DNA from: Chryseobacterium sp.
GTDB taxonomy: Bacteria; Bacteroidota; Bacteroidia; Flavobacteriales; Weeksellaceae
Direction: 5' to 3'
Length of the DNA stretch: 64,000 nucleotides
Assembly: GCA_027492795.1 (NCBI GenBank)
Contig: JAPUEB010000024.1
Coordinates: 124,001-188,000 of the forward strand
Part shown: in pieces, positions 1-64,000 of the stretch
Numbering within the stretch: position 1 is the first letter of the stretch
Layout: every line of letters starts with the position of its first letter
Program-made: the position numbers and the translations under genes
The notes under the pieces: model-generated
The model's input: only the letters and a program-made list of their open reading frames with translations
What the model was told of the DNA's origin: nothing
Database searches by the model: none

Positions 1-272
1 GCAAATTACGTAGTAAACGGTATAAAGAATGTTCTTATAAAAAGCTTTTTGAGCTCTTAAAAATAGATTTTGAAAGGATAATCACCATTATTACAAAATC
101 TTTACAATTGTTAATTTTTCTTTCATTGGTGGGGTTTTCGTGGAAACAGCAGAAAGTTAATATTATTGCTTTTTAGGAGAATATAATAATAAAATATTAA
201 TAAAAAAAATCATTAATCCTAATTTTTTTTAATTTCCCTTGTTTACATTTAAGGTATACAAAAAACCACAAA
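1..272. other. window-edge stretch, no assignable gene
   Basis: No gene can be assigned. Frame 1 is open from the window edge to a TAA at 58-60, and frame 3 is open to a TAG at 174-176, so the 3' end of an upstream gene could lie here, but neither translation is recognisable. From about 180 the sequence is A/T-rich and serves as the upstream region of the gene at 273. Confidence 0.3.
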
Positions 273-1196
273 ATGAAAACAAAATTTATTAGCTTATTTT
301 TGCTTGCATTTACAATGTTTATAAGTGCACAGGTTGGTATAAATACCGAAACTCCTTCCACAACCTTACAAGTCAAGGGAAAAGACGTCGCCAACAAAGT
401 TGAAGGCGTTCTTATCCCAAAATTTACAGGTGACGAAATTTTTAATATGCCAATTACAGTTACTCCAGCTACAACAGGTGTAACATCTACCGTATCTATT
501 GCTAATGAAGCAAACTTAGTATATGCAACTTCTGCAGCTTCTTCCGCAAACCAAGATAAGAATGGAAGGGGAGAATTTCTTACAACATCAGGATTTTTCT
601 ATTGGGATCATCCAACCCAAAAATGGAGAAGATTTTTTGTTGCTACTTCTACTGCTGCCGGTAATGATGGTGTAGTAAAAATTAACGGGAATATGTCACC
701 AGCAACAATGTCTTTGGGTGCTATTTCGGGCACATTTGGAACTGAAAAAAAGATTGCGTTTAGTTCACCATTGGTTTATGCGAGTGCTCCAACAACCAGT
801 TGGCCGGAAAATACCCCAGGCTACAACGATACGTCTGTGAATAAAGATCAGTATGTATATTTAGACGGTAAATTGAGAGAAAATAATATCGAGGGGCAAG
901 TTCACATCTGGAGACTAATTATAACTGCGGAAGCTGGTAGTGGCTCTTCTGGATCCGTGAAAGCGGCTCTTAAAAACCCGGACTCTGGCTTTATTGTAAA
1001 TTCTATTGTTCTCCTTCCAGCTGCATCAAATTTTAATCCCGGTCCGGTTTTAACATTCTATTTTTATACGATTGCGGATCAGCAAAGTTTGGCACTATCT
1101 CCCAGCACTCGTGGCTATGAAATTTGGTTAAGTGCAGATATGACGGTAACTGCAAGATTAGTATCCTTAACCCGTGTTTCTCTTTTCAAAGACTAA
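273..1196 (+). CDS. secreted protein of unknown function
   Basis: A 307-aa exported protein. Residues 1-19 form a signal peptide (basic MKTK, hydrophobic core, ending ISAQ), a very common Flavobacteriia form. The mature protein starts with VGINTETPSTTLQVKG, which resembles the GINTxxPxxxLxVxG motif that begins many Bacteroidota surface and tail-fibre-like proteins. The rest is Thr/Ser/Ala-rich with no recognised catalytic motif and no T9SS sorting domain at the C-terminus. It is a single-gene unit ending at the hairpin near 1266, convergent with the K+ channel gene. Function is unknown; a cell-surface or extracellular role is inferred from the export signal only. Confidence 0.8.
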   Translation: MKTKFISLFLLAFTMFISAQVGINTETPSTTLQVKGKDVANKVEGVLIPKFTGDEIFNMPITVTPATTGVTSTVSIANEANLVYATSAASSANQDKNGRGEFLTTSGFFYWDHPTQKWRRFFVATSTAAGNDGVVKINGNMSPATMSLGAISGTFGTEKKIAFSSPLVYASAPTTSWPENTPGYNDTSVNKDQYVYLDGKLRENNIEGQVHIWRLIITAEAGSGSSGSVKAALKNPDSGFIVNSIVLLPAASNFNPGPVLTFYFYTIADQQSLALSPSTRGYEIWLSADMTVTARLVSLTRVSLFKD

Positions 1197-1265
1197 TAAA
1201 TAATAAAAACTAGTAAAATTTAATAATTAAACTGAAAACATTAATTCACAAAATACAAATGATGG

Positions 1266-1290
1266 AACCCCGAATTTTCGGGTTTTTTTT
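1266..1290 (+). terminator. rho-independent terminator
   Basis: Stem CCCGAA/TTCGGG followed by eight T residues, 70 bp after the secreted-protein gene and immediately before the 3' end of the convergent K+ channel gene. Confidence 0.75.
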
Positions 1291-2134
1291 ATGAGATTTT
1301 TTCACCGCAACGTTTGCAGTAATTGGCGTCATCATCAATATCCGTATTATTACATCTGCTACAAACCAAATTATAAATTTGTCTTTTATTTCGCATTTCT
1401 GCCGTAATAATTCCTGTTGGAACCGCAATAATGGAATAACCAGCTAACATCAACAAAATTGAGAAAAATTTTCCCAAAGGAGTACTCGGTGAAACGTCGC
1501 CGTAACCCACCGTAGTTACCGTTACTACCGCCCAATAAATACTTTGCGGAATGCTCTCAAAACCTTCTTTATGTCCTTCCACCATATACATGATGGAGCC
1601 TACAATCACCGAAAAAATCATTAAAAAGAGAAGGAAAACGTATATTTTTCGTGAACTTTTTCTCATCGCTGTAATGATGAGCGAACCGTCGTTCATAAAG
1701 TCCATCAAATTCAAAATTCTGAAAATCCTAAGCATTCTCAGCATCCTTATAATGAGGAAATATTTTGTAATTGGCAAGAAAATACTGAGATAAAAAGGAA
1801 TAATCGCCAGTAAATCTATAATTCCAAAAAAACTGAAGATATAGGCTCTTTTATTTCTAATCGTAATGATCCTCAAAATATATTCTACCGTAAAAATAAG
1901 CGAGATAAAAATCTCTAAACCCACGAAAATCTTGTGGTACTTCAAGTCAAATGAAGGCACACTTTCCATCATTACAATAAAAGTGCTAACCAAAATTAGC
2001 AGAAGCAATGCAATATCAAATGTTTTTCCCAAAGGTGTATCTGCACGATAAATGATGCGGAACAACTGACGTTTCCATTTGGTTCTTTCTGGGATTAAAT
2101 TGTGTTCTTTTTCTACTAAAGGATGTTCCCGCAT
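1289..2134 (-). CDS. voltage-gated K+ channel with C-terminal zinc ribbon
   Basis: A 281-aa six-TM potassium channel of the Kv/KvAP type. Hydrophobic segments S1-S3 lie at about residues 38-118. S4 is an arginine-repeat helix (RMLRMLRIFRILN, about 130-142), S5 is about 160-183, and the pore carries the K+ selectivity signature TVGYGD (about 208-213) followed by S6. Unusually, the short cytoplasmic tail ends in a CxxC...CxxC module (CSRC and CKRC), a zinc-ribbon pattern, as its last 25 residues. It is transcribed alone, convergent with the secreted-protein gene and divergent from nif3. The channel call is very safe; the voltage-sensing role is inferred from S4 and the tail function is unknown. 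Confidence 0.93.
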   Translation of the reverse strand: MREHPLVEKEHNLIPERTKWKRQLFRIIYRADTPLGKTFDIALLLLILVSTFIVMMESVPSFDLKYHKIFVGLEIFISLIFTVEYILRIITIRNKRAYIFSFFGIIDLLAIIPFYLSIFLPITKYFLIIRMLRMLRIFRILNLMDFMNDGSLIITAMRKSSRKIYVFLLFLMIFSVIVGSIMYMVEGHKEGFESIPQSIYWAVVTVTTVGYGDVSPSTPLGKFFSILLMLAGYSIIAVPTGIITAEMRNKRQIYNLVCSRCNNTDIDDDANYCKRCGEKIS

Positions 2135-2189
2135 AAATCTTCTGTTTTTTATTGGAAATATTTCCTAATTTCGCTACAAACATAACAAA

Positions 2190-3287
2190 ATGAAGTTAAA
2201 TGACTTAATTTCCGATTTAGAAAAGCAGTTTTCGATGCAGCAGGCGGAAGATTTTGATAATGTAGGTTTGCTTTGCGGAAATCCAAATCGAGAAATTACA
2301 GGAATCCTCGTCTGTCACGATGCTTTGGAAGAAGTGGTGGAAGAAGCTATCGATAAAAATTGTAATTTAATTATCACTTTTCATCCCATTATTTTTTCTG
2401 GCTTAAAATCCTTAACGGGGAAAAATTATGTTGAAAGAGCCGTTTTGAAAGCCATTGAAAACAAGATTGCCATTTATGCTATCCATACTGCGTTTGATAA
2501 CGATTATTTTGGAGTAAATTTTAGAATTTGCGAGGAACTTAAACTGAAAAACCAACAGATTTTGATGCCGAAAACCCAAAATTTAAAAAAACTGGAAGTT
2601 TTTGTACCAAAAGATGATGTTGAAGCTCTAAAAGAGGATTTGTTTGCAGCCGGAGCAGGAAATATCGGCTTCTATGACGAATGCAGTTTTTCTATACAAG
2701 GCAAAGGAACTTTTAGGCCAATGGAAGGTTCCAATCCGTATTCCGGAACGAAAAATATCCGCGAAAACGCCGATGAAATAATGGTTTCTGTTATTTTTGA
2801 AAATTTTAAGAAAAATAAAATTATCGCTGCGATGAAATCTGCACATCCCTACGAAGAAGTTGCCTATCAAATCATCAGCTTGGATAATGAAAACCAATAT
2901 TCAGGTTTAGGAAGATATGGCGAATTGGAAAATGAAATGGAGGAAAAAGATTTCTTAAACTTCGTAAAAGAAAGATTTGATTTAAAAGTTATACGTCATT
3001 CCGAATTTACAGGAAAAAAAATAAAAAGGGTAGGAGTTTTGGGCGGAAGCGGAGCAAGTGGAATAAAAGCGGCCCTTGCCAAAAACTGTGATGCCTATTT
3101 AACGGGTGATGTGAAGTACCACGATTTCTTTCAGGCAGAGAACAGAATGCTTATTTGCGACATCGGTCATTTTGAATCGGAACAGTTTGTAACCCAACAA
3201 TTATTTGATATAATCTCGGAAAAATTTCCTAAATTTGCAGTCTCTAAATCAGAGGAAAATACCAATCCAGTAAATTATTTTTTTTAA
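2190..3287 (+). CDS. NIF3-like dinuclear metal centre protein
   Basis: A 365-aa member of the NIF3/YbgI/DUF34 family, ring-forming hexamers that bind two metals per subunit; the physiological substrate is unsettled and the old label GTP cyclohydrolase I type 2 is not reliable. N-terminal metal-site motifs are present (HPIIF near residue 65, HTAFD near 98), with the C-terminal partners GDVKYHD and GHFESE. Length and the central approximately 100-residue insert, with an alpha/beta PII-like domain, match the long Gram-positive/Bacteroidota form (YqfO type). Its stop is followed after one base by the ATG of the coiled-coil gene at 3289, so the two are almost certainly co-transcribed and probably translationally coupled. 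Confidence 0.93.
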   Translation: MKLNDLISDLEKQFSMQQAEDFDNVGLLCGNPNREITGILVCHDALEEVVEEAIDKNCNLIITFHPIIFSGLKSLTGKNYVERAVLKAIENKIAIYAIHTAFDNDYFGVNFRICEELKLKNQQILMPKTQNLKKLEVFVPKDDVEALKEDLFAAGAGNIGFYDECSFSIQGKGTFRPMEGSNPYSGTKNIRENADEIMVSVIFENFKKNKIIAAMKSAHPYEEVAYQIISLDNENQYSGLGRYGELENEMEEKDFLNFVKERFDLKVIRHSEFTGKKIKRVGVLGGSGASGIKAALAKNCDAYLTGDVKYHDFFQAENRMLICDIGHFESEQFVTQQLFDIISEKFPKFAVSKSEENTNPVNYFF

Positions 3288-3288
3288 T

Positions 3289-4068
3289 ATGGCTAAAAAA
3301 ACCATCGAAATTTCTGTTGAAGAAAAATTAAGAGCCCTTTATGACCTTCAAATCATCGATTCTAGGCTGGATGAAATCCGCAATACCCGTGGTGAACTGC
3401 CAATAGAGGTGGAAGACCTCGAAATTGAAATCGAAGGTTTGGAAAAAAGAGCTGCAAAATTTGAGGGAGAAATTAAAGAACAAAATGTTGAAATCAGCAC
3501 CAAAAATGAAGTAATCAACCATGCTAAATCTTTAATAGACAAATATAAAGCTCAGCAGGATAATGTACGAAACAATAAAGAATTTGAAGCTTTGGGTAAA
3601 GAAATTGAATACCAAGAGCTTGAAATTCAGTTGGCTGAAAAAAGAATCAAAGAATTTTCTGCCAAAATTGATCATAAAAACGAAACTCTAAACGAGCTTA
3701 ACGATAGAATTGAAAATCAGAAAAGCCATCTGAAATTCAAAAAAGAAGAGTTGGAGGGTTTAATTTCAGAAACTCAGAAAGAAGAGGATTATCTTTTAGG
3801 AAAATCTAGTGAGTTTGCAGCAAAAATTGATGAAAGACTTCTAAAATCTTACCAAAAAATCCGTGAAAATTCAGCAAACGGACTCGCGGTTGTAGGTCTT
3901 GAAAGAGGAGCACCAAAAGGTTCATTCTTTATGGTTCCACCTCAAAAACAAATGGAAATAGCGCAACGCAAAAAAATCATAATTGATGAGCACAGCGGAA
4001 AAATCCTAGTGGACGACGAGTTGGTAAACGAAGAAAACGAAAAAATGAAAGATGTGATTAAATTCTAA
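3289..4068 (+). CDS. coiled-coil 'C4 zinc ribbon' family protein lacking the cysteines
   Basis: A 259-aa protein of the DUF164/CT398-like family: a long antiparallel coiled coil (about residues 10-185, heptad-rich in E/K/L/I) followed by a C-terminal domain that in most bacteria is a C4 zinc ribbon. The conserved framework VPPQKQMEIAQRKKII and GKILVD is intact, but the CxxC pairs are replaced (ERGAPKGSF and DEHSGK), and the protein has no cysteine at all. Coupled to nif3, a neighbour pair seen in other bacteria. Role unknown; nucleic-acid or flagellar-export-related roles have been proposed for relatives. Confidence 0.88.
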   Translation: MAKKTIEISVEEKLRALYDLQIIDSRLDEIRNTRGELPIEVEDLEIEIEGLEKRAAKFEGEIKEQNVEISTKNEVINHAKSLIDKYKAQQDNVRNNKEFEALGKEIEYQELEIQLAEKRIKEFSAKIDHKNETLNELNDRIENQKSHLKFKKEELEGLISETQKEEDYLLGKSSEFAAKIDERLLKSYQKIRENSANGLAVVGLERGAPKGSFFMVPPQKQMEIAQRKKIIIDEHSGKILVDDELVNEENEKMKDVIKF

Positions 4069-4086
4069 CATTTTTAATAAATACAA

Positions 4087-4118
4087 AAAAAGCCGCATCG
4101 AAATTGATGCGGCTTTTT
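4087..4118. terminator. bidirectional terminator
   Basis: Perfect 8-bp stem GCCGCATC/GATGCGGC (4092-4099 and 4106-4113) with a 6-nt loop, preceded by seven A and followed by five T. It can terminate both the + strand nif3 unit and the - strand ligase gene that starts its 3' end at 4125. Confidence 0.9.
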
Positions 4119-4124
4119 AAATTT

Positions 4125-5903
4125 CTAAGCAGTGTGTCCGTACATTTTATTGTAAAGATGAATGTATCTTTCTTTGATGGCTTTTCGCTTTAGCTTCATC
4201 GTAGGAGTTAGCAAACCATCATCAATGCTCCAAACTTCAGGCGTGAGTTCAATTTTTTTCACCTGTTCCCAAGCGCCAAGTTTCGTATTCAGATAATCGA
4301 TTTCTTTTTCTATTCTTGCCTTCAGTTCAGGGCTTTTCGCCATTTCAGCTGGGGTTTGCCCTATTTTTAGGTTGTGTCTTTCTGCCCAGTTTTTCGCAAA
4401 ATTGAAATCGGGCTGTACAAAAGCGCAAGGCATTTTTTCGCCATCGCCAACCACCATTATCTGCTCGATGAATTTCGAAGCTTTTGCCAAATTTTCAATT
4501 ACTTGCGGGGCAACATATTTTCCGCCGGATGTTTTGAACATTTCTTTTTTTCTATCGGTAATATGCAAGAAACCTTCATCATCAATATGGCCTATATCTC
4601 CGGTTTTGAAATAACTATCTTCTGTGAAAGCCTCTTTCGTCTGCTCCTCATTTTTGAAATATCCTTTGAAAACATTGGGACCTTTCACGGTGATTTCGCC
4701 GTCTGCCTGAATTTTTACGTCCAAGTTATCCAGCGGATGTCCTACGCTTCCCACTTTTAGCCTGTCAAAAGAGTTTACCGAAATAACGGGTGAAGTTTCG
4801 GTAAGTCCATATCCTTCCAAAATGGGAATTCCTGCGTTTTGAAACATATTATTGAGCCTTGCAGAAAGTGCGGCAGAACCAGAAACTAAAGTGATGATAT
4901 TTCCGCCCAAACCTTCTCTCCACTTGCTGAAGACCAATTTGTCGGCAATTATTTCCTTTATTCCCGTAGGTTTGCCTAATTTCTTTTTAGCTTTATTTAC
5001 ACCTAATGCCCAAAGAAAAATTTTAGATTTCAAACCACCTGCGGAAGTACCCTTATCATAAATTTTATCGTAAACTTTTTCTATCAATCTTGGTACTACA
5101 GACATTAAATGGGGCTGAACTTCTTTGATATTGTCGCCCATTTTTTCGATGCTTTCCGCAAAATAAACCGAATATCCATTAAATTGATAGAGATAGAAAA
5201 GCATTCGCTCAAAAATGTGGCAAATAGGTAAAAAGCTTAAAACCTTTGTATCGTCATAAGCCAAACCTCTTTTTCTAGGAATTCGGTGGTCCGATGCCAA
5301 AACATTAGAGACAATATTATGGTGAGAAAGCATTACGCCTTTCGGTTTTCCCGTAGTTCCGGAAGTGTAGATTATTGTAGCCAAATCTTCAGGATTAATG
5401 GTTTTTGCCAAGTCTTCTACTTCGCTTTGGTTGCTATCATCGCTACCCAAATCCAAAATTTCTTGCCAGTTTGCAGTACCATCAATATTATCAAACGTAA
5501 AAATTCCTTTCAGAGTTTGAACTTGTGGCTTCGCTGCATTCACTTTTTCCAGAAGCTCTCTATCCGATACGAAACAATATTCCACCTCGGCGTTATTGAA
5601 AATGTAAATATAGTCTTCGGAAGAAATAGTCGGGTACACAGGTACGCTTATCGCTCCAATCTGCGAAATTCCCAAATCCATCACAGCCCATTCTGTGCGT
5701 GTTGCGGTGGTAATAAGCGCTATTTTATCTCCCGGTTTTATTCCCAGCTTCAGAAGCCCACGAGAAATTTTATTTCCTAAATTTATAAATTCTTTGGTGG
5801 AAGTCTTTTTCCATTCACCATGATATTTCGTTGCAAACATCGTATCATTCGGGTACTTTACCAAAGCGTGATGGGCAATATCAAATAATCTTCTTATAGA
5901 CAT
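4125..5903 (-). CDS. long-chain fatty acid--CoA ligase
   Basis: A 592-aa ANL-superfamily enzyme that activates fatty acids to acyl-AMP and then acyl-CoA. The AMP-binding loop IYTSGTTGKPKGVMLSH (about residues 178-194), the YGLTETSPV adenine-site motif, the TGDIG hinge motif and the DRKKEMFKTSGGKYVAP motif of long-chain ligases are all present, and the length fits the FadD15/FAA-type bacterial family. It is divergent from the acyl-CoA dehydrogenase at 6038, so the two may share control in fatty-acid degradation. A second, distinct ligase lies at 32588. Confidence 0.95.
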   Translation of the reverse strand: MSIRRLFDIAHHALVKYPNDTMFATKYHGEWKKTSTKEFINLGNKISRGLLKLGIKPGDKIALITTATRTEWAVMDLGISQIGAISVPVYPTISSEDYIYIFNNAEVEYCFVSDRELLEKVNAAKPQVQTLKGIFTFDNIDGTANWQEILDLGSDDSNQSEVEDLAKTINPEDLATIIYTSGTTGKPKGVMLSHHNIVSNVLASDHRIPRKRGLAYDDTKVLSFLPICHIFERMLFYLYQFNGYSVYFAESIEKMGDNIKEVQPHLMSVVPRLIEKVYDKIYDKGTSAGGLKSKIFLWALGVNKAKKKLGKPTGIKEIIADKLVFSKWREGLGGNIITLVSGSAALSARLNNMFQNAGIPILEGYGLTETSPVISVNSFDRLKVGSVGHPLDNLDVKIQADGEITVKGPNVFKGYFKNEEQTKEAFTEDSYFKTGDIGHIDDEGFLHITDRKKEMFKTSGGKYVAPQVIENLAKASKFIEQIMVVGDGEKMPCAFVQPDFNFAKNWAERHNLKIGQTPAEMAKSPELKARIEKEIDYLNTKLGAWEQVKKIELTPEVWSIDDGLLTPTMKLKRKAIKERYIHLYNKMYGHTA

Positions 5904-6037
5904 ATCTTAAGTTTTTTTATTTTTTTTTATATAAAGGTAATTGTAAAAGTATCATTTTTTGTTTAAAACACCAAAACTGAATATATTTTTCAGAATTTAA
6001 TAAAAATTGTAAATTTACCCACAACAAAAATCAACTT

Positions 6038-7180
6038 ATGAATTTTAATTTATCTGAAGAACACTTAATGATTCAGCAGGCTGCGAGGGATTTTGCGCAG
6101 ACCGAACTTTTACCGGGAGTTATCGAAAGAGACCGAGATCAGAAGTTTCCTTACGAACAGGTGAAGAAAATGGGGGAAATGGGCTTCCTCGGTATGATGG
6201 TGGATCCCAAATATGGCGGTGCAGGAATGGATAGCGTGTCCTACGTTTTGGCAATGGAGGAAATTGCAAAAATTGATGCTTCCGCGGCTGTTGTGATGTC
6301 CGTAAACAACTCTTTGGTTTGTGCAGGTTTGGAAAAATACTGCAGCGAAGAACAAAAAATGAAATACCTCGTTCCTTTAGCAAGTGGTGAAGTTATTGGC
6401 GCATTTGCACTTTCGGAGCCGGAAGCAGGATCCGATGCTACTTCACAAAAGACAACCGCTGTAGATATGGGCGACCATTACCTTCTAAACGGAACAAAAA
6501 ACTGGATTACCAATGGTGGGAACGCACAATATTATATCGTAATTGCACAAACCGACCCAGAAAAAAAGCATAAAGGAATCAACGCATTCATTGTAGAAAA
6601 AGGCTGGGAAGGCTTTGAAATCGGTCCAAAAGAAGATAAATTAGGAATCAGAGGAAGTGATACACATTCTTTATTGTTCACGGATGTAAAAGTTCCAAAA
6701 GAAAACAGAATTGGTGAAGACGGCTTCGGATTCAATTTTGCAATGGGCGTTTTGAACGGTGGAAGAATCGGGATTGCTTCTCAGGCTTTAGGAATTGCTT
6801 CCGGAGCTTATGAGTTGGCTCTAAAATATGCGAAAGAAAGAAAAGCTTTCGGTACAGAAATCATCAACCATCAAGCAATTGCTTTCAAATTGGCAGATAT
6901 GGCTGTGCAAATTACAGCAGCGAGAATGCTGTGTTTCAAAGCTGCTTGCGAAAAAGACGAAGGAAAAGATATTTCTGAAAGTGGAGCGATGGCAAAACTA
7001 TACTCTTCCCAAGTTGCGATGGATACCACCATTGAAGCAGTTCAAATTCACGGCGGTTACGGTTATGTAAAAGAATATCACGTGGAAAGAATGATGCGCG
7101 ACGCAAAAATCACGCAGATTTACGAAGGAACTTCCGAAATTCAAAAAATCGTAATTTCCCGTTCAATCGCGAAAAAATAA
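6038..7180 (+). CDS. acyl-CoA dehydrogenase (short/medium-chain type)
   Basis: A 380-aa FAD-dependent acyl-CoA dehydrogenase that introduces the alpha,beta double bond in the first step of beta-oxidation. Family signatures include ALSEPEAGSDA (about 127-137), the substrate-side NGTKNWITNGG, and the C-terminal QIYEGTSEIQK, whose glutamate is the catalytic base in butyryl/short-chain enzymes. Length (about 380) and motif placement match the Bcd-like group. Divergent from the fatty acid--CoA ligase, with a 134-bp A/T-rich shared upstream region. Chain-length specificity cannot be read from the sequence. Confidence 0.95.
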   Translation: MNFNLSEEHLMIQQAARDFAQTELLPGVIERDRDQKFPYEQVKKMGEMGFLGMMVDPKYGGAGMDSVSYVLAMEEIAKIDASAAVVMSVNNSLVCAGLEKYCSEEQKMKYLVPLASGEVIGAFALSEPEAGSDATSQKTTAVDMGDHYLLNGTKNWITNGGNAQYYIVIAQTDPEKKHKGINAFIVEKGWEGFEIGPKEDKLGIRGSDTHSLLFTDVKVPKENRIGEDGFGFNFAMGVLNGGRIGIASQALGIASGAYELALKYAKERKAFGTEIINHQAIAFKLADMAVQITAARMLCFKAACEKDEGKDISESGAMAKLYSSQVAMDTTIEAVQIHGGYGYVKEYHVERMMRDAKITQIYEGTSEIQKIVISRSIAKK

Positions 7181-7189
7181 TATTTTTAG

Positions 7190-7291
7190 TTTCTAGTTGC
7201 TGGTTTCTTGTTCCAAATTCTACAGACCAGTGACTAGTAACTAGCAACCAGCAACCAGCAACCAGCAACCAGCAACCAGCAACCAGCAACC
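7190..7291. repeat. tandem heptamer AGCAACC plus inverted half
   Basis: Seven perfect units of AGCAACC run from 7243 to 7291 and stop 8 bp before the ATG at 7300. Upstream, CTAGTTGCTGG at about 7194-7204 is the near reverse complement of the repeat, so the gap can fold into a hairpin in several registers. It occupies the whole space between the dehydrogenase and the next gene. Confidence 0.9.
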
Positions 7292-7299
7292 AAAAAAAT

Positions 7300-7662
7300 A
7301 TGAAATACTTTTGGATAATTCTCTCCGTCATTCTACTTTTTCTAGGCGTTTTCGTTTGGTATAAGTACTACTTTGTGTTTGGGGAAGGTGTAAAATCGGG
7401 ATACCTGAATTATGCCGTAAACAAAGGCTACGTTTTCAAAACCTATGAAGGAAAAATCATTCAGGAAGGTTTTGGAAGGGGAAAAACAGGAGCATTAACA
7501 AGTTATGAATTCGAATTTTCCGTAGAAGATCCAAAAGTTTTTCAGCAGTTGGAACAAAACAGTGGAAAGCATTTTGATTTGCATTACAAGGAATACAACG
7601 GTGCGCTTCCTTGGCGCGGAAATACCAAATATGTGGTAGATAAAATTGTAAATATGAAATAA
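7300..7662 (+). CDS. small membrane-anchored protein, function unknown
   Basis: A 120-aa protein with one N-terminal membrane helix (about residues 4-22, WIILSVILLFLGVFVWY) and a soluble tail with conserved-looking stretches (TYEGKIIQEG, GALPWRG). It is not preceded by a recognisable ribosome-binding site, because the AGCAACC tandem repeat fills the leader to within 8 bp of the ATG. Similar Flavobacteriia proteins have, as far as I recall, been mislabelled 6-phosphogluconate dehydrogenase; nothing here supports that enzyme. Orientation and topology (tail outside) are inferred. Confidence 0.75.
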   Translation: MKYFWIILSVILLFLGVFVWYKYYFVFGEGVKSGYLNYAVNKGYVFKTYEGKIIQEGFGRGKTGALTSYEFEFSVEDPKVFQQLEQNSGKHFDLHYKEYNGALPWRGNTKYVVDKIVNMK

Positions 7663-7748
7663 AATAAGGCTTGTTTCACGCAGAATGCGACTCAATGGTA
7701 ACCTCTTTCTACTTGTCGCTGGAGGAATTTCAAAAGCCAATAAAAATT

Positions 7749-7777
7749 AAAATCCTTCTTTTTTAGAGGGATTTTTT
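7749..7777 (+). terminator. weak terminator-like hairpin
   Basis: Imperfect stem AAAATCCTTCT against AGAGGGATTTT with a run of seven T, 87 bp after the preceding gene. One mismatch in the stem keeps confidence modest. Confidence 0.5.
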
Positions 7778-7836
7778 TGTAATATTACAGGTTTAAGAAT
7801 TAATTATTTCGTAACAAATAACCCTTTTTAATTGCA

Positions 7837-8073
7837 ATGAAAGCATTTGTTTTGAGAAAACATAAAACGTTACATGCAATAAGCTTGGTCGTTTTAATAG
7901 CTTCATTTTTTGTCCAAAACTTCGCCTTGAAACTTGCCTTAATGATAGTTGCGTGTGCTGGAATGGCAGTAATTTTTAATGCAAAAGATCAAAAAACATT
8001 AGCAATAATCATGACTATCCTGATATTTACTTCTTTGATTGCAGGACTTTTTTATTATCAATCTACATTATAA
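7837..8073 (+). CDS. small two-helix membrane protein (tandem paralogue 1)
   Basis: A 78-aa protein that is nearly all membrane: helices at about residues 12-48 (two closely spaced segments) and 55-73. The pattern IASFFVQNFALKLALMIV aligns with IASVFLQELNLKFAVLVL of the next gene, so the two are tandem paralogues. The gap to the second start is 4 bp, implying one transcript. No homologous family with a known role is recognised. Confidence 0.7.
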   Translation: MKAFVLRKHKTLHAISLVVLIASFFVQNFALKLALMIVACAGMAVIFNAKDQKTLAIIMTILIFTSLIAGLFYYQSTL

Positions 8074-8077
8074 AATT

Positions 8078-8329
8078 ATGCGCGAAAACATCATCAAAAA
8101 CGAAAAAATAATCCATATTTTGGCTTTAATTTCCATTATAGCATCGGTTTTTCTACAGGAACTCAACCTAAAATTTGCCGTGTTAGTTTTGGGGATTTTG
8201 GGACTTCTTGCCATTGCTTCAGCAAAAAGAAACAAAGTTACAACCGTAATTTTCGCAATAATGCTGGTTTTGGCTTGCGTTGGATTTTATCTTATAGAAA
8301 CAGGAAAGTGGTCTTTGCCACAGAACTAG
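8078..8329 (+). CDS. small membrane protein (tandem paralogue 2)
   Basis: An 83-aa membrane protein. The ATG at 8078 (MRENIIKNEK) is preferred over an upstream ATG at 8039, because the upstream one lies inside the preceding gene and adds residues absent from the paralogue. Shared features with the upstream gene are K-x2-H near the start, a hydrophobic stretch with IAS-x-F-x-Q, LKFA/LKLA, and an AK-x-x-K turn before the last helix. Function unknown; the pair may form a hetero-oligomer, which is inference. Confidence 0.7.
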   Translation: MRENIIKNEKIIHILALISIIASVFLQELNLKFAVLVLGILGLLAIASAKRNKVTTVIFAIMLVLACVGFYLIETGKWSLPQN

Positions 8330-8347
8330 TTTAAAAAAAAATTCTCA

Positions 8348-9418
8348 ATGAAAAAGTTTCTTCCATTTTTCCTTTTTTTTACAGCGCATTTTTTTGCTCA
8401 GCAAGTTCCCACATTAACTGACGAAATTGCCTTAAAATTAGCCGAAAAACCACTACACTGTATCAATCAGGAGTATCCCAACAAAACTGCACACGTCATC
8501 AATGCAGAAAAAGATGCGGTTTTAACTCCGCAGCAACTCCATCCAAGTTTTTATGGCTGTTTCGATTGGCATTCCTCTGTTCATGGTCATTGGATGCTTG
8601 TTAGGCTTTTGAAAACTCATCCCAATTTGCCAAAATCTTCTGAAATTTTCAAAATTTTGGAAGAATCTTTTGAAAAGGAAAAAATAGCAGAAGAAGCAAC
8701 GTATTTCACCAAATATGAAGTGGCAAAAAGCTTTGAAAGAACTTACGGATGGGCTTGGTTGCTGAAGCTGGATGAAGAATTAGCGACGTGGAACCATCCG
8801 AAAGCAAAAATTTGGCATCAAAATCTAAAACCTTTAACCGACGAAATTTTGCGTTTGTGGAAAGAATATCTGCCGAAACAAACCTATCCAAACCGAACGG
8901 GAGTTCACCCAAATTCCGCTTTTGCAATGGCTTTTGCTTTAGATTGGGCAAGAGCAACCGGTGACAAAAATTTTGAAAATCAATTGGTAGAAAAATCAAA
9001 ATATTTTTATCTAAAGGACCAAAAAACTCCCGCATATTTGGAACCGGACGGAAGCGATTTTTTCTCCCCAAGTTTGCAAATAGCAGATTTGATGCACAGA
9101 ATTCTTCCACAAAAAGATTTTACAAAGTGGCTTGATAAGTTTTACGAGAAAAAAAGCCTTGAAAATATTTCGCAGATTCCGATAATTAGCGATATTAATG
9201 ATTATCAAACCGTTCATTTGGTTGGGCTTTCCTTTACTAGAGCGTGGTGTATGAAAGGAGTTGCTGCTGCGCTACCGAAAAATCACAAATTGAAAAAAAG
9301 TTTCAGCCAAACAGCGGACAAGTTTTTGGCAAATGCTCTTCCACTGGTTTTTCAGGGCAATTATGGCGGCGATCATTGGTTGGCAAGTTTTGCGGTGTAT
9401 GCTTTATCTGATGAATGA
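8348..9418 (+). CDS. secreted DUF2891 family protein
   Basis: A 356-aa protein with a signal peptide (MKKFLPFFLFFTAHFFAQ). The mature part matches the DUF2891 family: HPSFYGCFDWHSSVHGHW near residue 65 is its hallmark, and GDHWLASFAVYAL closes the domain. The family is predicted to adopt an alpha/alpha-toroid fold like glycoside-processing enzymes; no activity is established to my knowledge. Starts 18 bp after the small membrane pair, so it may share their transcript, and ends at a strong bidirectional terminator. Confidence 0.88.
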   Translation: MKKFLPFFLFFTAHFFAQQVPTLTDEIALKLAEKPLHCINQEYPNKTAHVINAEKDAVLTPQQLHPSFYGCFDWHSSVHGHWMLVRLLKTHPNLPKSSEIFKILEESFEKEKIAEEATYFTKYEVAKSFERTYGWAWLLKLDEELATWNHPKAKIWHQNLKPLTDEILRLWKEYLPKQTYPNRTGVHPNSAFAMAFALDWARATGDKNFENQLVEKSKYFYLKDQKTPAYLEPDGSDFFSPSLQIADLMHRILPQKDFTKWLDKFYEKKSLENISQIPIISDINDYQTVHLVGLSFTRAWCMKGVAAALPKNHKLKKSFSQTADKFLANALPLVFQGNYGGDHWLASFAVYALSDE

Positions 9419-9490
9419 TTGTTTGATACGATGTTTGTTGAATTTTGATGCGATGATTTAAACGTTTCAAAATAATCAAAACAAAAAAAA

Positions 9491-9522
9491 GACTGAATTT
9501 GGTTTGAATTCAGTCTTTTTTT
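9491..9522. terminator. bidirectional terminator
   Basis: Stem GACTGAATT/AATTCAGTC (9491-9499 and 9507-9515), flanked by eight A and seven T. Serves the DUF2891 gene and the convergent lipoprotein gene ending at 9550. Confidence 0.9.
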
Positions 9523-9549
9523 AGGGAAGTTATTTACAACCTTCACCTT

Positions 9550-10713
9550 CTACCTTGGTTTATACTTTTCATAAGGATCTTCGCCCGATTCTTGCTGTTT
9601 TTGTGCTGTTTCACCTGAAGATGAATCGCTATTTCTTTGGGAATAGTTTTGTTTTTCTTGGTGAACTTTCTGTTGAATACTTTCCTCCATTTTCTTTTTC
9701 ATTTGACGGTTCATCAGGTAGATGATGAGAAGCATGATAGGAATAAGGATGAGGCATACCAAAATAATTAAGCCTGTTGTACCAAATTTTTCTAAAAAAC
9801 TTTTTTCTGTATCATTTTTAGCAGTTTCGGCAGTGTTATGTTCCGAAATACTTTCGGTAGCTGATAGCATATTTTCGGTAAGCGTGATTTCCAAATTGCA
9901 AATTTGATCTGGATTATAATCGGTTCCTTCAGTCTCTATACTTTTGGTTTTCAAAACTCCTATATTTTGCGAAATAGAATTCGTTGCAGCGTCAAAGTAC
10001 TGATACGGAATTTTTGCGGTAATTACCTGTTTTTTTTCGTTTCCTTGTTGCCCAAAATGTTCTGCAACTATCTCGCCGCCGTATCTTTGGAGGTTTGTGG
10101 TAATTTCTTTCTGGGCGGCTCCGATATTTTGCACGTTAAGTTCAATAGTTCCGTTTTTTGAAATAGGTTGCGAAATATTTTCAGAAACAGAATTTGATGA
10201 GGTGGGGTCTATCTGCGTTGTAGTTTTGGATTTTTTCGCATCGGAACTTGTAGCTGGATTTTTGGGTGTTTGTGGTGTTTCGGTTTGGGTGTTATTGGTA
10301 CTCGCGCTTTTTTTAGAAACTTTTTCCAAGGTTTTGGATATAGTTGAGAGCGCATCAATCGGGTTTTTGCTTTCTTTCAAAACTTTTCCCGCAGAATCTA
10401 CCGTTTTGATAAGATCAGCATTTTTTGTGATTTTTTCGGTAGTTTTTTGGATAACGGAATTTAAGGAATCTATATCTTTAGTGTTTTCGCGGATTACTTT
10501 TTCTACGTTTTCCGTTTGTTTTTTTATCTCCGAGTTTATTTTTGTAGAATCGTTTACAATTTTTGAAATGGAATCCAGCGTTTTAAATCCATCTTTTGCA
10601 CTTTGCAAAAGGCTGTCTGCCGATTTTATGGTATCCGTAGTTTGCTGCATTTCTGTTTTGGAACAAGAAACCAAAAATAGAGTAGCGAGTGAGGTAATGA
10701 GAAATTTTTTCAT
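9550..10713 (-). CDS. DUF4349-type lipoprotein with C-terminal TM
   Basis: A 387-aa predicted lipoprotein: MKKFLITSLATLFLVSC gives a lipobox with Cys17. Residues 20-130 are a polar, helix-rich region full of Ser/Asp/Lys (likely coiled coil), followed by a Ser/Thr/Pro-rich linker (130-180). A DUF4349-like domain (about 185-290: NGTIELNVQNIG, RYGGEIVAEHFG, ITAKIPYQYFDAA) comes next, then a membrane helix (about 312-335) and a Gln/Glu-rich tail. DUF4349 proteins are envelope proteins of unknown function. The gene is transcribed alone. Confidence 0.82.
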   Translation of the reverse strand: MKKFLITSLATLFLVSCSKTEMQQTTDTIKSADSLLQSAKDGFKTLDSISKIVNDSTKINSEIKKQTENVEKVIRENTKDIDSLNSVIQKTTEKITKNADLIKTVDSAGKVLKESKNPIDALSTISKTLEKVSKKSASTNNTQTETPQTPKNPATSSDAKKSKTTTQIDPTSSNSVSENISQPISKNGTIELNVQNIGAAQKEITTNLQRYGGEIVAEHFGQQGNEKKQVITAKIPYQYFDAATNSISQNIGVLKTKSIETEGTDYNPDQICNLEITLTENMLSATESISEHNTAETAKNDTEKSFLEKFGTTGLIILVCLILIPIMLLIIYLMNRQMKKKMEESIQQKVHQEKQNYSQRNSDSSSGETAQKQQESGEDPYEKYKPR

Positions 10714-10840
10714 GATAACAGTTAAGTTTGCAGATTTTACAATTACAATTTATGTTCCTTTTTATTCTGATTTTCTTTCATAAATTGTATATCGTTAAGA
10801 TTATCAATGTTTTGTAAAATGTTTTTACAAGCGTTTAACA

Positions 10841-10869
10841 AAAAATCCATGGAAGTCCCATGGATTTTT
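10841..10869 (-). terminator. terminator of the lipoprotein gene at 10927
   Basis: Nearly perfect hairpin AAAAATCCATGG/CCATGGATTTTT with a 5-nt loop, 58 bp beyond the stop of the - strand lipoprotein; on the - strand it ends in a T run. Confidence 0.85.
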
Positions 10870-10926
10870 AAATTATTTGATTTTTTTGTATCTAATTTTA
10901 AATTGGCAGAAAATTTTTTAACAAGT

Positions 10927-11421
10927 TTATTCTGTCACAGTTGCATCTCCCAAAAACTCACCAATTACCTTCATTCCTGCTTCTGGTTTAAAATCAAAAT
11001 TTACCTTGAAGGTTTTGTCGCCGGTTCGCTGCACCACACATTTTCCTAAGACCAGATTATTATAAGTATGGGTGCTTTTTCCGTTGGTTTCGGCATAATG
11101 AGACAACCATGGATCCAATTGCTTGCTGTTTCCGTACAAAATATAAGTTCCATTAATACCTATATCATTGTAAGGGAAGCTAATTGCCAGATTTACTCTT
11201 TGGGTAGCATCACCATTTAACGACTGGAAAGTAAAAACATATTTGTTCGTAATGTCGGGATTAGAGCTTTTATAACCTTTCACTGTAGCTTCGTTGATGG
11301 TGTAGGATACATTATCAACTTTAAAAGAACCTAAGTTTTTCTTCTCTTCTTCGGTCTTGCAGGAGTTGAATGCAAAAAGAATTGCAGCTAAAAGTAATGA
11401 AAGTGTAAACAGTTTTTTCAT
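10927..11421 (-). CDS. lipoprotein of unknown function
   Basis: A 164-aa predicted lipoprotein (MKKLFTLSLLLAAILFAFNSC, lipobox Cys21). The mature part is beta-rich (LGSFKVDNVSYTINEATVKG and later VNFDFKP), a pattern common in small Bacteroidota periplasmic lipoproteins with a single immunoglobulin-like or lipocalin-like sheet. No catalytic motif is visible and no family is recognised. Monocistronic, with its own terminator at 10841-10869. Confidence 0.78.
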   Translation of the reverse strand: MKKLFTLSLLLAAILFAFNSCKTEEEKKNLGSFKVDNVSYTINEATVKGYKSSNPDITNKYVFTFQSLNGDATQRVNLAISFPYNDIGINGTYILYGNSKQLDPWLSHYAETNGKSTHTYNNLVLGKCVVQRTGDKTFKVNFDFKPEAGMKVIGEFLGDATVTE

Positions 11422-11490
11422 TGATGGTAATTTTAAGCGAATCTAATTTAATTTTCAGAATTTTACAATAGAATTTGAATAATTTTTAGT

Positions 11491-13086
11491 TTACTCATTC
11501 CGAAACTCACTCACAAAATGCAGTTTCACATTCGGAAATTTTTCCTGCGTCATGTGGATTGTAAAGGAAGAATCAGCCAAAAATACTAACTGATTGTATT
11601 TGTCTCTTGCCAAAAACCTTTGCTTCAATCTTGCAAATTCTTTAAATTCTTCCGATTTTTCATCGGCTTCCACCCAACAAGCTTTGTGTATGGAGAGAGG
11701 TTCGTAGGTGCATTTCGCGCCATATTCGTGCTCCAAACGGTACTGAATGACCTCGTATTGCAGCGCTCCCACAGTTCCGATGATTTTTCGGTTGTTCATT
11801 TCCAATGTGAACAATTGCGCCACACCTTCGTCCATCAACTGGTCGATTCCTTTTGCCAACTGTTTTGCCTTTAAAGGATCGTCGTTGTTGATGTAACGGA
11901 AATGTTCCGGCGAAAAACTAGGAATTCCTTTGAAGTTTAGCTTTTCTCCTGCCGTTAAAGTATCGCCAATTCTGAAATTTCCCGTGTCGTGAAGTCCGAC
12001 AATGTCGCCCGGAAAACTTTCATCAACAACCTCTTTTTTATCTGCAAAAAACGCATTCGGAGCGGCGAATTTCATTTTTTTTCCTTCTCTTACGAGCAGA
12101 TAATTTTCATTTTTCTTAAATTTTCCTGAAACAATCTTCACGAAAGCTAATCTGTCGCGGTGTTTCGGATCCATATTTGCGTGAATTTTGAATACAAAAC
12201 CGGTAAAATTCTGCTCTTCGGGCTTCACAATTCTTGCGTCGCTTTGTTTTGGTTGAGGCATCGGTGCAATATCGATAAAGGCATCCAAAAGTTCACGAAC
12301 TCCGAAATTATTCAAAGCAGAACCGAAGAAAACCGGCTGCAAATCGCCATTCATGTAATCTTCACGATTAAATTCTGGATAAACAGATTGAATTAATTCC
12401 AGTTCCTCACGCAAAGTTTCTGCGGCTTTTTTACCAATCGCTTCATCAATTTTAGCATCGTTGATTTCATCAAATTTCACCGTTTCACCAACTTTTTGCT
12501 TTTTCTCTTCTAAAAAAAGCTGAATATTGTTTTCCCAAATATTATAAATTCCCTGAAACTCGCTTCCCATACCAATCGGCAAAGAAAGCGGACAAACCAT
12601 AAGTCCGAGTTTTTGCTCCACTTCATCCAGCAAATCGAAGGCATCTTTTCCTTCGCGGTCGAGTTTATTGATGAAAACCAACATCGGAATATTACGCATT
12701 CTACAAACCTGAACGAGTTTTTCGGTTTGTTCCTCAACACCTTTTGCAACGTCCACCACAACAATTACAGAATCTACCGCCGTTAAAGTTCGGTATGTAT
12801 CTTCAGCAAAATCTTTGTGACCGGGAGTATCTAAAATATTGATTTTTCGACCTTTATATTCAAATGCCAAAACCGAGGTCGCTACGGAAATTCCTCTTTG
12901 TCTTTCGATTTCCATAAAGTCGGAAGTGGCTCCTTTTTTTATTTTGTTGGATTTTACGGCTCCCGCTTCCTGAATTGCGCCTCCAAAAAGAAGCAATTTC
13001 TCGGTAAGCGTGGTTTTTCCGGCATCGGGATGTGCGATAATTCCGAAGGTTTTTCGTTTTTCTATTTCTTTAATTAAATCTGACAT
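11491..13086 (-). CDS. prfC: peptide chain release factor 3
   Basis: A 531-aa translational GTPase that recycles RF1/RF2 from the ribosome after peptide release. G1 loop AHPDAGKTTLTEK (about 18-30), G2 region RQRGISV, G3 DTPGHKDF (about 91-98) and G4 NKLDRE (about 145-150) are intact, and length matches RF3. The C-terminal domains end with the family-typical KFPNVKLHFVSEF. Transcribed alone; upstream lies a short region before the divergent CPBP protease gene. Confidence 0.96.
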   Translation of the reverse strand: MSDLIKEIEKRKTFGIIAHPDAGKTTLTEKLLLFGGAIQEAGAVKSNKIKKGATSDFMEIERQRGISVATSVLAFEYKGRKINILDTPGHKDFAEDTYRTLTAVDSVIVVVDVAKGVEEQTEKLVQVCRMRNIPMLVFINKLDREGKDAFDLLDEVEQKLGLMVCPLSLPIGMGSEFQGIYNIWENNIQLFLEEKKQKVGETVKFDEINDAKIDEAIGKKAAETLREELELIQSVYPEFNREDYMNGDLQPVFFGSALNNFGVRELLDAFIDIAPMPQPKQSDARIVKPEEQNFTGFVFKIHANMDPKHRDRLAFVKIVSGKFKKNENYLLVREGKKMKFAAPNAFFADKKEVVDESFPGDIVGLHDTGNFRIGDTLTAGEKLNFKGIPSFSPEHFRYINNDDPLKAKQLAKGIDQLMDEGVAQLFTLEMNNRKIIGTVGALQYEVIQYRLEHEYGAKCTYEPLSIHKACWVEADEKSEEFKEFARLKQRFLARDKYNQLVFLADSSFTIHMTQEKFPNVKLHFVSEFRNE

Positions 13087-13193
13087 AGTGAAAATTCTGC
13101 GTGCAAAAATCGTGTTTTTTTGCGAGATGGGAAAATGGAGGGTGATGGATGTTGGGTGATAAACGTTGGAAAAAGGATGTTTTTATAAAATAT

Positions 13194-13201
13194 TATATTT
13201 G
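13194..13201 (+). promoter_or_regulatory. -7 box TATATTTG for the CPBP protease gene
   Basis: Match to the Bacteroidota -7 consensus TAnnTTTG, 16 nt before the ATG at 13218. No convincing -33 TTTG at standard spacing. Confidence 0.55.
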
Positions 13202-13217
13202 TCACAAAATAAACTGA

Positions 13218-14057
13218 ATGGAATCGTCTAAATTTTCCTCACTTCCAAAATATACCTTCAACTGGAAAGGCGCTTTAGCATTAATCTTGGGAGCATTCGT
13301 TCCTTCAATGATTTTGGCGTCGGTAAATGTATTTTCAATGTTTTTCTTGAAGGAAAATTTTCAGTATGATGACATTTTTCTTCTGATTTCCAATACTGTA
13401 ATGTGGATAGGAGCAATTTGGGCTTTCGATTTTTTTATTTGTCGCCCACAAACCCGAAAACCTCTGAATTTCAGTTTTTCAACCAAAAATTTTTATACGT
13501 ATATCCTGATTTTTCCATTGATGCTCGGAATGATGTTTATTGCAGAATTTATCACCGGAAAAATACCGATTACAGGACCTTTTTTTGGAAAAATGTATGA
13601 AATTTTTTCAAGAATCATGGAGCAAATGTCGAAAGATACATCTGTAATGATTGTTTTGGCAGTAATCATGGCGCCGATTTTTGAGGAAATTGTTTTTCGT
13701 GGGATTATTCAGAAAGGGTTGATTAACAAAGGAATGCGACCTATGACTGCGATTTGGATTTCGGCTTTGGTTTTCGGACTGGTTCACGGAAATCCGTGGC
13801 AATTTGTAGGAGCGGTTTTGCTCGGTTTTGTATTGGGAATTGTTTATGAAAAAACGAAATCTTTACTGATGCCAATTCTGCTTCACGCTTTTAATAACGG
13901 TATTTCTACGTTGCTTTTATTTTATGGAGATACTGAAAGTTTTTCAGATTTTTTCCATATTTCAGAGTATGTTATTTTAGGAATCGGAATAGTAATTTTT
14001 GCAATCTTTTATTTTCTTTTTATGAAGAAATATCGGGTGCATTATTCTGAAAATTAA
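13218..14057 (+). CDS. CPBP family intramembrane metalloprotease
   Basis: A 279-aa membrane protein of the CPBP (CAAX protease and bacteriocin-processing, Abi) family. The glutamate motif EEIVFRG (about 155-161), FGLVHGN with the histidine (about 189-195), and LLHAFNN (about 223-229) are the three conserved catalytic blocks. About seven hydrophobic segments surround them. Substrate unknown; relatives cleave prenylated proteins or bacteriocin-related peptides. It has its own -7 box and is followed by the CACCATT repeat region upstream of rdgB. Confidence 0.9.
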   Translation: MESSKFSSLPKYTFNWKGALALILGAFVPSMILASVNVFSMFFLKENFQYDDIFLLISNTVMWIGAIWAFDFFICRPQTRKPLNFSFSTKNFYTYILIFPLMLGMMFIAEFITGKIPITGPFFGKMYEIFSRIMEQMSKDTSVMIVLAVIMAPIFEEIVFRGIIQKGLINKGMRPMTAIWISALVFGLVHGNPWQFVGAVLLGFVLGIVYEKTKSLLMPILLHAFNNGISTLLLFYGDTESFSDFFHISEYVILGIGIVIFAIFYFLFMKKYRVHYSEN

Positions 14058-14129
14058 GATATTAAGAAATTTAGTAATACCTTATTTTTTTGATTTACCA
14101 ATTTACCAATTTATCAATTATCAATTATT

Positions 14130-14219
14130 ATTCACCATTCACCATTCACCATTCACCATTCACCATTGACCATTGACTATTCACCATTCACCATTCACCA
14201 TTCACCATTCACCATTCAC
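14130..14219. repeat. tandem heptamer CACCATT leader
   Basis: About eleven units of CACCATT (with GACCATT/GACTATT variants in the middle) run up to the base before the rdgB ATG at 14220. A spurious upstream ATG at 14166 would translate the repeat as a meaningless extension. Confidence 0.92.
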
Positions 14220-14798
14220 ATGAAAAAACAAATCCTCATCGCCACACACAATCTTCACAAAAAAGAAGAAATTCAGCACATTTTAGGCACTCAGTTTTTG
14301 GTGAAAACACTTACCGATTATAATCTTCACGATGAAATTGTGGAAGACGGCAAAACTTTCCACGAAAACGCAGAAATAAAGGCAAAATATTGTTTTGAAA
14401 AAACCGGAATTCCCAGTATTGGTGATGATTCCGGATTGGTGGTTGATGCTTTAAATGGACGACCTGGAATTCACTCCGCTCGTTACGCTTCCGACCACGA
14501 TTTTCCAAAAAACATTGCCAAAGTTTTAGAGGAAATGGAAGGTATAAATGACAGAAAAGCCCATTTTGTAACCGTTTTATGTTATTACGACGAAAAAGGT
14601 CCGCAATTTTTTGAAGGAAAAGTTTTTGGAAATTTGCTCACAGAAAACAAAGGATTCAAAGGATTTGGCTACGATCCGATTTTTGTTCCCAATGGTCATG
14701 AAATCACCTTTGCAGAAATGCCTCCCGAAGAAAAAAACAAAATTTCTCACAGAAAAAATGCGATAGACTTGATGTTGAAAGAGTTTGGGAGTGTTTGA
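14220..14798 (+). CDS. rdgB: RdgB/HAM1 non-canonical purine NTP pyrophosphatase
   Basis: A 192-aa dITP/XTP pyrophosphatase that removes deaminated purine nucleotides before they enter DNA or RNA. N-terminal ILIATHNLHKKEEI (NTP-binding SxNxxK-type motif, here THNLHKK), GDDSGLVVDALNGRPG (metal and active site, about 66-81) and FGYDPIFVP (about 145-153) are family hallmarks. The start at 14220 gives the standard length; an ATG at 14166 lies inside tandem repeats and is rejected. The 3' end runs into another repeat, and the last codons (EFGSV) read like repeat-derived sequence. Confidence 0.95.
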   Translation: MKKQILIATHNLHKKEEIQHILGTQFLVKTLTDYNLHDEIVEDGKTFHENAEIKAKYCFEKTGIPSIGDDSGLVVDALNGRPGIHSARYASDHDFPKNIAKVLEEMEGINDRKAHFVTVLCYYDEKGPQFFEGKVFGNLLTENKGFKGFGYDPIFVPNGHEITFAEMPPEEKNKISHRKNAIDLMLKEFGSV

Positions 14799-14827
14799 GT
14801 GTTTGAGAGTGGGAGAGTTTGAGAGTA
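14785..14827. repeat. tandem GAGTGTTT/GAGAGTTT repeat over the rdgB stop
   Basis: Degenerate 7-8-bp units (GAGTTTGG, GAGTGTTT, GAGAGTTT) begin inside the last codons of rdgB and continue past the stop. Confidence 0.75.
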
Positions 14828-14877
14828 ATATCATTCATCATTCATTATTCATTATTACCATTACCAAGAATTTTGCG

Positions 14878-14885
14878 TAAATTTG
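14878..14885 (+). promoter_or_regulatory. -7 box TAAATTTG for the RNase Z gene
   Basis: Consensus match 69 nt before the TTG start at 14955; no clear -33 element. Confidence 0.45.
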
Positions 14886-14954
14886 CAATCCTTACATTTT
14901 AAAATCTGTAATTTTTTTTCATTATTCATTGTTAATTATTAATTAAAATTTTTT

Positions 14955-15872
14955 TTGAGCACTTATCTCACTATTCTCGGTTACAATTCCGCAATTCCTA
15001 CAGTAAATTCTTCGCCAACAGCACAATTGCTGGAGATGGAAGAACGCCATTTTTTGATTGATTGCGGCGAAGGAACTCAGGTTCAGTTGAGGAAGGCAAA
15101 AGCAAAGTTTTCAAAAATTAACCATATTTTTATTTCGCATCTGCATGGCGATCATTGTTTTGGTTTGCCGGGATTAATTGCCAGTTTCAGGCTTTTGGGA
15201 CGTGAAACTCCGCTTCACGTTTATGGGCCGAAAGGAATTAAGGAAATGCTGGAAACCATTTTCAGAATTACGGAAACACATCGTGGTTTTGAAGTGGTAT
15301 ATCACGAATTGGAAAGCAAAAATTCTGAAAAAATCTTTGAAGACAAAAGGGTAGAAGTGTTCACAATTCCGCTGAACCACAGGATTTATTGCAACGGCTA
15401 TCTTTTTCGCGAAAAGCCAAATGAACGCCACCTCAATATGGCGGAAATTTCAAAATATCCCGAAATTGAAACCTGCGATTACCATAATCTAAAATTGGGA
15501 AAAGATTTCGTTTTAAGCGATGGTTACGTTTTGAAAAATGAGATTTTAACCACAGATCCTTCTGCTTCAGTTTCTTACGCTTTTTGCAGCGATACACGTT
15601 ATGACGAGAGAATAATTCCAATAATAAAAAATGTAGATGTGCTTTATCATGAAGCTACATTTCTACACGATTTGAAGGAGATGGCAGATTACACAGGTCA
15701 TACAACCGCTTTGGAAGCAGCCAGAATTGCAAGAAAAGCCAATGTTGGAAAGCTGATTTTAGGACATTTTTCAAACCGATATCCCAATTTGTCTGATTTC
15801 ATAAGAGAAGCAGGCGAGATTTTTCAAAATACCGTTTTGCCGCAACAGTTACAATCCATTCCAATTGATTGA
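14955..15872 (+). CDS. rnz: ribonuclease Z
   Basis: A 305-aa metallo-beta-lactamase-fold endonuclease that cuts the 3' trailer from tRNA precursors. The zinc site HLHGDH (about 62-67) is intact, along with the later ligand-bearing CSDTRYDE and GHFSNRY segments and the exosite-like middle region. The start codon is TTG at 14955 (STYLTILGYNSAIPT): no ATG lies upstream in frame and later ones would remove conserved N-terminal strands. This fits the window, whose own tRNA lacks an encoded CCA and needs 3' processing. Confidence 0.94.
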   Translation: MSTYLTILGYNSAIPTVNSSPTAQLLEMEERHFLIDCGEGTQVQLRKAKAKFSKINHIFISHLHGDHCFGLPGLIASFRLLGRETPLHVYGPKGIKEMLETIFRITETHRGFEVVYHELESKNSEKIFEDKRVEVFTIPLNHRIYCNGYLFREKPNERHLNMAEISKYPEIETCDYHNLKLGKDFVLSDGYVLKNEILTTDPSASVSYAFCSDTRYDERIIPIIKNVDVLYHEATFLHDLKEMADYTGHTTALEAARIARKANVGKLILGHFSNRYPNLSDFIREAGEIFQNTVLPQQLQSIPID

Positions 15873-16038
15873 TTCAGAAATAGTTTTGCAAAAAATTAAT
15901 TTAACTAAAATTAATTGTTGCTGACTGAAATATTATTGTATCTTGCAGCCAATTATTTAGATAGAAATTCAATCGATGTTCATAGCGTTTGTTGGTTTCA
16001 TTTTACTTAATCAACAAATTTTTAATTTTTTTTTTACA

Positions 16039-16383
16039 ATGAACATTTTTATTTCAAACATCAATTACTCAGTAGTTGATTCCGAATTGCAAGCGCTTTT
16101 CGAAAATTACGGAACTGTAGATTCTGCAAAAGTTATAACAGACAGAGAAACAGGTCGTTCAAGAGGTTTTGGTTTTGTAGAAATGCCTAATAATGATGAG
16201 GCATTGAAAGCTATTGAAGAACTGAACCAAAGAGAATTCAAAGAAAAAGTAATGAACGTTGCTGAAGCGCGTCCGAAAGAGCAAAAGCCAAGAAGTTTCG
16301 GAGGAGATAGAGGCGGTTTCAACAGAGGCGGCGGTGGCGGCTACAATCGTGGCGGCGGAAACGACAGAAGAGGCGGTTGGTAA
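16039..16383 (+). CDS. RRM RNA-binding protein with Gly/Arg tail
   Basis: A 114-aa cold-shock-type RNA-binding protein. It has a single RRM (about residues 1-80) with RNP2 IFISNI at 3-8 and RNP1 RGFGFVEM at about 41-48, followed by a Gly/Arg/Asn-rich tail (RGGFNRGGGGGYNRGGG) like those of cyanobacterial and Bacteroidota Rbp proteins. The ATG at 16039 gives a canonical RRM start; an in-frame ATG at 15976 would add an unrelated hydrophobic extension and is rejected. The long A/T-rich leader (about 166 bp since rnz) could carry temperature-responsive structure, which is inference. Confidence 0.92.
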   Translation: MNIFISNINYSVVDSELQALFENYGTVDSAKVITDRETGRSRGFGFVEMPNNDEALKAIEELNQREFKEKVMNVAEARPKEQKPRSFGGDRGGFNRGGGGGYNRGGGNDRRGGW

Positions 16384-16404
16384 TCAGTCCAAATAAAAAT
16401 ATCC

Positions 16405-16445
16405 AAAGTTCAGAAGTTTTTCTGAACTTTTTTTTATTTTTTTTA
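16405..16445 (+). terminator. rho-independent terminator
   Basis: Stem AAAGTTCAGA/TCTGAACTTT (16405-16414, 16421-16430) with a 6-nt loop and a long T run, right after the RRM gene. Confidence 0.9.
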
Positions 16446-16736
16446 ATGATTACTTAAGGTTTTGGATAATAATATATTGAAAATCAATTTCTTTACCCCA
16501 ACCCTAAAAGGGAGGAAATTGATTTTCTTCGCTCCGTGTCATCCTGAGGCTCTCGAAGGAAGATTGGGGAAAACGAAGAAAATTAATTTCCGATTAGGTA
16601 GTATATTGTGCAACCAAATATTTTTTTTCTTTGTATATGCAATAAATCCATAACAAAACAACAGCAAAAAATCCTATCTTTGCAAACCTCTAATGAGCAG
16701 AAAGCAAATAGCCGACTGCCTAAAGCATAAAAAAAT
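16446..16736. other. intergenic region with repeat remnants
   Basis: No gene is seen. It holds a perfect 13-bp inverted repeat GAAAATCAATTTC/GAAATTGATTTTC at 16479-16491 and 16515-16527. Next to it at about 16537-16560 is GTCATCCTGAGGCTCTCGAA, a half-arm resembling the GTCATTCC palindromic elements found near 34.4-38.1 kb. The ychF -7 box follows at 16675. Confidence 0.7.
16675..16682 (+). promoter_or_regulatory. -7 box TATCTTTG for ychF
   Basis: Exact TAnnTTTG match, 54 nt before the ATG, in an otherwise gene-free region. Confidence 0.65.
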
Positions 16737-17828
16737 ATGAAGTGTGGTATCGTAGGACTTCCAAACGTAGGAAAGTCAACTCTGTTCAACTGTCTCAGCA
16801 ACGCCAAAGCGCAATCTGCAAATTACCCTTTTTGTACTATAGAACCAAATTTGGGAACAGTTTCCGTTCCGGATCCTCGTCTTTTTGAGCTGGAAAAATT
16901 GGTAAATCCAGAAAGAGTTTTGCCTGCAGTTGTTGAAATTGTGGACATTGCAGGTTTGGTAAAAGGCGCTTCAAAAGGCGAAGGTTTGGGAAATCAGTTT
17001 TTGGCAAATATCCGCGAATGCGAGGCGATTATACACGTTTTAAGATGTTTTGAAAACGGAAATATCGTACACGTAGAAGGTTCTGTAGATCCTTTGAGAG
17101 ATAAAGAAATTATCGACATCGAACTTCAGTTGAAAGACCTTGAAACGATAGGAAAATCAGTGGATAAAGCAAAAAAATTCATAAAATCTGGAAAAAAAGA
17201 AGATGTTTTAACTTATGAAACACTTCTTGCACTTCAGGAATTTTTGGAAGACGGTAGAAATGCCCGTGAATTTGAGGTAAATGATTTAACAAAACAAATA
17301 ATTGATGAAGTTCATCTATTAACTAAAAAACCAGTTCTTTACGTTTGCAATGTGGACGAAAACTCCATCAAAAACGGTAACGAATGGATTCCGAAAATTG
17401 AAGAAATGGCGAAAAACGAAAACGCAGAAGTAGTAGTTCTTGCCGCACAAATAGAAGCCGATATCAACGAGTTGGAAACTTTTGAAGAACGCCAAATGTT
17501 TTTGGAAGAATTGGGCTTGGAAGAACCGGGAGTAAATCGTCTCATCAGAAAAGCCTACGATTTACTTCATCTTCAAACGTATTTCACGGCAGGTGTGAAA
17601 GAAGTTCGCGCTTGGACGATTGAAAAAGGTTGGACCGCCCCACAAGCTGCAGGTGTAATTCACACTGATTTTGAAAAAGGTTTCATCCGTGCAGAAGTTA
17701 TAAAATACGACGATTTTGTAAAATATGGCTCCGAAGCAAAGGTAAAAGAAGCCGGAAAAATGGGTGTGGAAGGTAAAGAATACATTGTTCAGGACGGTGA
17801 TGTGATGCATTTTAGATTTAACGTTTAA
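16737..17828 (+). CDS. ychF: redox-regulated ATPase YchF
   Basis: A 363-aa Obg-family P-loop protein (YchF/OLA1) that prefers ATP over GTP and binds ribosomes. GLPNVGKSTLFN (G1, about 7-18), DIAGLVKGASKGEGLGN (G3 region, about 67-83) and NVDEN in place of the GTP-specific NKxD (about 203) are typical. A coiled-coil region (about 125-165) and a C-terminal TGS domain (VHTDFEKGFIRAEVIKY) complete it. The full family length is present. It ends at a terminator, with the HD-domain gene next downstream. Confidence 0.96.
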   Translation: MKCGIVGLPNVGKSTLFNCLSNAKAQSANYPFCTIEPNLGTVSVPDPRLFELEKLVNPERVLPAVVEIVDIAGLVKGASKGEGLGNQFLANIRECEAIIHVLRCFENGNIVHVEGSVDPLRDKEIIDIELQLKDLETIGKSVDKAKKFIKSGKKEDVLTYETLLALQEFLEDGRNAREFEVNDLTKQIIDEVHLLTKKPVLYVCNVDENSIKNGNEWIPKIEEMAKNENAEVVVLAAQIEADINELETFEERQMFLEELGLEEPGVNRLIRKAYDLLHLQTYFTAGVKEVRAWTIEKGWTAPQAAGVIHTDFEKGFIRAEVIKYDDFVKYGSEAKVKEAGKMGVEGKEYIVQDGDVMHFRFNV

Positions 17829-17848
17829 GATAAATAAAAAACAATAGT

Positions 17849-17878
17849 AAACCACGGAGATTTTTTCTGTGGTTTTTT
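17849..17878 (+). terminator. terminator of ychF
   Basis: Stem AAACCAC/GTGGTTT (17849-17855, 17869-17875) followed by T residues. Confidence 0.75.
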
Positions 17879-17898
17879 ATTTTTTCAAAACTTTCAAA

Positions 17899-18492
17899 AT
17901 GATTTTAGAAAAAGAAATTCAATTCATCCTTACTTTGGATGCGCTGAAAAATGTCAATCGCAGAAATTTCAATCTCGATGATTCCCGACGCGAAAATACG
18001 GCGGAACACAGTTGGCAAATCATTGTTTTTGCACAAATTCTACTTCCTTACGCAAAAAATAAAGAGAAAATTGATCTTTTGAGAGTCATCAAAATGCTTT
18101 CCATTCACGATGTAGTGGAAATTGAAGCCGGAGATACTTTTATTTTTGATGAAAAAGCAATGATAGGGAAGTATGAACGCGAACTTGAAGCCGCCAAAAA
18201 TATTTTCGGGATTTTGGATGAACCTTTGCAATCAGAATTTTTAAATCTATGGATAGAATTTGAAGCCGAAGAAACCGATGATGCGATTTTTGCAGTGGCG
18301 GTTGATCGATTAATGCCTTTTATTCTCAATACACACAGCAAAGCAACGAGTTGGACGGAAGCCGGAGTGAAAGCAGATCAATCCAGAAAAATTATAGGTG
18401 ATGCCGTAAAACGTGCTTCGGATGCAATGGATGAAGCCTTTGAAATTTTGCTAAAAAAAGCAATTGATGAGGGTAAACTTTTAGAGATTTGA
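17899..18492 (+). CDS. HD-domain hydrolase (YfbR/HDDC2-like)
   Basis: A 197-aa metal-dependent phosphohydrolase of the HD family. The ligand set is visible as RRENTAEHSW (first His, about residue 34), SIHDVVEIEAGD (HD pair, about 71-82) and a downstream Asp in VAVDRLMPF. The closest characterised relatives are 5'-deoxynucleotidases (YfbR, HDDC2) that dephosphorylate dNMPs. The ATG at 17899 (MILEKEIQFIL) is chosen; an earlier ATG at 17869 lies in the ychF terminator. Its last 12 bp overlap the convergent MFS gene. Confidence 0.87.
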   Translation: MILEKEIQFILTLDALKNVNRRNFNLDDSRRENTAEHSWQIIVFAQILLPYAKNKEKIDLLRVIKMLSIHDVVEIEAGDTFIFDEKAMIGKYERELEAAKNIFGILDEPLQSEFLNLWIEFEAEETDDAIFAVAVDRLMPFILNTHSKATSWTEAGVKADQSRKIIGDAVKRASDAMDEAFEILLKKAIDEGKLLEI

Positions 18493-19668
18493 TTGTTTTA
18501 AACTGAAAATCAAAAAGATAATTCCAAAAAGTAGCATTAAGACCATCAGAAAAATTTGCCAGTTAAAATTTTGCAAAATAATTCCTGTAGAACTTCCCAA
18601 AATACTGGAACCAACATAATAGAGGAGGAGATAAATAGCGATGGTTACAGATTTTTTTTCCTTTGAAAATTCGCCCACCATTTTACTGCAAACGGTGTGA
18701 GCCACGAAAAAAGCGTAGGTGAAAATTCCCACTCCAAGAATTACAAATATTTTATTTTCTATAAAAATCGTTAAAAACCCAAAAATTCCCAAAATACTCA
18801 TCGCTTGCAGAATTTTTATAGAATTTCCCAATTTTTTTTCCCAAAAATGAACGTTGAGCGAGCCTAAAACGCCCGTCAAATAAAGCACATAAACATAAGG
18901 TATCCAAAATTCCGGAATTTGGAAAGGCGGTTTCACGAGAAAAAACGCCATATAATTGTAAAGGCTTACGAAAGTTCCAAGCAAAAGAAATCCGGTGAAA
19001 TAATAGGGGAGAAGATTTTTGTTGAAGATAAGTTTCAGGTTGGGTTTTATCAACGTTCGGAAAGATTCTTTTTTAGGATGAAAGTGTTGAGATTTTGGAG
19101 CCACAACAAAAAACAATATTGCGCAAAGCAAACACCAAATTCCAATAATTTCTGAAGCAATTTGCCAAGAGAAAAAATGGGCGATTTTGGAAGCCAAAAC
19201 CCTGCCGAAAAGTCCGCCAATTGCATTTCCGCCAATGTAAAATCCTGTGATTTTCAGTTTTTTATGTTCCGAAACTTCCTCGGAAATGTAGGTCAAACAA
19301 ACCGAAGTTGAACCCGCCAAAAGAAATCCTTTTATAAAGTTTAAAAAAATTAAGATCGAAAAATTTTCCGAAAAAGAACTCGCAAAAGCCAAAATCGCCG
19401 ATGCAAAAAGTGAAAAACCAATGACGTGTTTTCGGCTGTACCGGTCTGCAACAAACATTGCCGTTACCAAACCAACCGCCATTCCGAAAGTGGCGAAGGA
19501 AACAGCAAAACTGCTTTCAGCCTTAGAAATTTTGAAATGTTCCACCAAATCGGGAAGCAAAACCTGATAATAATAAAGCAAACCAAAACACGAAAGTCCC
19601 GCCAGAAAAACGGCGATGGCGATTTGTAGGTCGCGGTTTTGATAGTAGTTTCTATATTTTGCTTTCAA
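18481..19668 (-). CDS. MFS transporter
   Basis: A 395-aa major facilitator with about 12 membrane helices. The loop-2/3 signature appears as VADRYSRKHVIG (about 73-84), and the N-terminal half resembles the YnfM/AraJ drug or sugar efflux branch. The apparent start is TTG at 19668 (MKAKYRNYYQNRD); no earlier ATG is available downstream of the hairpin at 19685-19717. Convergent with the HD gene (12-bp overlap). Substrate cannot be predicted. Confidence 0.88.
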   Translation of the reverse strand: MKAKYRNYYQNRDLQIAIAVFLAGLSCFGLLYYYQVLLPDLVEHFKISKAESSFAVSFATFGMAVGLVTAMFVADRYSRKHVIGFSLFASAILAFASSFSENFSILIFLNFIKGFLLAGSTSVCLTYISEEVSEHKKLKITGFYIGGNAIGGLFGRVLASKIAHFFSWQIASEIIGIWCLLCAILFFVVAPKSQHFHPKKESFRTLIKPNLKLIFNKNLLPYYFTGFLLLGTFVSLYNYMAFFLVKPPFQIPEFWIPYVYVLYLTGVLGSLNVHFWEKKLGNSIKILQAMSILGIFGFLTIFIENKIFVILGVGIFTYAFFVAHTVCSKMVGEFSKEKKSVTIAIYLLLYYVGSSILGSSTGIILQNFNWQIFLMVLMLLFGIIFLIFSLKQSNL

Positions 19669-19684
19669 TTTTTGGATTTATAAA

Positions 19685-19717
19685 AACCCTTTCAGAGTTT
19701 CAAACTCTGAAAGGGTT
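19685..19717 (-). terminator. perfect 16-bp hairpin, probable mutS2 terminator
   Basis: Arms AACCCTTTCAGAGTTT and AAACTCTGAAAGGGTT separated by one base; on the - strand it is followed by TTTTTAT, 178 bp beyond the mutS2 stop and just before the MFS start. A second copy of the same family is at 63002-63035, so it is also a dispersed repeat. Confidence 0.7.
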
Positions 19718-19763
19718 AGATTTTGCAAATTTATTTCAAATGTTTTTAAGGATAAAAAATTTC

Positions 19764-19842
19764 AAAAACCAAGATGTCGCGCCTCTGGCGCTCCGCGATT
19801 ACAAGCACAATTTTTCTACCAACATCTCGTCGCTCTGCGACT
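19764..19842 (-). repeat. AGA-hairpin dispersed repeat, copy 1
   Basis: Reverse orientation copy. It contains two hairpins: GCGCC-TCT-GGCGC (19779-19791) and GTCGC-TCT-GCGAC (19829-19841), which read AGA in the loop on the - strand. The spacer contains TTGGTAGAAAAA on that strand. Lies between mutS2 and the MFS gene. Confidence 0.9.
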
Positions 19843-19894
19843 TTTAAATTTTCAAATGTTTACTGAAGAGAGAATCTCGTATCTCGTATCTCTT

Positions 19895-22045
19895 TTAAAT
19901 CCTCTCCAATTCATCTTGCGAAATCTTCGTCTTAAAAGTCCCGTAATTCACCGTAACTTTTCCGTTTTTGTGGATTTCATCAATCGTTCCAACTGAAGTG
20001 GAGCCCGAAATTCTTACGCGTTGTCCAACTTTTATCCAAACCGAACGTTCTTCTTGGCGTTTGGTTTCCAGTTTTTCGTGGGTTTCGGCGATTTTTTCTT
20101 TCACGTCTTCTTTTTTCAGTTGTTGCGTGATTTTTCGTTTGATGACCTGCAATTTTTTAGATTCGTCTTTATCGGAACCTAATTTTCGGAATTTTTCCTG
20201 CTCCAAAATTTTTACAAAATCTTTCACCAAGTCTTTTCTGGAAACGCCTCTTACATAATCATTGATGAAATTTTCAATTTTGTTTCCAAACTGCAATTTT
20301 CGGTGTTCGTCTTCGTAGAGTTTTTGAAAATTGAAGAGTTTTTGTTGCAATTGGTCATTCAGTTTTTGCAGATTTTCGCGCTTGTCTTCTACAGAATCTC
20401 TTTGTTCGGCGAGGTTGGTTTTCAGTTTTTCGACCTCAAATTTTTCTTGTTGAAGTTTCACAATGGTTTTGTCCAAATTCACCACGTCTTTTTCAACCTT
20501 TTTTCGGGCATTTTTAATAATAAACCTTGGAATTCTGTTCTTTTCCGCAACTTCAAAAGTGAAGGAACTTCCGGCTTGTCCAACCTCCAATTTATACAAT
20601 GGAACCAAAGAATGTTCATCAAAAAGCATCGCTGCATTGGTTGCGTTGGGAAGTTGTTCAACCACCAATTTAATGTTGGTGTAATGCGTTGTGATAATCG
20701 CAAAACTCTTTTTTTCGTAGAAAAATTCCAGAAAACTTTCGGCTAAAGCACCGCCAAGTTCAGGGTCGGAACCGGTGCCGAATTCATCAATAAGCAAAAG
20801 TGTGTTTTGGTTGGCTTCGCGGATGATTCCCGACATCTTTTTAAGGCGGGAAGAATACGTGGAAAGATGATTTTCAATGCTTTGATTATCGCCAATATCC
20901 GTCATTATTTTATCAAAGAAAAACATTTCGGATTTTGGATGGACGGGAACGAGAATTCCGCTTTGAATCATCAGTTGAAGCAATCCAACGGTTTTCAAAG
21001 TGATGGATTTTCCACCTGCATTTGGTCCGGAAATACAGATAATTCGGTTGTGTTCCGTCAAAGTCAACGATTGTGGGAAAATTTTCTTGTTTTGTGCCGT
21101 ATTTTGAAGCCAAAGCAAAGGATGAAACGCATCTTTCAGCCTCAAAGTTTTGTGACGGTTGATTTTCGGAAAAACACCGTTGATTTTTTCTGCAAATTTC
21201 GCTTTCGCTCTCGTTAAATCAAGGTCAAAAATATAGGTTTGATAATCGGAAAGTTGAGGTTGAAATTCGGAAATTTCAGCGGTTAATTTTCGCAGAATCT
21301 GATCAATTTCTTTTTTTTCTTCTTCCTCGTTTTCACGAAGTTTGAAGTAATGTTTCACTACAGATTCTGGTTGAATGTAAGTAATAGAACCCGTTTTTGA
21401 AATGCCTAAAACTCTGCCCAAAATTCGTTTTTTAAAACCCGATTTCACCGCCAAAACTCTTTGGTCGTCAATAATCGTTTCACGAATGTCGTCCAACAAA
21501 TCGCTTTGTGAATAGGTATTTAAAGAACGATTAAAATTTTCGTCAATCGCTTTTCTGGCGTGCTGAATTTCGGTTCTCAACGTTTTCAAAATCGGTGACG
21601 CTTCGGTTTTCACTTCGCCAAAACGATTGAAAACTTTGTCAATTTTTTCAACGATTTCCTTGCGAAATTCCAAAATGGAAACTTCCTGCATCAAATTCGG
21701 AAAAAGTTCAGGAAAATTTGGGAAGAACTTTTGCAGTTTTCCAATCTGTTCCGTAATGTTTTTAATTTTTACAAAAGCCTTGTTTTCCAAGCGGAAATTT
21801 TCAATCATCATCAGTTTCAGTTCGGCATCAATATCTTCGTATTCGTCAAAAGGAATGACGTTGGAACTTTCAAAACTTGTGAGAAATTCGGCGGTTTTTT
21901 TCAAGGCGATTTCTGCTTCGTCCACATTCATCGGACGAAGTTCCATCAGTTTTTCCGCCGTTTTCGGAGAATATGCAAAAGGAGCAATTTCCGCGAGCAA
22001 TTCGGGAAATTCCAGTTCCTGTAAATCTTCTGGGTTGATGTGCAT
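19895..22045 (-). CDS. mutS2: MutS2 ATPase without an Smr domain
   Basis: A 716-aa MutS-family ATPase. The MutS core (about 1-310), Walker A GPNAGGKSITLKT (about 337-349), Walker B LLIDEFGTGSD and the long coiled-coil arm (about 505-640) are clear. The protein ends in a KOW/SH3-like segment (VGQRVRISGSTSVGTIDEI) and lacks the C-terminal Smr nuclease domain found in the approximately 780-aa Bacillus and Helicobacter proteins. Known roles of MutS2 are suppression of homologous recombination and rescue of collided ribosomes. A TAAATTTG box lies 4 nt before the ATG. Confidence 0.93.
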   Translation of the reverse strand: MHINPEDLQELEFPELLAEIAPFAYSPKTAEKLMELRPMNVDEAEIALKKTAEFLTSFESSNVIPFDEYEDIDAELKLMMIENFRLENKAFVKIKNITEQIGKLQKFFPNFPELFPNLMQEVSILEFRKEIVEKIDKVFNRFGEVKTEASPILKTLRTEIQHARKAIDENFNRSLNTYSQSDLLDDIRETIIDDQRVLAVKSGFKKRILGRVLGISKTGSITYIQPESVVKHYFKLRENEEEEKKEIDQILRKLTAEISEFQPQLSDYQTYIFDLDLTRAKAKFAEKINGVFPKINRHKTLRLKDAFHPLLWLQNTAQNKKIFPQSLTLTEHNRIICISGPNAGGKSITLKTVGLLQLMIQSGILVPVHPKSEMFFFDKIMTDIGDNQSIENHLSTYSSRLKKMSGIIREANQNTLLLIDEFGTGSDPELGGALAESFLEFFYEKKSFAIITTHYTNIKLVVEQLPNATNAAMLFDEHSLVPLYKLEVGQAGSSFTFEVAEKNRIPRFIIKNARKKVEKDVVNLDKTIVKLQQEKFEVEKLKTNLAEQRDSVEDKRENLQKLNDQLQQKLFNFQKLYEDEHRKLQFGNKIENFINDYVRGVSRKDLVKDFVKILEQEKFRKLGSDKDESKKLQVIKRKITQQLKKEDVKEKIAETHEKLETKRQEERSVWIKVGQRVRISGSTSVGTIDEIHKNGKVTVNYGTFKTKISQDELERI

Positions 22046-22049
22046 TGTG

Positions 22050-22057
22050 CAAATTTA
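22050..22057 (-). promoter_or_regulatory. -7 box TAAATTTG, 4 nt before the mutS2 ATG
   Basis: TAAATTTG on the - strand, separated from the ATG at 22045 by CACA only; transcription would start at or next to the start codon. Confidence 0.6.
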
Positions 22058-22065
22058 GTGATTTT

Positions 22066-22168
22066 GGCGGAGTGTTGGAGTTGGAGAGTTGGAGAGTTGG
22101 AGAGTTGGAGAGTTGGAGAGTTGGAGAGTTTGAGTGATTGAGTGATTGAATGATTGAGTGATTGAATG
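22066..22168. repeat. tandem octamers GAGAGTTG and GATTGAGT
   Basis: About seven units of GAGAGTTG (22078-22130) run into units of GATTGAGT/GATTGAAT (22133-22167). They lie directly upstream of the mutS2 promoter box. Confidence 0.92.
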
Positions 22169-22193
22169 TGCTTATGATTAGTTTTTTCTTTCA

Positions 22194-22305
22194 GTTTAAA
22201 AGAATAATGCATTTAATAATTGAAGAGTCGCAGAGCGACGATATTGTTGGTAGAAAAAATATAAGGTAAATTGCGGAGCGCCAGAGGCGCGACATCTTGG
22301 TTTGT
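22194..22305 (+). repeat. AGA-hairpin dispersed repeat, copy 2
   Basis: Hairpins GTCGC-AGA-GCGAC (22227-22239) and GCGCC-AGA-GGCGC (22278-22290), ending CGACATCTTGGTTT. Homology to copy 3 extends upstream to GTTTAAAAGA at 22194. In direct orientation with copy 3, it brackets the GNAT pseudogene. Confidence 0.92.
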
Positions 22306-22348
22306 TTTCAAAAAATATATTTCAAATCATTATGCAATGGTTTTTATT

Positions 22349-22356
22349 TAAATTTG
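22349..22356 (+). promoter_or_regulatory. -7 box TAAATTTG before the GNAT pseudogene
   Basis: Consensus box ending 3 nt before the first ATG (22360) and 6 nt before the second (22363). Confidence 0.5.
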
Positions 22357-22359
22357 TAG

Positions 22360-23187
22360 ATGATGAATTTAGAAATAAAAACGCTTGAAAACACTTCTAT
22401 CGAAGAAATAGTAGATGCTTTAGTTGTTAGTTTTAAAAACTATTTTGTTCCGATTGTTGCAGATTACGAAATGTGGAACTTAAGATTTAAAACCGCAAGA
22501 TTAAACAAAAATCTTTCTGTTGGTGTTTTTGACAATAATCAATTGGTTGCCTTTGTTTTAAATTGTATTGATAATGAATTCGATACGAAAACTGCTTTCA
22601 ACACAGGAACAGGTGTCATTGAACAGTACAGAAATCAGAAACTTGTAGATAAGATGTATGATTTTATTACCCCAAAACTCAAAGAAAATTCCATTAAAAA
22701 ATTAAAATTAGAAGTCATTACTGAAAATTAACGTGCAATAAAAGTATATGAGAGGATTGGTTTTGAAGTAGTGAAGGACAGAAATCTTTTTTCATTTGCA
22801 GGAAATTTAGAAAATATTTCAAACGAGGATGTCATTGTCAAAAGTCTTTCCACAGAAGAACTCACCAATCTTGAAAGAGAACAACCTTATTACTCTTGGG
22901 ACTTCAGAGATATTGCATTAAAACTTAATGAAAATCTTAAAATTTATGAAGTAAGTCAAGATAATTTATATAAAGGTTATTTTATCATCAATTCTGCAAA
23001 TAATGTTATAGCACAAATAGAAGCGAAAAATGGCGATTGGAATTCAATTTTTGCTGGAGTAAAGCAAATTTCTAATGATATAAGATTGGTAAACGTTGAT
23101 GGTAACAGGACATCTCTGATTGATTATCTGAAAAATATCGGTTTCAAAAATGCCATTAATCAATATGAAATGGAGAAATACCTATGA
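22360..23187 (+). pseudogene. GNAT N-acetyltransferase interrupted by a TAA
   Basis: A GNAT acetyltransferase of about 275 codons with one in-frame TAA at 22729-22731. The first part (123 aa) holds the N-terminal GNAT fold, and after the stop the same frame continues RAIKVYERIGFEVVKDRN, the canonical GNAT motif B (usually N/Q-x-RAIKVYEKIGF), then a further approximately 140 codons with no other stop. A CAA-to-TAA change would explain the stop (EN-Q-RAIKVYER), so the loss looks recent, or this is a sequencing error. The locus sits between direct copies 2 and 3 of the AGA-hairpin repeat. Substrate unknown. Confidence 0.85.
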
Positions 23188-23232
23188 TTTTAAAATATTG
23201 ATTGAGGATGCATATCGTTTAATTATTTTTTT

Positions 23233-23345
23233 GTTTAAAAGATTAATGCATTTAATGATTGAAGAGTCGCAGAGCGACGATATGTTGGTGGAAAAAAATG
23301 TAAGGTAAATTGCGGAGCGCCAGAGGCGCGACATCTTGGTTTTTT
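23233..23345 (+). repeat. AGA-hairpin dispersed repeat, copy 3
   Basis: Hairpins GTCGC-AGA-GCGAC (23266-23278) and GCGCC-AGA-GGCGC (23317-23329); near-identical to copy 2 over about 110 bp and in the same orientation, 1.04 kb away. Confidence 0.92.
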
Positions 23346-23431
23346 TAAAAGGTTTTCAAAATAAAATTTCAAAATATCAAGATGTATAACTTTCTCATAA
23401 AATCTTGAAAATCTACTCCTCATAATTTCAT

Positions 23432-23439
23432 TAATTTTG
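23432..23439 (+). promoter_or_regulatory. -7 box TAATTTTG for the lipoprotein gene
   Basis: TAnnTTTG match 15 nt before the ATG at 23455. It overlaps a TTG at 23437 that could otherwise be mistaken for the start. Confidence 0.5.
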
Positions 23440-23454
23440 GTAAAAGATTTTTTT

Positions 23455-24159
23455 ATGAAAAATTGGTTTGTCTTGATTTTAGTTTTAATCGCATTCGTTT
23501 CTTGTAAAAAAACAGAAACCAATGTGAAAGAAGATATTCAAAAAGATTCCCTGATTGTCGAGAAAACAGATTCTACAACCATTGAAAAACTTTGGGTTTC
23601 CAAAAATCAAGATTTTTTGGATAAATTTCGTTTGATAGAATTGGATACGGTGCGTTTTGTGTCGCCAAGATATGATGAAAAGCAAATCGGTCCTTCGCTA
23701 ACGAAAGAAGAATTGAAATTGTTTCCGAATGATGAACGTTTTGATTCTTTTATCGGTGGAATTGAGAAATTTCAAGCATTTTTAAAATTTGAAATCAATA
23801 ACAATCTTTACGGACTCATCGTTCGGATGCCGGGAGAATATGATTTTACGGCAATGCATCTCTATTTCTATGATAAAACAAAAGATGAAATTTTGCCTAA
23901 AAGTTTTGAAGTTGCCGATACAACTGGAGATGCAGGTTATTCTGAAGAAACAAAAAGTTGGTTGTTTAAGGATGGAAATCAGTTGAAATCCTTTACGTAT
24001 CACTGGACAAAAGTAGAAAAAATAGAACCTGAAGACCCAACACGAGAATCCAGAACCGATGATTATTATCTCATCAAACTTTCTCCAGAAAAAATAGACA
24101 CCACGAGAGTTTCCAAAACAGATTTAATAAAATTTCAAAAATTATTAAAACAAAAGTAA
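23455..24159 (+). CDS. lipoprotein of unknown function
   Basis: A 234-aa predicted lipoprotein (MKNWFVLILVLIAFVSC, lipobox Cys17). The mature part has a charged helical start (residues 20-65) and then a beta-rich domain (FEINNNLYGLIVRMPGEYD, LYFYDKTKDEILP) that may belong to the family of small Bacteroidota periplasmic domains without assigned function. An in-frame TTG at 23437 is rejected because it falls within the -7 box and gives a charged residue run before the signal peptide. Its stop codon overlaps the -7 box of ung. Confidence 0.75.
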   Translation: MKNWFVLILVLIAFVSCKKTETNVKEDIQKDSLIVEKTDSTTIEKLWVSKNQDFLDKFRLIELDTVRFVSPRYDEKQIGPSLTKEELKLFPNDERFDSFIGGIEKFQAFLKFEINNNLYGLIVRMPGEYDFTAMHLYFYDKTKDEILPKSFEVADTTGDAGYSEETKSWLFKDGNQLKSFTYHWTKVEKIEPEDPTRESRTDDYYLIKLSPEKIDTTRVSKTDLIKFQKLLKQK

Positions 24160-24164
24160 CTTTG
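24157..24164 (+). promoter_or_regulatory. -7 box TAACTTTG for ung
   Basis: The box begins in the TAA stop of the preceding lipoprotein gene. It is followed by a degenerate heptamer leader (TCATTTA, TCACTTA, TCATTTA) up to the ung ATG at 24198. Confidence 0.55.
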
Positions 24165-24197
24165 CAGTCATCATTTATCACTTATCATTTATAAGTT

Positions 24198-24842
24198 ATG
24201 ACCTGGACTGAAATTCTCGCCCCGATAAAAAACTCCGATTATTTCCAAAATCTTTGGCAAAAAGTAAAGGAAGAATACGCTTCAAACAAGTGTTTCCCGC
24301 CAAAAAACCAAATTTTTCGGGCAATTGAACTGACGCCTTTTGAAGAAGTGGAAGTCGTGATTATTGGTCAAGACCCTTATCATAATGATTTTCAAGCCAA
24401 TGGTTTGTGTTTTTCGGTTTCGGACCAAGTTTCTGCGCCGCCTTCTTTGAAAAATATTTTTCAAGAACTAAAAGGCGATTTAGGCATTATAAAAACTTCT
24501 AATGAACTGGATTCTTGGGCGAAACAAGGTGTTTTACTTTTGAATGCGACCCTCACGGTTCGTGCACATTCGCCAAATTCTCACAAGGATTTGGGTTGGG
24601 AAAAATTTACAGATTTCATCATTAAGGAAATTTCGGATAAAAAAGAAAACGTAGTTTTCGTTTTGTGGGGCGCATTTGCACAAAAAAAAGAGGAACTCAT
24701 TGATTCCTCTAAACATTTTATCATCAAATCGGCTCATCCATCGCCTTTTTCGGTGTATCGTGGATTTTTTGGAAGCCGACCTTTTTCTAAAATTAATGAT
24801 TTTCTGAAACTGAAAGGTAAAAAACCTATTGATTGGACATAA
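24198..24842 (+). CDS. ung: uracil-DNA glycosylase, family 1
   Basis: A 214-aa base-excision repair enzyme that removes uracil from DNA. The catalytic water-activating loop GQDPYHNDFQANGLCFSV (about 58-75) and the minor-groove intercalation loop HPSPFSVYRGFFG (about 181-193) are exact family 1 signatures, and length is standard. Convergent with the DUF456 gene, whose 3' end is 3 bp after the ung stop. Confidence 0.97.
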   Translation: MTWTEILAPIKNSDYFQNLWQKVKEEYASNKCFPPKNQIFRAIELTPFEEVEVVIIGQDPYHNDFQANGLCFSVSDQVSAPPSLKNIFQELKGDLGIIKTSNELDSWAKQGVLLLNATLTVRAHSPNSHKDLGWEKFTDFIIKEISDKKENVVFVLWGAFAQKKEELIDSSKHFIIKSAHPSPFSVYRGFFGSRPFSKINDFLKLKGKKPIDWT

Positions 24843-24845
24843 TTT

Positions 24846-25325
24846 TTAAAAAATATCAATCAGTACAACGATAAGCATTGCCAAACCTACCATAAAGTTG
24901 AAACCCGTCCCGAAGATAAACCCCACAAAAGCCCCTTTTACGGAGTTTAAGGCTTTTTTCTTGTCATTGGCGTCATGCAATAATTCTCCTACGAAAACTC
25001 CCAGCAACATTCCTATAAAAAACCCAAAAGGAGGAAAAAATAACCCGACTATTGTTCCAATGACAGATCCAATGCTTCCCCAACGAGTTCCGCCATATTT
25101 TCGATTCGTTCTTGCAGGAATTACATAATTTAAGATCATAGAAATAATGGTTAGTATTGAAAAAATCCAAATGTAAATCATTGGAAGATCGTTACTCGTT
25201 CCGAACTTATAAATCAGAACCCCGCAAAGGCTTAACAGTAAACCCGGCAAAACAGGTATTACGGTTCCCAATAGACCAAGAAATAGCAAGATAATGCTGA
25301 AAAGGTTGACTAAACTGTAATCCAT
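24846..25325 (-). CDS. DUF456 family membrane protein
   Basis: A 159-aa integral membrane protein of the DUF456 family. Four hydrophobic segments are visible (about 7-40, 48-67, 80-118, 128-158), with glycine-rich packing motifs (GGTRWGSIGSVIGTIVG, FFPPFGFFIGMLLG) that mark the family. Function is unknown. Tail-to-tail with ung with only 3 bp between stop codons. Confidence 0.85.
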   Translation of the reverse strand: MDYSLVNLFSIILLFLGLLGTVIPVLPGLLLSLCGVLIYKFGTSNDLPMIYIWIFSILTIISMILNYVIPARTNRKYGGTRWGSIGSVIGTIVGLFFPPFGFFIGMLLGVFVGELLHDANDKKKALNSVKGAFVGFIFGTGFNFMVGLAMLIVVLIDIF

Positions 25326-25360
25326 ATTTTTTTATTTGTCATCAAAAATAGAAAAAAATA

Positions 25361-25394
25361 AAAAAAGCGGCTTTCAATATTGCCGCTTTTTTTT
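25361..25394 (-). terminator. terminator of the lipoprotein gene at 25411
   Basis: Stem AAAAAAGCGGC/GCCGCTTTTTT with a 10-nt loop, just past the 3' end of the - strand lipoprotein gene. Confidence 0.85.
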
Positions 25395-25410
25395 AACAAA
25401 AATATTTTCC

Positions 25411-26583
25411 TTAAATATTTAGAATTACGTATTGTAAAATTGGGCCTGTATTTCCAATATTTCCACTCGCATGGTTGTGGAAGGTAGTGTAATAGATATT
25501 TCCACTGGTAGTTGTAGAGTTGCAGGCTCCTACACTATCACCATGTGCCAAATGAGCCTGTAGAGCATTATTATTAACGGTAATAGTAACTTGGTTGCCA
25601 CCAACATTATGACATATTGTTGTAAAGCCACTGTTCCCTGAATTTCCAACTGACATAGCTGGAGAATTCGCGTTCTGGAAGTTTTTTGTTCTAATCATTA
25701 AAGCTTCGTTGTTTCTTTTTACCAAAACATCCCAAAAATTCACATCATAATTAATGATTTTTTGCCATGAACCTAAGTCATACTGAATATCCAAAGTGCT
25801 GAAACCTATTGCATTTGCCAAAGGTACATAGGAAACATTACAGTTTTGATAAGTGGTAGAAGAACCTGTAGTTGTGGCGCAAAGTAAATTATCTGGTATA
25901 AATCCGCCGGGAGAATTGCAGACAGGCGTATTGTTGTTGCCACCTAAAAGATAAGATACATCCCAGTCTGATGCATAAAGACTTCCTCCGTTTGTAACAA
26001 AAGTAGCAAGATTATCATAAATCATTGTATCGTTGTTGCTTTGCCCGTTTCTAGATCCGCAGTTTAAAAAAATAACATCATACGGTGAAATGGTGTTCAT
26101 ATTCTTCAGGTCGTTATAGGAAATCTGTGTTACAGTATAGCCCAAACTTGTTACAATAGCTTCAATTTGATCATAACTTCCCTGAACATAAGCCATATTG
26201 GCAACTTGGTTCAGTTTGGTCAACGAGGAGGCAACGTTTACTGTTTTACCTTCATCTACACTTACATTAAACTCTGAGCGAAAGTTTGACCCGTCACCAG
26301 TCTGTATATGAATAGTGTTGTTTCCTGCAGGAATTTCAAGTGCAAAATCTCCCTGAGGATTACTGTAAGCTGTGTAGATGTCCAATTTAGCATCAAATGC
26401 AAATACCAATGCTCCACCAATAGGTGTTGTGCCATTTTTAGCAAGCACTTTACCCGTTACAACTCCCATTTTAGCGCTTTGTAGAACAGGATTAGTTACC
26501 GAAACCGAATTTTCTTCGCTTCTGATGCAACTTGTGAGCGTAAAGAATGCCGCAACAAGAAATAGATAAACGATTTTTTTCAT
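25411..26583 (-). CDS. lipoprotein with carboxypeptidase-like and HLAHGD modules
   Basis: A 390-aa predicted lipoprotein (MKKIVYLFLVAAFFTLTSC, lipobox Cys19). Residues about 40-120 are a carboxypeptidase regulatory-like (CarboxypepD_reg/CnaB-like) beta-sandwich (VTGKVLAKNGTTPIGGALVF, NPQGDFALEIPAG). Residues about 130-300 look like a flavodoxin-like/ThuA-like alpha/beta region (YDVIFLNCGSRNG, FVTNGGSLYASDWD). Near 325-355 is TICHNVGGNQ with HLAHGDSVGAC, which matches the CHxPPGN...HLxHGDxxGxC motif of secreted bacterial proteins. Export to the envelope is safe; the activity is unknown. Confidence 0.82.
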   Translation of the reverse strand: MKKIVYLFLVAAFFTLTSCIRSEENSVSVTNPVLQSAKMGVVTGKVLAKNGTTPIGGALVFAFDAKLDIYTAYSNPQGDFALEIPAGNNTIHIQTGDGSNFRSEFNVSVDEGKTVNVASSLTKLNQVANMAYVQGSYDQIEAIVTSLGYTVTQISYNDLKNMNTISPYDVIFLNCGSRNGQSNNDTMIYDNLATFVTNGGSLYASDWDVSYLLGGNNNTPVCNSPGGFIPDNLLCATTTGSSTTYQNCNVSYVPLANAIGFSTLDIQYDLGSWQKIINYDVNFWDVLVKRNNEALMIRTKNFQNANSPAMSVGNSGNSGFTTICHNVGGNQVTITVNNNALQAHLAHGDSVGACNSTTTSGNIYYTTFHNHASGNIGNTGPILQYVILNI

Positions 26584-26748
26584 AATTAATAATTTTAAGT
26601 TTAGAAATATGGTTTATTTAACAAAATTAAGTCTTTTTTAATAATTGAGTATTCTTTTTTGATATTTTTTTTATTTTAATTGTTAAAATATTATTTTTAG
26701 TACAGAATGCTAAATTCCTGTTTAATTTACTGATGCCTAAAATATTAG

Positions 26749-26756
26749 TACTTTTG
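26749..26756 (+). promoter_or_regulatory. -7 box TACTTTTG, 5 nt before the MscS-type gene
   Basis: TAnnTTTG match separated from the ATG at 26762 by five bases, so the transcript would begin at the start codon. Confidence 0.6.
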
Positions 26757-26761
26757 TAACA

Positions 26762-28015
26762 ATGAAAGAGCAAATACAGGATACCAAATATTTTCTTCAG
26801 GATGTCGTAGATCAACTGCATCTATTTATTAAGGAAAATATTTCAGACAAATGGGAAGTTCAGGTTTTAATAAAATTCCTGGTACTTCTTGCAGTTGTTT
26901 TCATATTTGATCTTGTTTTCAAGTTAATACTAATTCCGATTTTCAAAAGTTATAAAGATGGTTCTAAATATCCTTATTTTAAAGCGATTGGAACCTCCAA
27001 AATCACCCATTCAATCGCCAACATTTTTGCATTATGGCTTGGAAGTTTTTTTATGGTGGCACTTTTCGAATTGCACTCCAAAAATTTCCCCCGTATTGAA
27101 AGACTTTATACCATCGTAGTAATCCTTGCTTTTGCAAAATTTGGGATGAGGATAATGCGCGCAATAGAAAACTATTTTTCATACAAGATGGATTTCTACA
27201 AAATAGTTGCACTTCGCGCTATATCCGAAACCATAAAAACAGTTGGAATATTTCTTTTTATAGTGATGCTTATTGCTGTAATCTTCGGTATAAAAAGCAG
27301 TACCATCATAGGAAGTTTAGGAGCAATAACGGCAGTTTTAGTACTTGTTTTCCGCGATACCATTCTCGGTTTTATGACGAGTTTGCACGTTGCCACCTCC
27401 AAGAATTTAAAAGTTGGGGACTGGATTGGGATTCCAAAATATAATCTGGAAGGAACCATCGAAGAAATTAATTTACTAACCACAAAAATCCAAAATTTCG
27501 ATAAAACCATTTCCACCATTCCAACGTACGATTTGCTTTCCACAGAAATCAAAAACCATCAAGTAATGGCGGAAGGAAACCGGAGAAGAATTAAAAAATC
27601 GATTGTTTTCAACATCAATTCTTTCAAATTTATAGATGAAGAACTCTTTACAAAACTGAAGAAAGTTAACCTCATTTCAGAATATTTAGATAATAAAGCC
27701 GTCGAAATCATGAAAGAACGCGGAACCATAAAAAATTCCGATTTCATCATTAATGGAAGACAATTGACGAACATCGGTGTTTTCAGAAGATACGCCTTAA
27801 ATTATCTGAAACAGGACAAAGACATCGACCAAGATGAAACACTTTTGGTGCGCCAACTCGAAATTACTTCGCAAGGAATGCCTTTGGAAATCTACGCTTT
27901 TGCCAACAAATCGGCGATGGAAGATTTTGAGGAAATTCAAGCCGACATTTTCGACCATCTTTTGGCAGCCTCAAAAGAATTTGATTTGGAAATAATGCAA
28001 GTAAATAAAATTTGA
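26762..28015 (+). CDS. MscS-family mechanosensitive ion channel (YbdG-like)
   Basis: A 417-aa small-conductance mechanosensitive channel homologue. N-terminal helices (about 40-60, 88-108, 118-135, 155-180) lead into the pore-lining TM3 equivalent (IIGSLGAITAVLVLVFRDTILGF, abbreviated here, about 180-203), and the cytoplasmic beta and vestibule domains follow (KVGDWIGIPKYNLEGTIEEI onward). The length and long C-terminus fit the YbdG/YnaI-like group rather than E. coli MscS. Its role is relief of osmotic downshock. Its -7 box is almost at the ATG. Confidence 0.92.
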   Translation: MKEQIQDTKYFLQDVVDQLHLFIKENISDKWEVQVLIKFLVLLAVVFIFDLVFKLILIPIFKSYKDGSKYPYFKAIGTSKITHSIANIFALWLGSFFMVALFELHSKNFPRIERLYTIVVILAFAKFGMRIMRAIENYFSYKMDFYKIVALRAISETIKTVGIFLFIVMLIAVIFGIKSSTIIGSLGAITAVLVLVFRDTILGFMTSLHVATSKNLKVGDWIGIPKYNLEGTIEEINLLTTKIQNFDKTISTIPTYDLLSTEIKNHQVMAEGNRRRIKKSIVFNINSFKFIDEELFTKLKKVNLISEYLDNKAVEIMKERGTIKNSDFIINGRQLTNIGVFRRYALNYLKQDKDIDQDETLLVRQLEITSQGMPLEIYAFANKSAMEDFEEIQADIFDHLLAASKEFDLEIMQVNKI

Positions 28016-28050
28016 AATTGATTAATTTGAAATTTGAAATTGCGATGAAA

Positions 28051-28078
28051 ATCTCAAATCTCAAATCTCAAATCTCGA
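28051..28078. repeat. four tandem heptamers ATCTCAA
   Basis: ATCTCAA repeated four times (last unit ATCTCGA), 10 bp before the pdxJ ATG at 28089. Confidence 0.8.
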
Positions 28079-28088
28079 ATAATAAATT

Positions 28089-28808
28089 ATGACAAAATTA
28101 AGCGTAAACATCAATAAAATAGCCACACTTCGCAATGCAAGAGGTGGAGAGTTTCCGAGCGTCACAGAAGCCGCCATCAAAATTCAGGAATTTGGAGCGC
28201 ACGGAATTACCATTCATCCAAGACCGGACGAACGTCACATCACCAGAAAAGATGTGTACGATTTAAAACCTTTGGTTTACACCGAATTTAATATAGAAGG
28301 AAATCCGCACCGTCCGTTTATCGATATGGTTTTGGACGTAAAACCGGAACAAGTCACACTCGTTCCAGATGCAGATGATGCCATCACTTCCAATTCAGGT
28401 TGGGATTGCGAGAAAAATATGGATTTTCTAAAATCTGTAATTTCAGAATTTAAAAATGAGGGAATCCGAACTTCGATATTTTTAGACCCAAATCCAGAAA
28501 TGGTAAAATTTGCGGCAGAAACTGGAGCAGATAGAATTGAACTGTACACCGAAGCCTACGCAAAAAACTATTCTACTGATAAGGAATCAGCAATTAAGTC
28601 TTATTACAAAACCGCTTTAGAAGCCACGAAATACGGATTAGGAATCAACGCAGGACACGATTTAAGTTTGGAAAATTTAAAATATTTTGCTGAAAACATT
28701 CCGAATTTGTTGGAAGTTTCCATCGGTCACGCTTTAATTGGCGAAGCATTGTATATGGGAATGGAAAACACGGTTCAGGCGTATTTGAAGCGATTGGCGG
28801 TTTGGTAG
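28089..28808 (+). CDS. pdxJ: pyridoxine 5'-phosphate synthase
   Basis: A 239-aa TIM-barrel enzyme that condenses 1-deoxyxylulose 5-phosphate with 3-amino-1-hydroxyacetone phosphate to make PNP in the DXP-dependent B6 pathway. The N-terminal LSVNINKIATLRNARGG, HPRPDERHI (catalytic His region, about 41-49) and the phosphate-binding C-terminal EVSIGHALIGEAL are family signatures. Length is standard. DXP-dependent PdxJ coexists here with the mevalonate enzyme MvaD, so DXP would be needed for B6 rather than for isoprenoids. Confidence 0.97.
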   Translation: MTKLSVNINKIATLRNARGGEFPSVTEAAIKIQEFGAHGITIHPRPDERHITRKDVYDLKPLVYTEFNIEGNPHRPFIDMVLDVKPEQVTLVPDADDAITSNSGWDCEKNMDFLKSVISEFKNEGIRTSIFLDPNPEMVKFAAETGADRIELYTEAYAKNYSTDKESAIKSYYKTALEATKYGLGINAGHDLSLENLKYFAENIPNLLEVSIGHALIGEALYMGMENTVQAYLKRLAVW

Positions 28809-28827
28809 AATTTGCTAAATTTGAAAA

Positions 28828-29133
28828 ATGAAGAAAGAAATTACCATATCAGACTTTTCTCCGCACCTCTTTTGGGATGTGGATTTGGATCAGTTTGATT
28901 TGGATCAGTATCCTGGATTTATGGTTCAACGCGTATTGGAATACGGAAGAGTAGAAGATTGGAGTTTACTGAAAAAGTATTATGGAGATGAAACGATAAT
29001 TAAAGAAGCAACTCAGCTACGGTCATTAAATCCTATTTCCGTTTCTTTCCTTGCAAAAAAATACAATATCGACGAAAAAACCTTCAGATGTTACATCGAA
29101 AAACCGTTAGTGAGGAACTCTTTAAATCTTTAA
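28828..29133 (+). CDS. DUF6922-like protein, putative antitoxin
   Basis: A 101-aa protein resembling DUF6922 proteins found directly upstream of AbiEii-type nucleotidyltransferases in Bacteroidota: FSPHLFWDVDLDQ, VQRVLEYGRVEDW and LRSLNPISVSFLAKKYNI. The helical pattern fits a small DNA-binding antitoxin. Its last 46 bp overlap the next gene in another frame; the final residues (EKPLVRNSLNL) differ from what I recall of the family tail. Co-transcribed with the toxin candidate; antitoxin activity is inferred. Confidence 0.75.
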   Translation: MKKEITISDFSPHLFWDVDLDQFDLDQYPGFMVQRVLEYGRVEDWSLLKKYYGDETIIKEATQLRSLNPISVSFLAKKYNIDEKTFRCYIEKPLVRNSLNL

Positions 29134-29702
29134 GACAAATTATGAAATCGGATGTTTTTTCCGATTTTAGATTGGTTGGTGGTACAGCTCTGGCTTTGCA
29201 AATTGGTCATCGAAATTCGGTGGATATTGACCTGTTTGGAAACCGAGAAATAAATGTTGACAGATTTGTTTCAGAATTAGAAGATTTGGGAAATGTTGAA
29301 GTACTAACCTCAAATAAAAGTATTGTTATTTGTTATTTAGATGGGGTTAAAATTGATATTGTAAACCACAAATATGCTTTCCTAGATGATGCAATTACCA
29401 TTCAAGGAATTCGAATGGCTACAAAACGTGATATTTCTGCAATGAAACTACACGCAATTGAGCAAAGAGGTACTCGAAAAGATTTTATCGATTTATTTTT
29501 CCTTCTCAATGATTTTTCACTACAGGAAATGTATGATTTTTATTTGAAAAAGTATGAAAATCATATCCCATTTATGATGCTACAATCACTTACACATTTT
29601 TATGATGCAGAGAAATTTCCAATCCCAAAAATGTATATGGATTTTGATTGGAGTTATTGTAAAGAAAAAATTGGTGAAGAACACAGTAAATTTCGCTTAT
29701 AA
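29088..29702 (+). CDS. AbiEii-type nucleotidyltransferase, putative toxin
   Basis: A 204-aa AbiEii/AbiGii-family nucleotidyltransferase. GGTALALQIGHRNSVDIDLF (about 27-46) carries the GG and DxD nucleotidyltransferase motif, and downstream MATKRDISAMKLHAIEQRG with KDFIDLFFLL is typical of the family. AbiEii homologues act as the toxin in type IV (AbiE) systems, with a separate antitoxin (AbiEi or, in this lineage, DUF6922). The start at 29088 lies inside the preceding gene (46-bp overlap), which suggests translational coupling. Confidence 0.85.
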   Translation: MLHRKTVSEELFKSLRQIMKSDVFSDFRLVGGTALALQIGHRNSVDIDLFGNREINVDRFVSELEDLGNVEVLTSNKSIVICYLDGVKIDIVNHKYAFLDDAITIQGIRMATKRDISAMKLHAIEQRGTRKDFIDLFFLLNDFSLQEMYDFYLKKYENHIPFMMLQSLTHFYDAEKFPIPKMYMDFDWSYCKEKIGEEHSKFRL

Positions 29703-29736
29703 TAGGAAGCATTATTTATCAAATTGAATATAACTT

Positions 29737-30531
29737 ATGCAAAATAACATCCTCCACTCAAAAATATACGGACAAGACAAATCCGGAACGCCTCTCCTCG
29801 TTTTTCACGGACTTTTCGGAATGCTCGACAATTGGGGAAGTTTCGGGAAAGAAATGGGCGAATTTTTTCCGGTTCATTTAATTGATTTGAGAAACCACGG
29901 CAAAAGTTTTCACTCTGAAGAAATGTCGCACGATGATTTGGCTCACGATATTTATCACTATATGGAATTTCACAATTTGCAGAAAGTCAATTTGTTAGGA
30001 CATTCTCTCGGCGGAAAAGCCGTAATGCAATTTTCTATAAAATATCCACCAAAAGTTGAAAAATTAATTGTGGTTGATATTTCTCCAAAAGCGTATCCTC
30101 CACATCATCAGGGAATTATCAAAGCATTAGAAACCGTTAATTTTGATGAAATGCTTTCGCGACAAGAAATTGAAGAGCATTTGTCACAATACATTCCGGA
30201 AAAATCTGTGATTCAGTTTCTTGCAAAAAACTTGTATTGGACAGACGATAAAAAATTAGCGTGGCGTTTTAATTTGCAAACTTTGGCTGAAAAATACGAC
30301 CAATTCGTCTCCAATGCTATTAAATTTGGTGTTTTTGAAGGGCCAACTTTGTTTGTAGCCGGAGAAAAATCCAACTATATTCTTCCGCAAGATGAGTTTC
30401 TCATCAAACAGCAATTTCCACATTATCAATTGGTAAAAATTCCAAACGCCGGACATTGGGTTCAGGCGGAAAATCCGGTTGATTTTAATAAAACAGTAAA
30501 GAATTTTATTTTGGAAACACAAGTAATTTAG
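29737..30531 (+). CDS. alpha/beta hydrolase (YbfF-like)
   Basis: A 264-aa alpha/beta-hydrolase. The nucleophile elbow GHSLGGKA (Ser about residue 89), oxyanion HGLFGMLDNW (about 24-33), acid and histidine region IPNAGHWVQAENP near the end are typical of the YbfF esterase/BphD-like family that hydrolyses short acyl-CoA or ester substrates. Follows the AbiEii pair by 34 bp in the same direction, with its own start after a short A/T-rich gap. Confidence 0.9.
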   Translation: MQNNILHSKIYGQDKSGTPLLVFHGLFGMLDNWGSFGKEMGEFFPVHLIDLRNHGKSFHSEEMSHDDLAHDIYHYMEFHNLQKVNLLGHSLGGKAVMQFSIKYPPKVEKLIVVDISPKAYPPHHQGIIKALETVNFDEMLSRQEIEEHLSQYIPEKSVIQFLAKNLYWTDDKKLAWRFNLQTLAEKYDQFVSNAIKFGVFEGPTLFVAGEKSNYILPQDEFLIKQQFPHYQLVKIPNAGHWVQAENPVDFNKTVKNFILETQVI

Positions 30532-30577
30532 ATTGTCGAAAACTAATTTTTTATATAGAATTTGAAGTTTTAAAACG

Positions 30578-30585
30578 TATTTTTG
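30578..30585 (+). promoter_or_regulatory. -7 box TATTTTTG for the epimerase-like gene
   Basis: TAnnTTTG match 27 nt before the TTG start at 30613; the leader between them is the repeat CACAATT/CACCATT. Confidence 0.45.
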
Positions 30586-30612
30586 TAAAAATTCACAATT
30601 CACAATTCACCA

Positions 30613-31644
30613 TTGACCGTTCACCAAAATAAAGTTCTCGTCACCGGCGCCACAGGAATTCTCGGAAGAGTCATCGTTTTGGAACTGCTGAAACGCGGGA
30701 AAAATGTGCGCGCAACCAAACGAAAATCAAGCGATTTAGATGAGGTAAAACATTCCTATAAATATTACGCTGAAAATCCCGATGAAATTTTTCAAAAAAT
30801 TCAATGGATGGATGTTGATTTTGATGATTTGGATTCATTGAAATCGGCATTAAACGGCGTTGAAGAAGTGTATCATTGCGCTGCGAAAGTCAGTTTTCAT
30901 CCTGATAAAAAGCGGGAAATGTACCACACTAATATTGAAGGCACAAAAAATTTGCTTTACGCGTGTGAAGATTCTTCGGTTAAAAAACTCTGTTTTGTGA
31001 GTTCCATTGCAGTTTTAGATGGTTTTAATGAAGACGGAGAAATGGACGAATCCTCTGATTTCAACTCAAAATTAGAGCATTCAGCATATTCAAAATCCAA
31101 ACATTTTTCGGAAATGGAGGTTTGGCGCGCATCTGCGGAAGGATTGAACACCGTTATCATCAATCCCGGAATGATTATCGGCACCGGAAATTGGAATCAC
31201 AGCAGCGGCGAACTTTTCGGAACTTTTGAAAAAAACGGTTTCATCGGAAGCGGCGGAACTTCGTATGTGGACGTTCGCGACGTTGCAAAAATTGCCATAG
31301 AATTAATGGAAAAAAATATTTTTGGCGAAAGATTTATTGTGATTTCAGAAAATGTAAAATATTTTGACTTTGGAAAAATAGTCCGTAGAAAATTAGGTTT
31401 AAAAGACCAAAAAATTCTTCCAATGTCTGTGATGAACATCGGAAGAATCCTCAATTTTCTTTTCGGTTGGCTCGTTCCTAGACTGAAAATGGCAAACAAA
31501 GTCAATATAGAAGCCATCACAACATTCAATAAAATTTCAAATAAAAAGATTTGTGAAAAACTGAATTACCATTTCATTCCCGTTTCCGAAAGTATTGATT
31601 TTCATTTGAAAAATTATTTGGAGGATAAAAAATCGGGAGTCTGA
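30613..31644 (+). CDS. NAD(P)-dependent epimerase/dehydratase family protein
   Basis: A 343-aa extended short-chain dehydrogenase. The Rossmann motif TGATGILGR (about 11-19), the catalytic YSKSK (about 157-161) with upstream Ser (SSIAVLDG), and NPGMIIGTGNW are standard for the extended SDR group that contains dihydroflavonol reductases, 3-beta-HSDs and sugar epimerases. The start is a TTG at 30613 inside a CACCATT-type repeat (codons T-V-H are repeat-derived); a later internal start cannot be excluded. Substrate unknown. Confidence 0.87.
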   Translation: MTVHQNKVLVTGATGILGRVIVLELLKRGKNVRATKRKSSDLDEVKHSYKYYAENPDEIFQKIQWMDVDFDDLDSLKSALNGVEEVYHCAAKVSFHPDKKREMYHTNIEGTKNLLYACEDSSVKKLCFVSSIAVLDGFNEDGEMDESSDFNSKLEHSAYSKSKHFSEMEVWRASAEGLNTVIINPGMIIGTGNWNHSSGELFGTFEKNGFIGSGGTSYVDVRDVAKIAIELMEKNIFGERFIVISENVKYFDFGKIVRRKLGLKDQKILPMSVMNIGRILNFLFGWLVPRLKMANKVNIEAITTFNKISNKKICEKLNYHFIPVSESIDFHLKNYLEDKKSGV

Positions 31645-31699
31645 AGACCGGAGGCCGATTTTTAATGTTGAAATTTATACCCACGAAAACGATAGATAA

Positions 31700-32512
31700 A
31701 TGGCAAAAATAAAAGTTGAAAATGCAGAAATTACCGTAGTATCTTTTGAAGAAAAGGATTATATTTCTTTAACGGATATGGCAAATGCCAAAGAAAGCGA
31801 AAGTCGTGCAGCCGATATCATAAAAAACTGGTTAAGAACAAGATATACCATTGAGTTTTTGTCTACGTGGGAAATTATTAATAATCCAAATTTTAAAGTG
31901 GTCGAAACTGACCACTTTAAGATGCAGGCAGGTCTTCCAAGTTTTACATTAAGCATTTCGGAATGGATTAACAAAACGGACGCAATCGGAATTATTGTAA
32001 AAAAAGGAAAATACGGTGGAACTTTTGCCCATAAAGACATCGCTTTCGAGTTTGGCTCTGCAATTAATGTTCCTTTTAAATTATACCTTATTAATGAGTT
32101 TCAACGCTTAAAAGAAGAGGAACAGAAGCAAATTGGCTGGTCTGCAAAACGAGAATTAGCAAAAATAAACTACCATATTTATACTGACGCTATTAAGCAA
32201 AATCTTATTCCAAAAGAACTCTCATCAAAAGACACCGCAATAATTTATACCAATGAAGCAGATGTTCTAAATATGGCTTTATTCGGAAAAACTGCAAAAA
32301 AATGGCGAGAAGAAAACAATCAATTGCAAGGAAATATGAGAGATTACGCTACAGTAAATCAATTAATTTGCCTTGCAAATATTGAAAACTTAAATGCGGT
32401 TTTTATTAACGAAAAATTATCTCAATCCCAAAGATTGCTTAAACTCAACAAGATTGCAATTCAGCAAATGGAAATTTTGGAAAATTTGCAAAACAATAAT
32501 CTATTAAAATAA
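31700..32512 (+). CDS. KilA-N domain DNA-binding protein
   Basis: A 270-aa protein with an N-terminal KilA-N domain (about 5-110: DYISLTDMANAKES, NWLRTRYTIEFLSTWE, GLPSFTLSISEWI), a fold found in phage anti-repressors, poxviruses and chromosomal regulators. It is followed by a helical C-terminal region (about 115-265) with Lys/Glu-rich coil. The coding sequence contains a perfect palindrome at 31893-31920. No phage gene is adjacent, so this is a solitary chromosomal copy. DNA binding is inferred from the domain. Confidence 0.85.
   Translation: MAKIKVENAEITVVSFEEKDYISLTDMANAKESESRAADIIKNWLRTRYTIEFLSTWEIINNPNFKVVETDHFKMQAGLPSFTLSISEWINKTDAIGIIVKKGKYGGTFAHKDIAFEFGSAINVPFKLYLINEFQRLKEEEQKQIGWSAKRELAKINYHIYTDAIKQNLIPKELSSKDTAIIYTNEADVLNMALFGKTAKKWREENNQLQGNMRDYATVNQLICLANIENLNAVFINEKLSQSQRLLKLNKIAIQQMEILENLQNNNLLK
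31893..31920. promoter_or_regulatory. palindrome inside the KilA-N gene
   Basis: TTAAAGTGGTC (31893-31903), 6-bp spacer, GACCACTTTAA (31910-31920): a perfect 11-bp-arm inverted repeat in coding sequence (codons FKVVETDHFK). Operator function is a guess. Confidence 0.4.
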
Positions 32513-32587
32513 AATCTAAAAATTCTTTACAAAATTTATCCCCAATCATTTTAATCTTCCGTCTTCGGACATCCAACTCCCAACTCA

Positions 32588-34351
32588 ATGAATATCGCCC
32601 AATTCCTCAACACCAACACCGAAAAATATCCTCTGAAATCCGCCATCGGTTTCAAAAAAGACGATAAATGGAATGACATCAACTGGAAAGATTTTCGTCG
32701 GTTGGTTTTCAAAACTGCCAATGCGTTGCGGAATTCCGGCGTTCAGGAAAACGACAAAGTCGCCATTTATTCCGACAATTCTGCAGAATGGATTATTTTT
32801 GATTTGGCGACGCTTTCACTCGGCGCAATCACGGTTCCCATTTATTCTACCAACAACCAAGAACACGCGGAATACATCATCAACGAGTCCGAATCCAAAG
32901 TGATAATGGTAGGAAATCAGGAGCAATACGATGCGGCGTATGAAATTTTGCAGAAAAACGGTTCGCTTCAAAAAATCATCGTTTCCAAAAAGAAAGTTTG
33001 GACAAAAAAAGACCGCACCGAATTTCTAGAAGACTTCATCAAAAACGCTGAAGAAAAATTAGAAATTGTTGAAAAAAGCGATGATGATTTGGCGACCATC
33101 ATTTATACATCGGGAACAACAGGCGTTCCGAAAGGGGTAATGCTAACGCACGGAAACTTCCACAAATGCGTAGAATCTCATTTTGATTTCTTCAAATTCA
33201 AAAATTTTGAAAACGAACATTCCCTCGCTTTTCTCCCATTAACACATATTTTTGAGCGCAGTTGGACTTTGCTTTCGCTTTACGGCGGTGCAAAAGTTTC
33301 TTTTTTAGAAAACACCAAACTCATCGCACATACTTTAGCAGAAGTAAAACCGACGATGATGTGCGCTGTTCCAAGATTTTACCAAAAAATTTACGGCGGA
33401 ATTCACGAAATGGTAAAAGATGGTTCCGATACGAAAAAGAAAATTTTCAATTGGGCGATAAAAATCGGTTCAGATGTTGCCGAACTCAATAGGAAAAATC
33501 TGCCAATTCCTTTAGGTTTGAGTTTAAAAAAATCTATTTCCAATAAATTGGTTTTCAATAAAATAAAACAAAAATTAGGCGGAAACTTATGGTTTATGCC
33601 TTGCGGTGGTGCGTCCATTTCTTCGGAAGTCACGCAGTTTTTTGATGCGATGGGAATTCACGTAACGGTTGGTTACGGTTTGACGGAAACGACTGCAACT
33701 TTAACCGCTTTTCCATTCAAAAATTACGAACACGGAACCGCCGGAATTCCGCTTGGAAACACCCAAATTAAAATTGGCGAAAACGACGAAATTCTCGCAA
33801 AAGGCGATGGAATAATGAAAGGTTACTACAAAAAACCAAAAGAAACTGCCGAAGTTTTTACGGAAGACGGTTGGTTTAAAACCGGTGATGCCGGAAAATT
33901 TGATGAAAAAGGAAATCTCATCATCACAGACAGAATTAAAGATTTGATGAAAACCTCCAATGGAAAATATGTCGCGCCACAACCTATTGAAAATTTGTTA
34001 TCCAACAATAATTATATTCAGCAAGTGATGGTGGTTGCGGAAGGAAAACCATTTGTAACAGCGTTGGTTGTCCCGAATTTTGAATTTTTGATGGAAAAAC
34101 TGAAAGAAATGAAAATTCCTTTCACGAATTGGAAAGATATCATTGATTTACAGCAAATTAAAGATTTGTATCATCAAAAAATTGAAGAAATTCAGCACTC
34201 GCTTTCCGGTTTTGAAAAAGTGAAAAAATTCACGCTGATGCCGTCGGAATTTGAAATCAGTTCAGGCGAAATCACCCCAACATTAAAAATAAAACGCAAC
34301 ATTGTTTTGCAGAAATATCAGGAGTTGATTGAGAAAATGTATGGGAATTAA
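32588..34351 (+). CDS. long-chain fatty acid--CoA ligase, second copy
   Basis: A 587-aa ANL-superfamily acyl-CoA ligase. The P-loop IYTSGTTGVPKGVMLTH (about 174-190), YGLTETTATL and TGDAG adenylation motifs, and the DRIKDLMKTSNGKYVAP C-terminal motif are all present. It belongs to the same family as the ligase at 4125 but diverges clearly in sequence, so they may differ in chain-length preference or in channelling to lipid synthesis versus oxidation. Separated from the KilA-N gene by 75 bp. Confidence 0.94.
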   Translation: MNIAQFLNTNTEKYPLKSAIGFKKDDKWNDINWKDFRRLVFKTANALRNSGVQENDKVAIYSDNSAEWIIFDLATLSLGAITVPIYSTNNQEHAEYIINESESKVIMVGNQEQYDAAYEILQKNGSLQKIIVSKKKVWTKKDRTEFLEDFIKNAEEKLEIVEKSDDDLATIIYTSGTTGVPKGVMLTHGNFHKCVESHFDFFKFKNFENEHSLAFLPLTHIFERSWTLLSLYGGAKVSFLENTKLIAHTLAEVKPTMMCAVPRFYQKIYGGIHEMVKDGSDTKKKIFNWAIKIGSDVAELNRKNLPIPLGLSLKKSISNKLVFNKIKQKLGGNLWFMPCGGASISSEVTQFFDAMGIHVTVGYGLTETTATLTAFPFKNYEHGTAGIPLGNTQIKIGENDEILAKGDGIMKGYYKKPKETAEVFTEDGWFKTGDAGKFDEKGNLIITDRIKDLMKTSNGKYVAPQPIENLLSNNNYIQQVMVVAEGKPFVTALVVPNFEFLMEKLKEMKIPFTNWKDIIDLQQIKDLYHQKIEEIQHSLSGFEKVKKFTLMPSEFEISSGEITPTLKIKRNIVLQKYQELIEKMYGN

Positions 34352-34409
34352 GCGGGAAGATGGAAGTCGGAGGATGGAAGATGGAAGACGCTGTCCGAAG
34401 ATTTGTGCG

Positions 34410-34497
34410 TTTGTCATTCTGAATGAATCCCGAAACTTCGGGAGTAATGAAGAATCTTTTTTATAATGAGATTCCTCGTTACACTCGGAATGACAGC
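34410..34497. repeat. GTCATTC palindromic element C
   Basis: Left arm begins TTTGTCATTCTGAATGAATC. Right arm AGATTCCTCGTTACACTCGG followed by AATGACAG is its partial reverse complement. It is a longer relative of elements A and B that flank the GIY-YIG gene 1.4 kb downstream. Confidence 0.75.
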
Positions 34498-34649
34498 AGC
34501 ATATTTTTAACAAAAATCTTTTGTGACTTTTGTGGTTTTAGAAATCTTCGCGACCTTTGCCGAACATCTTTAGATGTTCGTTTGTCTAATTAAAAATATT
34601 TTCAAAGCGAGTAAAAAATCTTTGCGAACTTTGCGTTTAAAATAAAAAT

Positions 34650-34733
34650 AAAATCTTTGATTTTCAAACTTTTGCGAACTTTTTGAAATAAAATAAAACT
34701 TAAAAACAAAATCTTTTGTGACTTTTGTGGTTT
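34650..34733 (+). repeat. shared leader module, copy at mvaD
   Basis: A 26-bp block starting AAAATCTTTGATTTTC (34650-34675) followed about 35 bp later by CTTTTGTGACTTTTGTGG (34713-34730), 11 bp before the mvaD ATG. The same two blocks in the same order precede the DUF1543 gene at 36998. Confidence 0.8.
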
Positions 34734-34744
34734 AAAAAATAAAT

Positions 34745-35821
34745 ATGGAAAATCAATTTATAGGAAATAATAACTTCACAATTTCCAACCAAACCGTTTC
34801 TGCAAGTTGTCCAAGCAACATTGCGCTCATCAAATATTGGGGAAAATACGCCAATCAAATTCCCGCTAATCCAAGCATCAGTTATACTTTAAATAATTGC
34901 AAAACCAATACTTCCATTGAATTTTTTACGGATGAACCATTTTCTGTTCAAACCTTTTTATCAGGAAATGAAGAAGTAAAATTTGCCGAAAAAATTTCAA
35001 CATATTTCAAAAACAGTGAAGTGTATTTGCCTTGGATTTTAAAAGGAAAATATATCATAAAAACCGAAAATACCTTTCCGCACAGTTCGGGAATTGCAAG
35101 TTCGGCTTCCGGTTTCGGCGCAATTGCAAGTTGTTTGATGGAATTGGATAAATTATTTTCATCAGAAAATACAGAATCATTTATCAATCATCATTCATCA
35201 TTTATCTTAAAGAAAGCATCATTCCTCGCAAGATTGGGAAGCGGAAGCGCTTGCAGAAGTCTTTATAACGGACTTGTAGTTTGGGGCGAAACCCCTGAAG
35301 TTGAAGGAAGTTCCGACCTTTTTGCTGTTCAATATCCAAATGAAGAAGTGCATCCGATTTTCAAAAATTTTAATGATTGGGTTTTGCTCATTCACGAAGG
35401 TCAAAAATCGGTAAGTTCTACGGTTGGTCACGGTTTGATGAATACGAATCCTTATGCAGAACGACGTTTTCAGGAAGCGCGTGAAAATTTTATTCCATTA
35501 AAAGAAATTCTAAAATCGGGAGATTTAGAGAAATTCATCACGTTGGTTGAACACGAAGCACTCACACTTCACGCAATGATGATGATGAGTGAACCTGCGT
35601 TTATTTTAATGAAAACCGGAACAATGGAAGTCATCAACAAACTGTGGAAATTCCGTGAGGAAACTGGAAATCCGTTGTTTTTTACGCTTGACGCAGGTGC
35701 AAATGTCCATCTTTTATTTCCAGAAAACGAAAATTCCAGAGCCATCAAAGATTTTATTTTAGCAGAACTGCTTCCGCATACACAGAAGGGCGGAGTTGTG
35801 AAGGATTTTATGAGGTTTTAG
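34745..35821 (+). CDS. mvaD: diphosphomevalonate decarboxylase
   Basis: A 358-aa GHMP-kinase-superfamily enzyme that decarboxylates mevalonate 5-diphosphate to IPP, the last step of the mevalonate pathway. ASCPSNIALIKYWGKYANQ near residue 20, the ATP loop HSSGIASSASGFGA (about 116-129) and GSGSACRSLYNGLVVW (about 160-175) are characteristic. Typical for Flavobacteriia, which make isoprenoids through mevalonate. It sits alone after the repeat-rich gap and before the GIY-YIG element. Confidence 0.95.
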   Translation: MENQFIGNNNFTISNQTVSASCPSNIALIKYWGKYANQIPANPSISYTLNNCKTNTSIEFFTDEPFSVQTFLSGNEEVKFAEKISTYFKNSEVYLPWILKGKYIIKTENTFPHSSGIASSASGFGAIASCLMELDKLFSSENTESFINHHSSFILKKASFLARLGSGSACRSLYNGLVVWGETPEVEGSSDLFAVQYPNEEVHPIFKNFNDWVLLIHEGQKSVSSTVGHGLMNTNPYAERRFQEARENFIPLKEILKSGDLEKFITLVEHEALTLHAMMMMSEPAFILMKTGTMEVINKLWKFREETGNPLFFTLDAGANVHLLFPENENSRAIKDFILAELLPHTQKGGVVKDFMRF

Positions 35822-35874
35822 GAAAGTTGGGAGACGGTATTTATTTTAGAAATTTGAGCAAAAAATAACCACAT

Positions 35875-35964
35875 AGTTTGTCATTCCGTAGGAATCTCAA
35901 CAGTTTAAAGACATTTTTTATCAATTTTGAAATCATTGTTTAGATTCCTGCGGAATGACAAAGT
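35875..35964. repeat. palindromic element A (left of GIY-YIG gene)
   Basis: Arms 35875-35897 and 35942-35964, 23 bp each with two mismatches, core GTCATTCCG-x-AGGAATCT. The centre is A/T-rich. Ends 25 bp before the GIY-YIG start. Confidence 0.92.
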
Positions 35965-35989
35965 GTATGTTTAAATTTTATTAATAAGT

Positions 35990-36310
35990 ATGATTGAATT
36001 TACTGAAGGTATTTACAAGTTCTATGTTTATATTTTGACTAATAAAAACAAGACCGTATTATATACTGGAGTAACAAACAATCTTCAGCAAAGACTTTTT
36101 CAACACAAAATAAAAAAGAATCCTAACAGTTTTACTGCAAAGTATAATGTGGAGTTTCTAATTTATTATGAAGAATTTGGTTGGATTCAACTCGCAATTG
36201 AAAGGGAGAAAGAAATAAAGAATTTGTCAAGAATTAAAAAATTGGAAATGATTAGAGAGGTTAATCCTAACATGGAATTTTTGAATTATCTTTTTGAAGA
36301 TGCTGTTTAA
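35990..36310 (+). CDS. GIY-YIG nuclease family protein
   Basis: A 106-aa single-domain nuclease of the GIY-YIG superfamily (YhbQ/UPF0213-like group). YVYILTNKNKTVLYTG (about 12-27) holds the GIY and YIG equivalents, VTNNLQQRLFQH carries the catalytic Arg region, and the Glu-containing REKEIKNLSRIKKLEMI (about 75-92) binds metal. The gene is bracketed: element A ends 25 bp upstream and element B starts 18 bp downstream, and both elements are near-identical inverted repeats. This layout resembles REP/RAYT units, but with a different nuclease; the functional link is inference. Confidence 0.9.
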   Translation: MIEFTEGIYKFYVYILTNKNKTVLYTGVTNNLQQRLFQHKIKKNPNSFTAKYNVEFLIYYEEFGWIQLAIEREKEIKNLSRIKKLEMIREVNPNMEFLNYLFEDAV

Positions 36311-36328
36311 TAAAGTAATAGATAATAG

Positions 36329-36413
36329 AGTTTGTCATTCCGCAGGAATCTCAACGAGTTTTTAATAAAAGTAATGATAATGATTGGTTTAGATTCCTTC
36401 GGAATGACAAACT
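36329..36413. repeat. palindromic element B (right of GIY-YIG gene)
   Basis: Arms 36329-36351 and 36391-36413, 23 bp each with one mismatch. The left arm differs from that of element A at one base. Ends 27 bp before the ATG of the VOC gene. Confidence 0.93.
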
Positions 36414-36440
36414 AACCGTTTAAAACTTTTGAAAAATTAT

Positions 36441-36818
36441 ATGCACATCCATCACATCGCCATCATCTGTTCCAACTACGAAATCTCCAAAAAATTCTAC
36501 ACAGAAGTTTTAGGTTTGAAAATTCTGCGGGAGGTTTACAGAAAAGAACGCGATTCTTGGAAATTGGATTTAGGAATTGGCGAACATTATGTTATTGAAC
36601 TTTTTTCGTTTCCAAATCCGCCAAAAAGATCTTCCAGACCAGAAAGTTGCGGTTTGCGACATCTTGCATTTTCTGTTGATGATGTAGAAGAAAAAAGGAA
36701 CGAATTAATTTTGAAAGGTTTGAAATGTGAGAAAATCAGAATCGATGAGTTTACGGACAAAAAATTCTTTTTCACACAAGATCCTGATGATTTACCTCTG
36801 GAAATTTATGAAAATTAG
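36441..36818 (+). CDS. VOC-family protein (YaeR-like)
   Basis: A 125-aa vicinal-oxygen-chelate/glyoxalase-fold protein of the YaeR/SMU.1112c group. MHIHHIAIICSNYEISKKFY (His4/5 as metal ligands), ELFSFPNPPKRSSRPESCGL and RHLAFSVDD are close to the family consensus, ending PLEIYEN with the Glu ligand. The ATG at 36441 is chosen; a TTG at 36429 in frame is possible but unsupported. Function unproven: relatives are labelled glyoxalase but activity is not shown. Confidence 0.9.
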   Translation: MHIHHIAIICSNYEISKKFYTEVLGLKILREVYRKERDSWKLDLGIGEHYVIELFSFPNPPKRSSRPESCGLRHLAFSVDDVEEKRNELILKGLKCEKIRIDEFTDKKFFFTQDPDDLPLEIYEN

Positions 36819-36825
36819 AAATTTT

Positions 36826-36977
36826 AAAACCACAAAAGGCACAAAAATTTTTAAATAAAGAGATGGAACTTATTGTGAAAATGAAGTTCACAAAAAAAAG
36901 AAAATCTTTGATTTTCAAACTTTTGCTTCCTTTTGAAAAACTTAAAATAGAGATATTCTTTTGTGACTTTTGTGGTT
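36826..36977 (+). repeat. shared leader module, copy at DUF1543, with inverted partner
   Basis: AACCACAAAAGGCACAAAA (36829-36847) is the near reverse complement of TTTTGTGACTTTTGTGGTT (36959-36977). Between them is the 26-bp AAAATCTTTGATTTTC block (36901-36926) that is also present before mvaD. Confidence 0.75.
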
Positions 36978-36997
36978 AAAATTAAGACATTATTATT

Positions 36998-37534
36998 ATG
37001 CAACTCTTTTACGTTATTCTCGGCGCCACACCAAAAGGCAGAAACATCGAACAGCACGATGTTTTCTTCGGTATTGCTGAACAATTTGAGGATTTAATTC
37101 CTGCAATGAAATCATTTTGGAGCGATGCCAAAATTCATATTGACTGTTATCAGGAAGTGAAGTTTGCTGATGGTTACGAAGTAAAAATTGTTGAAAAATC
37201 TTCAGAAATTTCTGAAAATAATTTGTTTTTCATCAATTTGGGCGGTTATAAAGCAGGATATTTTGAAGAATTTCACGAGCAGCATTTGATGGTTGGAAAA
37301 ACGATGGGCGAAATCGTAAAACGCGTGAAACAAACCGAATTTTATAAAACAATGGGATTTAAAGGTGCTGAAAGTCATATTGACGATAAACACGGCGTTG
37401 ACATTGATGATATCTACAATGTCCACGATATTCTTCCGCAGCAAATGAAGGAAAATTATTCTATTGTTTTGGAAAAATCACAAGTTGAAAATCAAGATAA
37501 TTTAATAAAAATTGGATATTTGAAAGTCAATTAA
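36998..37534 (+). CDS. DUF1543 domain protein
   Basis: A 178-aa protein of the DUF1543 family, which consists of two tandem copies of a short alpha/beta domain: LFYVILGATPKGRNIEQHDV (N-terminal copy start) and LFFINLGGYKAGYFEEFHEQ (about 76-95, second copy start). No catalytic residues are recognised and function is unknown. It shares its approximately 90-bp leader with mvaD. The next gene follows by 21 bp, so the two may be co-transcribed. Confidence 0.85.
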   Translation: MQLFYVILGATPKGRNIEQHDVFFGIAEQFEDLIPAMKSFWSDAKIHIDCYQEVKFADGYEVKIVEKSSEISENNLFFINLGGYKAGYFEEFHEQHLMVGKTMGEIVKRVKQTEFYKTMGFKGAESHIDDKHGVDIDDIYNVHDILPQQMKENYSIVLEKSQVENQDNLIKIGYLKVN

Positions 37535-37555
37535 TAATCTGAATCATTTCAAAAA

Positions 37556-37990
37556 ATGAAAAAAATATTTACAATTCTTTTTTTATCAACTTTTACATTT
37601 GTCTTTTCGCAAAACGACAAAGCAGAAATCGCAAAAACGGTTGAAAGTTTTTTCGCAGCAATGCGAAACGCCAATGCTTCGGCTTTGAAAAACACTTTTT
37701 CGGAAACGATTGTTTTCCAAACCATTGATAAAAATGGAAACGTAAAATCAGAAGATGCCCAAAAGTTTGCAGAAAGCATTTCAAAATATTCAAAAAACGA
37801 TTTGGACGAACAAATAAAAATCCGCAAAATATTGACAGACGAACAATTAGCCAGTGTTTGGATGGATTATCAATTTGTTTTCAAAGGAAAAGTTTCACAT
37901 TGCGGTGTGAACAGTTTTCAACTTGTAAAACAAAACGGCGTTTGGAAAGTGCAATACATTATAGATACACGAAGAAAATGTGTAAAATGA
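37556..37990 (+). CDS. secreted NTF2/SnoaL-like protein
   Basis: A 144-aa exported protein: signal peptide MKKIFTILFLSTFTFVFSQ, then an NTF2-like alpha+beta cone (AEIAKTVESFFAAMRNANAS, LKNTFSETIVFQ, HCGVNSFQLVKQNGVWKVQY) of the SnoaL-like or DUF4440-type lumazine-binding group. The family often has ligand-binding or steroid-isomerase-like members; a periplasmic ligand-binding role is only inferred. Follows DUF1543 with 21 bp between. Confidence 0.85.
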   Translation: MKKIFTILFLSTFTFVFSQNDKAEIAKTVESFFAAMRNANASALKNTFSETIVFQTIDKNGNVKSEDAQKFAESISKYSKNDLDEQIKIRKILTDEQLASVWMDYQFVFKGKVSHCGVNSFQLVKQNGVWKVQYIIDTRRKCVK

Positions 37991-38072
37991 TTTAAAAATC
38001 TGGTTTTGGTTTTAAAAATTCGTTCGCTATTTTTGTGTAAAATAAATCTAACTATTAATAATTTAAAGAAAC

Positions 38073-38097
38073 GGATTGCTTCGTTTCACTCGCAATG
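38073..38097. repeat. half of a GTCATTC element at the purK start
   Basis: GGATTGCTTCGTTTCACTCG followed by CAATGAC aligns with the right arm of element C (34469-34497). No left arm is found, so it is a solitary half. It forms the last 25 bp before the purK start. Confidence 0.6.
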
Positions 38098-38100
38098 ACA

Positions 38101-39213
38101 ATGAAAATAGGAATTCTCGGCGGCGGACAACTCGGACGAATGTTTATACAAAATGCATTGAAATACGACGATGAATTTTATGTTTTAGACCCAAATTCTG
38201 ACTGTTCCTGTGCGAATATTTCGCATTTTACCAAAGGAAATTTCAATGATTTTGACAGCGTTTTGGAATTTGGAAAAGACAAAGAAGTGATTACGATTGA
38301 GATCGAACACGTCAACGTTGAAGCCCTTTTTGAGTTGGAGAAATTGGGCAAAAAAGTAATTCCAAGTGCTGAAATCATCAAAACCATTCAGCAGAAAATC
38401 CTTCAAAAAGAGTTTTATAAAAAACACCAAATTCCAAGTCCTGATTTTGAAATTTACGATGGAACTTACGATGAAATGAAGATTGAGTTTCCGTTTGTTC
38501 AAAAACTCAACACCGGCGGTTACGACGGAAAAGGCGTTCAAATTATCAAAGACTCCAACGATTTGAAAAATCTTTGGGTGGAAGATTCGGTGTTAGAAAA
38601 TTTGGTGGATATTGAGAAAGAACTTTCCATTATCGTTGCCAAAAATGAGAACGGCGAAACCAAGACTTTTCCCGTAACAGAAATGGTTGCCGACCCAAAA
38701 CTGAATTTGTTGGATTTCAATATTTGTCCGTCTGAAATTTCGGAAAACGTTCAAAATCAGATTGATGAAATTGCAAAAAAATTCATTGCAGCGGCAAATT
38801 CTTCGGGACTTTTTGCGATTGAATTATTTTTAGACAAAAACGGAAAAGTTTGGGTAAATGAAACTGCGCCGAGATTGCACAATTCCGGTCATCAAACTCA
38901 AGAAGGAAACGCCAATTCCCAATTTGAGCAGTTTTACAGAGTTTTGAAAAATTTTCCGCTTGCAGATACTGAACATTCTGGATTTTCAGGAATGTTGAAT
39001 TTGGTTGGAGAAGAAAATTATTCAGGAACAGTAAAATACGAAGGTTTGGAAGAAGTCCTAAAACTCCCAAAAACCTACGTTCATCTCTACGGAAAAACCG
39101 AAACCAAACCCGGCAGAAAAATGGGACACATCAATGTTTTGGCAGATTCTCGCGAGGAATTGATGGAGAAATTAGTAAAAATTAAGGAAATGGTGAGAGT
39201 GGTGAGTGTTTGA
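38101..39213 (+). CDS. purK: N5-carboxyaminoimidazole ribonucleotide synthase
   Basis: A 370-aa ATP-grasp enzyme that carboxylates AIR to N5-CAIR using ATP and bicarbonate in purine synthesis. KIGILGGGQLGRMF (residues 2-15), FPFVQKLNTGGYDGKGVQII (ATP-grasp loop) and NETAPRLHNSGHQT (metal- and ligand-binding) are diagnostic. Two in-frame ATGs exist: 38095 and 38101; 38101 gives the family-standard MKIGILGG start. The last codons (MVRVVSV) run into a GAGAGTTT tandem repeat. The partner purE is 1.3 kb downstream, separated by an inverted transporter gene. Confidence 0.95.
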   Translation: MKIGILGGGQLGRMFIQNALKYDDEFYVLDPNSDCSCANISHFTKGNFNDFDSVLEFGKDKEVITIEIEHVNVEALFELEKLGKKVIPSAEIIKTIQQKILQKEFYKKHQIPSPDFEIYDGTYDEMKIEFPFVQKLNTGGYDGKGVQIIKDSNDLKNLWVEDSVLENLVDIEKELSIIVAKNENGETKTFPVTEMVADPKLNLLDFNICPSEISENVQNQIDEIAKKFIAAANSSGLFAIELFLDKNGKVWVNETAPRLHNSGHQTQEGNANSQFEQFYRVLKNFPLADTEHSGFSGMLNLVGEENYSGTVKYEGLEEVLKLPKTYVHLYGKTETKPGRKMGHINVLADSREELMEKLVKIKEMVRVVSV

Positions 39214-39425
39214 GAGTGAGAGTGTTTGAGAGTTTGAGAGTTTGAGAGTGGGAGAGTTTGAGAGTTTGAGAGTTGGAGTGTGAGAATAATGAATCTTAAA
39301 TCTTAAATCCTGAATCCTGAATCTTGAATCCTGAATCTTGAATCTTGAATCCTGAATCCTGAATATCATCCTCATCCTCAACCTCATCCTCAACCTTTTC
39401 CTCAACCTTTTCCTCAACCTTTTCC
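39195..39425. repeat. compound tandem repeat array
   Basis: From left to right: units GAGAGTTT (39205-39272), then ATCCTGA/ATCTTGA (39295-39363), then CTCATCCTCAAC and CTTTTCCTCAAC (39367-39427). The first block overlaps the last purK codons and the last overlaps the stop of the transporter gene on the - strand. Confidence 0.9.
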
Positions 39426-40322
39426 TCTCAGCATTCCCGGCTTGTAGTTCATTATAAAAACTCCGGCGATAATCAGAATCGTTGCCAAAATAAATTTCAG
39501 CGTAATTTCTTCGCTCAAGACCAACCAACCGAGAATGACGGCGATAATGGTGTTCACATAATTGAGCATAGAAATTTGGGATGGGTTTACTTTTTTTAAA
39601 GCGTAAAGAAATGCATTAAATGCGATTACAGAGCCAAATATTCCCAAATAAATTACCCATAAAAACGAGTGGAAACTCCAGTTTTCAAAATTGTAATTTT
39701 CTGTAAAAACAAATGCAAAAATAAGCTGCACAATTCCGGCAAACGCGAATTGATAAAAAAGATTTAAAAGAATATTGTCGGTGTTCACAGATATTTTTTT
39801 CGTGTACAAAGTTCCACTTGCCCAACCAAAAATGCCGATGAACAGAATGAAAATACCGAAACGATAATCTGGATTCAGCAAATCCTGCAATCCGTTCCAA
39901 AAAATTAGCAAAATTCCTGAAAATCCTAAAAGCAATCCGAAAACCGACTTCACTTTGAATTTTTCCAATTTTAGAAAAACCGCTCCCAGAAATACCATAA
40001 TTGGCGAAGTTGCGGTGAGAACCGAGGTTAAACTGCTTGTAATATGTTTTTCTGCAATTGTAGTAAAACCGTTTGCAACAATCAACATCAGCGAGGAAAG
40101 GATGATTTGGTTGATAAAATTTTTCCGTCCGATCCATTTCAATTTTTTTTGATACAGCAAAATTCCCAGAACCAAAATCGCTGCTAAACTCTGCCGAATT
40201 CCAGTTACAAACCACGGCGGAATGGTTTCTACCGCAATCCGTATGGCGAGATACGTTGTTCCCCAAACAATGGCAACCGTTAAAATAGAGAGGATAAGTT
40301 TGTAGTCTTTCGTGGAATTCAC
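39414..40322 (-). CDS. EamA/DMT-family transporter
   Basis: A 302-aa membrane protein with ten helices in two EamA repeats: N-terminal VAIVWGTTYLAIRIAVETIP and C-terminal LGIFGSVIAFNAFLYALKKVNPSQ are the family marks. The start is taken as GTG at 40322 (VNSTKDYKLILS) rather than TTG at 40349, because the -7 box TACTTTTG (40327-40334) lies between them and would place transcription start near the GTG. Its stop is inside the CCTTTTCCTCAA repeat. Metabolite export is typical; the substrate is unknown. Confidence 0.9.
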   Translation of the reverse strand: MNSTKDYKLILSILTVAIVWGTTYLAIRIAVETIPPWFVTGIRQSLAAILVLGILLYQKKLKWIGRKNFINQIILSSLMLIVANGFTTIAEKHITSSLTSVLTATSPIMVFLGAVFLKLEKFKVKSVFGLLLGFSGILLIFWNGLQDLLNPDYRFGIFILFIGIFGWASGTLYTKKISVNTDNILLNLFYQFAFAGIVQLIFAFVFTENYNFENWSFHSFLWVIYLGIFGSVIAFNAFLYALKKVNPSQISMLNYVNTIIAVILGWLVLSEEITLKFILATILIIAGVFIMNYKPGMLRGKG

Positions 40323-40326
40323 TTTG

Positions 40327-40334
40327 CAAAAGTA
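40327..40334 (-). promoter_or_regulatory. -7 box TACTTTTG, 4 nt before the GTG start
   Basis: TAnnTTTG on the - strand, four bases before the inferred GTG start at 40322, which would make the mRNA leaderless. Confidence 0.55.
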
Positions 40335-40441
40335 AGGTTTGCCACTCAAAAAAGATCTTCTTTTCGCAATTTTTCGTAATTTTAAACCATCTTAAAGGTA
40401 GAGTAAAGAAAAAAAAAGATTTATAAAAAGACTTCAAAAAC

Positions 40442-40506
40442 CTCAAACAAGAAACAAGAAACTAGAACCCAGCAACTAGTAACTAGAAACCAGAAACTAA
40501 ATAAAA
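40442..40506. repeat. degenerate repeat before purE
   Basis: Imperfect heptamer units (CAAGAAA, CTAGAAC, CCAGCAACTAG, CTAGAAACCAG) related to the array at 7190-7291, ending about 9 bp before the purE ATG. Confidence 0.6.
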
Positions 40507-41010
40507 ATGGTCGGAATAATTATGGGCAGCCAAAGTGATTTGGCAATAATGCAACAAGCGGCAGATTTTCTAAAATCTTTGGAAATTCCTTATGAATTGA
40601 CGGTGGTTTCCGCGCATAGAACGCCGGAACGTATGTTCGATTACGCGAAAACTGCGAAAGAACGCGGCTTAAAAGTAATTATCGCCGGAGCAGGAGGAGC
40701 TGCGCATCTTCCGGGAATGGTTGCAAGCTGCACCACTTTGCCTGTAATTGGCGTTCCGATTTTGTCGAGCAATTCTATTGACGGTTGGGATTCGGTTTTG
40801 TCGATTTTGCAGATGCCTTCGGGAATTCCTGTGGCGACGGTTGCCTTGAATGGAGCGATGAATGCCGGAATTTTAGCCGTAAAAATTTTAGGAAGTTCTG
40901 ATGAAAACGTTTCCAAAAAATTAGAAACTTATCAAAATTCTTTGAAAGATAAAGTTTTGGGAACGGTGGAGGAGATTAAGAAATCTCATCCGAACCAGTT
41001 TGATAAATAA
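40507..41010 (+). CDS. purE: 5-(carboxyamino)imidazole ribonucleotide mutase
   Basis: A 167-aa class I PurE that converts N5-CAIR to CAIR, the step after Pur[21 protein letters not shown] (residues 3-22) and the active-site SAHRTPERM (about 38-46), together with [20 protein letters not shown], are characteristic. The leader is a degenerate heptamer repeat. Encoded 1.3 kb from purK but not adjacent, because an inverted transporter gene lies between. Confidence 0.97.
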
Positions 41011-41045
41011 AAAATCAGATAATTTTACAATTTTATTTATTAAAA

Positions 41046-41112
41046 CTCTCGCAGATTTTGCAGATAACGCAGATTCATTTTAAATCTGCCAAATTTGCAA
41101 AATCTGCGAGAG
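41046..41112. repeat. 17-bp-arm palindrome with inner hairpin
   Basis: Perfect arms 41046-41062 and 41096-41112 (CTCTCGCAGATTTTGCA and complement) with a second inverted repeat GCAGATT/AATCTGC inside (41069-41075, 41083-41089). It sits between convergent purE and desaturase genes and could serve as a terminator, although no T run follows. Confidence 0.85.
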
Positions 41113-41152
41113 AAAAAGTAAGTCATGATTTAAAGCTAGAATAATCAATTTT

Positions 41153-41908
41153 CTAAACTTCTCTTTTCACATTGATTGTAACCCGATTCAGTTTTATCAG
41201 TTTCATTTTTTCTAAAAGCAACATAATCAAATAAGTAACATCGATTTCGTGCCAACGAACGCCGCCAAAATTTGGTCTTCCACCGAATTTGTGGTGATTG
41301 TTGTGGTAACCTTCGCCCAACATCAACCAATCGAAATGGAAGAGATTTTTTGAGGTGTCCCCAACTTTAAAGTTAACGTAACCGTAAATATGTCCGAACC
41401 AATTGATGATCATTCCGTGAATCGGCGCCATTAAATAAGCAACAGGAAGTAAAATCCAATGCCACCATTCCGTTGCAAAAAATAGAAAAAATAGGGTGTA
41501 AAGCGCGCCCCAACCAATTCTGGAAAACCAAGAACTCGCAAAACGGTCAAACGATTTCCACTGCGGAACATTTTTGGTGAATTTTTCTTCGATTGCAATT
41601 TTTTGCTGATTGATTTGCGAATAAATATTTTTGGTTCTCCACATCATCGCAAGCGGATTTGGATCGTATTTTGGCGAGTGTGGATCTTTTTCGGTATCTG
41701 CAAAAGCGTGATGCATACGGTGCATTACGCCATATCCATAAGCTGAAAGATAGTTGGAACCTTGCGTAATCCAAGTTAAAACGAAGCACAATTTTTCGCC
41801 AAATTTGGACATTTTAAAGGTTTGGTGCGCTGCGTAACGGTGCAGAAAAAACGTTTGAAAAAACAGTCCGGAATACCACAGGACGATAATGAAAATGATG
41901 ATTGCCAT
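41153..41908 (-). CDS. acyl-CoA/fatty acid delta-9 desaturase
   Basis: A 251-aa membrane-bound di-iron desaturase that introduces a cis double bond into saturated acyl chains. The three histidine boxes are intact: HRYAAH (about 23-28), HRMHH (about 63-67) and HNNHH (about 208-212). The flanking helices and length match bacterial delta-9 acyl-CoA/lipid desaturases (DesC group). Together with the ligases and dehydrogenase it completes a fatty-acid set in this window. A -7 box TAAATTTG lies 24 nt upstream. Confidence 0.93.
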   Translation of the reverse strand: MAIIIFIIVLWYSGLFFQTFFLHRYAAHQTFKMSKFGEKLCFVLTWITQGSNYLSAYGYGVMHRMHHAFADTEKDPHSPKYDPNPLAMMWRTKNIYSQINQQKIAIEEKFTKNVPQWKSFDRFASSWFSRIGWGALYTLFFLFFATEWWHWILLPVAYLMAPIHGMIINWFGHIYGYVNFKVGDTSKNLFHFDWLMLGEGYHNNHHKFGGRPNFGGVRWHEIDVTYLIMLLLEKMKLIKLNRVTINVKREV

Positions 41909-41932
41909 TTTTTACTAAGATTTATTTCGTAA

Positions 41933-41940
41933 CAAATTTA
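41933..41940 (-). promoter_or_regulatory. -7 box TAAATTTG for the desaturase
   Basis: TAnnTTTG on the - strand, 24 nt before the ATG at 41908. Confidence 0.55.
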
Positions 41941-42036
41941 ATGATTTTCAATCTTCTTTTTGAACAAAAAAAGATGATATTCCTACGTTTAACATATTAT
42001 AAATCTGTAATTTACAATTGTCTGTTAGTTTTTTAA

Positions 42037-42861
42037 TCAATTTAGCCAAAGAAATGCTGCCGGAAATTCTCTTCGCCAATACATTTCGTTGTGTTTGCCG
42101 TCTTCATCAATCTTAAAGAAAATATTTTGTGATTTTACTTTTTTAAGTTTCAGATTTTCAATAACTTTTATCGTTTCTTTGTCCATTCCTTCGTCCTCAA
42201 ATTTTCCTTGGATGAAATAATATTTTTGTTTTTTTAAATTAACATTTGAATTTTTAATAAAATCATTAATTTCCTTTGAATTGAACCAAAAAGCTGAGCT
42301 GAACGACAAAATATTTCCAAAAGTTTTGGGATATCTCACGGCACCATAAACGGAAATCAGCGCGCCGAGAGAACTTCCGCCCAAAGTGGTGTGTTTTCTG
42401 CAAGTTTTTGTTCTGTAATTTTTGTCGACGTAAGGTTTCAGGGTTTCTACAATAAATTTCATGTAATTTTCACCGTTTCCGCCGCCATATTTTGCGTTTT
42501 TGAAAGGGGAGAGTTCATCAATTCGTTTTTCGCCACCGTTATCGATTCCCACTACAATTGCTGATTCTTTTGTTTGAGCAAAAATTTTATTCAAACTTTC
42601 ATCAATCTGCCATTCTCCGGCGTAAGAAGTTTTGTCATCAAACAAGTTTTGTCCGTCGTGAAGGTACATTACGGGATATTTTTTCTTTGAAGTTGCGTAA
42701 TCGGGTGGAAGATAAATCCAAATTCTACGCGTGGTTTTCAGTTGTGGAATTTCAAATTTTTCTGAAATTATTGTTACGTTTTCAGTTTTTGTAGAAACTT
42801 TTTCTTGAGCTGAAATGCTTCCGAAAACAAAAAGAAATAGAAGACCGGCGAGATTTTTCAT
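42037..42861 (-). CDS. secreted esterase of the enterochelin esterase/EstD fold
   Basis: A 274-aa exported alpha/beta-hydrolase (signal peptide MKNLAGLLFLFVFGSISAQ). The nucleophile elbow GGSSLGALIS (Ser about residue 164), YPVMYLHDGQNLFDD oxyanion segment and the C-terminal His region (EDGKHNEMYWRREFP) fit the esterase D/enterochelin esterase-like family (PF00756). Likely periplasmic or outer-membrane ester hydrolysis, such as of siderophore or xylan acyl groups; substrate not predictable. Followed on the same strand by a 13-bp gap to the glycosyltransferase. Confidence 0.9.
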   Translation of the reverse strand: MKNLAGLLFLFVFGSISAQEKVSTKTENVTIISEKFEIPQLKTTRRIWIYLPPDYATSKKKYPVMYLHDGQNLFDDKTSYAGEWQIDESLNKIFAQTKESAIVVGIDNGGEKRIDELSPFKNAKYGGGNGENYMKFIVETLKPYVDKNYRTKTCRKHTTLGGSSLGALISVYGAVRYPKTFGNILSFSSAFWFNSKEINDFIKNSNVNLKKQKYYFIQGKFEDEGMDKETIKVIENLKLKKVKSQNIFFKIDEDGKHNEMYWRREFPAAFLWLN

Positions 42862-42874
42862 GTGGTAAAATCAA

Positions 42875-43987
42875 TCAGTTGTGCTTTACTGTTGGATTGT
42901 TCAGAATAGATAGAAACAAATCCTCGTATTTCTGCAAAATAATTTCCTTGGAAAAGCGTGATTTTATTGATTTTTTGATTTCATCAGAATGGTGCGAATT
43001 AGTTAGAACCTCCAAAATTTTTTGTGCAAAAACTTCATGGTTCTCTATATTGCAAATTTCTCCATTGAGATTTGGCTGAATAATCTCATCAATTCCACCA
43101 GGGCAGCTGTTTGCTAAAGCGTAAGTTCCACATGCGCCGGCTTCCAAAAGTACATTGGGAAAACCTTCATAACGCGATGAAAGCACAAACAAATCTGAAA
43201 ATTTAAGATATTGATAAGGGTTTTTTTGCAGCCCATGGAAAATTACTTTTTCTAACTCAAGTTCCGATTTCATTTGGTGCAACAGTTCTTTATCTCTTCC
43301 GTCGCCTAATATGTGCAACAGGATTTTTTCATTCTTCAGGTACGAAAATACTTTTAAGAGGTTATCGAAACCCTTTCTTGCAGAGAGATTGCCGATAGCA
43401 ACCACGTTTTTAAAATTTTCATGAAAGTTTTCAGGCTTTTCCGCATCCAAAAGTTTTTTTTCAATAAATTCAAAATCTACAGGGTTATTTATTTTTAAAA
43501 GTTTTTCTTTATTGATGCTAAAATTGGCAACCAAATCGTTCATCATATCATCGCTTTGGCAAATGATTTTGTGAAAATTGTTGTAGAATCTGTAAAAAAA
43601 TTGGATTTCTTTTCGGGTAACGTGTTTAGAGACTACGTTGGTTTCCCTTGCAATAAACTTAATCTTGGGAAAAAGCTTTATAAATAAGGATAGGAAAGCA
43701 TTTACCTCACCATATCCCGAAAATACAATGTCGGGTTTCCTTTTGCGAATTTCTTTTAGAATTTTTTGGATGGAATTGCGGATTCTGGGAGTCTTGATAT
43801 CTATAATTTCCACATCATCCTTCAAGATTTCCAAATAAGCTCCCTCTTTGCGCAACAAAAGGATTTTTGGTTCAAATTTTTCTCGCGGAAGATGATTGGC
43901 AATGGTGGTTACGATGCGTTCAGCGCCTCCAGAATTTAGATCGGGAAGGATAAATATGATGGAGATTTTAGAATTTTTTTTCTGCAA
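42875..43987 (-). CDS. glycosyltransferase family 4
   Basis: A 370-aa GT-B retaining glycosyltransferase of family GT4. The donor-binding region is clear: DLNSGGAERIV near the N-terminus, then AIGNLSARKGFDNLLKVF (about 193-210), HILGDGRDKELL, and the E-x7-E motif SSRYEGFPNVLLEAGACGTY (about 275-294). Likely acts in polysaccharide or LPS assembly. The start appears to be TTG at 43987 (MQKKNSKIS), since no earlier ATG in frame exists. Upstream is a 92-bp A/T-rich gap. Confidence 0.9.
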   Translation of the reverse strand: MQKKNSKISIIFILPDLNSGGAERIVTTIANHLPREKFEPKILLLRKEGAYLEILKDDVEIIDIKTPRIRNSIQKILKEIRKRKPDIVFSGYGEVNAFLSLFIKLFPKIKFIARETNVVSKHVTRKEIQFFYRFYNNFHKIICQSDDMMNDLVANFSINKEKLLKINNPVDFEFIEKKLLDAEKPENFHENFKNVVAIGNLSARKGFDNLLKVFSYLKNEKILLHILGDGRDKELLHQMKSELELEKVIFHGLQKNPYQYLKFSDLFVLSSRYEGFPNVLLEAGACGTYALANSCPGGIDEIIQPNLNGEICNIENHEVFAQKILEVLTNSHHSDEIKKSIKSRFSKEIILQKYEDLFLSILNNPTVKHN

Positions 43988-44079
43988 AACCTACAGTTTG
44001 TTAAAATATTTTGAAGAATTTAAATATTTTTTTTTAACTCAGCATAACATAAATACTATATTGTGGGAATTAATATTTT

Positions 44080-44775
44080 TTATTTATAGTATTCAATAGT
44101 TCTCAATTCTAATGAAACGTTTTCTGCATCTTTAAAAACTTTTCTTTTAATCCAATTTTGTTTTTTGTCATACACTAGTTCAGTATATGTTATTAGAATT
44201 TTTGAAAGTTTAGGTGTTTTTTTACGGAAATAATCTTCATTATTGCAACTTTTGGACATTTCAGCACCTAAATTATTTTTTGTTATTTCACATTTTTCAA
44301 TTTCATTTATATTTTCATTTAAAAGAACAGTCTTTTCTAAACTTATTAATTTTAATTTGTCAAAAAAATATTTTGTTGTTTCGTGAAGTTCTATTCCTTC
44401 CATTCTAGTAAATTTTTCAATAAAAAATATTGTATCCTTTTTAGTGATAAAGGATTGAGTCCAATTCGAACGGTTAACGGTTTTCGGAAAAGTTAATGAT
44501 AATTTATTTTTTTTATTTGCAATATTTATAGCTTTCTTACCGTAATAAGCATTTATTAGATTTTGTTTTTTATCAAAATAATACTTGATAGAAATAGTAT
44601 CGTATATAACATTTGGAATTTTTCTACCATCACTAATTCCTGGTAATTCTGTAACCTCATTAATTTCAATACTTTTTACTTTTCCTTTTACATCTAATAA
44701 ATTGTATAAACCAATATTTGATTGTGAAAATAAATTAGTAAAAATTAGAAGGACTGAAAATAATAGTAATTTCAT
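44080..44775 (-). CDS. secreted protein of unknown function
   Basis: A 231-aa exported protein: signal peptide MKLLLFSVLLIFTNLFSQ followed by a Lys/Ile/Asn-rich mature part with alternating polar and hydrophobic residues suggesting a beta-rich fold (KGKVKSIEINEVTEL, IKYYFDKKQNLINAYYG). The repeated xxYFDKxxxL and YDKKQNW pattern resembles the RHS/YD-repeat-like modules seen in some Bacteroidota proteins, but too few units are present to claim that family. Follows the short plug-domain gene with a 33-bp gap on the same strand. Confidence 0.7.
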   Translation of the reverse strand: MKLLLFSVLLIFTNLFSQSNIGLYNLLDVKGKVKSIEINEVTELPGISDGRKIPNVIYDTISIKYYFDKKQNLINAYYGKKAINIANKKNKLSLTFPKTVNRSNWTQSFITKKDTIFFIEKFTRMEGIELHETTKYFFDKLKLISLEKTVLLNENINEIEKCEITKNNLGAEMSKSCNNEDYFRKKTPKLSKILITYTELVYDKKQNWIKRKVFKDAENVSLELRTIEYYK

Positions 44776-44808
44776 GTTTATTTATAAGAAGTTTATATTA
44801 ATCATTTC

Positions 44809-45201
44809 TCACAATGCCAAAATTGGTTCGGTTTTAAGCTTGAATTTTTCTTGTTTTATGTTTTTCTTGGTTTGGATAATAATGACTCCGTTTTTGCCCT
44901 TTTCCCCGTACAAAGGGATGGCATTTTTTGGATTTAACATGTTTATTGATTCAATAATATTTGGATTGATGTCTGTAAATTCTTTTTCTGAAATCACTTT
45001 TCCATCAAGAATATATAGTTTTTGCAATATGCTTGTATTGCCATCTCTTACAATTATTGAATTTTTTGTAGTAGGTGGTAGTCTGTAGTTTCGCTCTGGT
45101 CCAGGAGTTCTTATTGGATCTCTGTTTGGGTTATGATCAATTTTTTGTGCATAAATTACACCGCTAAAACCCATTAAGAATATTGTTAAAAAAAGTTTCA
45201 T
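44809..45201 (-). CDS. exported protein with a stand-alone TonB-plug-like domain
   Basis: A 130-aa exported protein (signal peptide MKLFLTIFLMGFSGVIYAQ). Residues about 55-115 read like a TonB-dependent receptor plug: KLYILDGKVISEKEFTDINP, then ESINMLNPKNAIPLYGEKGK and NGVIIIQTKK, which parallels the PLYVIDG...ALYG-x-RGANGVIIITTK consensus of SusC-type plugs. No barrel follows, so this is a plug-sized domain on its own. Similar short plugs occur at the ends of BlaR1/M56-type proteins in Bacteroidota, from which it could derive. Role unknown. Confidence 0.75.
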   Translation of the reverse strand: MKLFLTIFLMGFSGVIYAQKIDHNPNRDPIRTPGPERNYRLPPTTKNSIIVRDGNTSILQKLYILDGKVISEKEFTDINPNIIESINMLNPKNAIPLYGEKGKNGVIIIQTKKNIKQEKFKLKTEPILAL

Positions 45202-45207
45202 AATTTT

Positions 45208-47412
45208 CTAGTTTGCTACATCGGATATGAATTTAATTCTCAGCATTCTCAGTTCTTCGTCGCTCAAATCGTCTCCAAATTCGGAAGTTAATACCTTCAT
45301 GCTGTCGCTCTCGCTTTGTTTCATAAATTCCATGAATTCTTCTACGATGTCTTCATCAAAATTATCATCAATATAGTAGTTGATATTAAGTTTTGTTCCT
45401 TGGTAAACGATGGCTTCCATTTCCTTCAAAAGCTCTTCCATGGAAAGATGTTTTGCCTTGGCAATATCTTCCAGATCAATTTTTTTATCGGTATTTTGTA
45501 TGATGAATACTTTGTGAGAGGATTTATTGGCAACCTGTTTCAGAACCATGTCCTGTGTTCGCTCAATCTCGTTTTCCTCAACATATTGTTTGATGAAATC
45601 TACAAAATCTTTTCCGAATTTTTTTGCTTTACCGTCACCAACGCCATATATTTTCCCCATTTCTTCAATAGTAATGGGATACTGAACGGTCATATCTTCC
45701 AAACTTGGATCCATAAAGACTGTGTATGGCGGAATTCCGTGTTTTTTTGCCACTTTTTTCCGAAGCTCTTTAAGCTGGTTGAAGAGGTTTTGATCCAATC
45801 CACCTGCAGCCTGAACTTCCTCTTTGTCCGAATTAGATTTTATCTGTTCCAGGTTGTACTCTCGGTCTTCGGCAATTAGAAAGGATTCGTTGTATTTCTT
45901 GTCAATAACTTGTTGTCCTTTTTCAGAAATCTTCAAAACTCCGTAGGTTTCAATATCTTTCTGCAAGAAATTTTGTACGGTTGCCTGTCTTATAATGGAT
46001 TTCCAGTAATTTTCGCTTTCATTTTTTCCTTTACCAAAAAACTCTGTAGTTTCCAGTTTGTAAGATTTAGTTACGGAACTTTCCTTACCTACAATAACGT
46101 TGATGAGGTCTTTCGTACGAAACTTTTGCCCAAGGGTTTTTACCATCTCCAATATAAATTTTAGGTCTTTGGTGGCATCTTTCAGCTTCGGTGGGTTGAT
46201 GGAATTGTCGCACATTTTTCCTCCCGCTCCATTCACGGGGTCAAATTGTTCGCCAAAATAGTAAAGGATGTACTGTCTTCTGCTCATGGAAGTTTCTGCA
46301 TATCCTACAACTTCATTCAAAAGTTGTAGACCAATTTCGCGTTCGGATACAGGTTTTTGTGCCAAAAATTTTTCTAATTTTTCAATATCTTTAGGGTCGT
46401 AAAAAGCCAAGCAATAGCCTTCTCCGCCATCTCTTCCGGAACGTCCGGTTTCCTGATAGTAGCTTTCCAAAGATTTTGGGAAATCGTAATGAATTACAAA
46501 ACGCACATCCGGTTTATCGATCCCCATTCCAAAAGCGATGGTGGCAACAATTACGTCTGCCTCTTCCATCAAAAATTTATCCTGATTGGTAACTCTTGTT
46601 TTTTGGTCCAGTCCTGCATGATAGGGAAGTGCGTTGATGCCGTTTACCTGGAGCAGCTGCGCAAATTCTTCCACTTTTCTGCGGCTTAAGCAATAGATGA
46701 TTCCCGATTTTCCTTTGTTTTTGTTGATGAATCTTACAATTTCCTTATCAACATTTATTTTAGGACGTACTTCGTAGAAAAGATTTGGCCTGTTGAAGCT
46801 TTCTTTAAAAACAAGTGCATTGCTCATTCCCAAGGTTTTCTGTATATCATCCTGAACTTTAGGTGTTGCAGTAGCTGTAAGAGCAATAACTGGGACTTTT
46901 GCGATTTTATCTATTATCAGTTTTAAGTTTCTATATTCTGGGCGGAAATCGTGTCCCCACTCCGAAATACAATGCGCTTCATCTATGGCTACAAAGGATA
47001 TTTTCACCTCTTTCAAAAAATCGAGATATTCTTCCTTAATTAAAGACTCGGGTGCAACGTATAGGAGTTTGGTTTTACCGCTGCGTATATCGCTAAAAAC
47101 CTGGTTGATTTGTGATTTATTGAGTGAAGAGTTGAGCACGTGTGCAACTCCTTCGCCGGAAGAGAGTCCGTTTACGGCGTCCACCTGATTTTTCATCAGC
47201 GCTATTAGTGGGGAAACCACAATGGCGGTGCCTTCTGAAATAAGCGCCGGAAGCTGGTAACAAAGTGATTTGCCACCTCCTGTCGGCATCAGCACAAAAA
47301 CGTCATCACCATCTAATAGTGTTTGAATAATTTCTTTTTGCTTGCCTTTAAATGTAGAAAACCCGAAATATTTTTTGAGCTCTTTGGATAAATCGGTGTT
47401 TTTTGTTTTCAT
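45208..47412 (-). CDS. recQ: RecQ family ATP-dependent DNA helicase
   Basis: A 734-aa superfamily 2 helicase for DNA repair. Walker A TGGGKSLCYQLPAL (about 44-57), DEAHCISEWGHDFRPEY (motif II and the RecQ aromatic loop, about 143-159), motif VI YQETGRSGRDG, an RQC winged helix, and an HRDC domain (about 555-625, IPPYTVFMDPSLEDM) are present. The zinc-binding part is degenerate: MSRRQYILYYFGEQFD is followed by GGKMCDNSINPP with one cysteine where RecQ usually has four. The stop lies 6 bp before the plug gene start. Confidence 0.94.
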   Translation of the reverse strand: MKTKNTDLSKELKKYFGFSTFKGKQKEIIQTLLDGDDVFVLMPTGGGKSLCYQLPALISEGTAIVVSPLIALMKNQVDAVNGLSSGEGVAHVLNSSLNKSQINQVFSDIRSGKTKLLYVAPESLIKEEYLDFLKEVKISFVAIDEAHCISEWGHDFRPEYRNLKLIIDKIAKVPVIALTATATPKVQDDIQKTLGMSNALVFKESFNRPNLFYEVRPKINVDKEIVRFINKNKGKSGIIYCLSRRKVEEFAQLLQVNGINALPYHAGLDQKTRVTNQDKFLMEEADVIVATIAFGMGIDKPDVRFVIHYDFPKSLESYYQETGRSGRDGGEGYCLAFYDPKDIEKLEKFLAQKPVSEREIGLQLLNEVVGYAETSMSRRQYILYYFGEQFDPVNGAGGKMCDNSINPPKLKDATKDLKFILEMVKTLGQKFRTKDLINVIVGKESSVTKSYKLETTEFFGKGKNESENYWKSIIRQATVQNFLQKDIETYGVLKISEKGQQVIDKKYNESFLIAEDREYNLEQIKSNSDKEEVQAAGGLDQNLFNQLKELRKKVAKKHGIPPYTVFMDPSLEDMTVQYPITIEEMGKIYGVGDGKAKKFGKDFVDFIKQYVEENEIERTQDMVLKQVANKSSHKVFIIQNTDKKIDLEDIAKAKHLSMEELLKEMEAIVYQGTKLNINYYIDDNFDEDIVEEFMEFMKQSESDSMKVLTSEFGDDLSDEELRMLRIKFISDVAN

Positions 47413-47525
47413 CTCAAAATCTTCTAATTAAGTTTGCTAAATTTGCATATTAACCAAAGTTAAAAATTTTTGGATGAAGAATCAACCAAATATTTAAAAA
47501 TTATTAAAAAATAAATCCGTATATT

Positions 47526-48485
47526 TTGGAAAGTCGAAAAATAATCTCTTTGGCAAAAGATTCTCTTCAAATCGAAATTGACGAGCTACAGAGCCTAAAA
47601 AACCGAATTGACGAAAATTTTGCCGGTGCTGTTCGGTTAATAAACGGAGCTTCAGGAAAACTAATCGTGGTAGGAATAGGAAAATCTGCACACGTAGGGA
47701 ACAAGATTGTAGCTACATTGAACTCCACAGGTACGCCTTCGCAATTTCTTCATGCAGCAGAAGCTATACACGGTGATTTGGGAGTAATTCAGCATCAGGA
47801 TGTGGTGCTGTGTATTTCTAATTCGGGAAACTCACCGGAGATTGTTAATCTTTTACCTTATTTAAAGGAATATTCTTCTGCATTAATAGGGATGACTGGG
47901 AATAAAAGTTCAAAACTTGCCGAATTTTCCGATGTTGTTTTAGATACTTTCGTAGAAAAGGAGGCTTGTCCCAATAAACTTGCACCAACGAGTTCTACAA
48001 CAGTTCAGATGGCTTTGGGAGATGCTTTGGCGGTTTGCCTGATGGAACTGAACGGATTTAAAGACAGAGATTTTGCCAAATTTCACCCAGGTGGTAATCT
48101 TGGAAAAAACCTCACTGCAAAAGTTGAGCAGTTTATTTCTTCACAAAAACCGGAAATTTCTGAAAATGTAAACATCAGAGAAGTCATCATATCAGTAAGT
48201 AGCTCAAAACATGGTGTTACGGTGGTTACAAAAGAAAATCAGATTTTAGGAATTATTACTGATGGAGATTTGCGAAGAATGCTTATGAATAAAGAGGACA
48301 TTTCGGGAATTACTGCAAAAGATATTATGAGCCAAAACCCCAAAAGTATTGAGAAAAACCAACTGGCGAAAGAAGCCATGAATATTTTGAAACAAAACAA
48401 CATAGGCCAGCTTATAGTAACGGAAAACGGTAATTATTATGGCATTATAGATATTCATAGGTTGCTTGATGAAGGCATCAACTGA
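47526..48485 (+). CDS. kdsD: KpsF/GutQ family arabinose-5-phosphate isomerase
   Basis: A 319-aa enzyme that interconverts ribulose 5-phosphate and arabinose 5-phosphate, feeding Kdo synthesis for LPS. The N-terminal SIS domain (about 35-185) shows GIGKSAHVGNKIVATLNSTG and SNSGNSPEIVNLLPYL. Two CBS domains (about 205-255 and 265-318) are in the C-terminus. The start is TTG at 47526; an ATG is not available upstream in frame. Divergent from recQ. Kdo/LPS context agrees with lptB at the end of the window. Confidence 0.92.
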   Translation: MESRKIISLAKDSLQIEIDELQSLKNRIDENFAGAVRLINGASGKLIVVGIGKSAHVGNKIVATLNSTGTPSQFLHAAEAIHGDLGVIQHQDVVLCISNSGNSPEIVNLLPYLKEYSSALIGMTGNKSSKLAEFSDVVLDTFVEKEACPNKLAPTSSTTVQMALGDALAVCLMELNGFKDRDFAKFHPGGNLGKNLTAKVEQFISSQKPEISENVNIREVIISVSSSKHGVTVVTKENQILGIITDGDLRRMLMNKEDISGITAKDIMSQNPKSIEKNQLAKEAMNILKQNNIGQLIVTENGNYYGIIDIHRLLDEGIN

Positions 48486-48606
48486 TTTCGATAGCTTTCT
48501 CTGAAAATTTGCAATTCAGCATTGGTTCAAGTGGAAAACAACGTAAAAAAACGTATTTTCGCAACCTCAATTTTTGTAAAAAAAAATTAATTATCCTAAA
48601 CGATCA

Positions 48607-49425
48607 ATGAATAACGGAAAGGAAATGTCCTTCATGGGACACATCGGGGAATTACGTGGACACCTTATAAGATGCCTCATTGCCATCATGATTGGTGGCA
48701 TAATTGTTTGGTTTAATTTGACGTGGATTATGGATCACATTTTCTTCGGGCCGGTGCGAAACGATTTTCCGACTTTTAAAATTATCAACGAGTTTTCCAA
48801 TAAATATAATGGGGCAGATGCAGTGGTCCTGCCCAAAGAGTTTCCGGTACGTACCCAAAAACTCTATCAGGAGTTTAACGTAGCATTCATCGTAGCTTTT
48901 TTTGGCGGAATTGTGGTTGCTCTTCCTTATATCATTTGGGAGCTTTGGCGGTTTATTTCACCTGCGCTTCATCCTAAAGAGAGAAAAAATTCAGGAATGA
49001 TGATTATTTCTGTTTGGTTTTTGTTTATCCTCGGCGCACTTTGTGGTTATTATTTAATCTTACCTTTTGCCATTAATTTTGCGGTACTTTTTAAAATTTC
49101 GGATATCATAAAGCCGATGTATGATCTTTCCGATTATACCGCCTTGTTTTTTCAAATAGTTTTAGGGATGGGTGTGGTTTTCCTTTTTCCCATCATCGTT
49201 AATTTTCTTACAGGAATTGGTATTCTTACTCCAAAATTCCTAAAAACCTACCGCAGACATGCCATTGTACTCATAATGGTAATTGCAGCAGTTATTACAC
49301 CTGCAGATGTAATGAGCATGATGATTGCCGCAGTTCCACTTCTACTTTTATATGAGTTTAGTATTGGTTTGAGCGCTCGAACTTACCGTAGATTACAGAA
49401 AGAGAACACCGAGCTGTCGAAATAG
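48607..49425 (+). CDS. tatC: Sec-independent protein translocase TatC
   Basis: A 272-aa six-TM subunit of the twin-arginine translocase that recognises Tat signal peptides. The N-terminal MSFMGHIGELRGHLIRCLIA carries the conserved E-L-R receptor motif, and FLFPIIVNFLTGIG with FLKTYRRHAIVLI and ITPADVMSMMIAAVPLLLLYE are TatC-specific. No tatA/tatB is next to it, which is usual in this phylum, where the tat genes are scattered. Encoded between kdsD and tyrS on the same strand. Confidence 0.95.
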   Translation: MNNGKEMSFMGHIGELRGHLIRCLIAIMIGGIIVWFNLTWIMDHIFFGPVRNDFPTFKIINEFSNKYNGADAVVLPKEFPVRTQKLYQEFNVAFIVAFFGGIVVALPYIIWELWRFISPALHPKERKNSGMMIISVWFLFILGALCGYYLILPFAINFAVLFKISDIIKPMYDLSDYTALFFQIVLGMGVVFLFPIIVNFLTGIGILTPKFLKTYRRHAIVLIMVIAAVITPADVMSMMIAAVPLLLLYEFSIGLSARTYRRLQKENTELSK

Positions 49426-49482
49426 TTTCAACAAACACAAATCAAAGGTTTTTTTTAATTTTTAAAGCCTTTACTTAATTAT

Positions 49483-49490
49483 TATCTTTG
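49483..49490 (+). promoter_or_regulatory. -7 box TATCTTTG for tyrS
   Basis: Exact TAnnTTTG 19 nt before the tyrS ATG. Confidence 0.6.
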
Positions 49491-49509
49491 CACGAAATTT
49501 TTTAGCAAT

Positions 49510-50793
49510 ATGAATGCATTCATTGAAGAACTGAAATGGCGAGGACTTTTTGCCGACATGATGCCGGGAACCGAAGAACAACTGAATAAGGAAACAACTA
49601 CAGCATATATAGGTTTTGATCCTACTGCAGATTCTCTACACATTGGAAGTTTAATACAGATAAAAATACTTGCGCATTTTCAGCAGCACGGTCATAAGCC
49701 CATTGCTTTGGTAGGTGGCGCAACAGGTATGATTGGTGATCCTTCCGGAAAATCATCGGAAAGAAACCTGCTGGATGAAGCAACGCTGAACCATTATGTG
49801 GATTGTCTAAAAAACCAGCTTTCAAAATTTTTGAAATTTGATGGAAACGAAGATAACAGTGCGGAACTGGTGAACAATTATGATTGGATGAAGGAAATCT
49901 CCTTTCTTCAATTCGCAAAAGAGGTTGGTAAGCATATAACCGTGAACTATATGATGGCGAAAGATTCAGTAAAGAAGCGTTTCAGCGGCGAAGAGGGAGT
50001 TGAAGGTATGAGCTTTACAGAATTTACCTACCAACTGCTTCAGGGCTACGATTTCCTGCATCTGTATAAAGAAAAAAATGTAAAGCTTCAGATGGGTGGA
50101 AGCGATCAGTGGGGAAATATTACAACCGGTACGGAACTGATTCGCAGGAAAGTTCAGGGCGAAGCATTTGCACTCACTGTTCCACTTATTACAAAGTCCG
50201 ATGGTTCCAAATTTGGAAAAAGCGAGGCTGGAGAAAATGTGTGGTTGGATGCAAAAAAAACTTCACCATACAAATTTTACCAGTTTTGGCTGAATGCTAC
50301 AGATGAAGACTCCGAAAGATTTATAAAATTCTATACTTTTTTAGATAAGGAAACTATTGAAAAACTAATTGCTGAACATGCCGAAGCCAAACATGAGCGC
50401 AAACTGCAAAAAAAACTTGCAGAGGAAGTAACGGTTTGGGTACACGGTCGCGATGAATACGAAAAAGCCGTAAGAGCTTCTGAAATTGTTTTCAGTAAAG
50501 GGATGGACTTAATGACAAGCCAAATTTTTGAGGAAATTTTTGATGGAATTCCAAATATAGAAATTCATAAATCTGAAATTATTGGTATTCCTATTATTGA
50601 CCTGTTGTCAGAAAAAACGGGATTTTTGAAATCTAAAAGTGAGGCGCAAAGAGAATTGAAGGGAAATGCTATTTCCGTAAACAAGGAGAAAGTAAATGAA
50701 ACCTTTTCCATAGCCGAAAAAGACTTGATAGATGGAAAATTTTTCCTACTGCAAAAGGGAAAGAAAAATTACTTCATCGTAAAAGCTATATAA
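49510..50793 (+). CDS. tyrS: tyrosyl-tRNA synthetase
   Basis: A 427-aa class Ic synthetase that charges tRNA-Tyr. The HIGH-type motif is [12 protein letters not shown] (about 37-48), and the KMSKS-type motif is KFGKS (about 235-239, [13 protein letters not shown]). A C-terminal S4 RNA-binding domain (about 355-427) is present, as in TyrS of most bacteria. Length is standard. A terminator follows directly after its stop. Confidence 0.97.
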
Positions 50794-50794
50794 A

Positions 50795-50822
50795 AAAATC
50801 CCGGCTAAAAAGCTGGGATTTT
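50795..50822 (+). terminator. terminator of tyrS
   Basis: Stem AAAATCCCGGCT/AGCTGGGATTTT with an AAAA loop and one G-U pair, directly after the tyrS stop. Confidence 0.85.
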
Positions 50823-50841
50823 GCATATTTTTTTATTGGTA

Positions 50842-51270
50842 TTATTTATTGAAATCTACAACTGTTTTTGCAACAATATTGATACCTTTTGCAATGTTTT
50901 CAGCCTTTTTCTCGCCGTTAATCCAAATACTTACTGTAACCTGTGAGTCAGTATTTTCACCTTGTGCTGTTGCGGATAAATGCACTGCACCTTCCTTGGT
51001 GTTTACAATCATGGTTTCGCTGCTCCAGTTTGTTACAGTTTGCGGAAGGGTGGGATCGTAAAATTTCGTACTTTGTACCGTTCCCACTTGCGTTACGATG
51101 GCTTTCAGTTTTGTGGTGGGCAATGCGCTTACCCTAAACTGGACATTTACATTTTCATGTGGATCTTCTTCACGCTGTTTGCAGCTGGAGAAAATATTTA
51201 AAAAAGAGAAAATAATCACCAAAATCAGGCTGAAACGGAAAATATTCCTAAATGTAGATGCTTTTTTCAT
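50842..51270 (-). CDS. lipoprotein of unknown function
   Basis: A 142-aa predicted lipoprotein; MKKASTFRNIFRFSLILVII continues to a lipobox ending FSSC at about residue 29. The mature domain is beta-rich (VNVQFRVSALPTTKLKAIVT, EGAVHLSATAQG). The ATG at 51270 is chosen; an earlier in-frame ATG at 51294 adds MAHDKLID without benefit. Convergent with tyrS and its terminator. Confidence 0.72.
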   Translation of the reverse strand: MKKASTFRNIFRFSLILVIIFSFLNIFSSCKQREEDPHENVNVQFRVSALPTTKLKAIVTQVGTVQSTKFYDPTLPQTVTNWSSETMIVNTKEGAVHLSATAQGENTDSQVTVSIWINGEKKAENIAKGINIVAKTVVDFNK

Positions 51271-51426
51271 ATCAATTAATTTATCGTGAGCCAAATATAG
51301 TTTTTTTTGTCCAATTTATATAAATTTTTTTTTAAAAAATATCAAAAATTTCTTTGTTGGTAAAGTAGACATTTTGGCAAATATTGGTATTTGGTATTCA
51401 TATTGAGTATCTTCACGAAAAATTAT

Positions 51427-52065
51427 ATGGAACTCAGCTATCTTGTTCGCGAACCCGAAAACATTACCTCCAAAACGCCTATTTTGTTCATGTTGCATGG
51501 ATACGGTAGTAACGAGGAAGATTTGTTTTCCTTTGTACCCACACTCCCGAAAGAATGGATTATTGTAAGTTATAGAGCGCCGAAAACTACCCAGTTTGAA
51601 GGTTTCTCATGGTACGATATTGATTTTATGAACCAAGAGAAATTCATTAATGTAGAACAGGCGAAAGAATCTTTGGATGCGCTTTTGCGAAGCATGATGG
51701 ATATTACCAATCGTTATGGGCTTACAGAAAATGATACTCATTTGTGCGGTTTTAGCCAAGGAGGAATTTTAAGTTATGCTTTGGCGCTGCATTATCCTCA
51801 GCTTTTTTCCAAAGTTGCCTGTTTAAGTTCCTATCCGGAAGAAAAAATATTAGGAAACATTGTAAAGGACAAAAAACAGCTCCATCATTTAAGGTTTTTT
51901 ATATCTCATGGTACAGATGATGCTGTAATACCATTGGAATGGGGAAGAAAAGCCGCGGATTTACTGTACGATCTTGGTTGTTACTTTACTTTTAGGGAAT
52001 ATATGTCCGGTCACGGTGTAAACCAAAAGAATTATATGGATTTGATGACTTTTTTTGAAAGTTGA
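51427..52065 (+). CDS. phospholipase/carboxylesterase-type alpha/beta hydrolase
   Basis: A 212-aa alpha/beta-hydrolase of the carboxylesterase/phospholipase (YpfH, acyl-protein thioesterase-like) family. The full triad is visible: nucleophile in GFSQGGILS (Ser about 108), acid in SHGTDDAVIPL (Asp about 160) and His in SGHGVNQ (about 195). HGYGSNEEDLFSF is the oxyanion loop. The ATG at 51427 (MELSYLVRE) is preferred over 51391, whose extension is hydrophobic and not family-like. Likely esterase; the substrate is unknown. Confidence 0.9.
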   Translation: MELSYLVREPENITSKTPILFMLHGYGSNEEDLFSFVPTLPKEWIIVSYRAPKTTQFEGFSWYDIDFMNQEKFINVEQAKESLDALLRSMMDITNRYGLTENDTHLCGFSQGGILSYALALHYPQLFSKVACLSSYPEEKILGNIVKDKKQLHHLRFFISHGTDDAVIPLEWGRKAADLLYDLGCYFTFREYMSGHGVNQKNYMDLMTFFES

Positions 52066-52108
52066 TGAATAATTTGTTCTGATTTGGGTTGCCTATTGAT
52101 TCCTAATT

Positions 52109-52570
52109 TTAACGTATATCTATTACCGTAGTATTTTTTACTTCTTTTATCGTAAATGAACTTTGTGTACTTGCAATATGCTGTAATGTAGTGAGCTTTG
52201 TTACCATAAACTCACGATAATCCTGAATATCTTTTACACATATTTTTAAGATATAGTCGTAGTCTCCGCTTACGTGAAAGCATTCTATAACTTCTTTTAA
52301 ATCAGTGATTTCTTTTTCAAATTGGGTTATGTATTCTTTTTTGTGCTGTATAAGCTTTACATGGCACAAAACGATGAAATTTCTCCCTATCTTTTCTTTA
52401 TCTACCAATGCGACATAGCGGCTGATAACTTTATTTTTTTCAAGTTTTTTTATCCTCTCGAAAACAGCTGTTACCGAGAGGTTGAGCTCGGAAGCAAGCT
52501 CTTTTGTGGTTTTTTTTGCATCATTCTGCAATAAAACAATCAGTTTTTTGTCTTTATCATCAATATTCAT
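52109..52570 (-). CDS. Lrp/AsnC family transcriptional regulator
   Basis: A 153-aa leucine-responsive-type regulator: N-terminal winged HTH (residues about 5-60, LIVLLQNDAKKTTKELASEL with recognition helix VTAVFERIKKLEK), then the RAM effector-binding domain (about 70-150, IECFHVSGDYDYILKICVKD). It is divergent from the methionine gamma-lyase-like gene, with a 153-bp shared upstream region. The same Lrp-next-to-mdeA arrangement is known for MdeR in Pseudomonas putida, so this is a likely activator of the neighbour responding to an amino acid. Confidence 0.93.
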   Translation of the reverse strand: MNIDDKDKKLIVLLQNDAKKTTKELASELNLSVTAVFERIKKLEKNKVISRYVALVDKEKIGRNFIVLCHVKLIQHKKEYITQFEKEITDLKEVIECFHVSGDYDYILKICVKDIQDYREFMVTKLTTLQHIASTQSSFTIKEVKNTTVIDIR

Positions 52571-52723
52571 CAGAAAAATATTTGGAAAATCAATTTAATT
52601 CAACAGTAAATTTAGAATTTAATTCTATTTTAAATAACATTGTTTGATATTTTTTCCAAAAAACTTTTGATTTGTTGTTTTAAATTTTAAAAAATCTCAA
52701 CTTTATAGGTATAAAAAAGTATT

Positions 52724-53926
52724 ATGAAAAATTTCGATGCGGCAAGCAATATCCAGGATCTTCAGTATTTCGGTGAATTTGGAGGCGTTAATCCCTCAAT
52801 TTCAGACAGTTCCACCTACACATTTCTTTCAGCAAAAAAAATGTTTGATACTTTCGAGGGCAATTCGGAAGGTTGTTATCTGTATTCTCGCCATTCTTCT
52901 CCCAGTAATCTTTATCTCGCACAAGCTTTAGCAAAAATGGAAGGAACGGAAAGTGCTAATGTTACCGCATCCGGAATGGGGGCTATTACCTCCTCTCTTT
53001 TGCAGTTCTGCCATAGTGGAGACCATATTGTTTCCAGCAGAACAATTTATGGCGGAAGTTATGCGTTTTTAAAAAACTTTCTGCCCAATTTCAATGTAGC
53101 AACTTCCTTTGTGGACATAACTGATCTAAAAAAAGTTGAAAACGCCATTCAACAAAACACAAAGGTTATTTACTGCGAATCGGTAAGTAATCCACTGTTA
53201 GAAGTCGCTGATTTATCAGAGCTTTCAAAAATTGCCAAAAAACATGGGCTAAAACTTATTGTAGATAATACTTTTTCGCCGCTTTCAATTTCTCCGGCTC
53301 TTTTAGGAGCTGATGTCGTGATTCATTCCCTCACCAAATTTATCAATGGCAGCAGCGATTCTGTGGGTGGTGTATATTGTGGTACTCAAGAATTTATAGA
53401 TGATACTAAAAATGTAAATTCAGGCTCGTGCATGCTTTTGGGGCCTACTATGGATAGTTTGCGAGCCGCAAGTATTTTGAAAAATCTGCGAACTTTGCAC
53501 ATCCGAATGAAAAAGCACAGCGAAAACGCATTATTTCTTGCCGAAAAATGGGAGCAAGACGGATTGAAGGTTAAATATCCAGGTCTGAAAAGCCATTCCC
53601 AACATAATCTCTTCAAAAAAATGATGCACGAAGAATATGGTTTTGGTGGATTGATAGCTTTAGATGTAAAATCTGTGGAAAAAGCCAACCAATTGATGGA
53701 GCTTATGCAGAATGAAAATTTAGGTTATTTGGCGGTAAGTTTAGGTTTTTACAAAACACTTTTCTCTGCATCTGGAACGTCAACATCTTCAGAAATTCCA
53801 GAATCCGAACAAAAAGAAATGGGGCTTTCTCCAGGACTCATCCGTTTTTCCATAGGTTTGGATCACGATATTCAAAGAACATACGATAAAATGAAGTGGT
53901 GTATGCAAAAGGTAGGTGTGTTATAA
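52724..53926 (+). CDS. PLP-dependent methionine gamma-lyase-like enzyme
   Basis: A 400-aa member of the Cys/Met metabolism PLP family. VTASGMGAITSSLLQFCHSG (PLP-binding region, about 80-99), YCESVSNPLLEV, VDNTFSPL and the Schiff-base lysine in IHSLTKFINGSSD (about 203-215) are characteristic. Methionine gamma-lyase is favoured over cystathionine gamma-synthase by the divergent Lrp-type regulator next door and by the stand-alone position, but the specificity needs biochemistry. Confidence 0.85.
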   Translation: MKNFDAASNIQDLQYFGEFGGVNPSISDSSTYTFLSAKKMFDTFEGNSEGCYLYSRHSSPSNLYLAQALAKMEGTESANVTASGMGAITSSLLQFCHSGDHIVSSRTIYGGSYAFLKNFLPNFNVATSFVDITDLKKVENAIQQNTKVIYCESVSNPLLEVADLSELSKIAKKHGLKLIVDNTFSPLSISPALLGADVVIHSLTKFINGSSDSVGGVYCGTQEFIDDTKNVNSGSCMLLGPTMDSLRAASILKNLRTLHIRMKKHSENALFLAEKWEQDGLKVKYPGLKSHSQHNLFKKMMHEEYGFGGLIALDVKSVEKANQLMELMQNENLGYLAVSLGFYKTLFSASGTSTSSEIPESEQKEMGLSPGLIRFSIGLDHDIQRTYDKMKWCMQKVGVL

Positions 53927-54268
53927 ATCTCTACGCATCATCAATCTTTATTTTTCTGAATATTGATCTTTGCTCCCCATAAAAACATGAAGATTTTTCT
54001 CTAAAATCAAATTCTCTGTGTGGAAGTTTTTTCCAAGGAATGTCGAACTAGAAGTTGGGGAAAACTCTTTCAATGATAAAAAAGCTCAAAAAATTGAATT
54101 GAATGTCGTGCCTTCTTGTGTAAAACCTCCCAATTTTATGTTAAAATTCGTAATTTTGTACAATATCAAAGTTTCCAAAAAACTTTAAACCTCAAACGCG
54201 GAGCATTCACGAACTCCCAAACGATAATTTAATAAAGACGTGAGTAAACTTTAAACAAAAAATAAATA
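53927..54268. other. gene-free region upstream of lpdA
   Basis: A 342-bp gap with no supportable gene, repeat or RNA. It holds a TAATTTTG -7 box at 54151 about 110 nt before lpdA, so the lpdA transcript would have a long 5' leader. Confidence 0.6.
54151..54158 (+). promoter_or_regulatory. -7 box TAATTTTG for lpdA
   Basis: TAnnTTTG match 110 nt before the lpdA ATG; long leader, -33 element not obvious. Confidence 0.45.
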
Positions 54269-55672
54269 ATGAGTCAATTCGATGTTACCGTTATCGGTTC
54301 CGGTCCTGGTGGTTATGTTGCGGCAATTAGAGCTGCGCAATTGGGTTTCAAAACAGCAATTATCGAAAAATATCCTACAATGGGCGGAACTTGCCTGAAT
54401 GTGGGATGTATCCCTTCCAAAGCACTTTTGGACAGTTCCGAACATTTTGAAAACGCCAAACACAATTTCGCCAACCACGGAATTATAATTGATGAGCCAA
54501 AAGCGGACATTGCTAGAATGGTTGCCAGAAAAAACGAAGTGGTGGATCAAACTACGAAAGGAATTCAGTTTTTGATGGATAAAAACAAAATCGCTGTTTT
54601 TCAGGGTGTTGGGAGTTTCGAAGATGCTACTCACGTGAAAATTACCAAAGAAGACGGTTCTTCAGAAGTCATTGAATCCAAATACATCATCATCGCAACT
54701 GGCTCAAAACCATCCAATTTGCCATTCATTAATTTAGATAAAGAAAGAATCATCACTTCTACGGAAGCCCTTAATTTAAAGGAAATTCCAAAACATTTGT
54801 TGGTAATTGGAGGCGGTGTTATTGGTTTGGAACTCGGTTCGGTTTGCAAAAGATTAGGATCTGATGTTACCGTAATTGAATTTATGGATAAAATTATTCC
54901 TGGAATGGATGGAGCTTTGTCGAAAGAACTCAACAAAGTTTTGAGAAAACAAGGCATGAAATTCGAACTTTCAACCGCAGTTTCAGCAGTTGAAAGAAAC
55001 GGCGACACTGTAAAAGTAACTGCAAAAAACAAAAAAGGCGAAGAAGTAACTTTCGAGGGAGATTATTGTTTGGTTTCAGTAGGAAGAAGACCTTATACAG
55101 ACGGACTTGCTTTAGAAAAAGCGGGCGTAGATTTGGATGAAAGAGGTCGTGTAAAAGTAAACGAGCATCTTCAAACCAACGTTTCCAATATTTACGCCAT
55201 CGGTGACGTCATTCAGGGAGCAATGTTGGCTCACAAAGCGTCCGAAGAAGGCGTTTTGGTGGCAGAACAATTGGCCGGACAAAAACCGCATATCAATTAT
55301 AACCTCATTCCGGGAGTTGTTTACACTTGGCCGGAAGTTGCAGGCGTTGGAAAAACCGAAGAACAATTGAAAGCGGAAGGAGTTGCCATAAAAGTGGGTA
55401 ATTTTCCGATGAGAGCTTTGGGAAGAAGCCGTGCTTCAGGAGATTTGGACGGTTTCATCAAAATTATTGCCGATGAAAAAACCGACGAAGTTTTAGGCGT
55501 TCACATGATTGGCGCAAGAGCCGCAGATATGATTGCAGCCGCAGTTACAGCCATGGAGTTCCGTGCAAGCGCAGAAGACATTGCAAGAATGTCGCACGCT
55601 CACCCAACTTTTGCCGAAGCAATAAAAGAAGCAGCTTTAGATGCTACTGGAAAAATTGCGATACATATGTAG
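54269..55672 (+). CDS. lpdA: dihydrolipoyl dehydrogenase
   Basis: A 467-aa FAD-dependent E3 subunit shared by the 2-oxoacid dehydrogenase complexes and glycine cleavage. FAD motif VIGSGPGGYVAAIRAAQLG (about 7-25), redox disulfide GGTCLNVGCIPSKALL (about 40-55), NAD Rossmann GGGVIGLELGSV (about 180-191) and the C-terminal HAHPTFAEA (His-Glu of the partner subunit, about 444-452) are intact. No E1 or E2 gene is adjacent. Confidence 0.97.
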   Translation: MSQFDVTVIGSGPGGYVAAIRAAQLGFKTAIIEKYPTMGGTCLNVGCIPSKALLDSSEHFENAKHNFANHGIIIDEPKADIARMVARKNEVVDQTTKGIQFLMDKNKIAVFQGVGSFEDATHVKITKEDGSSEVIESKYIIIATGSKPSNLPFINLDKERIITSTEALNLKEIPKHLLVIGGGVIGLELGSVCKRLGSDVTVIEFMDKIIPGMDGALSKELNKVLRKQGMKFELSTAVSAVERNGDTVKVTAKNKKGEEVTFEGDYCLVSVGRRPYTDGLALEKAGVDLDERGRVKVNEHLQTNVSNIYAIGDVIQGAMLAHKASEEGVLVAEQLAGQKPHINYNLIPGVVYTWPEVAGVGKTEEQLKAEGVAIKVGNFPMRALGRSRASGDLDGFIKIIADEKTDEVLGVHMIGARAADMIAAAVTAMEFRASAEDIARMSHAHPTFAEAIKEAALDATGKIAIHM

Positions 55673-55724
55673 AATCCGAAGGATTCAATTTGAATAGCCG
55701 TTGGTGAAACCTACGGAAAAAATT

Positions 55725-55757
55725 AAAAGAGAAGTTTCCGCTTCTCTTTTTTTATTA
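55725..55757 (+). terminator. terminator of lpdA
   Basis: Stem AAAAGAGAAG/CTTCTCTTTT with a 6-nt loop and T run. Confidence 0.88.
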
Positions 55758-55767
55758 AATTTATAGA

Positions 55768-56256
55768 ATGAAGTATCTTCTTTTTTTAACATTTCTATTT
55801 AGTTCATATTACCTATTTGGACAAAACACTAATTTGATTAAAAAACAGGTTGCGGATATTAATCAATCTAAAAATTTGGAAGTTAAAATTATACCGAACG
55901 ATTATTTTGTTGATGTTAAGAATGAAGTAACTGATAATGGACAGGAATTAAAAGGTTTCTACAGAAATTCTGAACTCAAAAAAATGGTTCACGAAGTCAT
56001 TTTATCATCACAGAAAATGATTTTTGAATATTACTTTAGCAAAGAGAAATTAATTTTTGTAAAAATGCAGAAATTTCAAATTATTGATGAAAACGGTTTT
56101 TTTGCTCAACCAAAATTAATGTTTGATGGAAGATATTATTTTGAAAATGAAAAGTTGGTAAGGAAAGTTGTGAAAGGTAATGGTAATAAAGAAAATTTCA
56201 ATTTTGTTAAATTGGCAAAATCCTTGAAAAAACATTTAAAAATATATAAGAAATAA
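55768..56256 (+). CDS. secreted protein of unknown function
   Basis: A 162-aa exported protein (signal peptide MKYLLFLTFLFSSYYLFGQ). The mature part is rich in Lys, Asn and Phe with alternating beta-like patterns (IIPNDYFVDVKNEVTDNG, QPKLMFDGRYYFENEK). No family is recognised. It starts 18 bp after the lpdA terminator and is followed by a weaker hairpin (AAAGAGA...TCTCTTT, about 56256-56282) before the T9SS gene. Confidence 0.7.
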   Translation: MKYLLFLTFLFSSYYLFGQNTNLIKKQVADINQSKNLEVKIIPNDYFVDVKNEVTDNGQELKGFYRNSELKKMVHEVILSSQKMIFEYYFSKEKLIFVKMQKFQIIDENGFFAQPKLMFDGRYYFENEKLVRKVVKGNGNKENFNFVKLAKSLKKHLKIYKK

Positions 56257-56307
56257 AGAGAAAGTTAAAGGAATCTCTTTTTTTATTACATTTACAAAAA
56301 ACTTTTT

Positions 56308-57309
56308 ATGAAAAAATCTCTACTTTTTATTGCGACCATTGTGGCAACTTCTGTTTTTTCGCAAGTTACCCTTACAAAAGCTTTTAATGACCCAATAGTT
56401 GGCGAAACCGTGAATAACAATGTAGTTACGGGAACTGTGGATAATTCTGCAACCGGAAGTGGTGCTACTTTTTCCAACTCTTCACTTACAATGGGAGCGG
56501 CAGCAGCTACTACTTACGTTGCGCCTACTGCGGCAGAAATTGCTACTTTTCCAAATTCAACTATTAAGCAGAATGACGGTTCCGGAACTTCCATTTTTTA
56601 CAAACAATCTACCACAAAACTGGAAATTACAGGATTGGTAACTCCCGATGCAACATTGAATTTTTCTGTAGATAACGGTACCGCAACAGCGTATCCTACA
56701 ACTTTTGGAAATTCTTATACCGATAATGCAAAGGGAACTTTTACTTCCACTACAGCTTCCGGTTTGTTCAGCGGAACGATAAATTCTCAGGCAAATGCTT
56801 CGGGAACTTTATTGATTGGCCCAAATACTTACACCAATGTTTTGAGGGTAAAAGTGGTGCAAAATTTTAATTTACATCAATCTACAGATACTATGTATCT
56901 TTTTCCAATTGGGAACATCACCAATACGATGTATATTTATTACAATGCAGCCAACAAATTTCCCTTGCTTACTTCTACAGATGGAACCGTAACCATTCCT
57001 TTGTTAAGCATCAACCAAACCAATTCATCAGCAGTAGCGCAAAATTTTGTTTTTCTGGGGACCAATGATGAGGTGATTTTTAAAGAAGATGTAAGACTTT
57101 ATCCAAATCCAACACAAGATATTCTAAATATTTCGGGAAATAAGAAATTTTCAGATGCAGAAATTTTCTCGGCAGAAGGAAGGCTTTTAAAATCATTAAA
57201 AATAGATCGAAATTCTATTGATGTAAGCTTTTTGACCGCAGGAAACCATATGATTATTTTAAAAGGAAAAGATGTTGAATCACAGACCTTATTTTTTATA
57301 AAAAAATAG
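56308..57309 (+). CDS. T9SS-sorted secreted protein
   Basis: A 333-aa secreted protein. Signal peptide MKKSLLFIATIVATSVFSQ, then a Thr/Ala/Ser-rich region of no known fold, ending in a type IX secretion sorting domain (type A, about residues 258-333): DVRLYPNPTQDILNISG and FLTAGNHMIILKGKDVESQT. The CTD directs passage through the outer membrane and is usually cleaved. Cargo function is unknown. Ends at a terminator at 57328. Confidence 0.88.
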   Translation: MKKSLLFIATIVATSVFSQVTLTKAFNDPIVGETVNNNVVTGTVDNSATGSGATFSNSSLTMGAAAATTYVAPTAAEIATFPNSTIKQNDGSGTSIFYKQSTTKLEITGLVTPDATLNFSVDNGTATAYPTTFGNSYTDNAKGTFTSTTASGLFSGTINSQANASGTLLIGPNTYTNVLRVKVVQNFNLHQSTDTMYLFPIGNITNTMYIYYNAANKFPLLTSTDGTVTIPLLSINQTNSSAVAQNFVFLGTNDEVIFKEDVRLYPNPTQDILNISGNKKFSDAEIFSAEGRLLKSLKIDRNSIDVSFLTAGNHMIILKGKDVESQTLFFIKK

Positions 57310-57327
57310 ATTTTAAAAAATAAATTG

Positions 57328-57361
57328 AAAAAGAGAAGCCTATCAAGACTTCTCTTTTTTT
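57328..57361 (+). terminator. terminator of the T9SS gene
   Basis: Stem AAAAAGAGAAG/CTTCTCTTTTT with a 10-nt loop and T run. Confidence 0.9.
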
Positions 57362-57523
57362 TGCGTTTCACTTTGATAACTGTTTTTTGAATAGGTTAAA
57401 TTCATTTACCCAATATTTTAAAAGAATTTAATTTTTTCATTAAATGTTGAATTCTCCTTTAAAATAGGTGGTTTTTGGCATACTTGTAGAATAGTTTTTT
57501 CCAGAACTTTAAAATTTAAAAAA

Positions 57524-58426
57524 ATGAAGACAATTTATACAATAGCAGCACTTGCATTTACAATGTTATTTTCAGCACAGGAAGCCGGAAAAGCCGGAGA
57601 ACTTTTGAAAAACGAAGCCAGAACAACAGAAATGCAAACCCAAAGAAAGGAAATTTTGAGAAATAAGACAATAGAAGCCGCTCGCAGAGGTGGAAGTTCT
57701 GATGTTTTGGACAATTCAAGTTACAGAAGAAACAATACAAATAATAGAAGCCAACAAAGACCCAAAAATTACCAGTGGAACTACAACTACGGTTATTCCG
57801 AAGTTTTTTTAAGAATTCCAGAAAGAGGCTTTTTCACCGTAGAAGTTGGCGACCAAATGATGGGAAATGCATCCGGAAAATTTAGGTTTTTCGATTTGCC
57901 TACAGGAAGAATCCCGATTTCTATATATGATAATGGATATTTAATTTATCGTACTCAACTCAACGTAAGAAACAACAGCAGAATGGTTTTGGACTTTTTT
58001 ACAGATTACGGTCTTTATCTTTTGGACACGGTTCCCGTCCGCAACCAAACCTATGGTTTCAATGATTGGGATGATGTTTGGAATAATCCTTACGGAAACG
58101 GAAATTCCGGCTACAACAACGGTGGTTATTACGGAAATGTGATGAGCAGCCAAGAGTTTTCAGGATTTTTGAATGCGTTGAAAAGAAATTCAAGTTTTGA
58201 TGATGATAAAAGCCGTTTTATAATGCAGCAAGCTAGAAATGTAAACTTTACATCACAGCAAATTTATGCAATGCTTCAAACGTACAGTTTCGATGACAAA
58301 AAATTGGCAATCGCAAAACAGCTTTATAAAAAATGTGTGGATAAACAAAGCTTCTACATCGTTTATGACGCTTTTGCTTTCGACCGTTCCAAAAGAGAAT
58401 TAAGCGATTATATTGCGAGAATGTAA
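57524..58426 (+). CDS. DUF4476 domain secreted protein
   Basis: A 300-aa exported protein: signal peptide MKTIYTIAALAFTMLFSAQ, an Arg/Asn/Gln-rich linker (about 45-85), a central beta domain (VFLRIPERGFFTVEVGDQMM, LNVRNNSRMVLDFFTDYG), an Asn/Gly/Tyr-rich stretch (about 175-205), and a C-terminal DUF4476 helical domain (about 210-300, QEFSGFLNALKRNSSFDDD through KRELSDYIARM). DUF4476 function is unknown. Its terminator is at 58431. Confidence 0.9.
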   Translation: MKTIYTIAALAFTMLFSAQEAGKAGELLKNEARTTEMQTQRKEILRNKTIEAARRGGSSDVLDNSSYRRNNTNNRSQQRPKNYQWNYNYGYSEVFLRIPERGFFTVEVGDQMMGNASGKFRFFDLPTGRIPISIYDNGYLIYRTQLNVRNNSRMVLDFFTDYGLYLLDTVPVRNQTYGFNDWDDVWNNPYGNGNSGYNNGGYYGNVMSSQEFSGFLNALKRNSSFDDDKSRFIMQQARNVNFTSQQIYAMLQTYSFDDKKLAIAKQLYKKCVDKQSFYIVYDAFAFDRSKRELSDYIARM

Positions 58427-58430
58427 AATA

Positions 58431-58458
58431 AAAAAGGAAGTTTCGGCTTCCTTTTTTT
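58431..58458 (+). terminator. terminator of the DUF4476 gene
   Basis: Stem AAAAAGGAAG/CTTCCTTTTT with a TTTCGG loop; T run continues to 58458. Confidence 0.9.
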
Positions 58459-58473
58459 GTAAAATATTTTAAT

Positions 58474-58481
58474 TAAATTTG
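58474..58481 (+). promoter_or_regulatory. -7 box TAAATTTG for the DUF4160 gene
   Basis: Consensus box 16 nt before the ATG at 58498; no spaced -33 element. Confidence 0.5.
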
Positions 58482-58497
58482 TTAAAATTAAAGTGCA

Positions 58498-58755
58498 ATG
58501 CCTGAAATTTCAAGATTTTACGGAATTATCATACAGATGTTCTTCAAAGATCATAATCCACCACATTTTCATATCACTTATGGAGATTATCGAGCGGTGA
58601 TTACCATTAAAGAAGAAACTGTTGAGGGGAAAATTCCGGCAAGAGCATTGAAAATGGTTTTTGAATGGATGGAATTGCATAAAGAAGAATTGTTGAAAAA
58701 CTGGGAACTGACTCAAAAAGGAGAGTTACCCAAAACTATAGAACCTTTAAAATAG
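58498..58755 (+). CDS. DUF4160 family protein
   Basis: An 85-aa protein matching DUF4160: MPEISRFYGIIIQMFFKDHN, PPHFHITYGDYRAVI (conserved HxPPHFH core, residues about 19-25), and WMELHKEELLKNWEL. The clustered histidines suggest metal or nucleic-acid binding. It is followed after 5 bp by a DUF2442 gene, a pairing repeated in many bacteria and suspected to be a toxin-antitoxin-like or regulatory module. Which member would be the toxin is unknown. Confidence 0.88.
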   Translation: MPEISRFYGIIIQMFFKDHNPPHFHITYGDYRAVITIKEETVEGKIPARALKMVFEWMELHKEELLKNWELTQKGELPKTIEPLK

Positions 58756-58760
58756 AGACA

Positions 58761-59015
58761 ATGGAAAATTTGATATGGGTAAAAAATGCCGAATACATCA
58801 ATGATTATAAAATAGAAATTCAATTTAATACAGGTGAGGTTTCGGTTATTAATTTCGAAGAGTATTTAGATAAAGGAATTTTTTCTGCACTTAAAGATGT
58901 TGAGTTTTTCAAAAATTTCAGTTTGAATTCGTGGACAATAGAATGGAAAAATGGAGCAGACTTTTCGCCTGAATTCTTGTATGCAATTTTTAAGGAGGCA
59001 GAAATGGTAAATTAG
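58761..59015 (+). CDS. DUF2442 family protein
   Basis: An 84-aa protein matching DUF2442: NAEYINDYKIEIQFNTGEVS and FEEYLDKGIFSALKDVEFFK, then NSWTIEWKNGADFSPEFLYA. This small alpha/beta fold occurs next to DUF4160 genes and in some toxin-antitoxin-like pairs, and is proposed to bind DNA or its partner. Starts 5 bp after DUF4160 and ends before a terminator, so the two form a closed two-gene transcript. Confidence 0.88.
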   Translation: MENLIWVKNAEYINDYKIEIQFNTGEVSVINFEEYLDKGIFSALKDVEFFKNFSLNSWTIEWKNGADFSPEFLYAIFKEAEMVN

Positions 59016-59030
59016 TAATATTTTTACACT

Positions 59031-59060
59031 AAAAGAGAGGGAAATATACTTCTCTTTTTT
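59031..59060 (+). terminator. terminator of the DUF4160-DUF2442 pair
   Basis: AAAAGAGA with TTCTCTTTT around a short loop, T run to 59060. Confidence 0.75.
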
Positions 59061-59079
59061 AATTTTTATTTAAAATTTT

Positions 59080-59265
59080 ATGGATTACAAGCAAATAAAA
59101 GATGGCGATTTCTGCAAAGTCATCGGCGGAACTCACAAAGGAAAATACGGCACAGCAACCGATTTCAACATCAGCAAAACAGGACATTTAACGATAACCG
59201 TATTTCAGGAAAACGGCGTTCGTTTCAAAACTTTGGCAAAAAACGTGGAAGTGATAACAAAGTAG
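59080..59265 (+). CDS. small KOW-motif protein
   Basis: A 61-aa protein that is essentially a single KOW-like beta barrel: IKDGDFCKVIGGTHKGKYGT carries the KOW G-x-x-(K)G core (the family of NusG, RplX/L24 and S4e domains that bind RNA or ribosomes), followed by LTITVFQENGVRFKTLAKNV. Free-standing KOW proteins this small are rarely characterised. It lies between two terminators, so it is probably transcribed alone or from the cvfB region. RNA or ribosome binding is inferred from the fold. Confidence 0.75.
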   Translation: MDYKQIKDGDFCKVIGGTHKGKYGTATDFNISKTGHLTITVFQENGVRFKTLAKNVEVITK

Positions 59266-59327
59266 TTTTAATTTTTCTCGCATAAGTAATCTTCGGACTT
59301 CAGTCTTCAAACTTCCGACTTTTAAAC

Positions 59328-59335
59328 TACCTTTG
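59328..59335 (+). promoter_or_regulatory. -7 box TACCTTTG for cvfB
   Basis: TAnnTTTG followed by a leader of TCATTTATC/TCACTTATC units to the ATG at 59373, the same layout as at ung. Confidence 0.55.
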
Positions 59336-59372
59336 CAAAATCATTTATCTCTCATCACTTATCTTTTATAAA

Positions 59373-60197
59373 ATGCAAATCGGCAAAACCCAAATCCTCA
59401 AAATTTCAGAAAAAAACTCCTCCGGTTATATGATGACCGACGATTTGGATTGGAAAGCATTTCTTCCAAAAGTTTTCATCCGTGAAGAAAAAGAAGAGGG
59501 TGAAGAATTGGAAGTTTTTGTCTACCAAGATGATGGAAAACTAAAAGCAACCACTGAAACACCACTTGCTGAAGTGGGAGAATTTGCGGTGATGAGTTGC
59601 GTGCAAAGTTTACCGAGTGGCGCATTTATGGATTGGGGAATTATCAAAGATTTATTTATTCCATACAAACAGCAAAAAGCCAAAATTGTTGAAGGAAAAC
59701 GCTATTTGGTTTACGTTTATATCGACGAGCCAACAGGTTTAATTACCGGAACCACAAAGTTTAAAAGAAATCCACAATACGAAGATTTACCTTTTGCAAA
59801 AGGCGATAAAGTAGATTTAATCATGATGGGCGAAAGTGAACTCGGCTGGAATGTGATTATCAACAAAAAACACATTGGACTAATTTACGCTTCAGATGTT
59901 TTCAAAAAACTATATCCACTTTCTGAAGAAACCGGCTACATCAAAACCATTCGAGAAGACGGGAAAATTGATGTTTCGCTTCAACCGGAAGGCTACGAAA
60001 ACATAGATGAATTCAAGCAAAAAATTCTGGATAAATTGAATGAAAATTACGGTTTAATCTATCTTTCCGACAAATCTGAACCCGAAGAAATAAAAGCCGA
60101 ACTCCAAATGAGCAAGAAAAATTTCAAAAAAGCCATCGGTGGACTTTACAAAGATAAAATCATTGAAATTTTGGAAGATAAAATTAGGCTGATATAG
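59373..60197 (+). CDS. CvfB/YitL-type S1-domain RNA-binding protein
   Basis: A 274-aa member of the CvfB (YitL) family: three S1-like OB domains and a C-terminal winged helix. Diagnostic stretches are DWKAFLPKVFIREEKEEGEE, GAFMDWGIIKDLFIPYKQQK (second S1, about 75-94), LGWNVIINKKHIGLIYASDV, and the C-terminal SKKNFKKAIGGLYKDKIIEI. In Staphylococcus CvfB affects virulence gene expression post-transcriptionally. A regulatory RNA-binding role is inferred for this one. The terminator GGGCT hairpin follows at 60230. Confidence 0.92.
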   Translation: MQIGKTQILKISEKNSSGYMMTDDLDWKAFLPKVFIREEKEEGEELEVFVYQDDGKLKATTETPLAEVGEFAVMSCVQSLPSGAFMDWGIIKDLFIPYKQQKAKIVEGKRYLVYVYIDEPTGLITGTTKFKRNPQYEDLPFAKGDKVDLIMMGESELGWNVIINKKHIGLIYASDVFKKLYPLSEETGYIKTIREDGKIDVSLQPEGYENIDEFKQKILDKLNENYGLIYLSDKSEPEEIKAELQMSKKNFKKAIGGLYKDKIIEILEDKIRLI

Positions 60198-60229
60198 TAA
60201 TTGGTTGTATACCAAACAATATCAATAGC

Positions 60230-60251
60230 AACGGGCTTTAGCCCGTTTTTT
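60230..60251 (+). terminator. GGGCTTTAGCCC terminator
   Basis: Stem AACGGGCT/AGCCCGTT (60230-60237, 60240-60247) with a TT loop and T run; the same TTTAGCC word occurs again at 60283, hinting at a dispersed repeat. Confidence 0.85.
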
Positions 60252-60344
60252 AAAATCCGCAAATCCCATTGGCTTTAGCCAAAACCTACATAAAATTTTG
60301 TGCGAAAAATATTCAGGTTTTTAAACAATAATTAAAAATAACAA

Positions 60345-60431
60345 TCAAAAAATTTGAAGCCGCAGAGCGGCGAACTATTGGTAGAAATACAATTTGTCGA
60401 AGCGGAGCGCCAGAGGCGCTACTTATTGTTT
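60345..60431 (+). repeat. AGA-hairpin dispersed repeat, copy 4
   Basis: Hairpins GCCGC-AGA-GCGGC (60359-60371) and GCGCC-AGA-GGCGC (60407-60419). In the first stem one T-A pair of the other copies is replaced by C-G on both sides, a compensatory change. It lies between the cvfB terminator and the tRNA terminator. Confidence 0.92.
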
Positions 60432-60449
60432 TAGAAGAACAAACATAAG

Positions 60450-60478
60450 AAAAGAGCAGAAAAAAACTGCTCTTTTTT
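60450..60478 (-). terminator. terminator of tRNA-Pro
   Basis: Stem AAAAGAGCAG/CTGCTCTTTT around a run of A; on the - strand it follows the tRNA by 2 bp and ends in T residues. Confidence 0.88.
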
Positions 60479-60480
60479 CG

Positions 60481-60554
60481 TCGGGATGACTGGATTCGAA
60501 CCAGCGACCACTTGTACCCCATACAAGTACGCTACCGGGCTGCGCTACATCCCG
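60481..60554 (-). tRNA. tRNA-Pro (anticodon GGG)
   Basis: A 74-nt tRNA on the - strand. Acceptor stem CGGGATG/CATCCCG, D arm GCGC/GCGT, anticodon stem CTTGT/ACAAG around loop ATGGGGT (anticodon GGG at positions 34-36, G37), and T arm GCTGG-TTCGAAT-CCAGT. Discriminator A and no CCA encoded (next bases are CG). Pro identity follows from the GGG anticodon; the rest fits bacterial tRNA-Pro. It is flanked by its own terminator. Confidence 0.95.
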
Positions 60555-60578
60555 AATTGGCTGGCAAAAATAAAAAAT

Positions 60579-60926
60579 CTATTCCTTTTTCACCAACAAA
60601 ATCCAATCTTCTTCCAGAAATTTGTAGCCAATATCATATACAAAACGGTATTCGGCTCCGTTTTTATAGATTCGGAGTTGTGTGAAATAATCAAAATTAA
60701 AACCTTCTGCGGAAAGCTTGTTTTTCGTGGTTTTTGCTTTACCCTCGGTAAATTTATTTTCGGATAAAATGCGGTGGTTTTTGCGCAGTTTATTGTTGAT
60801 GTTGCGCATCAAGTTGCTGCTGTCGCTGTTTTGTTTGTTATTGTAGGCATTTCGGCAGCCGTCGTTGCAAAATTTCTTGTCGCTTCTGCCGATTATTTTT
60901 TCACCACATTCAAGGCAGGTATTCAT
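60579..60926 (-). CDS. small protein with N-terminal C4 zinc motif
   Basis: A 115-aa protein beginning MNTCLECGEKIIGRSDKKFC and continuing NDGCRNAYNN, giving a CxxC and CxxxC pair about 14 residues apart that forms a likely structural zinc site. The middle is Asn/Lys-rich helix (NKQNSDSSNLMRNINNKL) and the end has aromatic beta patterns (YRFVYDIGYKFLEEDWILLV). Start at 60926 is chosen; an upstream start at 61043 would run through the VOC gene in another frame. Family not recognised. Confidence 0.75.
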   Translation of the reverse strand: MNTCLECGEKIIGRSDKKFCNDGCRNAYNNKQNSDSSNLMRNINNKLRKNHRILSENKFTEGKAKTTKNKLSAEGFNFDYFTQLRIYKNGAEYRFVYDIGYKFLEEDWILLVKKE

Positions 60927-60939
60927 GATTTGTGTTTTT

Positions 60940-61332
60940 TTAAATTTTTCTTGCAAAAACGATAACATGTCCATCTGGATCGGTGAAATAGAAAGCTTCG
61001 TCGCCCCAATTTCTCTCCTCCAAACCACTGATGATTTTTGCATCTATTTTGATGATTCTGAGAAAAATTTCTTCCAAATTTTCAGTGTAAAAATACAATT
61101 CACATCTTGGGATTCCTTTTCCTGTATTAGGATGCGGAGTTTTATCCTTCAAAATTTTTGCAATTCCATCATTCGGCATCAATCCCAAAACAAAATTTTC
61201 TGAAAGATTAAATTCCGTCATTCCTTCGACATTTAAATCTGCCTTTTTTGCAAAAACTTTTTCATAAAAAGCAGTGCTTTTTTCCTGATCTTCAACGTAA
61301 AGGATGGTATGGATTTTTTGGAAAATCATCAT
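60940..61332 (-). CDS. VOC-family protein (glyoxalase/bleomycin resistance-like)
   Basis: A 130-aa VOC protein: MIFQKIHTILYVEDQEKSTAF (beta strand 1 and first His), ELYFYTENLEEIFLRI, and GDEAFYFTDPDGHVIVFA (DPDGH with the C-terminal ligand region). The fold is one approximately 130-residue unit that dimerises. Relatives include glyoxalase I and bleomycin-binding proteins, but the metal ligand set is incomplete, so a metal-independent or uncharacterised function is possible. Its ATG (61332, or the adjacent 61329) precedes the Cys4 gene on the same strand by 13 bp. Confidence 0.85.
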   Translation of the reverse strand: MMIFQKIHTILYVEDQEKSTAFYEKVFAKKADLNVEGMTEFNLSENFVLGLMPNDGIAKILKDKTPHPNTGKGIPRCELYFYTENLEEIFLRIIKIDAKIISGLEERNWGDEAFYFTDPDGHVIVFARKI

Positions 61333-61401
61333 TCAGAAAATTTCTTTCTCAAATATAAGGAAATATCTGCTGGAAAAAAAAGCCGAAAAATTGGCGAAAA
61401 A

Positions 61402-61424
61402 AATCCTGAAAGAAATTCAGGATT
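61402..61424 (-). terminator. terminator of the small T9SS gene
   Basis: Stem AATCCTGAA/TTCAGGATT (61402-61410, 61416-61424) on the - strand, overlapping the TAA stop by two bases. Confidence 0.75.
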
Positions 61425-61776
61425 ATAGTTTGATGATTTGTTTTATTTTCTGTGTGTTGTCACTCAATGTATATTTCATTAAGTATTTTCCTGGTCTCAA
61501 TCGGTCTAAATTGATTTCCGCAGAGTTCATATTAACATTATAAGACAAAACCTGAGTTCCAAGAATGGAGTAGAAGCTTACATTTCTCACTTTCAAAGAT
61601 GCGTCTTTAGCTTTCACTACCAAAATATCTTTGGTTGGATTGGGATATGCTACCAAAATACCGTCGTCAGTTTTCTGCGAAGTTTGGCTCGGTTCCCTTG
61701 AACTTTGGGCTTTCACTGTATTAGTGAATCCCAAAAAAATCCCGAAAAAGAATATAAATAATAAAAATTTCTTCAT
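61423..61776 (-). CDS. short secreted protein consisting of a T9SS sorting domain
   Basis: A 117-aa protein: signal peptide MKKFLLFIFFFGIFLGFTN with the cleavage region VKAQ, an approximately 18-residue polar linker, then from about residue 38 a complete T9SS type A sorting domain (GILVAYPNPTKDILVVKA, VRNVSFYSILGTQVLSYNV, LRPGKYLMKYTL). Nothing else is present, so the mature cargo is little more than the CTD. It could be a remnant of a larger secreted protein or a small bona fide cargo/competitor. Its stop is in a terminator hairpin. Confidence 0.82.
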   Translation of the reverse strand: MKKFLLFIFFFGIFLGFTNTVKAQSSREPSQTSQKTDDGILVAYPNPTKDILVVKAKDASLKVRNVSFYSILGTQVLSYNVNMNSAEINLDRLRPGKYLMKYTLSDNTQKIKQIIKL

Positions 61777-61861
61777 TGTTTATTGCTTATAGCACACAAT
61801 TATAGTGCGAATATAATTACTTTGAAATTATTATGCAATAGTTTTTTCGTTAAACTATCCT

Positions 61862-61869
61862 TAAATTTG
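61862..61869 (+). promoter_or_regulatory. -7 box TAAATTTG for hemB
   Basis: TAnnTTTG match 27 nt before the hemB ATG at 61897. Confidence 0.6.
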
Positions 61870-61896
61870 CAAAATAAATTCAAATTGTATTCCAAA

Positions 61897-62889
61897 ATGA
61901 TTATTTTTTCAAGAAATAGAAGATTAAGAACCAATGAAAGCATCAGAAGTTTGGTAAGGGAAACCGTTCTCGCCACTTCCGATTTCGTAATGCCGATGTT
62001 CGTGATGGAGGGCGAAAACCTTCGGGAACCCATTCCTTCAATGCCCGGAATTTTCCGAAGAAGCGTTGACTTAACGGTAAAAGAATGTAAAGAACTTTTT
62101 TCTATCGGCGTAAAAGCGGTAAATCTTTATATGAAAGTTCCCGAAAACCTGAAAGACAACAAAGGAACCGAATCTTGGAACAAGGACGGACTGATGCAGC
62201 GAACCATTCGAGAAATTAAAAATGCCGTTCCCGAAATGATAGTTATGCCCGATGTAGCTTTGGATCCGTATTCAATTTTTGGTCACGACGGAATTATTAC
62301 CAACGGACAAATCGACAATGATGCCACCAACGAAGCTTTGGCAATGATGTCGGTTTCTCAAGCTGAAGCTGGTGCAGATATTGTTGCGCCAAGTGATATG
62401 ATGGACGGTAGAGTGGCTGCAATTCGTGAAGCATTGGAAGAAAGCGGCCATATCAATGTGGGAATCTTAAGCTATGCCGCAAAATACGCGAGCTCTTTTT
62501 ACGGACCATTCAGAAGTGCGTTAGACAGCGCTCCGAAAGATAATTTAGATATTCCAAAAGATAAAAAAACGTATCAAATGGACTTCCACAATTCCCGTGA
62601 AGCATTAAACGAGGTGTATAAGGATGTGGATGAAGGAGCAGATATTATTATGATAAAACCTGGGCTTCCCTATTTGGATATCGTTTCAAAAGTTCGTGAA
62701 GCCATCGATTTGCCAATCGCAGTTTTCAACGTGAGCGGAGAATACGCAATGCTGAAAGCCGCCGCACAAAACGGTTGGATTGATAATGATAAAGCCATCA
62801 TCGAAAGCTTAACCTGCATCAAAAGAGCCGGAGCCGACATGATTTTTACCTACGCCGCAAAAGAAGCCGCAATACTTTTGAATAAATAA
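61897..62889 (+). CDS. hemB: delta-aminolevulinic acid dehydratase (porphobilinogen synthase)
   Basis: A 330-aa TIM-barrel enzyme that condenses two 5-aminolevulinates to porphobilinogen in heme synthesis. Active-site lysines are in LSYAAKYASSFYGPFR (about 190-205) and IMIKPGLPYLDI (about 245-256); VAPSDMMDGRVAAIREAL holds metal/active-site residues. The start at 61897 (MIIFSRNRRLRTNESIRSL) is chosen; an upstream ATG at 61783 would add residues across the -7 box. It is divergent from the T9SS remnant gene. Confidence 0.97.
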   Translation: MIIFSRNRRLRTNESIRSLVRETVLATSDFVMPMFVMEGENLREPIPSMPGIFRRSVDLTVKECKELFSIGVKAVNLYMKVPENLKDNKGTESWNKDGLMQRTIREIKNAVPEMIVMPDVALDPYSIFGHDGIITNGQIDNDATNEALAMMSVSQAEAGADIVAPSDMMDGRVAAIREALEESGHINVGILSYAAKYASSFYGPFRSALDSAPKDNLDIPKDKKTYQMDFHNSREALNEVYKDVDEGADIIMIKPGLPYLDIVSKVREAIDLPIAVFNVSGEYAMLKAAAQNGWIDNDKAIIESLTCIKRAGADMIFTYAAKEAAILLNK

Positions 62890-62910
62890 AAATTTCCTTT
62901 ATTTGGTAGA

Positions 62911-62980
62911 AATTCCCCTCCTTTGGAGGGGTTGATTTAAAAATTTTTAAATTTTTGAGGACGGGGTGGTCGATCATATC
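62911..62980. repeat. CCCCTCC hairpin element after hemB
   Basis: CCCCTCC-TTT-GGAGGGG (62915-62931) is a perfect 7-bp hairpin followed by A/T and ACGGGGTGG; this style of GC-rich spacer element is common between genes in Bacteroidota. Confidence 0.7.
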
Positions 62981-63001
62981 TCCAAAATATGTAAAAAACC
63001 C

Positions 63002-63035
63002 AACCCTTTCAGTGTTTCAAATCGCTGAAAGGGTT
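63002..63035. repeat. AACCCTTTCAG hairpin, second family member
   Basis: AACCCTTTCAG (63002-63012) and CTGAAAGGGTT (63025-63035), 11-bp arms around TGTTTCAAATCG; same family as the hairpin at 19685. Confidence 0.75.
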
Positions 63036-63084
63036 TGTTGTTTAAAATAAATTGACATTTAAACCGTTAAAAAACGAAAAACCC

Positions 63085-63381
63085 ATGCAAAACACAATTT
63101 CAAAACCATCAGAAGAAAAACAAATCAAAATTTTTCTAATCTCAACTTTCGTTCTTGTCAACATCCTTTTCTTTATTGATGAAGGTTTCTACGATTTTCG
63201 CTGGATGAAATCTTTTGGAAATTGGTTTGTTTTTGCGATTTATTTTCTTATCGTTTTCGGATTTCAATACGCGATCTGGAGGCTTGTTTTCTCCAAAATT
63301 AAATTGAAATTTAATGCAGTAATAGTTGTTGTTTTAGGAACAATTTTAGGATTAATCGCACTTTTCAATCTTTTTGCATAA
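63085..63381 (+). CDS. small membrane protein of unknown function
   Basis: A 98-aa protein with three membrane helices (about 15-32, 45-63, 72-95) and a short charged N-terminus (MQNTISKPSEEKQIKI). The start at 63085 is an ATG; an in-frame TTG at 63052 is less likely, as it lies in the hairpin-flanked leader. No family recognised. Convergent with the TM2 gene, with 43 bp between stops. Confidence 0.7.
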   Translation: MQNTISKPSEEKQIKIFLISTFVLVNILFFIDEGFYDFRWMKSFGNWFVFAIYFLIVFGFQYAIWRLVFSKIKLKFNAVIVVVLGTILGLIALFNLFA

Positions 63382-63424
63382 AAAAACTCCGAAATCTCGA
63401 AGGCTCTGAAATTATTTAGGTATT

Positions 63425-63757
63425 TTAAAACCATGGTTTTTGGTTTCGGATGTAAGTATTATCAAACTGTTCATCGCTCATGGTAAGATAAATAATGCCT
63501 TCTGTTATCGGAATGATGAAAACTACCGGATAAAATGTACTTGCAAAACCGCAGGTCATTATGGTGAGAATGGGAAGGATAATTAACGTTGAAAGCAATA
63601 AAATAAGCCCTTCTTTTGTGTACCCTAAATAAAATTTGTGAACGCCTAAAGCTCCTAAAAGAATTGCCAAAACACCTGCTGCAAGTTTTTTATCGGAACG
63701 GTAATTTGGATTTTTTTGAAGTTGATTCTGCGGTTCGTTGTAGCCGTAAGTTTCCAT
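63425..63757 (-). CDS. TM2 domain protein
   Basis: A 110-aa membrane protein with a TM2 domain: about 25 polar residues, then SDKKLAAGVLAILLGALGVH with KFYLGYTKEGLILLL (two helices and the conserved polar turn HKFYLG, about 41-46), and a third hydrophobic segment. TM2 proteins are widespread with no settled function in bacteria. A -7 box TAATTTTG lies 29 nt upstream. Confidence 0.9.
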   Translation of the reverse strand: METYGYNEPQNQLQKNPNYRSDKKLAAGVLAILLGALGVHKFYLGYTKEGLILLLSTLIILPILTIMTCGFASTFYPVVFIIPITEGIIYLTMSDEQFDNTYIRNQKPWF

Positions 63758-63786
63758 TTTTTTTTAATTTTTTGGTTGATGTTTTC

Positions 63787-63794
63787 CAAAATTA
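63787..63794 (-). promoter_or_regulatory. -7 box TAATTTTG for the TM2 gene
   Basis: TAnnTTTG on the - strand, 29 nt before the ATG at 63757. Confidence 0.5.
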
Positions 63795-63837
63795 GTCTTT
63801 GTAGAAATATTTTTGTTACAAAATAGTAAGTTTTAAC

Positions 63838-63922
63838 CACTCAACCACTCAACCACTCAATCACTCAATCACTCAATCACTCAATCACTCAATCAATCTC
63901 TCCAACACTCCAACTCTCCAAC
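63838..63922. repeat. tandem octamer ACCACTCA/ATCACTCA leader of lptB
   Basis: Three units of ACCACTCA, then five of ATCACTCA, then CTCCAAC units, ending about 20 bp before the lptB ATG. Confidence 0.93.
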
Positions 63923-63943
63923 AAAATTAATATATTTGCTCCC

Positions 63944-64000
63944 ATGATTCTACGCGGCGAAAATTTAATCAAAGAATATGGACCGAAAAAGGTTGTAAAA
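63944..64000 (+). CDS. lptB: LPS export ABC transporter ATPase, N-terminal fragment
   Basis: Only the first 19 codons are in the window (MILRGENLIKEYGPKKVVK). The MxLRxENLxKxYxxxKVV pattern is the beginning of LptB, the cytoplasmic ATPase that drives LPS transport by LptFGC; no Walker motifs are in range yet. The gene continues past the window end. The leader is an octamer repeat array, with the ATG at 63944 as the first codon. Confidence 0.75.
   Translation, partial: MILRGENLIKEYGPKKVVK

Follow-up and report, generated by a model that had tools for sequence, protein, structure and literature searches.

What does a gene for a GIY-YIG nuclease of 106 amino acids do between two nearly identical palindromic elements? 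In REP/RAYT systems, a single gene for a Y1 tyrosine nuclease lies between the REP palindromes that this nuclease mobilizes, and the sequence-only reading of the locus proposed that a GIY-YIG enzyme could act in the same role. We consider it probable, at roughly 65%, that the REP-associated GIY-YIG nuclease stands in for a RAYT and mobilizes or maintains the REPINs cognate to it. Comparative tests of that proposal (co-occurrence, repeat numbers, and empty sites) came out in its favor, but repeats also persist in genomes without the gene (G072 and G075). The window, i.e., the whole stretch of 64,000 nucleotides that was analyzed (C24:124001-188000 of the 2.96-Mb draft genome G000), has the following features at and around the gene:

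34413-34494, no strand: REPIN of class B, between an acyl-CoA ligase gene and mvaD
34745-35821, + strand: mvaD, the upstream neighbor and the anchor of the empty-site comparison
35875-35964, no strand: REPIN A, two inverted TGTC-tagged REP arms at 35880-35896 (+) and 35943-35959 (-)
35990-36310, + strand: GIY-YIG nuclease gene, 106 amino acids, single domain
36329-36413, no strand: REPIN B, arms at 36334-36350 (+) and 36392-36408 (-)
36441-36818, + strand: VOC-family gene, the downstream neighbor, which directly follows mvaD in relatives without the unit

The bracketing of the gene by two palindromic elements was confirmed in both coordinates and spacing, with 25 bp between REPIN A and the gene and 18 bp between the gene and REPIN B. 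The left arms of the two elements, which had been described as near-identical, agree at 26 of 27 positions, and within each element the arms pair with few mismatches. The two REPINs share the same orientation and are both pairs of inverted GTCATTCCGNAGGAATC arms; the arm reads TTTGTCATTCCGNAGGAATCT(C/A)AAC, and the tails of REPIN A are TCTCAAC and TCTAAAC. Given that each arm forms a short hairpin of its own (ATTCC-GNA-GGAAT, with a stem of 5 bp and a loop of 3 bases) preceded by an unpaired TGTC tag, the elements are REP dimers in head-to-head arrangement, or REPINs. The tag on the window REPs is TTTGTC (consensus, TTTGTCATTCC), and each of the two REPINs has a predicted folding energy of about -37 kcal/mol. 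Searches of Rfam with the window repeats returned only subthreshold matches to microRNA hairpins. The window had been said to contain three or more further relatives or halves; one clear element was found, at 34413-34494, which is of another REP type, and the rest are weak matches. That element (GTCATTCTGAATGAA...GAAGAATC / GTCATTCCGAGTGTAACGAGGAATC) is not cognate to the window nuclease and resembles the flanks of the two other small GIY-YIG genes of the genome.

The protein encoded between REPINs A and B matches the Pfam GIY-YIG family (PF01541) with an E value of 6e-16 and a score of 58.9 bits (cut-off, 22.6), and the catalytic residues Y14, Y25-x-G27, R35, H39, and E73 are invariant in 25 relatives. 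Its AlphaFold2 model (pLDDT, 91.6) is a bare GIY-YIG domain, for which UPF0213 and SLX1 are the closest solved folds. Small GIY-YIG proteins of the UPF0213 type (BH0048 and EF2693) likewise consist of a single GIY-YIG domain, and their structures have no function attached. SLX1, a nuclease that cuts branched DNA, also shares this single domain, but it is eukaryotic and acts with a partner, SLX4.

The repeat that flanks the nuclease gene is dispersed genome-wide. A search of the genome with TGTCATTCCNNAGGAATC, allowing up to 2 mismatches, returned 70 matches, 51 of which were exact, compared to 0 for the reversed control; thus, the palindromes exceed what chance would produce. By a strict pattern, 9 intact class A REPINs were counted in this genome and at most 1 in each of 118 other genomes of the family. 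The window gene (alpha) lies between GTCATTCC-type repeats, and the two other small GIY-YIG genes of the genome (beta) lie between GTCATTGCGAGG-type repeats, inverted palindromes of the form GTCATTGCGAGGA...GAAGCAATC on both sides. The genome also carries about 10 copies of a hybrid REPIN (among loci L011-L033, e.g., L013, L015, L018, L021-L024, and L033) with a left arm of GTCATTCCGTAGGAATC, a right arm of GAGATGCTTTCAGCATGACAAAC, and about 30 bp of conserved outer sequence (ctataaacag..GTTTGTC).

Bracketing by inverted, tagged repeats is a property of small GIY-YIG genes well outside this genome. At 58 small GIY-YIG loci of the window's family, the near flanks had a median inverted similarity of 20.2, compared to 11.5 for far flanks (p=1.5e-11) and 13.5 for the flanks beside mvaD, which served as a control. 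A scan of species genomes yielded at least 578 relatives of the nuclease, and flanks were analyzed for 77 of the best 80. Strict CGTC/TGTC hairpins were present on both flanks at 41/77 loci versus 1/70 distal controls and, counted per flank window, in 104/154 near versus 17/140 far windows (p=3e-23), with occurrences in Proteobacteria, Bacteroidota, Armatimonadota, Nitrospirota, Omnitrophota, Chloroflexota, Patescibacteria, and others; the median gap between hairpin and gene was 23 bp upstream of the start codon and 15 bp downstream of the stop codon. Overall, hairpins with a GTC(A) tag bracket small GIY-YIG genes in Flavobacteriia, Alpha-, Beta-, and Gammaproteobacteria, Cyanobacteria, Armatimonadota, Nitrospirota, candidate phyla, and others. 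Tagged REPs also lie beside the gene, mostly on both sides, in a plasmid collection (Planktothrix, Spirosoma, Sinorhizobium, Aeromonas, Shinella, Rhizobium, Azospirillum, Neisseria, Sphingobium, Novosphingobium, and Neorhizobium). The expectation that arms and gene co-occur was borne out by the near-versus-far comparisons at these 58 and 77 loci, and in most genomes the gene adjoins such elements.

Repeat type co-varies with nuclease clade. When mapped onto a tree of 71 nucleases, repeat class required 13 changes, where the minimum is 8 and shuffled labels gave a mean of 48.5 (0/200 as low), in a test that was not blind, as the classes were drawn up after the flanks had been seen. The window's clade forms one group on this tree and is of class A. 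The same co-variation was observed within the genus Neisseria, where nucleases akin to the one of N. gonorrhoeae have dRS3-type flanks and those of G132, G166, G160, G137, and G155 have CGTCATACTCGGGCTTGACCCGAGTAT flanks. The dispersed repeats followed suit in stretches sampled at a distance from the gene: G146, with dRS3 flanks, had 12 dRS3 and 0 ATACTCGGG repeats in 120 kb, and G166 and G132, with ATACTCGGG flanks, had 6 and 5 such repeats, respectively, and 0 dRS3 per 140 kb. The repeats of G119 are mostly GTCATTCCGGC...GCCGGAATC, the same as at its own nuclease, and seven genomes negative for both the nuclease and dRS3 had neither repeat type in 400 kb sampled. The picture is less clean for G137, whose nuclease has the second repeat type, yet 175 dRS3-type arms are found in the genome.

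Element numbers had been expected to scale with the presence of the gene, and they were higher where the gene is present, with medians of 22 versus 4.5 in nuclease-positive and -negative Neisseria genomes (p=0.011) and 21 versus 0 in the window's family (p=3e-6), both statistics ignoring kinship. Strict dependence was not found. REPs were present in genomes in which no small GIY-YIG gene was detected (30 arms in G072, 26 in G075, and 231 in Neisseria G131); thus, copy number is not strictly gene dependent, and the gene is not needed to keep REPs. The REPINs of E. coli likewise persist without a RAYT (PMC8049555).

Empty orthologous sites, which a mobile unit had been expected to leave in relatives, were found at Azospirillum sufB-sufC, in Shinella, and at the mvaD locus. 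Five genomes of four genera carry the nuclease unit at the mvaD locus, in both orientations, and in nine other genomes the VOC gene comes directly after mvaD with no unit. A single genus (g7) has the full unit (G118), a solo REPIN (G102, G048, G093, G110, and G062), a decayed gene (G087), or nothing (G072 and G114) at this spot. In Azospirillum lipoferum 4B, a REPIN-gene-REPIN unit is situated between sufB and sufC, where five congeners have a short spacer; Shinella provides a further empty orthologous site, and REPIN copy number differs at two loci between strains of S. meliloti. No consistent target-site duplication was seen at the orthologous sites, the flanks of which are so diverged that base-exact junctions are unreadable. 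The alpha gene beside mvaD points one way in G000 and G118 and the other way in G115, G030, and G005, a pattern that either flipping between the inverted REPs or repeated insertion would produce. We also observed that Shinella sp. PSBB067 (L216) and A. lipoferum 4B (L209) carry different REP-flanked GIY-YIG genes at apparently the same sufB-sufC junction in two alphaproteobacterial orders.

The window unit resembles REP/REPIN-RAYT (TnpA_REP) systems in that a small, single-copy nuclease gene lies between inverted pairs of tagged REP hairpins, the cognate repeats are dispersed genome-wide, nuclease and repeat types co-vary, and the repeats outlast loss of the gene. It differs in its enzyme, a hydrolytic GIY-YIG nuclease as opposed to a Y1 HUH transposase, and in its tag, TGTC/CGTC as opposed to GTAG; unlike REP/RAYT, GIY-YIG units are also found on megaplasmids and have a patchy distribution. 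REPs with a partner nuclease are known already, and what is new within the literature searched is the GIY-YIG class of enzyme in that role; that literature, outside which lie preprints and most subscription journals, held no paper linking GIY-YIG genes with REPs.

The repeats themselves are partly known. The system had been put forward as possibly a little-described one of Flavobacteriia, but it extends beyond this class, and CGTC-tagged REPs have been reported from five phyla, including dRS3 of Neisseria and RPE-4/6 of Rickettsia, without a dedicated transposase or associated gene and not flanking Y1 genes (Di Nocera 2013, PMC3733652). The window repeats share with them the tag (CGTC, also TGTC/CCTC), the head-to-head dimers, the intergenic location, and the high copy number, but the stem of 5 bp and loop of 3 bases are shorter than the stem of 8 to 9 bp and loop of 4 to 5 bases of the four published families (PMC3733652). 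The repeats of the proteobacterial relatives of the unit do fit these published dimensions, and in A. lipoferum and S. meliloti, two hosts named in PMC3733652, we found the nuclease between such repeats. We regard it as evenly balanced whether the TGTC/CGTC REPs, including dRS3, constitute one supersystem of miniature mobile DNA driven by REP-associated GIY-YIG nucleases, in which hairpin DNA would be transposed or spread by a hydrolytic GIY-YIG enzyme and not by a transposase.

From the observed association and co-evolution, we infer that the GIY-YIG nuclease cleaves REP hairpins and brings about their transposition. The unit would then be the GIY-YIG counterpart of the REP/RAYT 'REPtron,' with a small, single-domain, structure-selective nuclease between inverted TGTC/CGTC REPs, and the solo REPs and REPINs across the genome would be its nonautonomous derivatives. 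The nuclease would recognize its cognate REP hairpin with the tag, probably in single-stranded form or extruded during replication, and nick it next to the GTC. The REPIN freed or broken in this way, or else the unit of REP, gene, and REP, could then be copied into new sites by the repair or replication machinery of the host. The gene may later be deleted when one flanking REPIN recombines with the other, which would leave a solo REPIN behind. The 2013 survey left open which enzyme, if any, moves CGTC-tagged REPs, and a proposed cognate gene makes this question directly testable, since the proteins are small and short oligonucleotides can serve as substrates. If true, this mechanism would represent a second, unrelated solution to REP mobility, would explain many short genes annotated as 'GIY-YIG family' or misannotated as 'excinuclease ABC subunit C,' and would provide a set of related nucleases that are specific for hairpins and come with their matching targets.

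The main rival is homing, in which a selfish, free-standing GIY-YIG endonuclease targets the REP hairpin and inserts at REPs that were spread by another agent. GIY-YIG homing endonucleases are an established kind, with the same catalytic domain in a mobile gene, and homing likewise predicts REP flanks and clade-specific recognition; REPs also exist without the gene, and the alpha gene occurs only with class A-type REPs at its flanks. We nevertheless consider homing unlikely. Another mobilizer of CGTC REPs is not known (PMC3733652), the type of dispersed repeat changes along with the nuclease subclade within one genus (Neisseria), and at many loci single REPs with outward tags border the gene precisely, which is the layout of an autonomous element and not that of a gene splitting a repeat. 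In addition, the 106-amino-acid protein differs from homing endonucleases in being a single domain with no extra DNA-binding domain, and its gene is intergenic, with no intron or intein location, and is flanked by hairpin repeats that recur across its own genome.

It is quite improbable that the REPs belong to the RAYT-like Y1 transposases of the genome and that the GIY-YIG gene is a passenger. The genome does contain 7 Y1 gene matches, and one RAYT-like Y1 gene (L040, G000:C40:16730-17077) has several flanking hairpins (GCATTCCGTAGGAATGTTATC) that share a 13-bp core, ATTCCGTAGGAAT, with the window REP, but their tag is CTATC and not TTTGTC, and the arm itself was found at 0/7 Y1 loci. The Y1 transposases were rejected as partners on this count, with the similar core at L040 as a caveat. 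CGTC REPs are also reported as not flanking Y1 genes (PMC3733652), and other nuclease clades have unrelated cores with the same bracketing. L040 may have a RAYT role for the window's repeat type.

We judged it very improbable that the nuclease is a domesticated host enzyme that resolves hairpins or branches, processing REPs in the service of genome maintenance and no longer transposing them. In favor of this reading, its fold is nearest to SLX1 and UPF0213, the unit is kept at the mvaD locus in several genera, and RAYTs are themselves regarded as domesticated (PMC8049555), but patchy presence, decayed copies (G087; stops), and insertions in conserved operons point to mobility. Ordinary intergenic hairpins, such as terminators or mRNA stabilizers, lying by chance beside a small gene are scarcely credible. 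REPs are indeed frequent in intergenic regions and form strong folds, but the enrichment over the far and mvaD flanks, by which chance or ordinary hairpins were ruled out, the cognate match to the nuclease clade, and hairpins at which no terminator-like T run was found all argue against this reading.

Two clades of small GIY-YIG genes have flanks of another kind. The flanking palindromes of the KGYMYIL clade (L045, L048, L051, L056, and L060) start with GGTG (GGTGnCTGAGC...GTCGAAGnCACC) and not GTCA, which is possibly a further tag class. A deep clade on the tree (L053, L055, L064, and L068) provides an internal contrast, having tRNA 3' ends or nothing REP-like at its flanks. Deep-clade genes beside tRNA 3' ends include L053, L055, and L068 as well as L366-L371 (G066:C224, G078:C22, G050:C1, G105:C1, G025:C13, and G007:C1), and in several genomes they form tandem arrays of 3 to 4 units of about 350 to 490 bp, within which tRNA 3'-end-like sequence is repeated. 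The arrangement in this clade suggests a system of homing or duplication that targets tRNAs.
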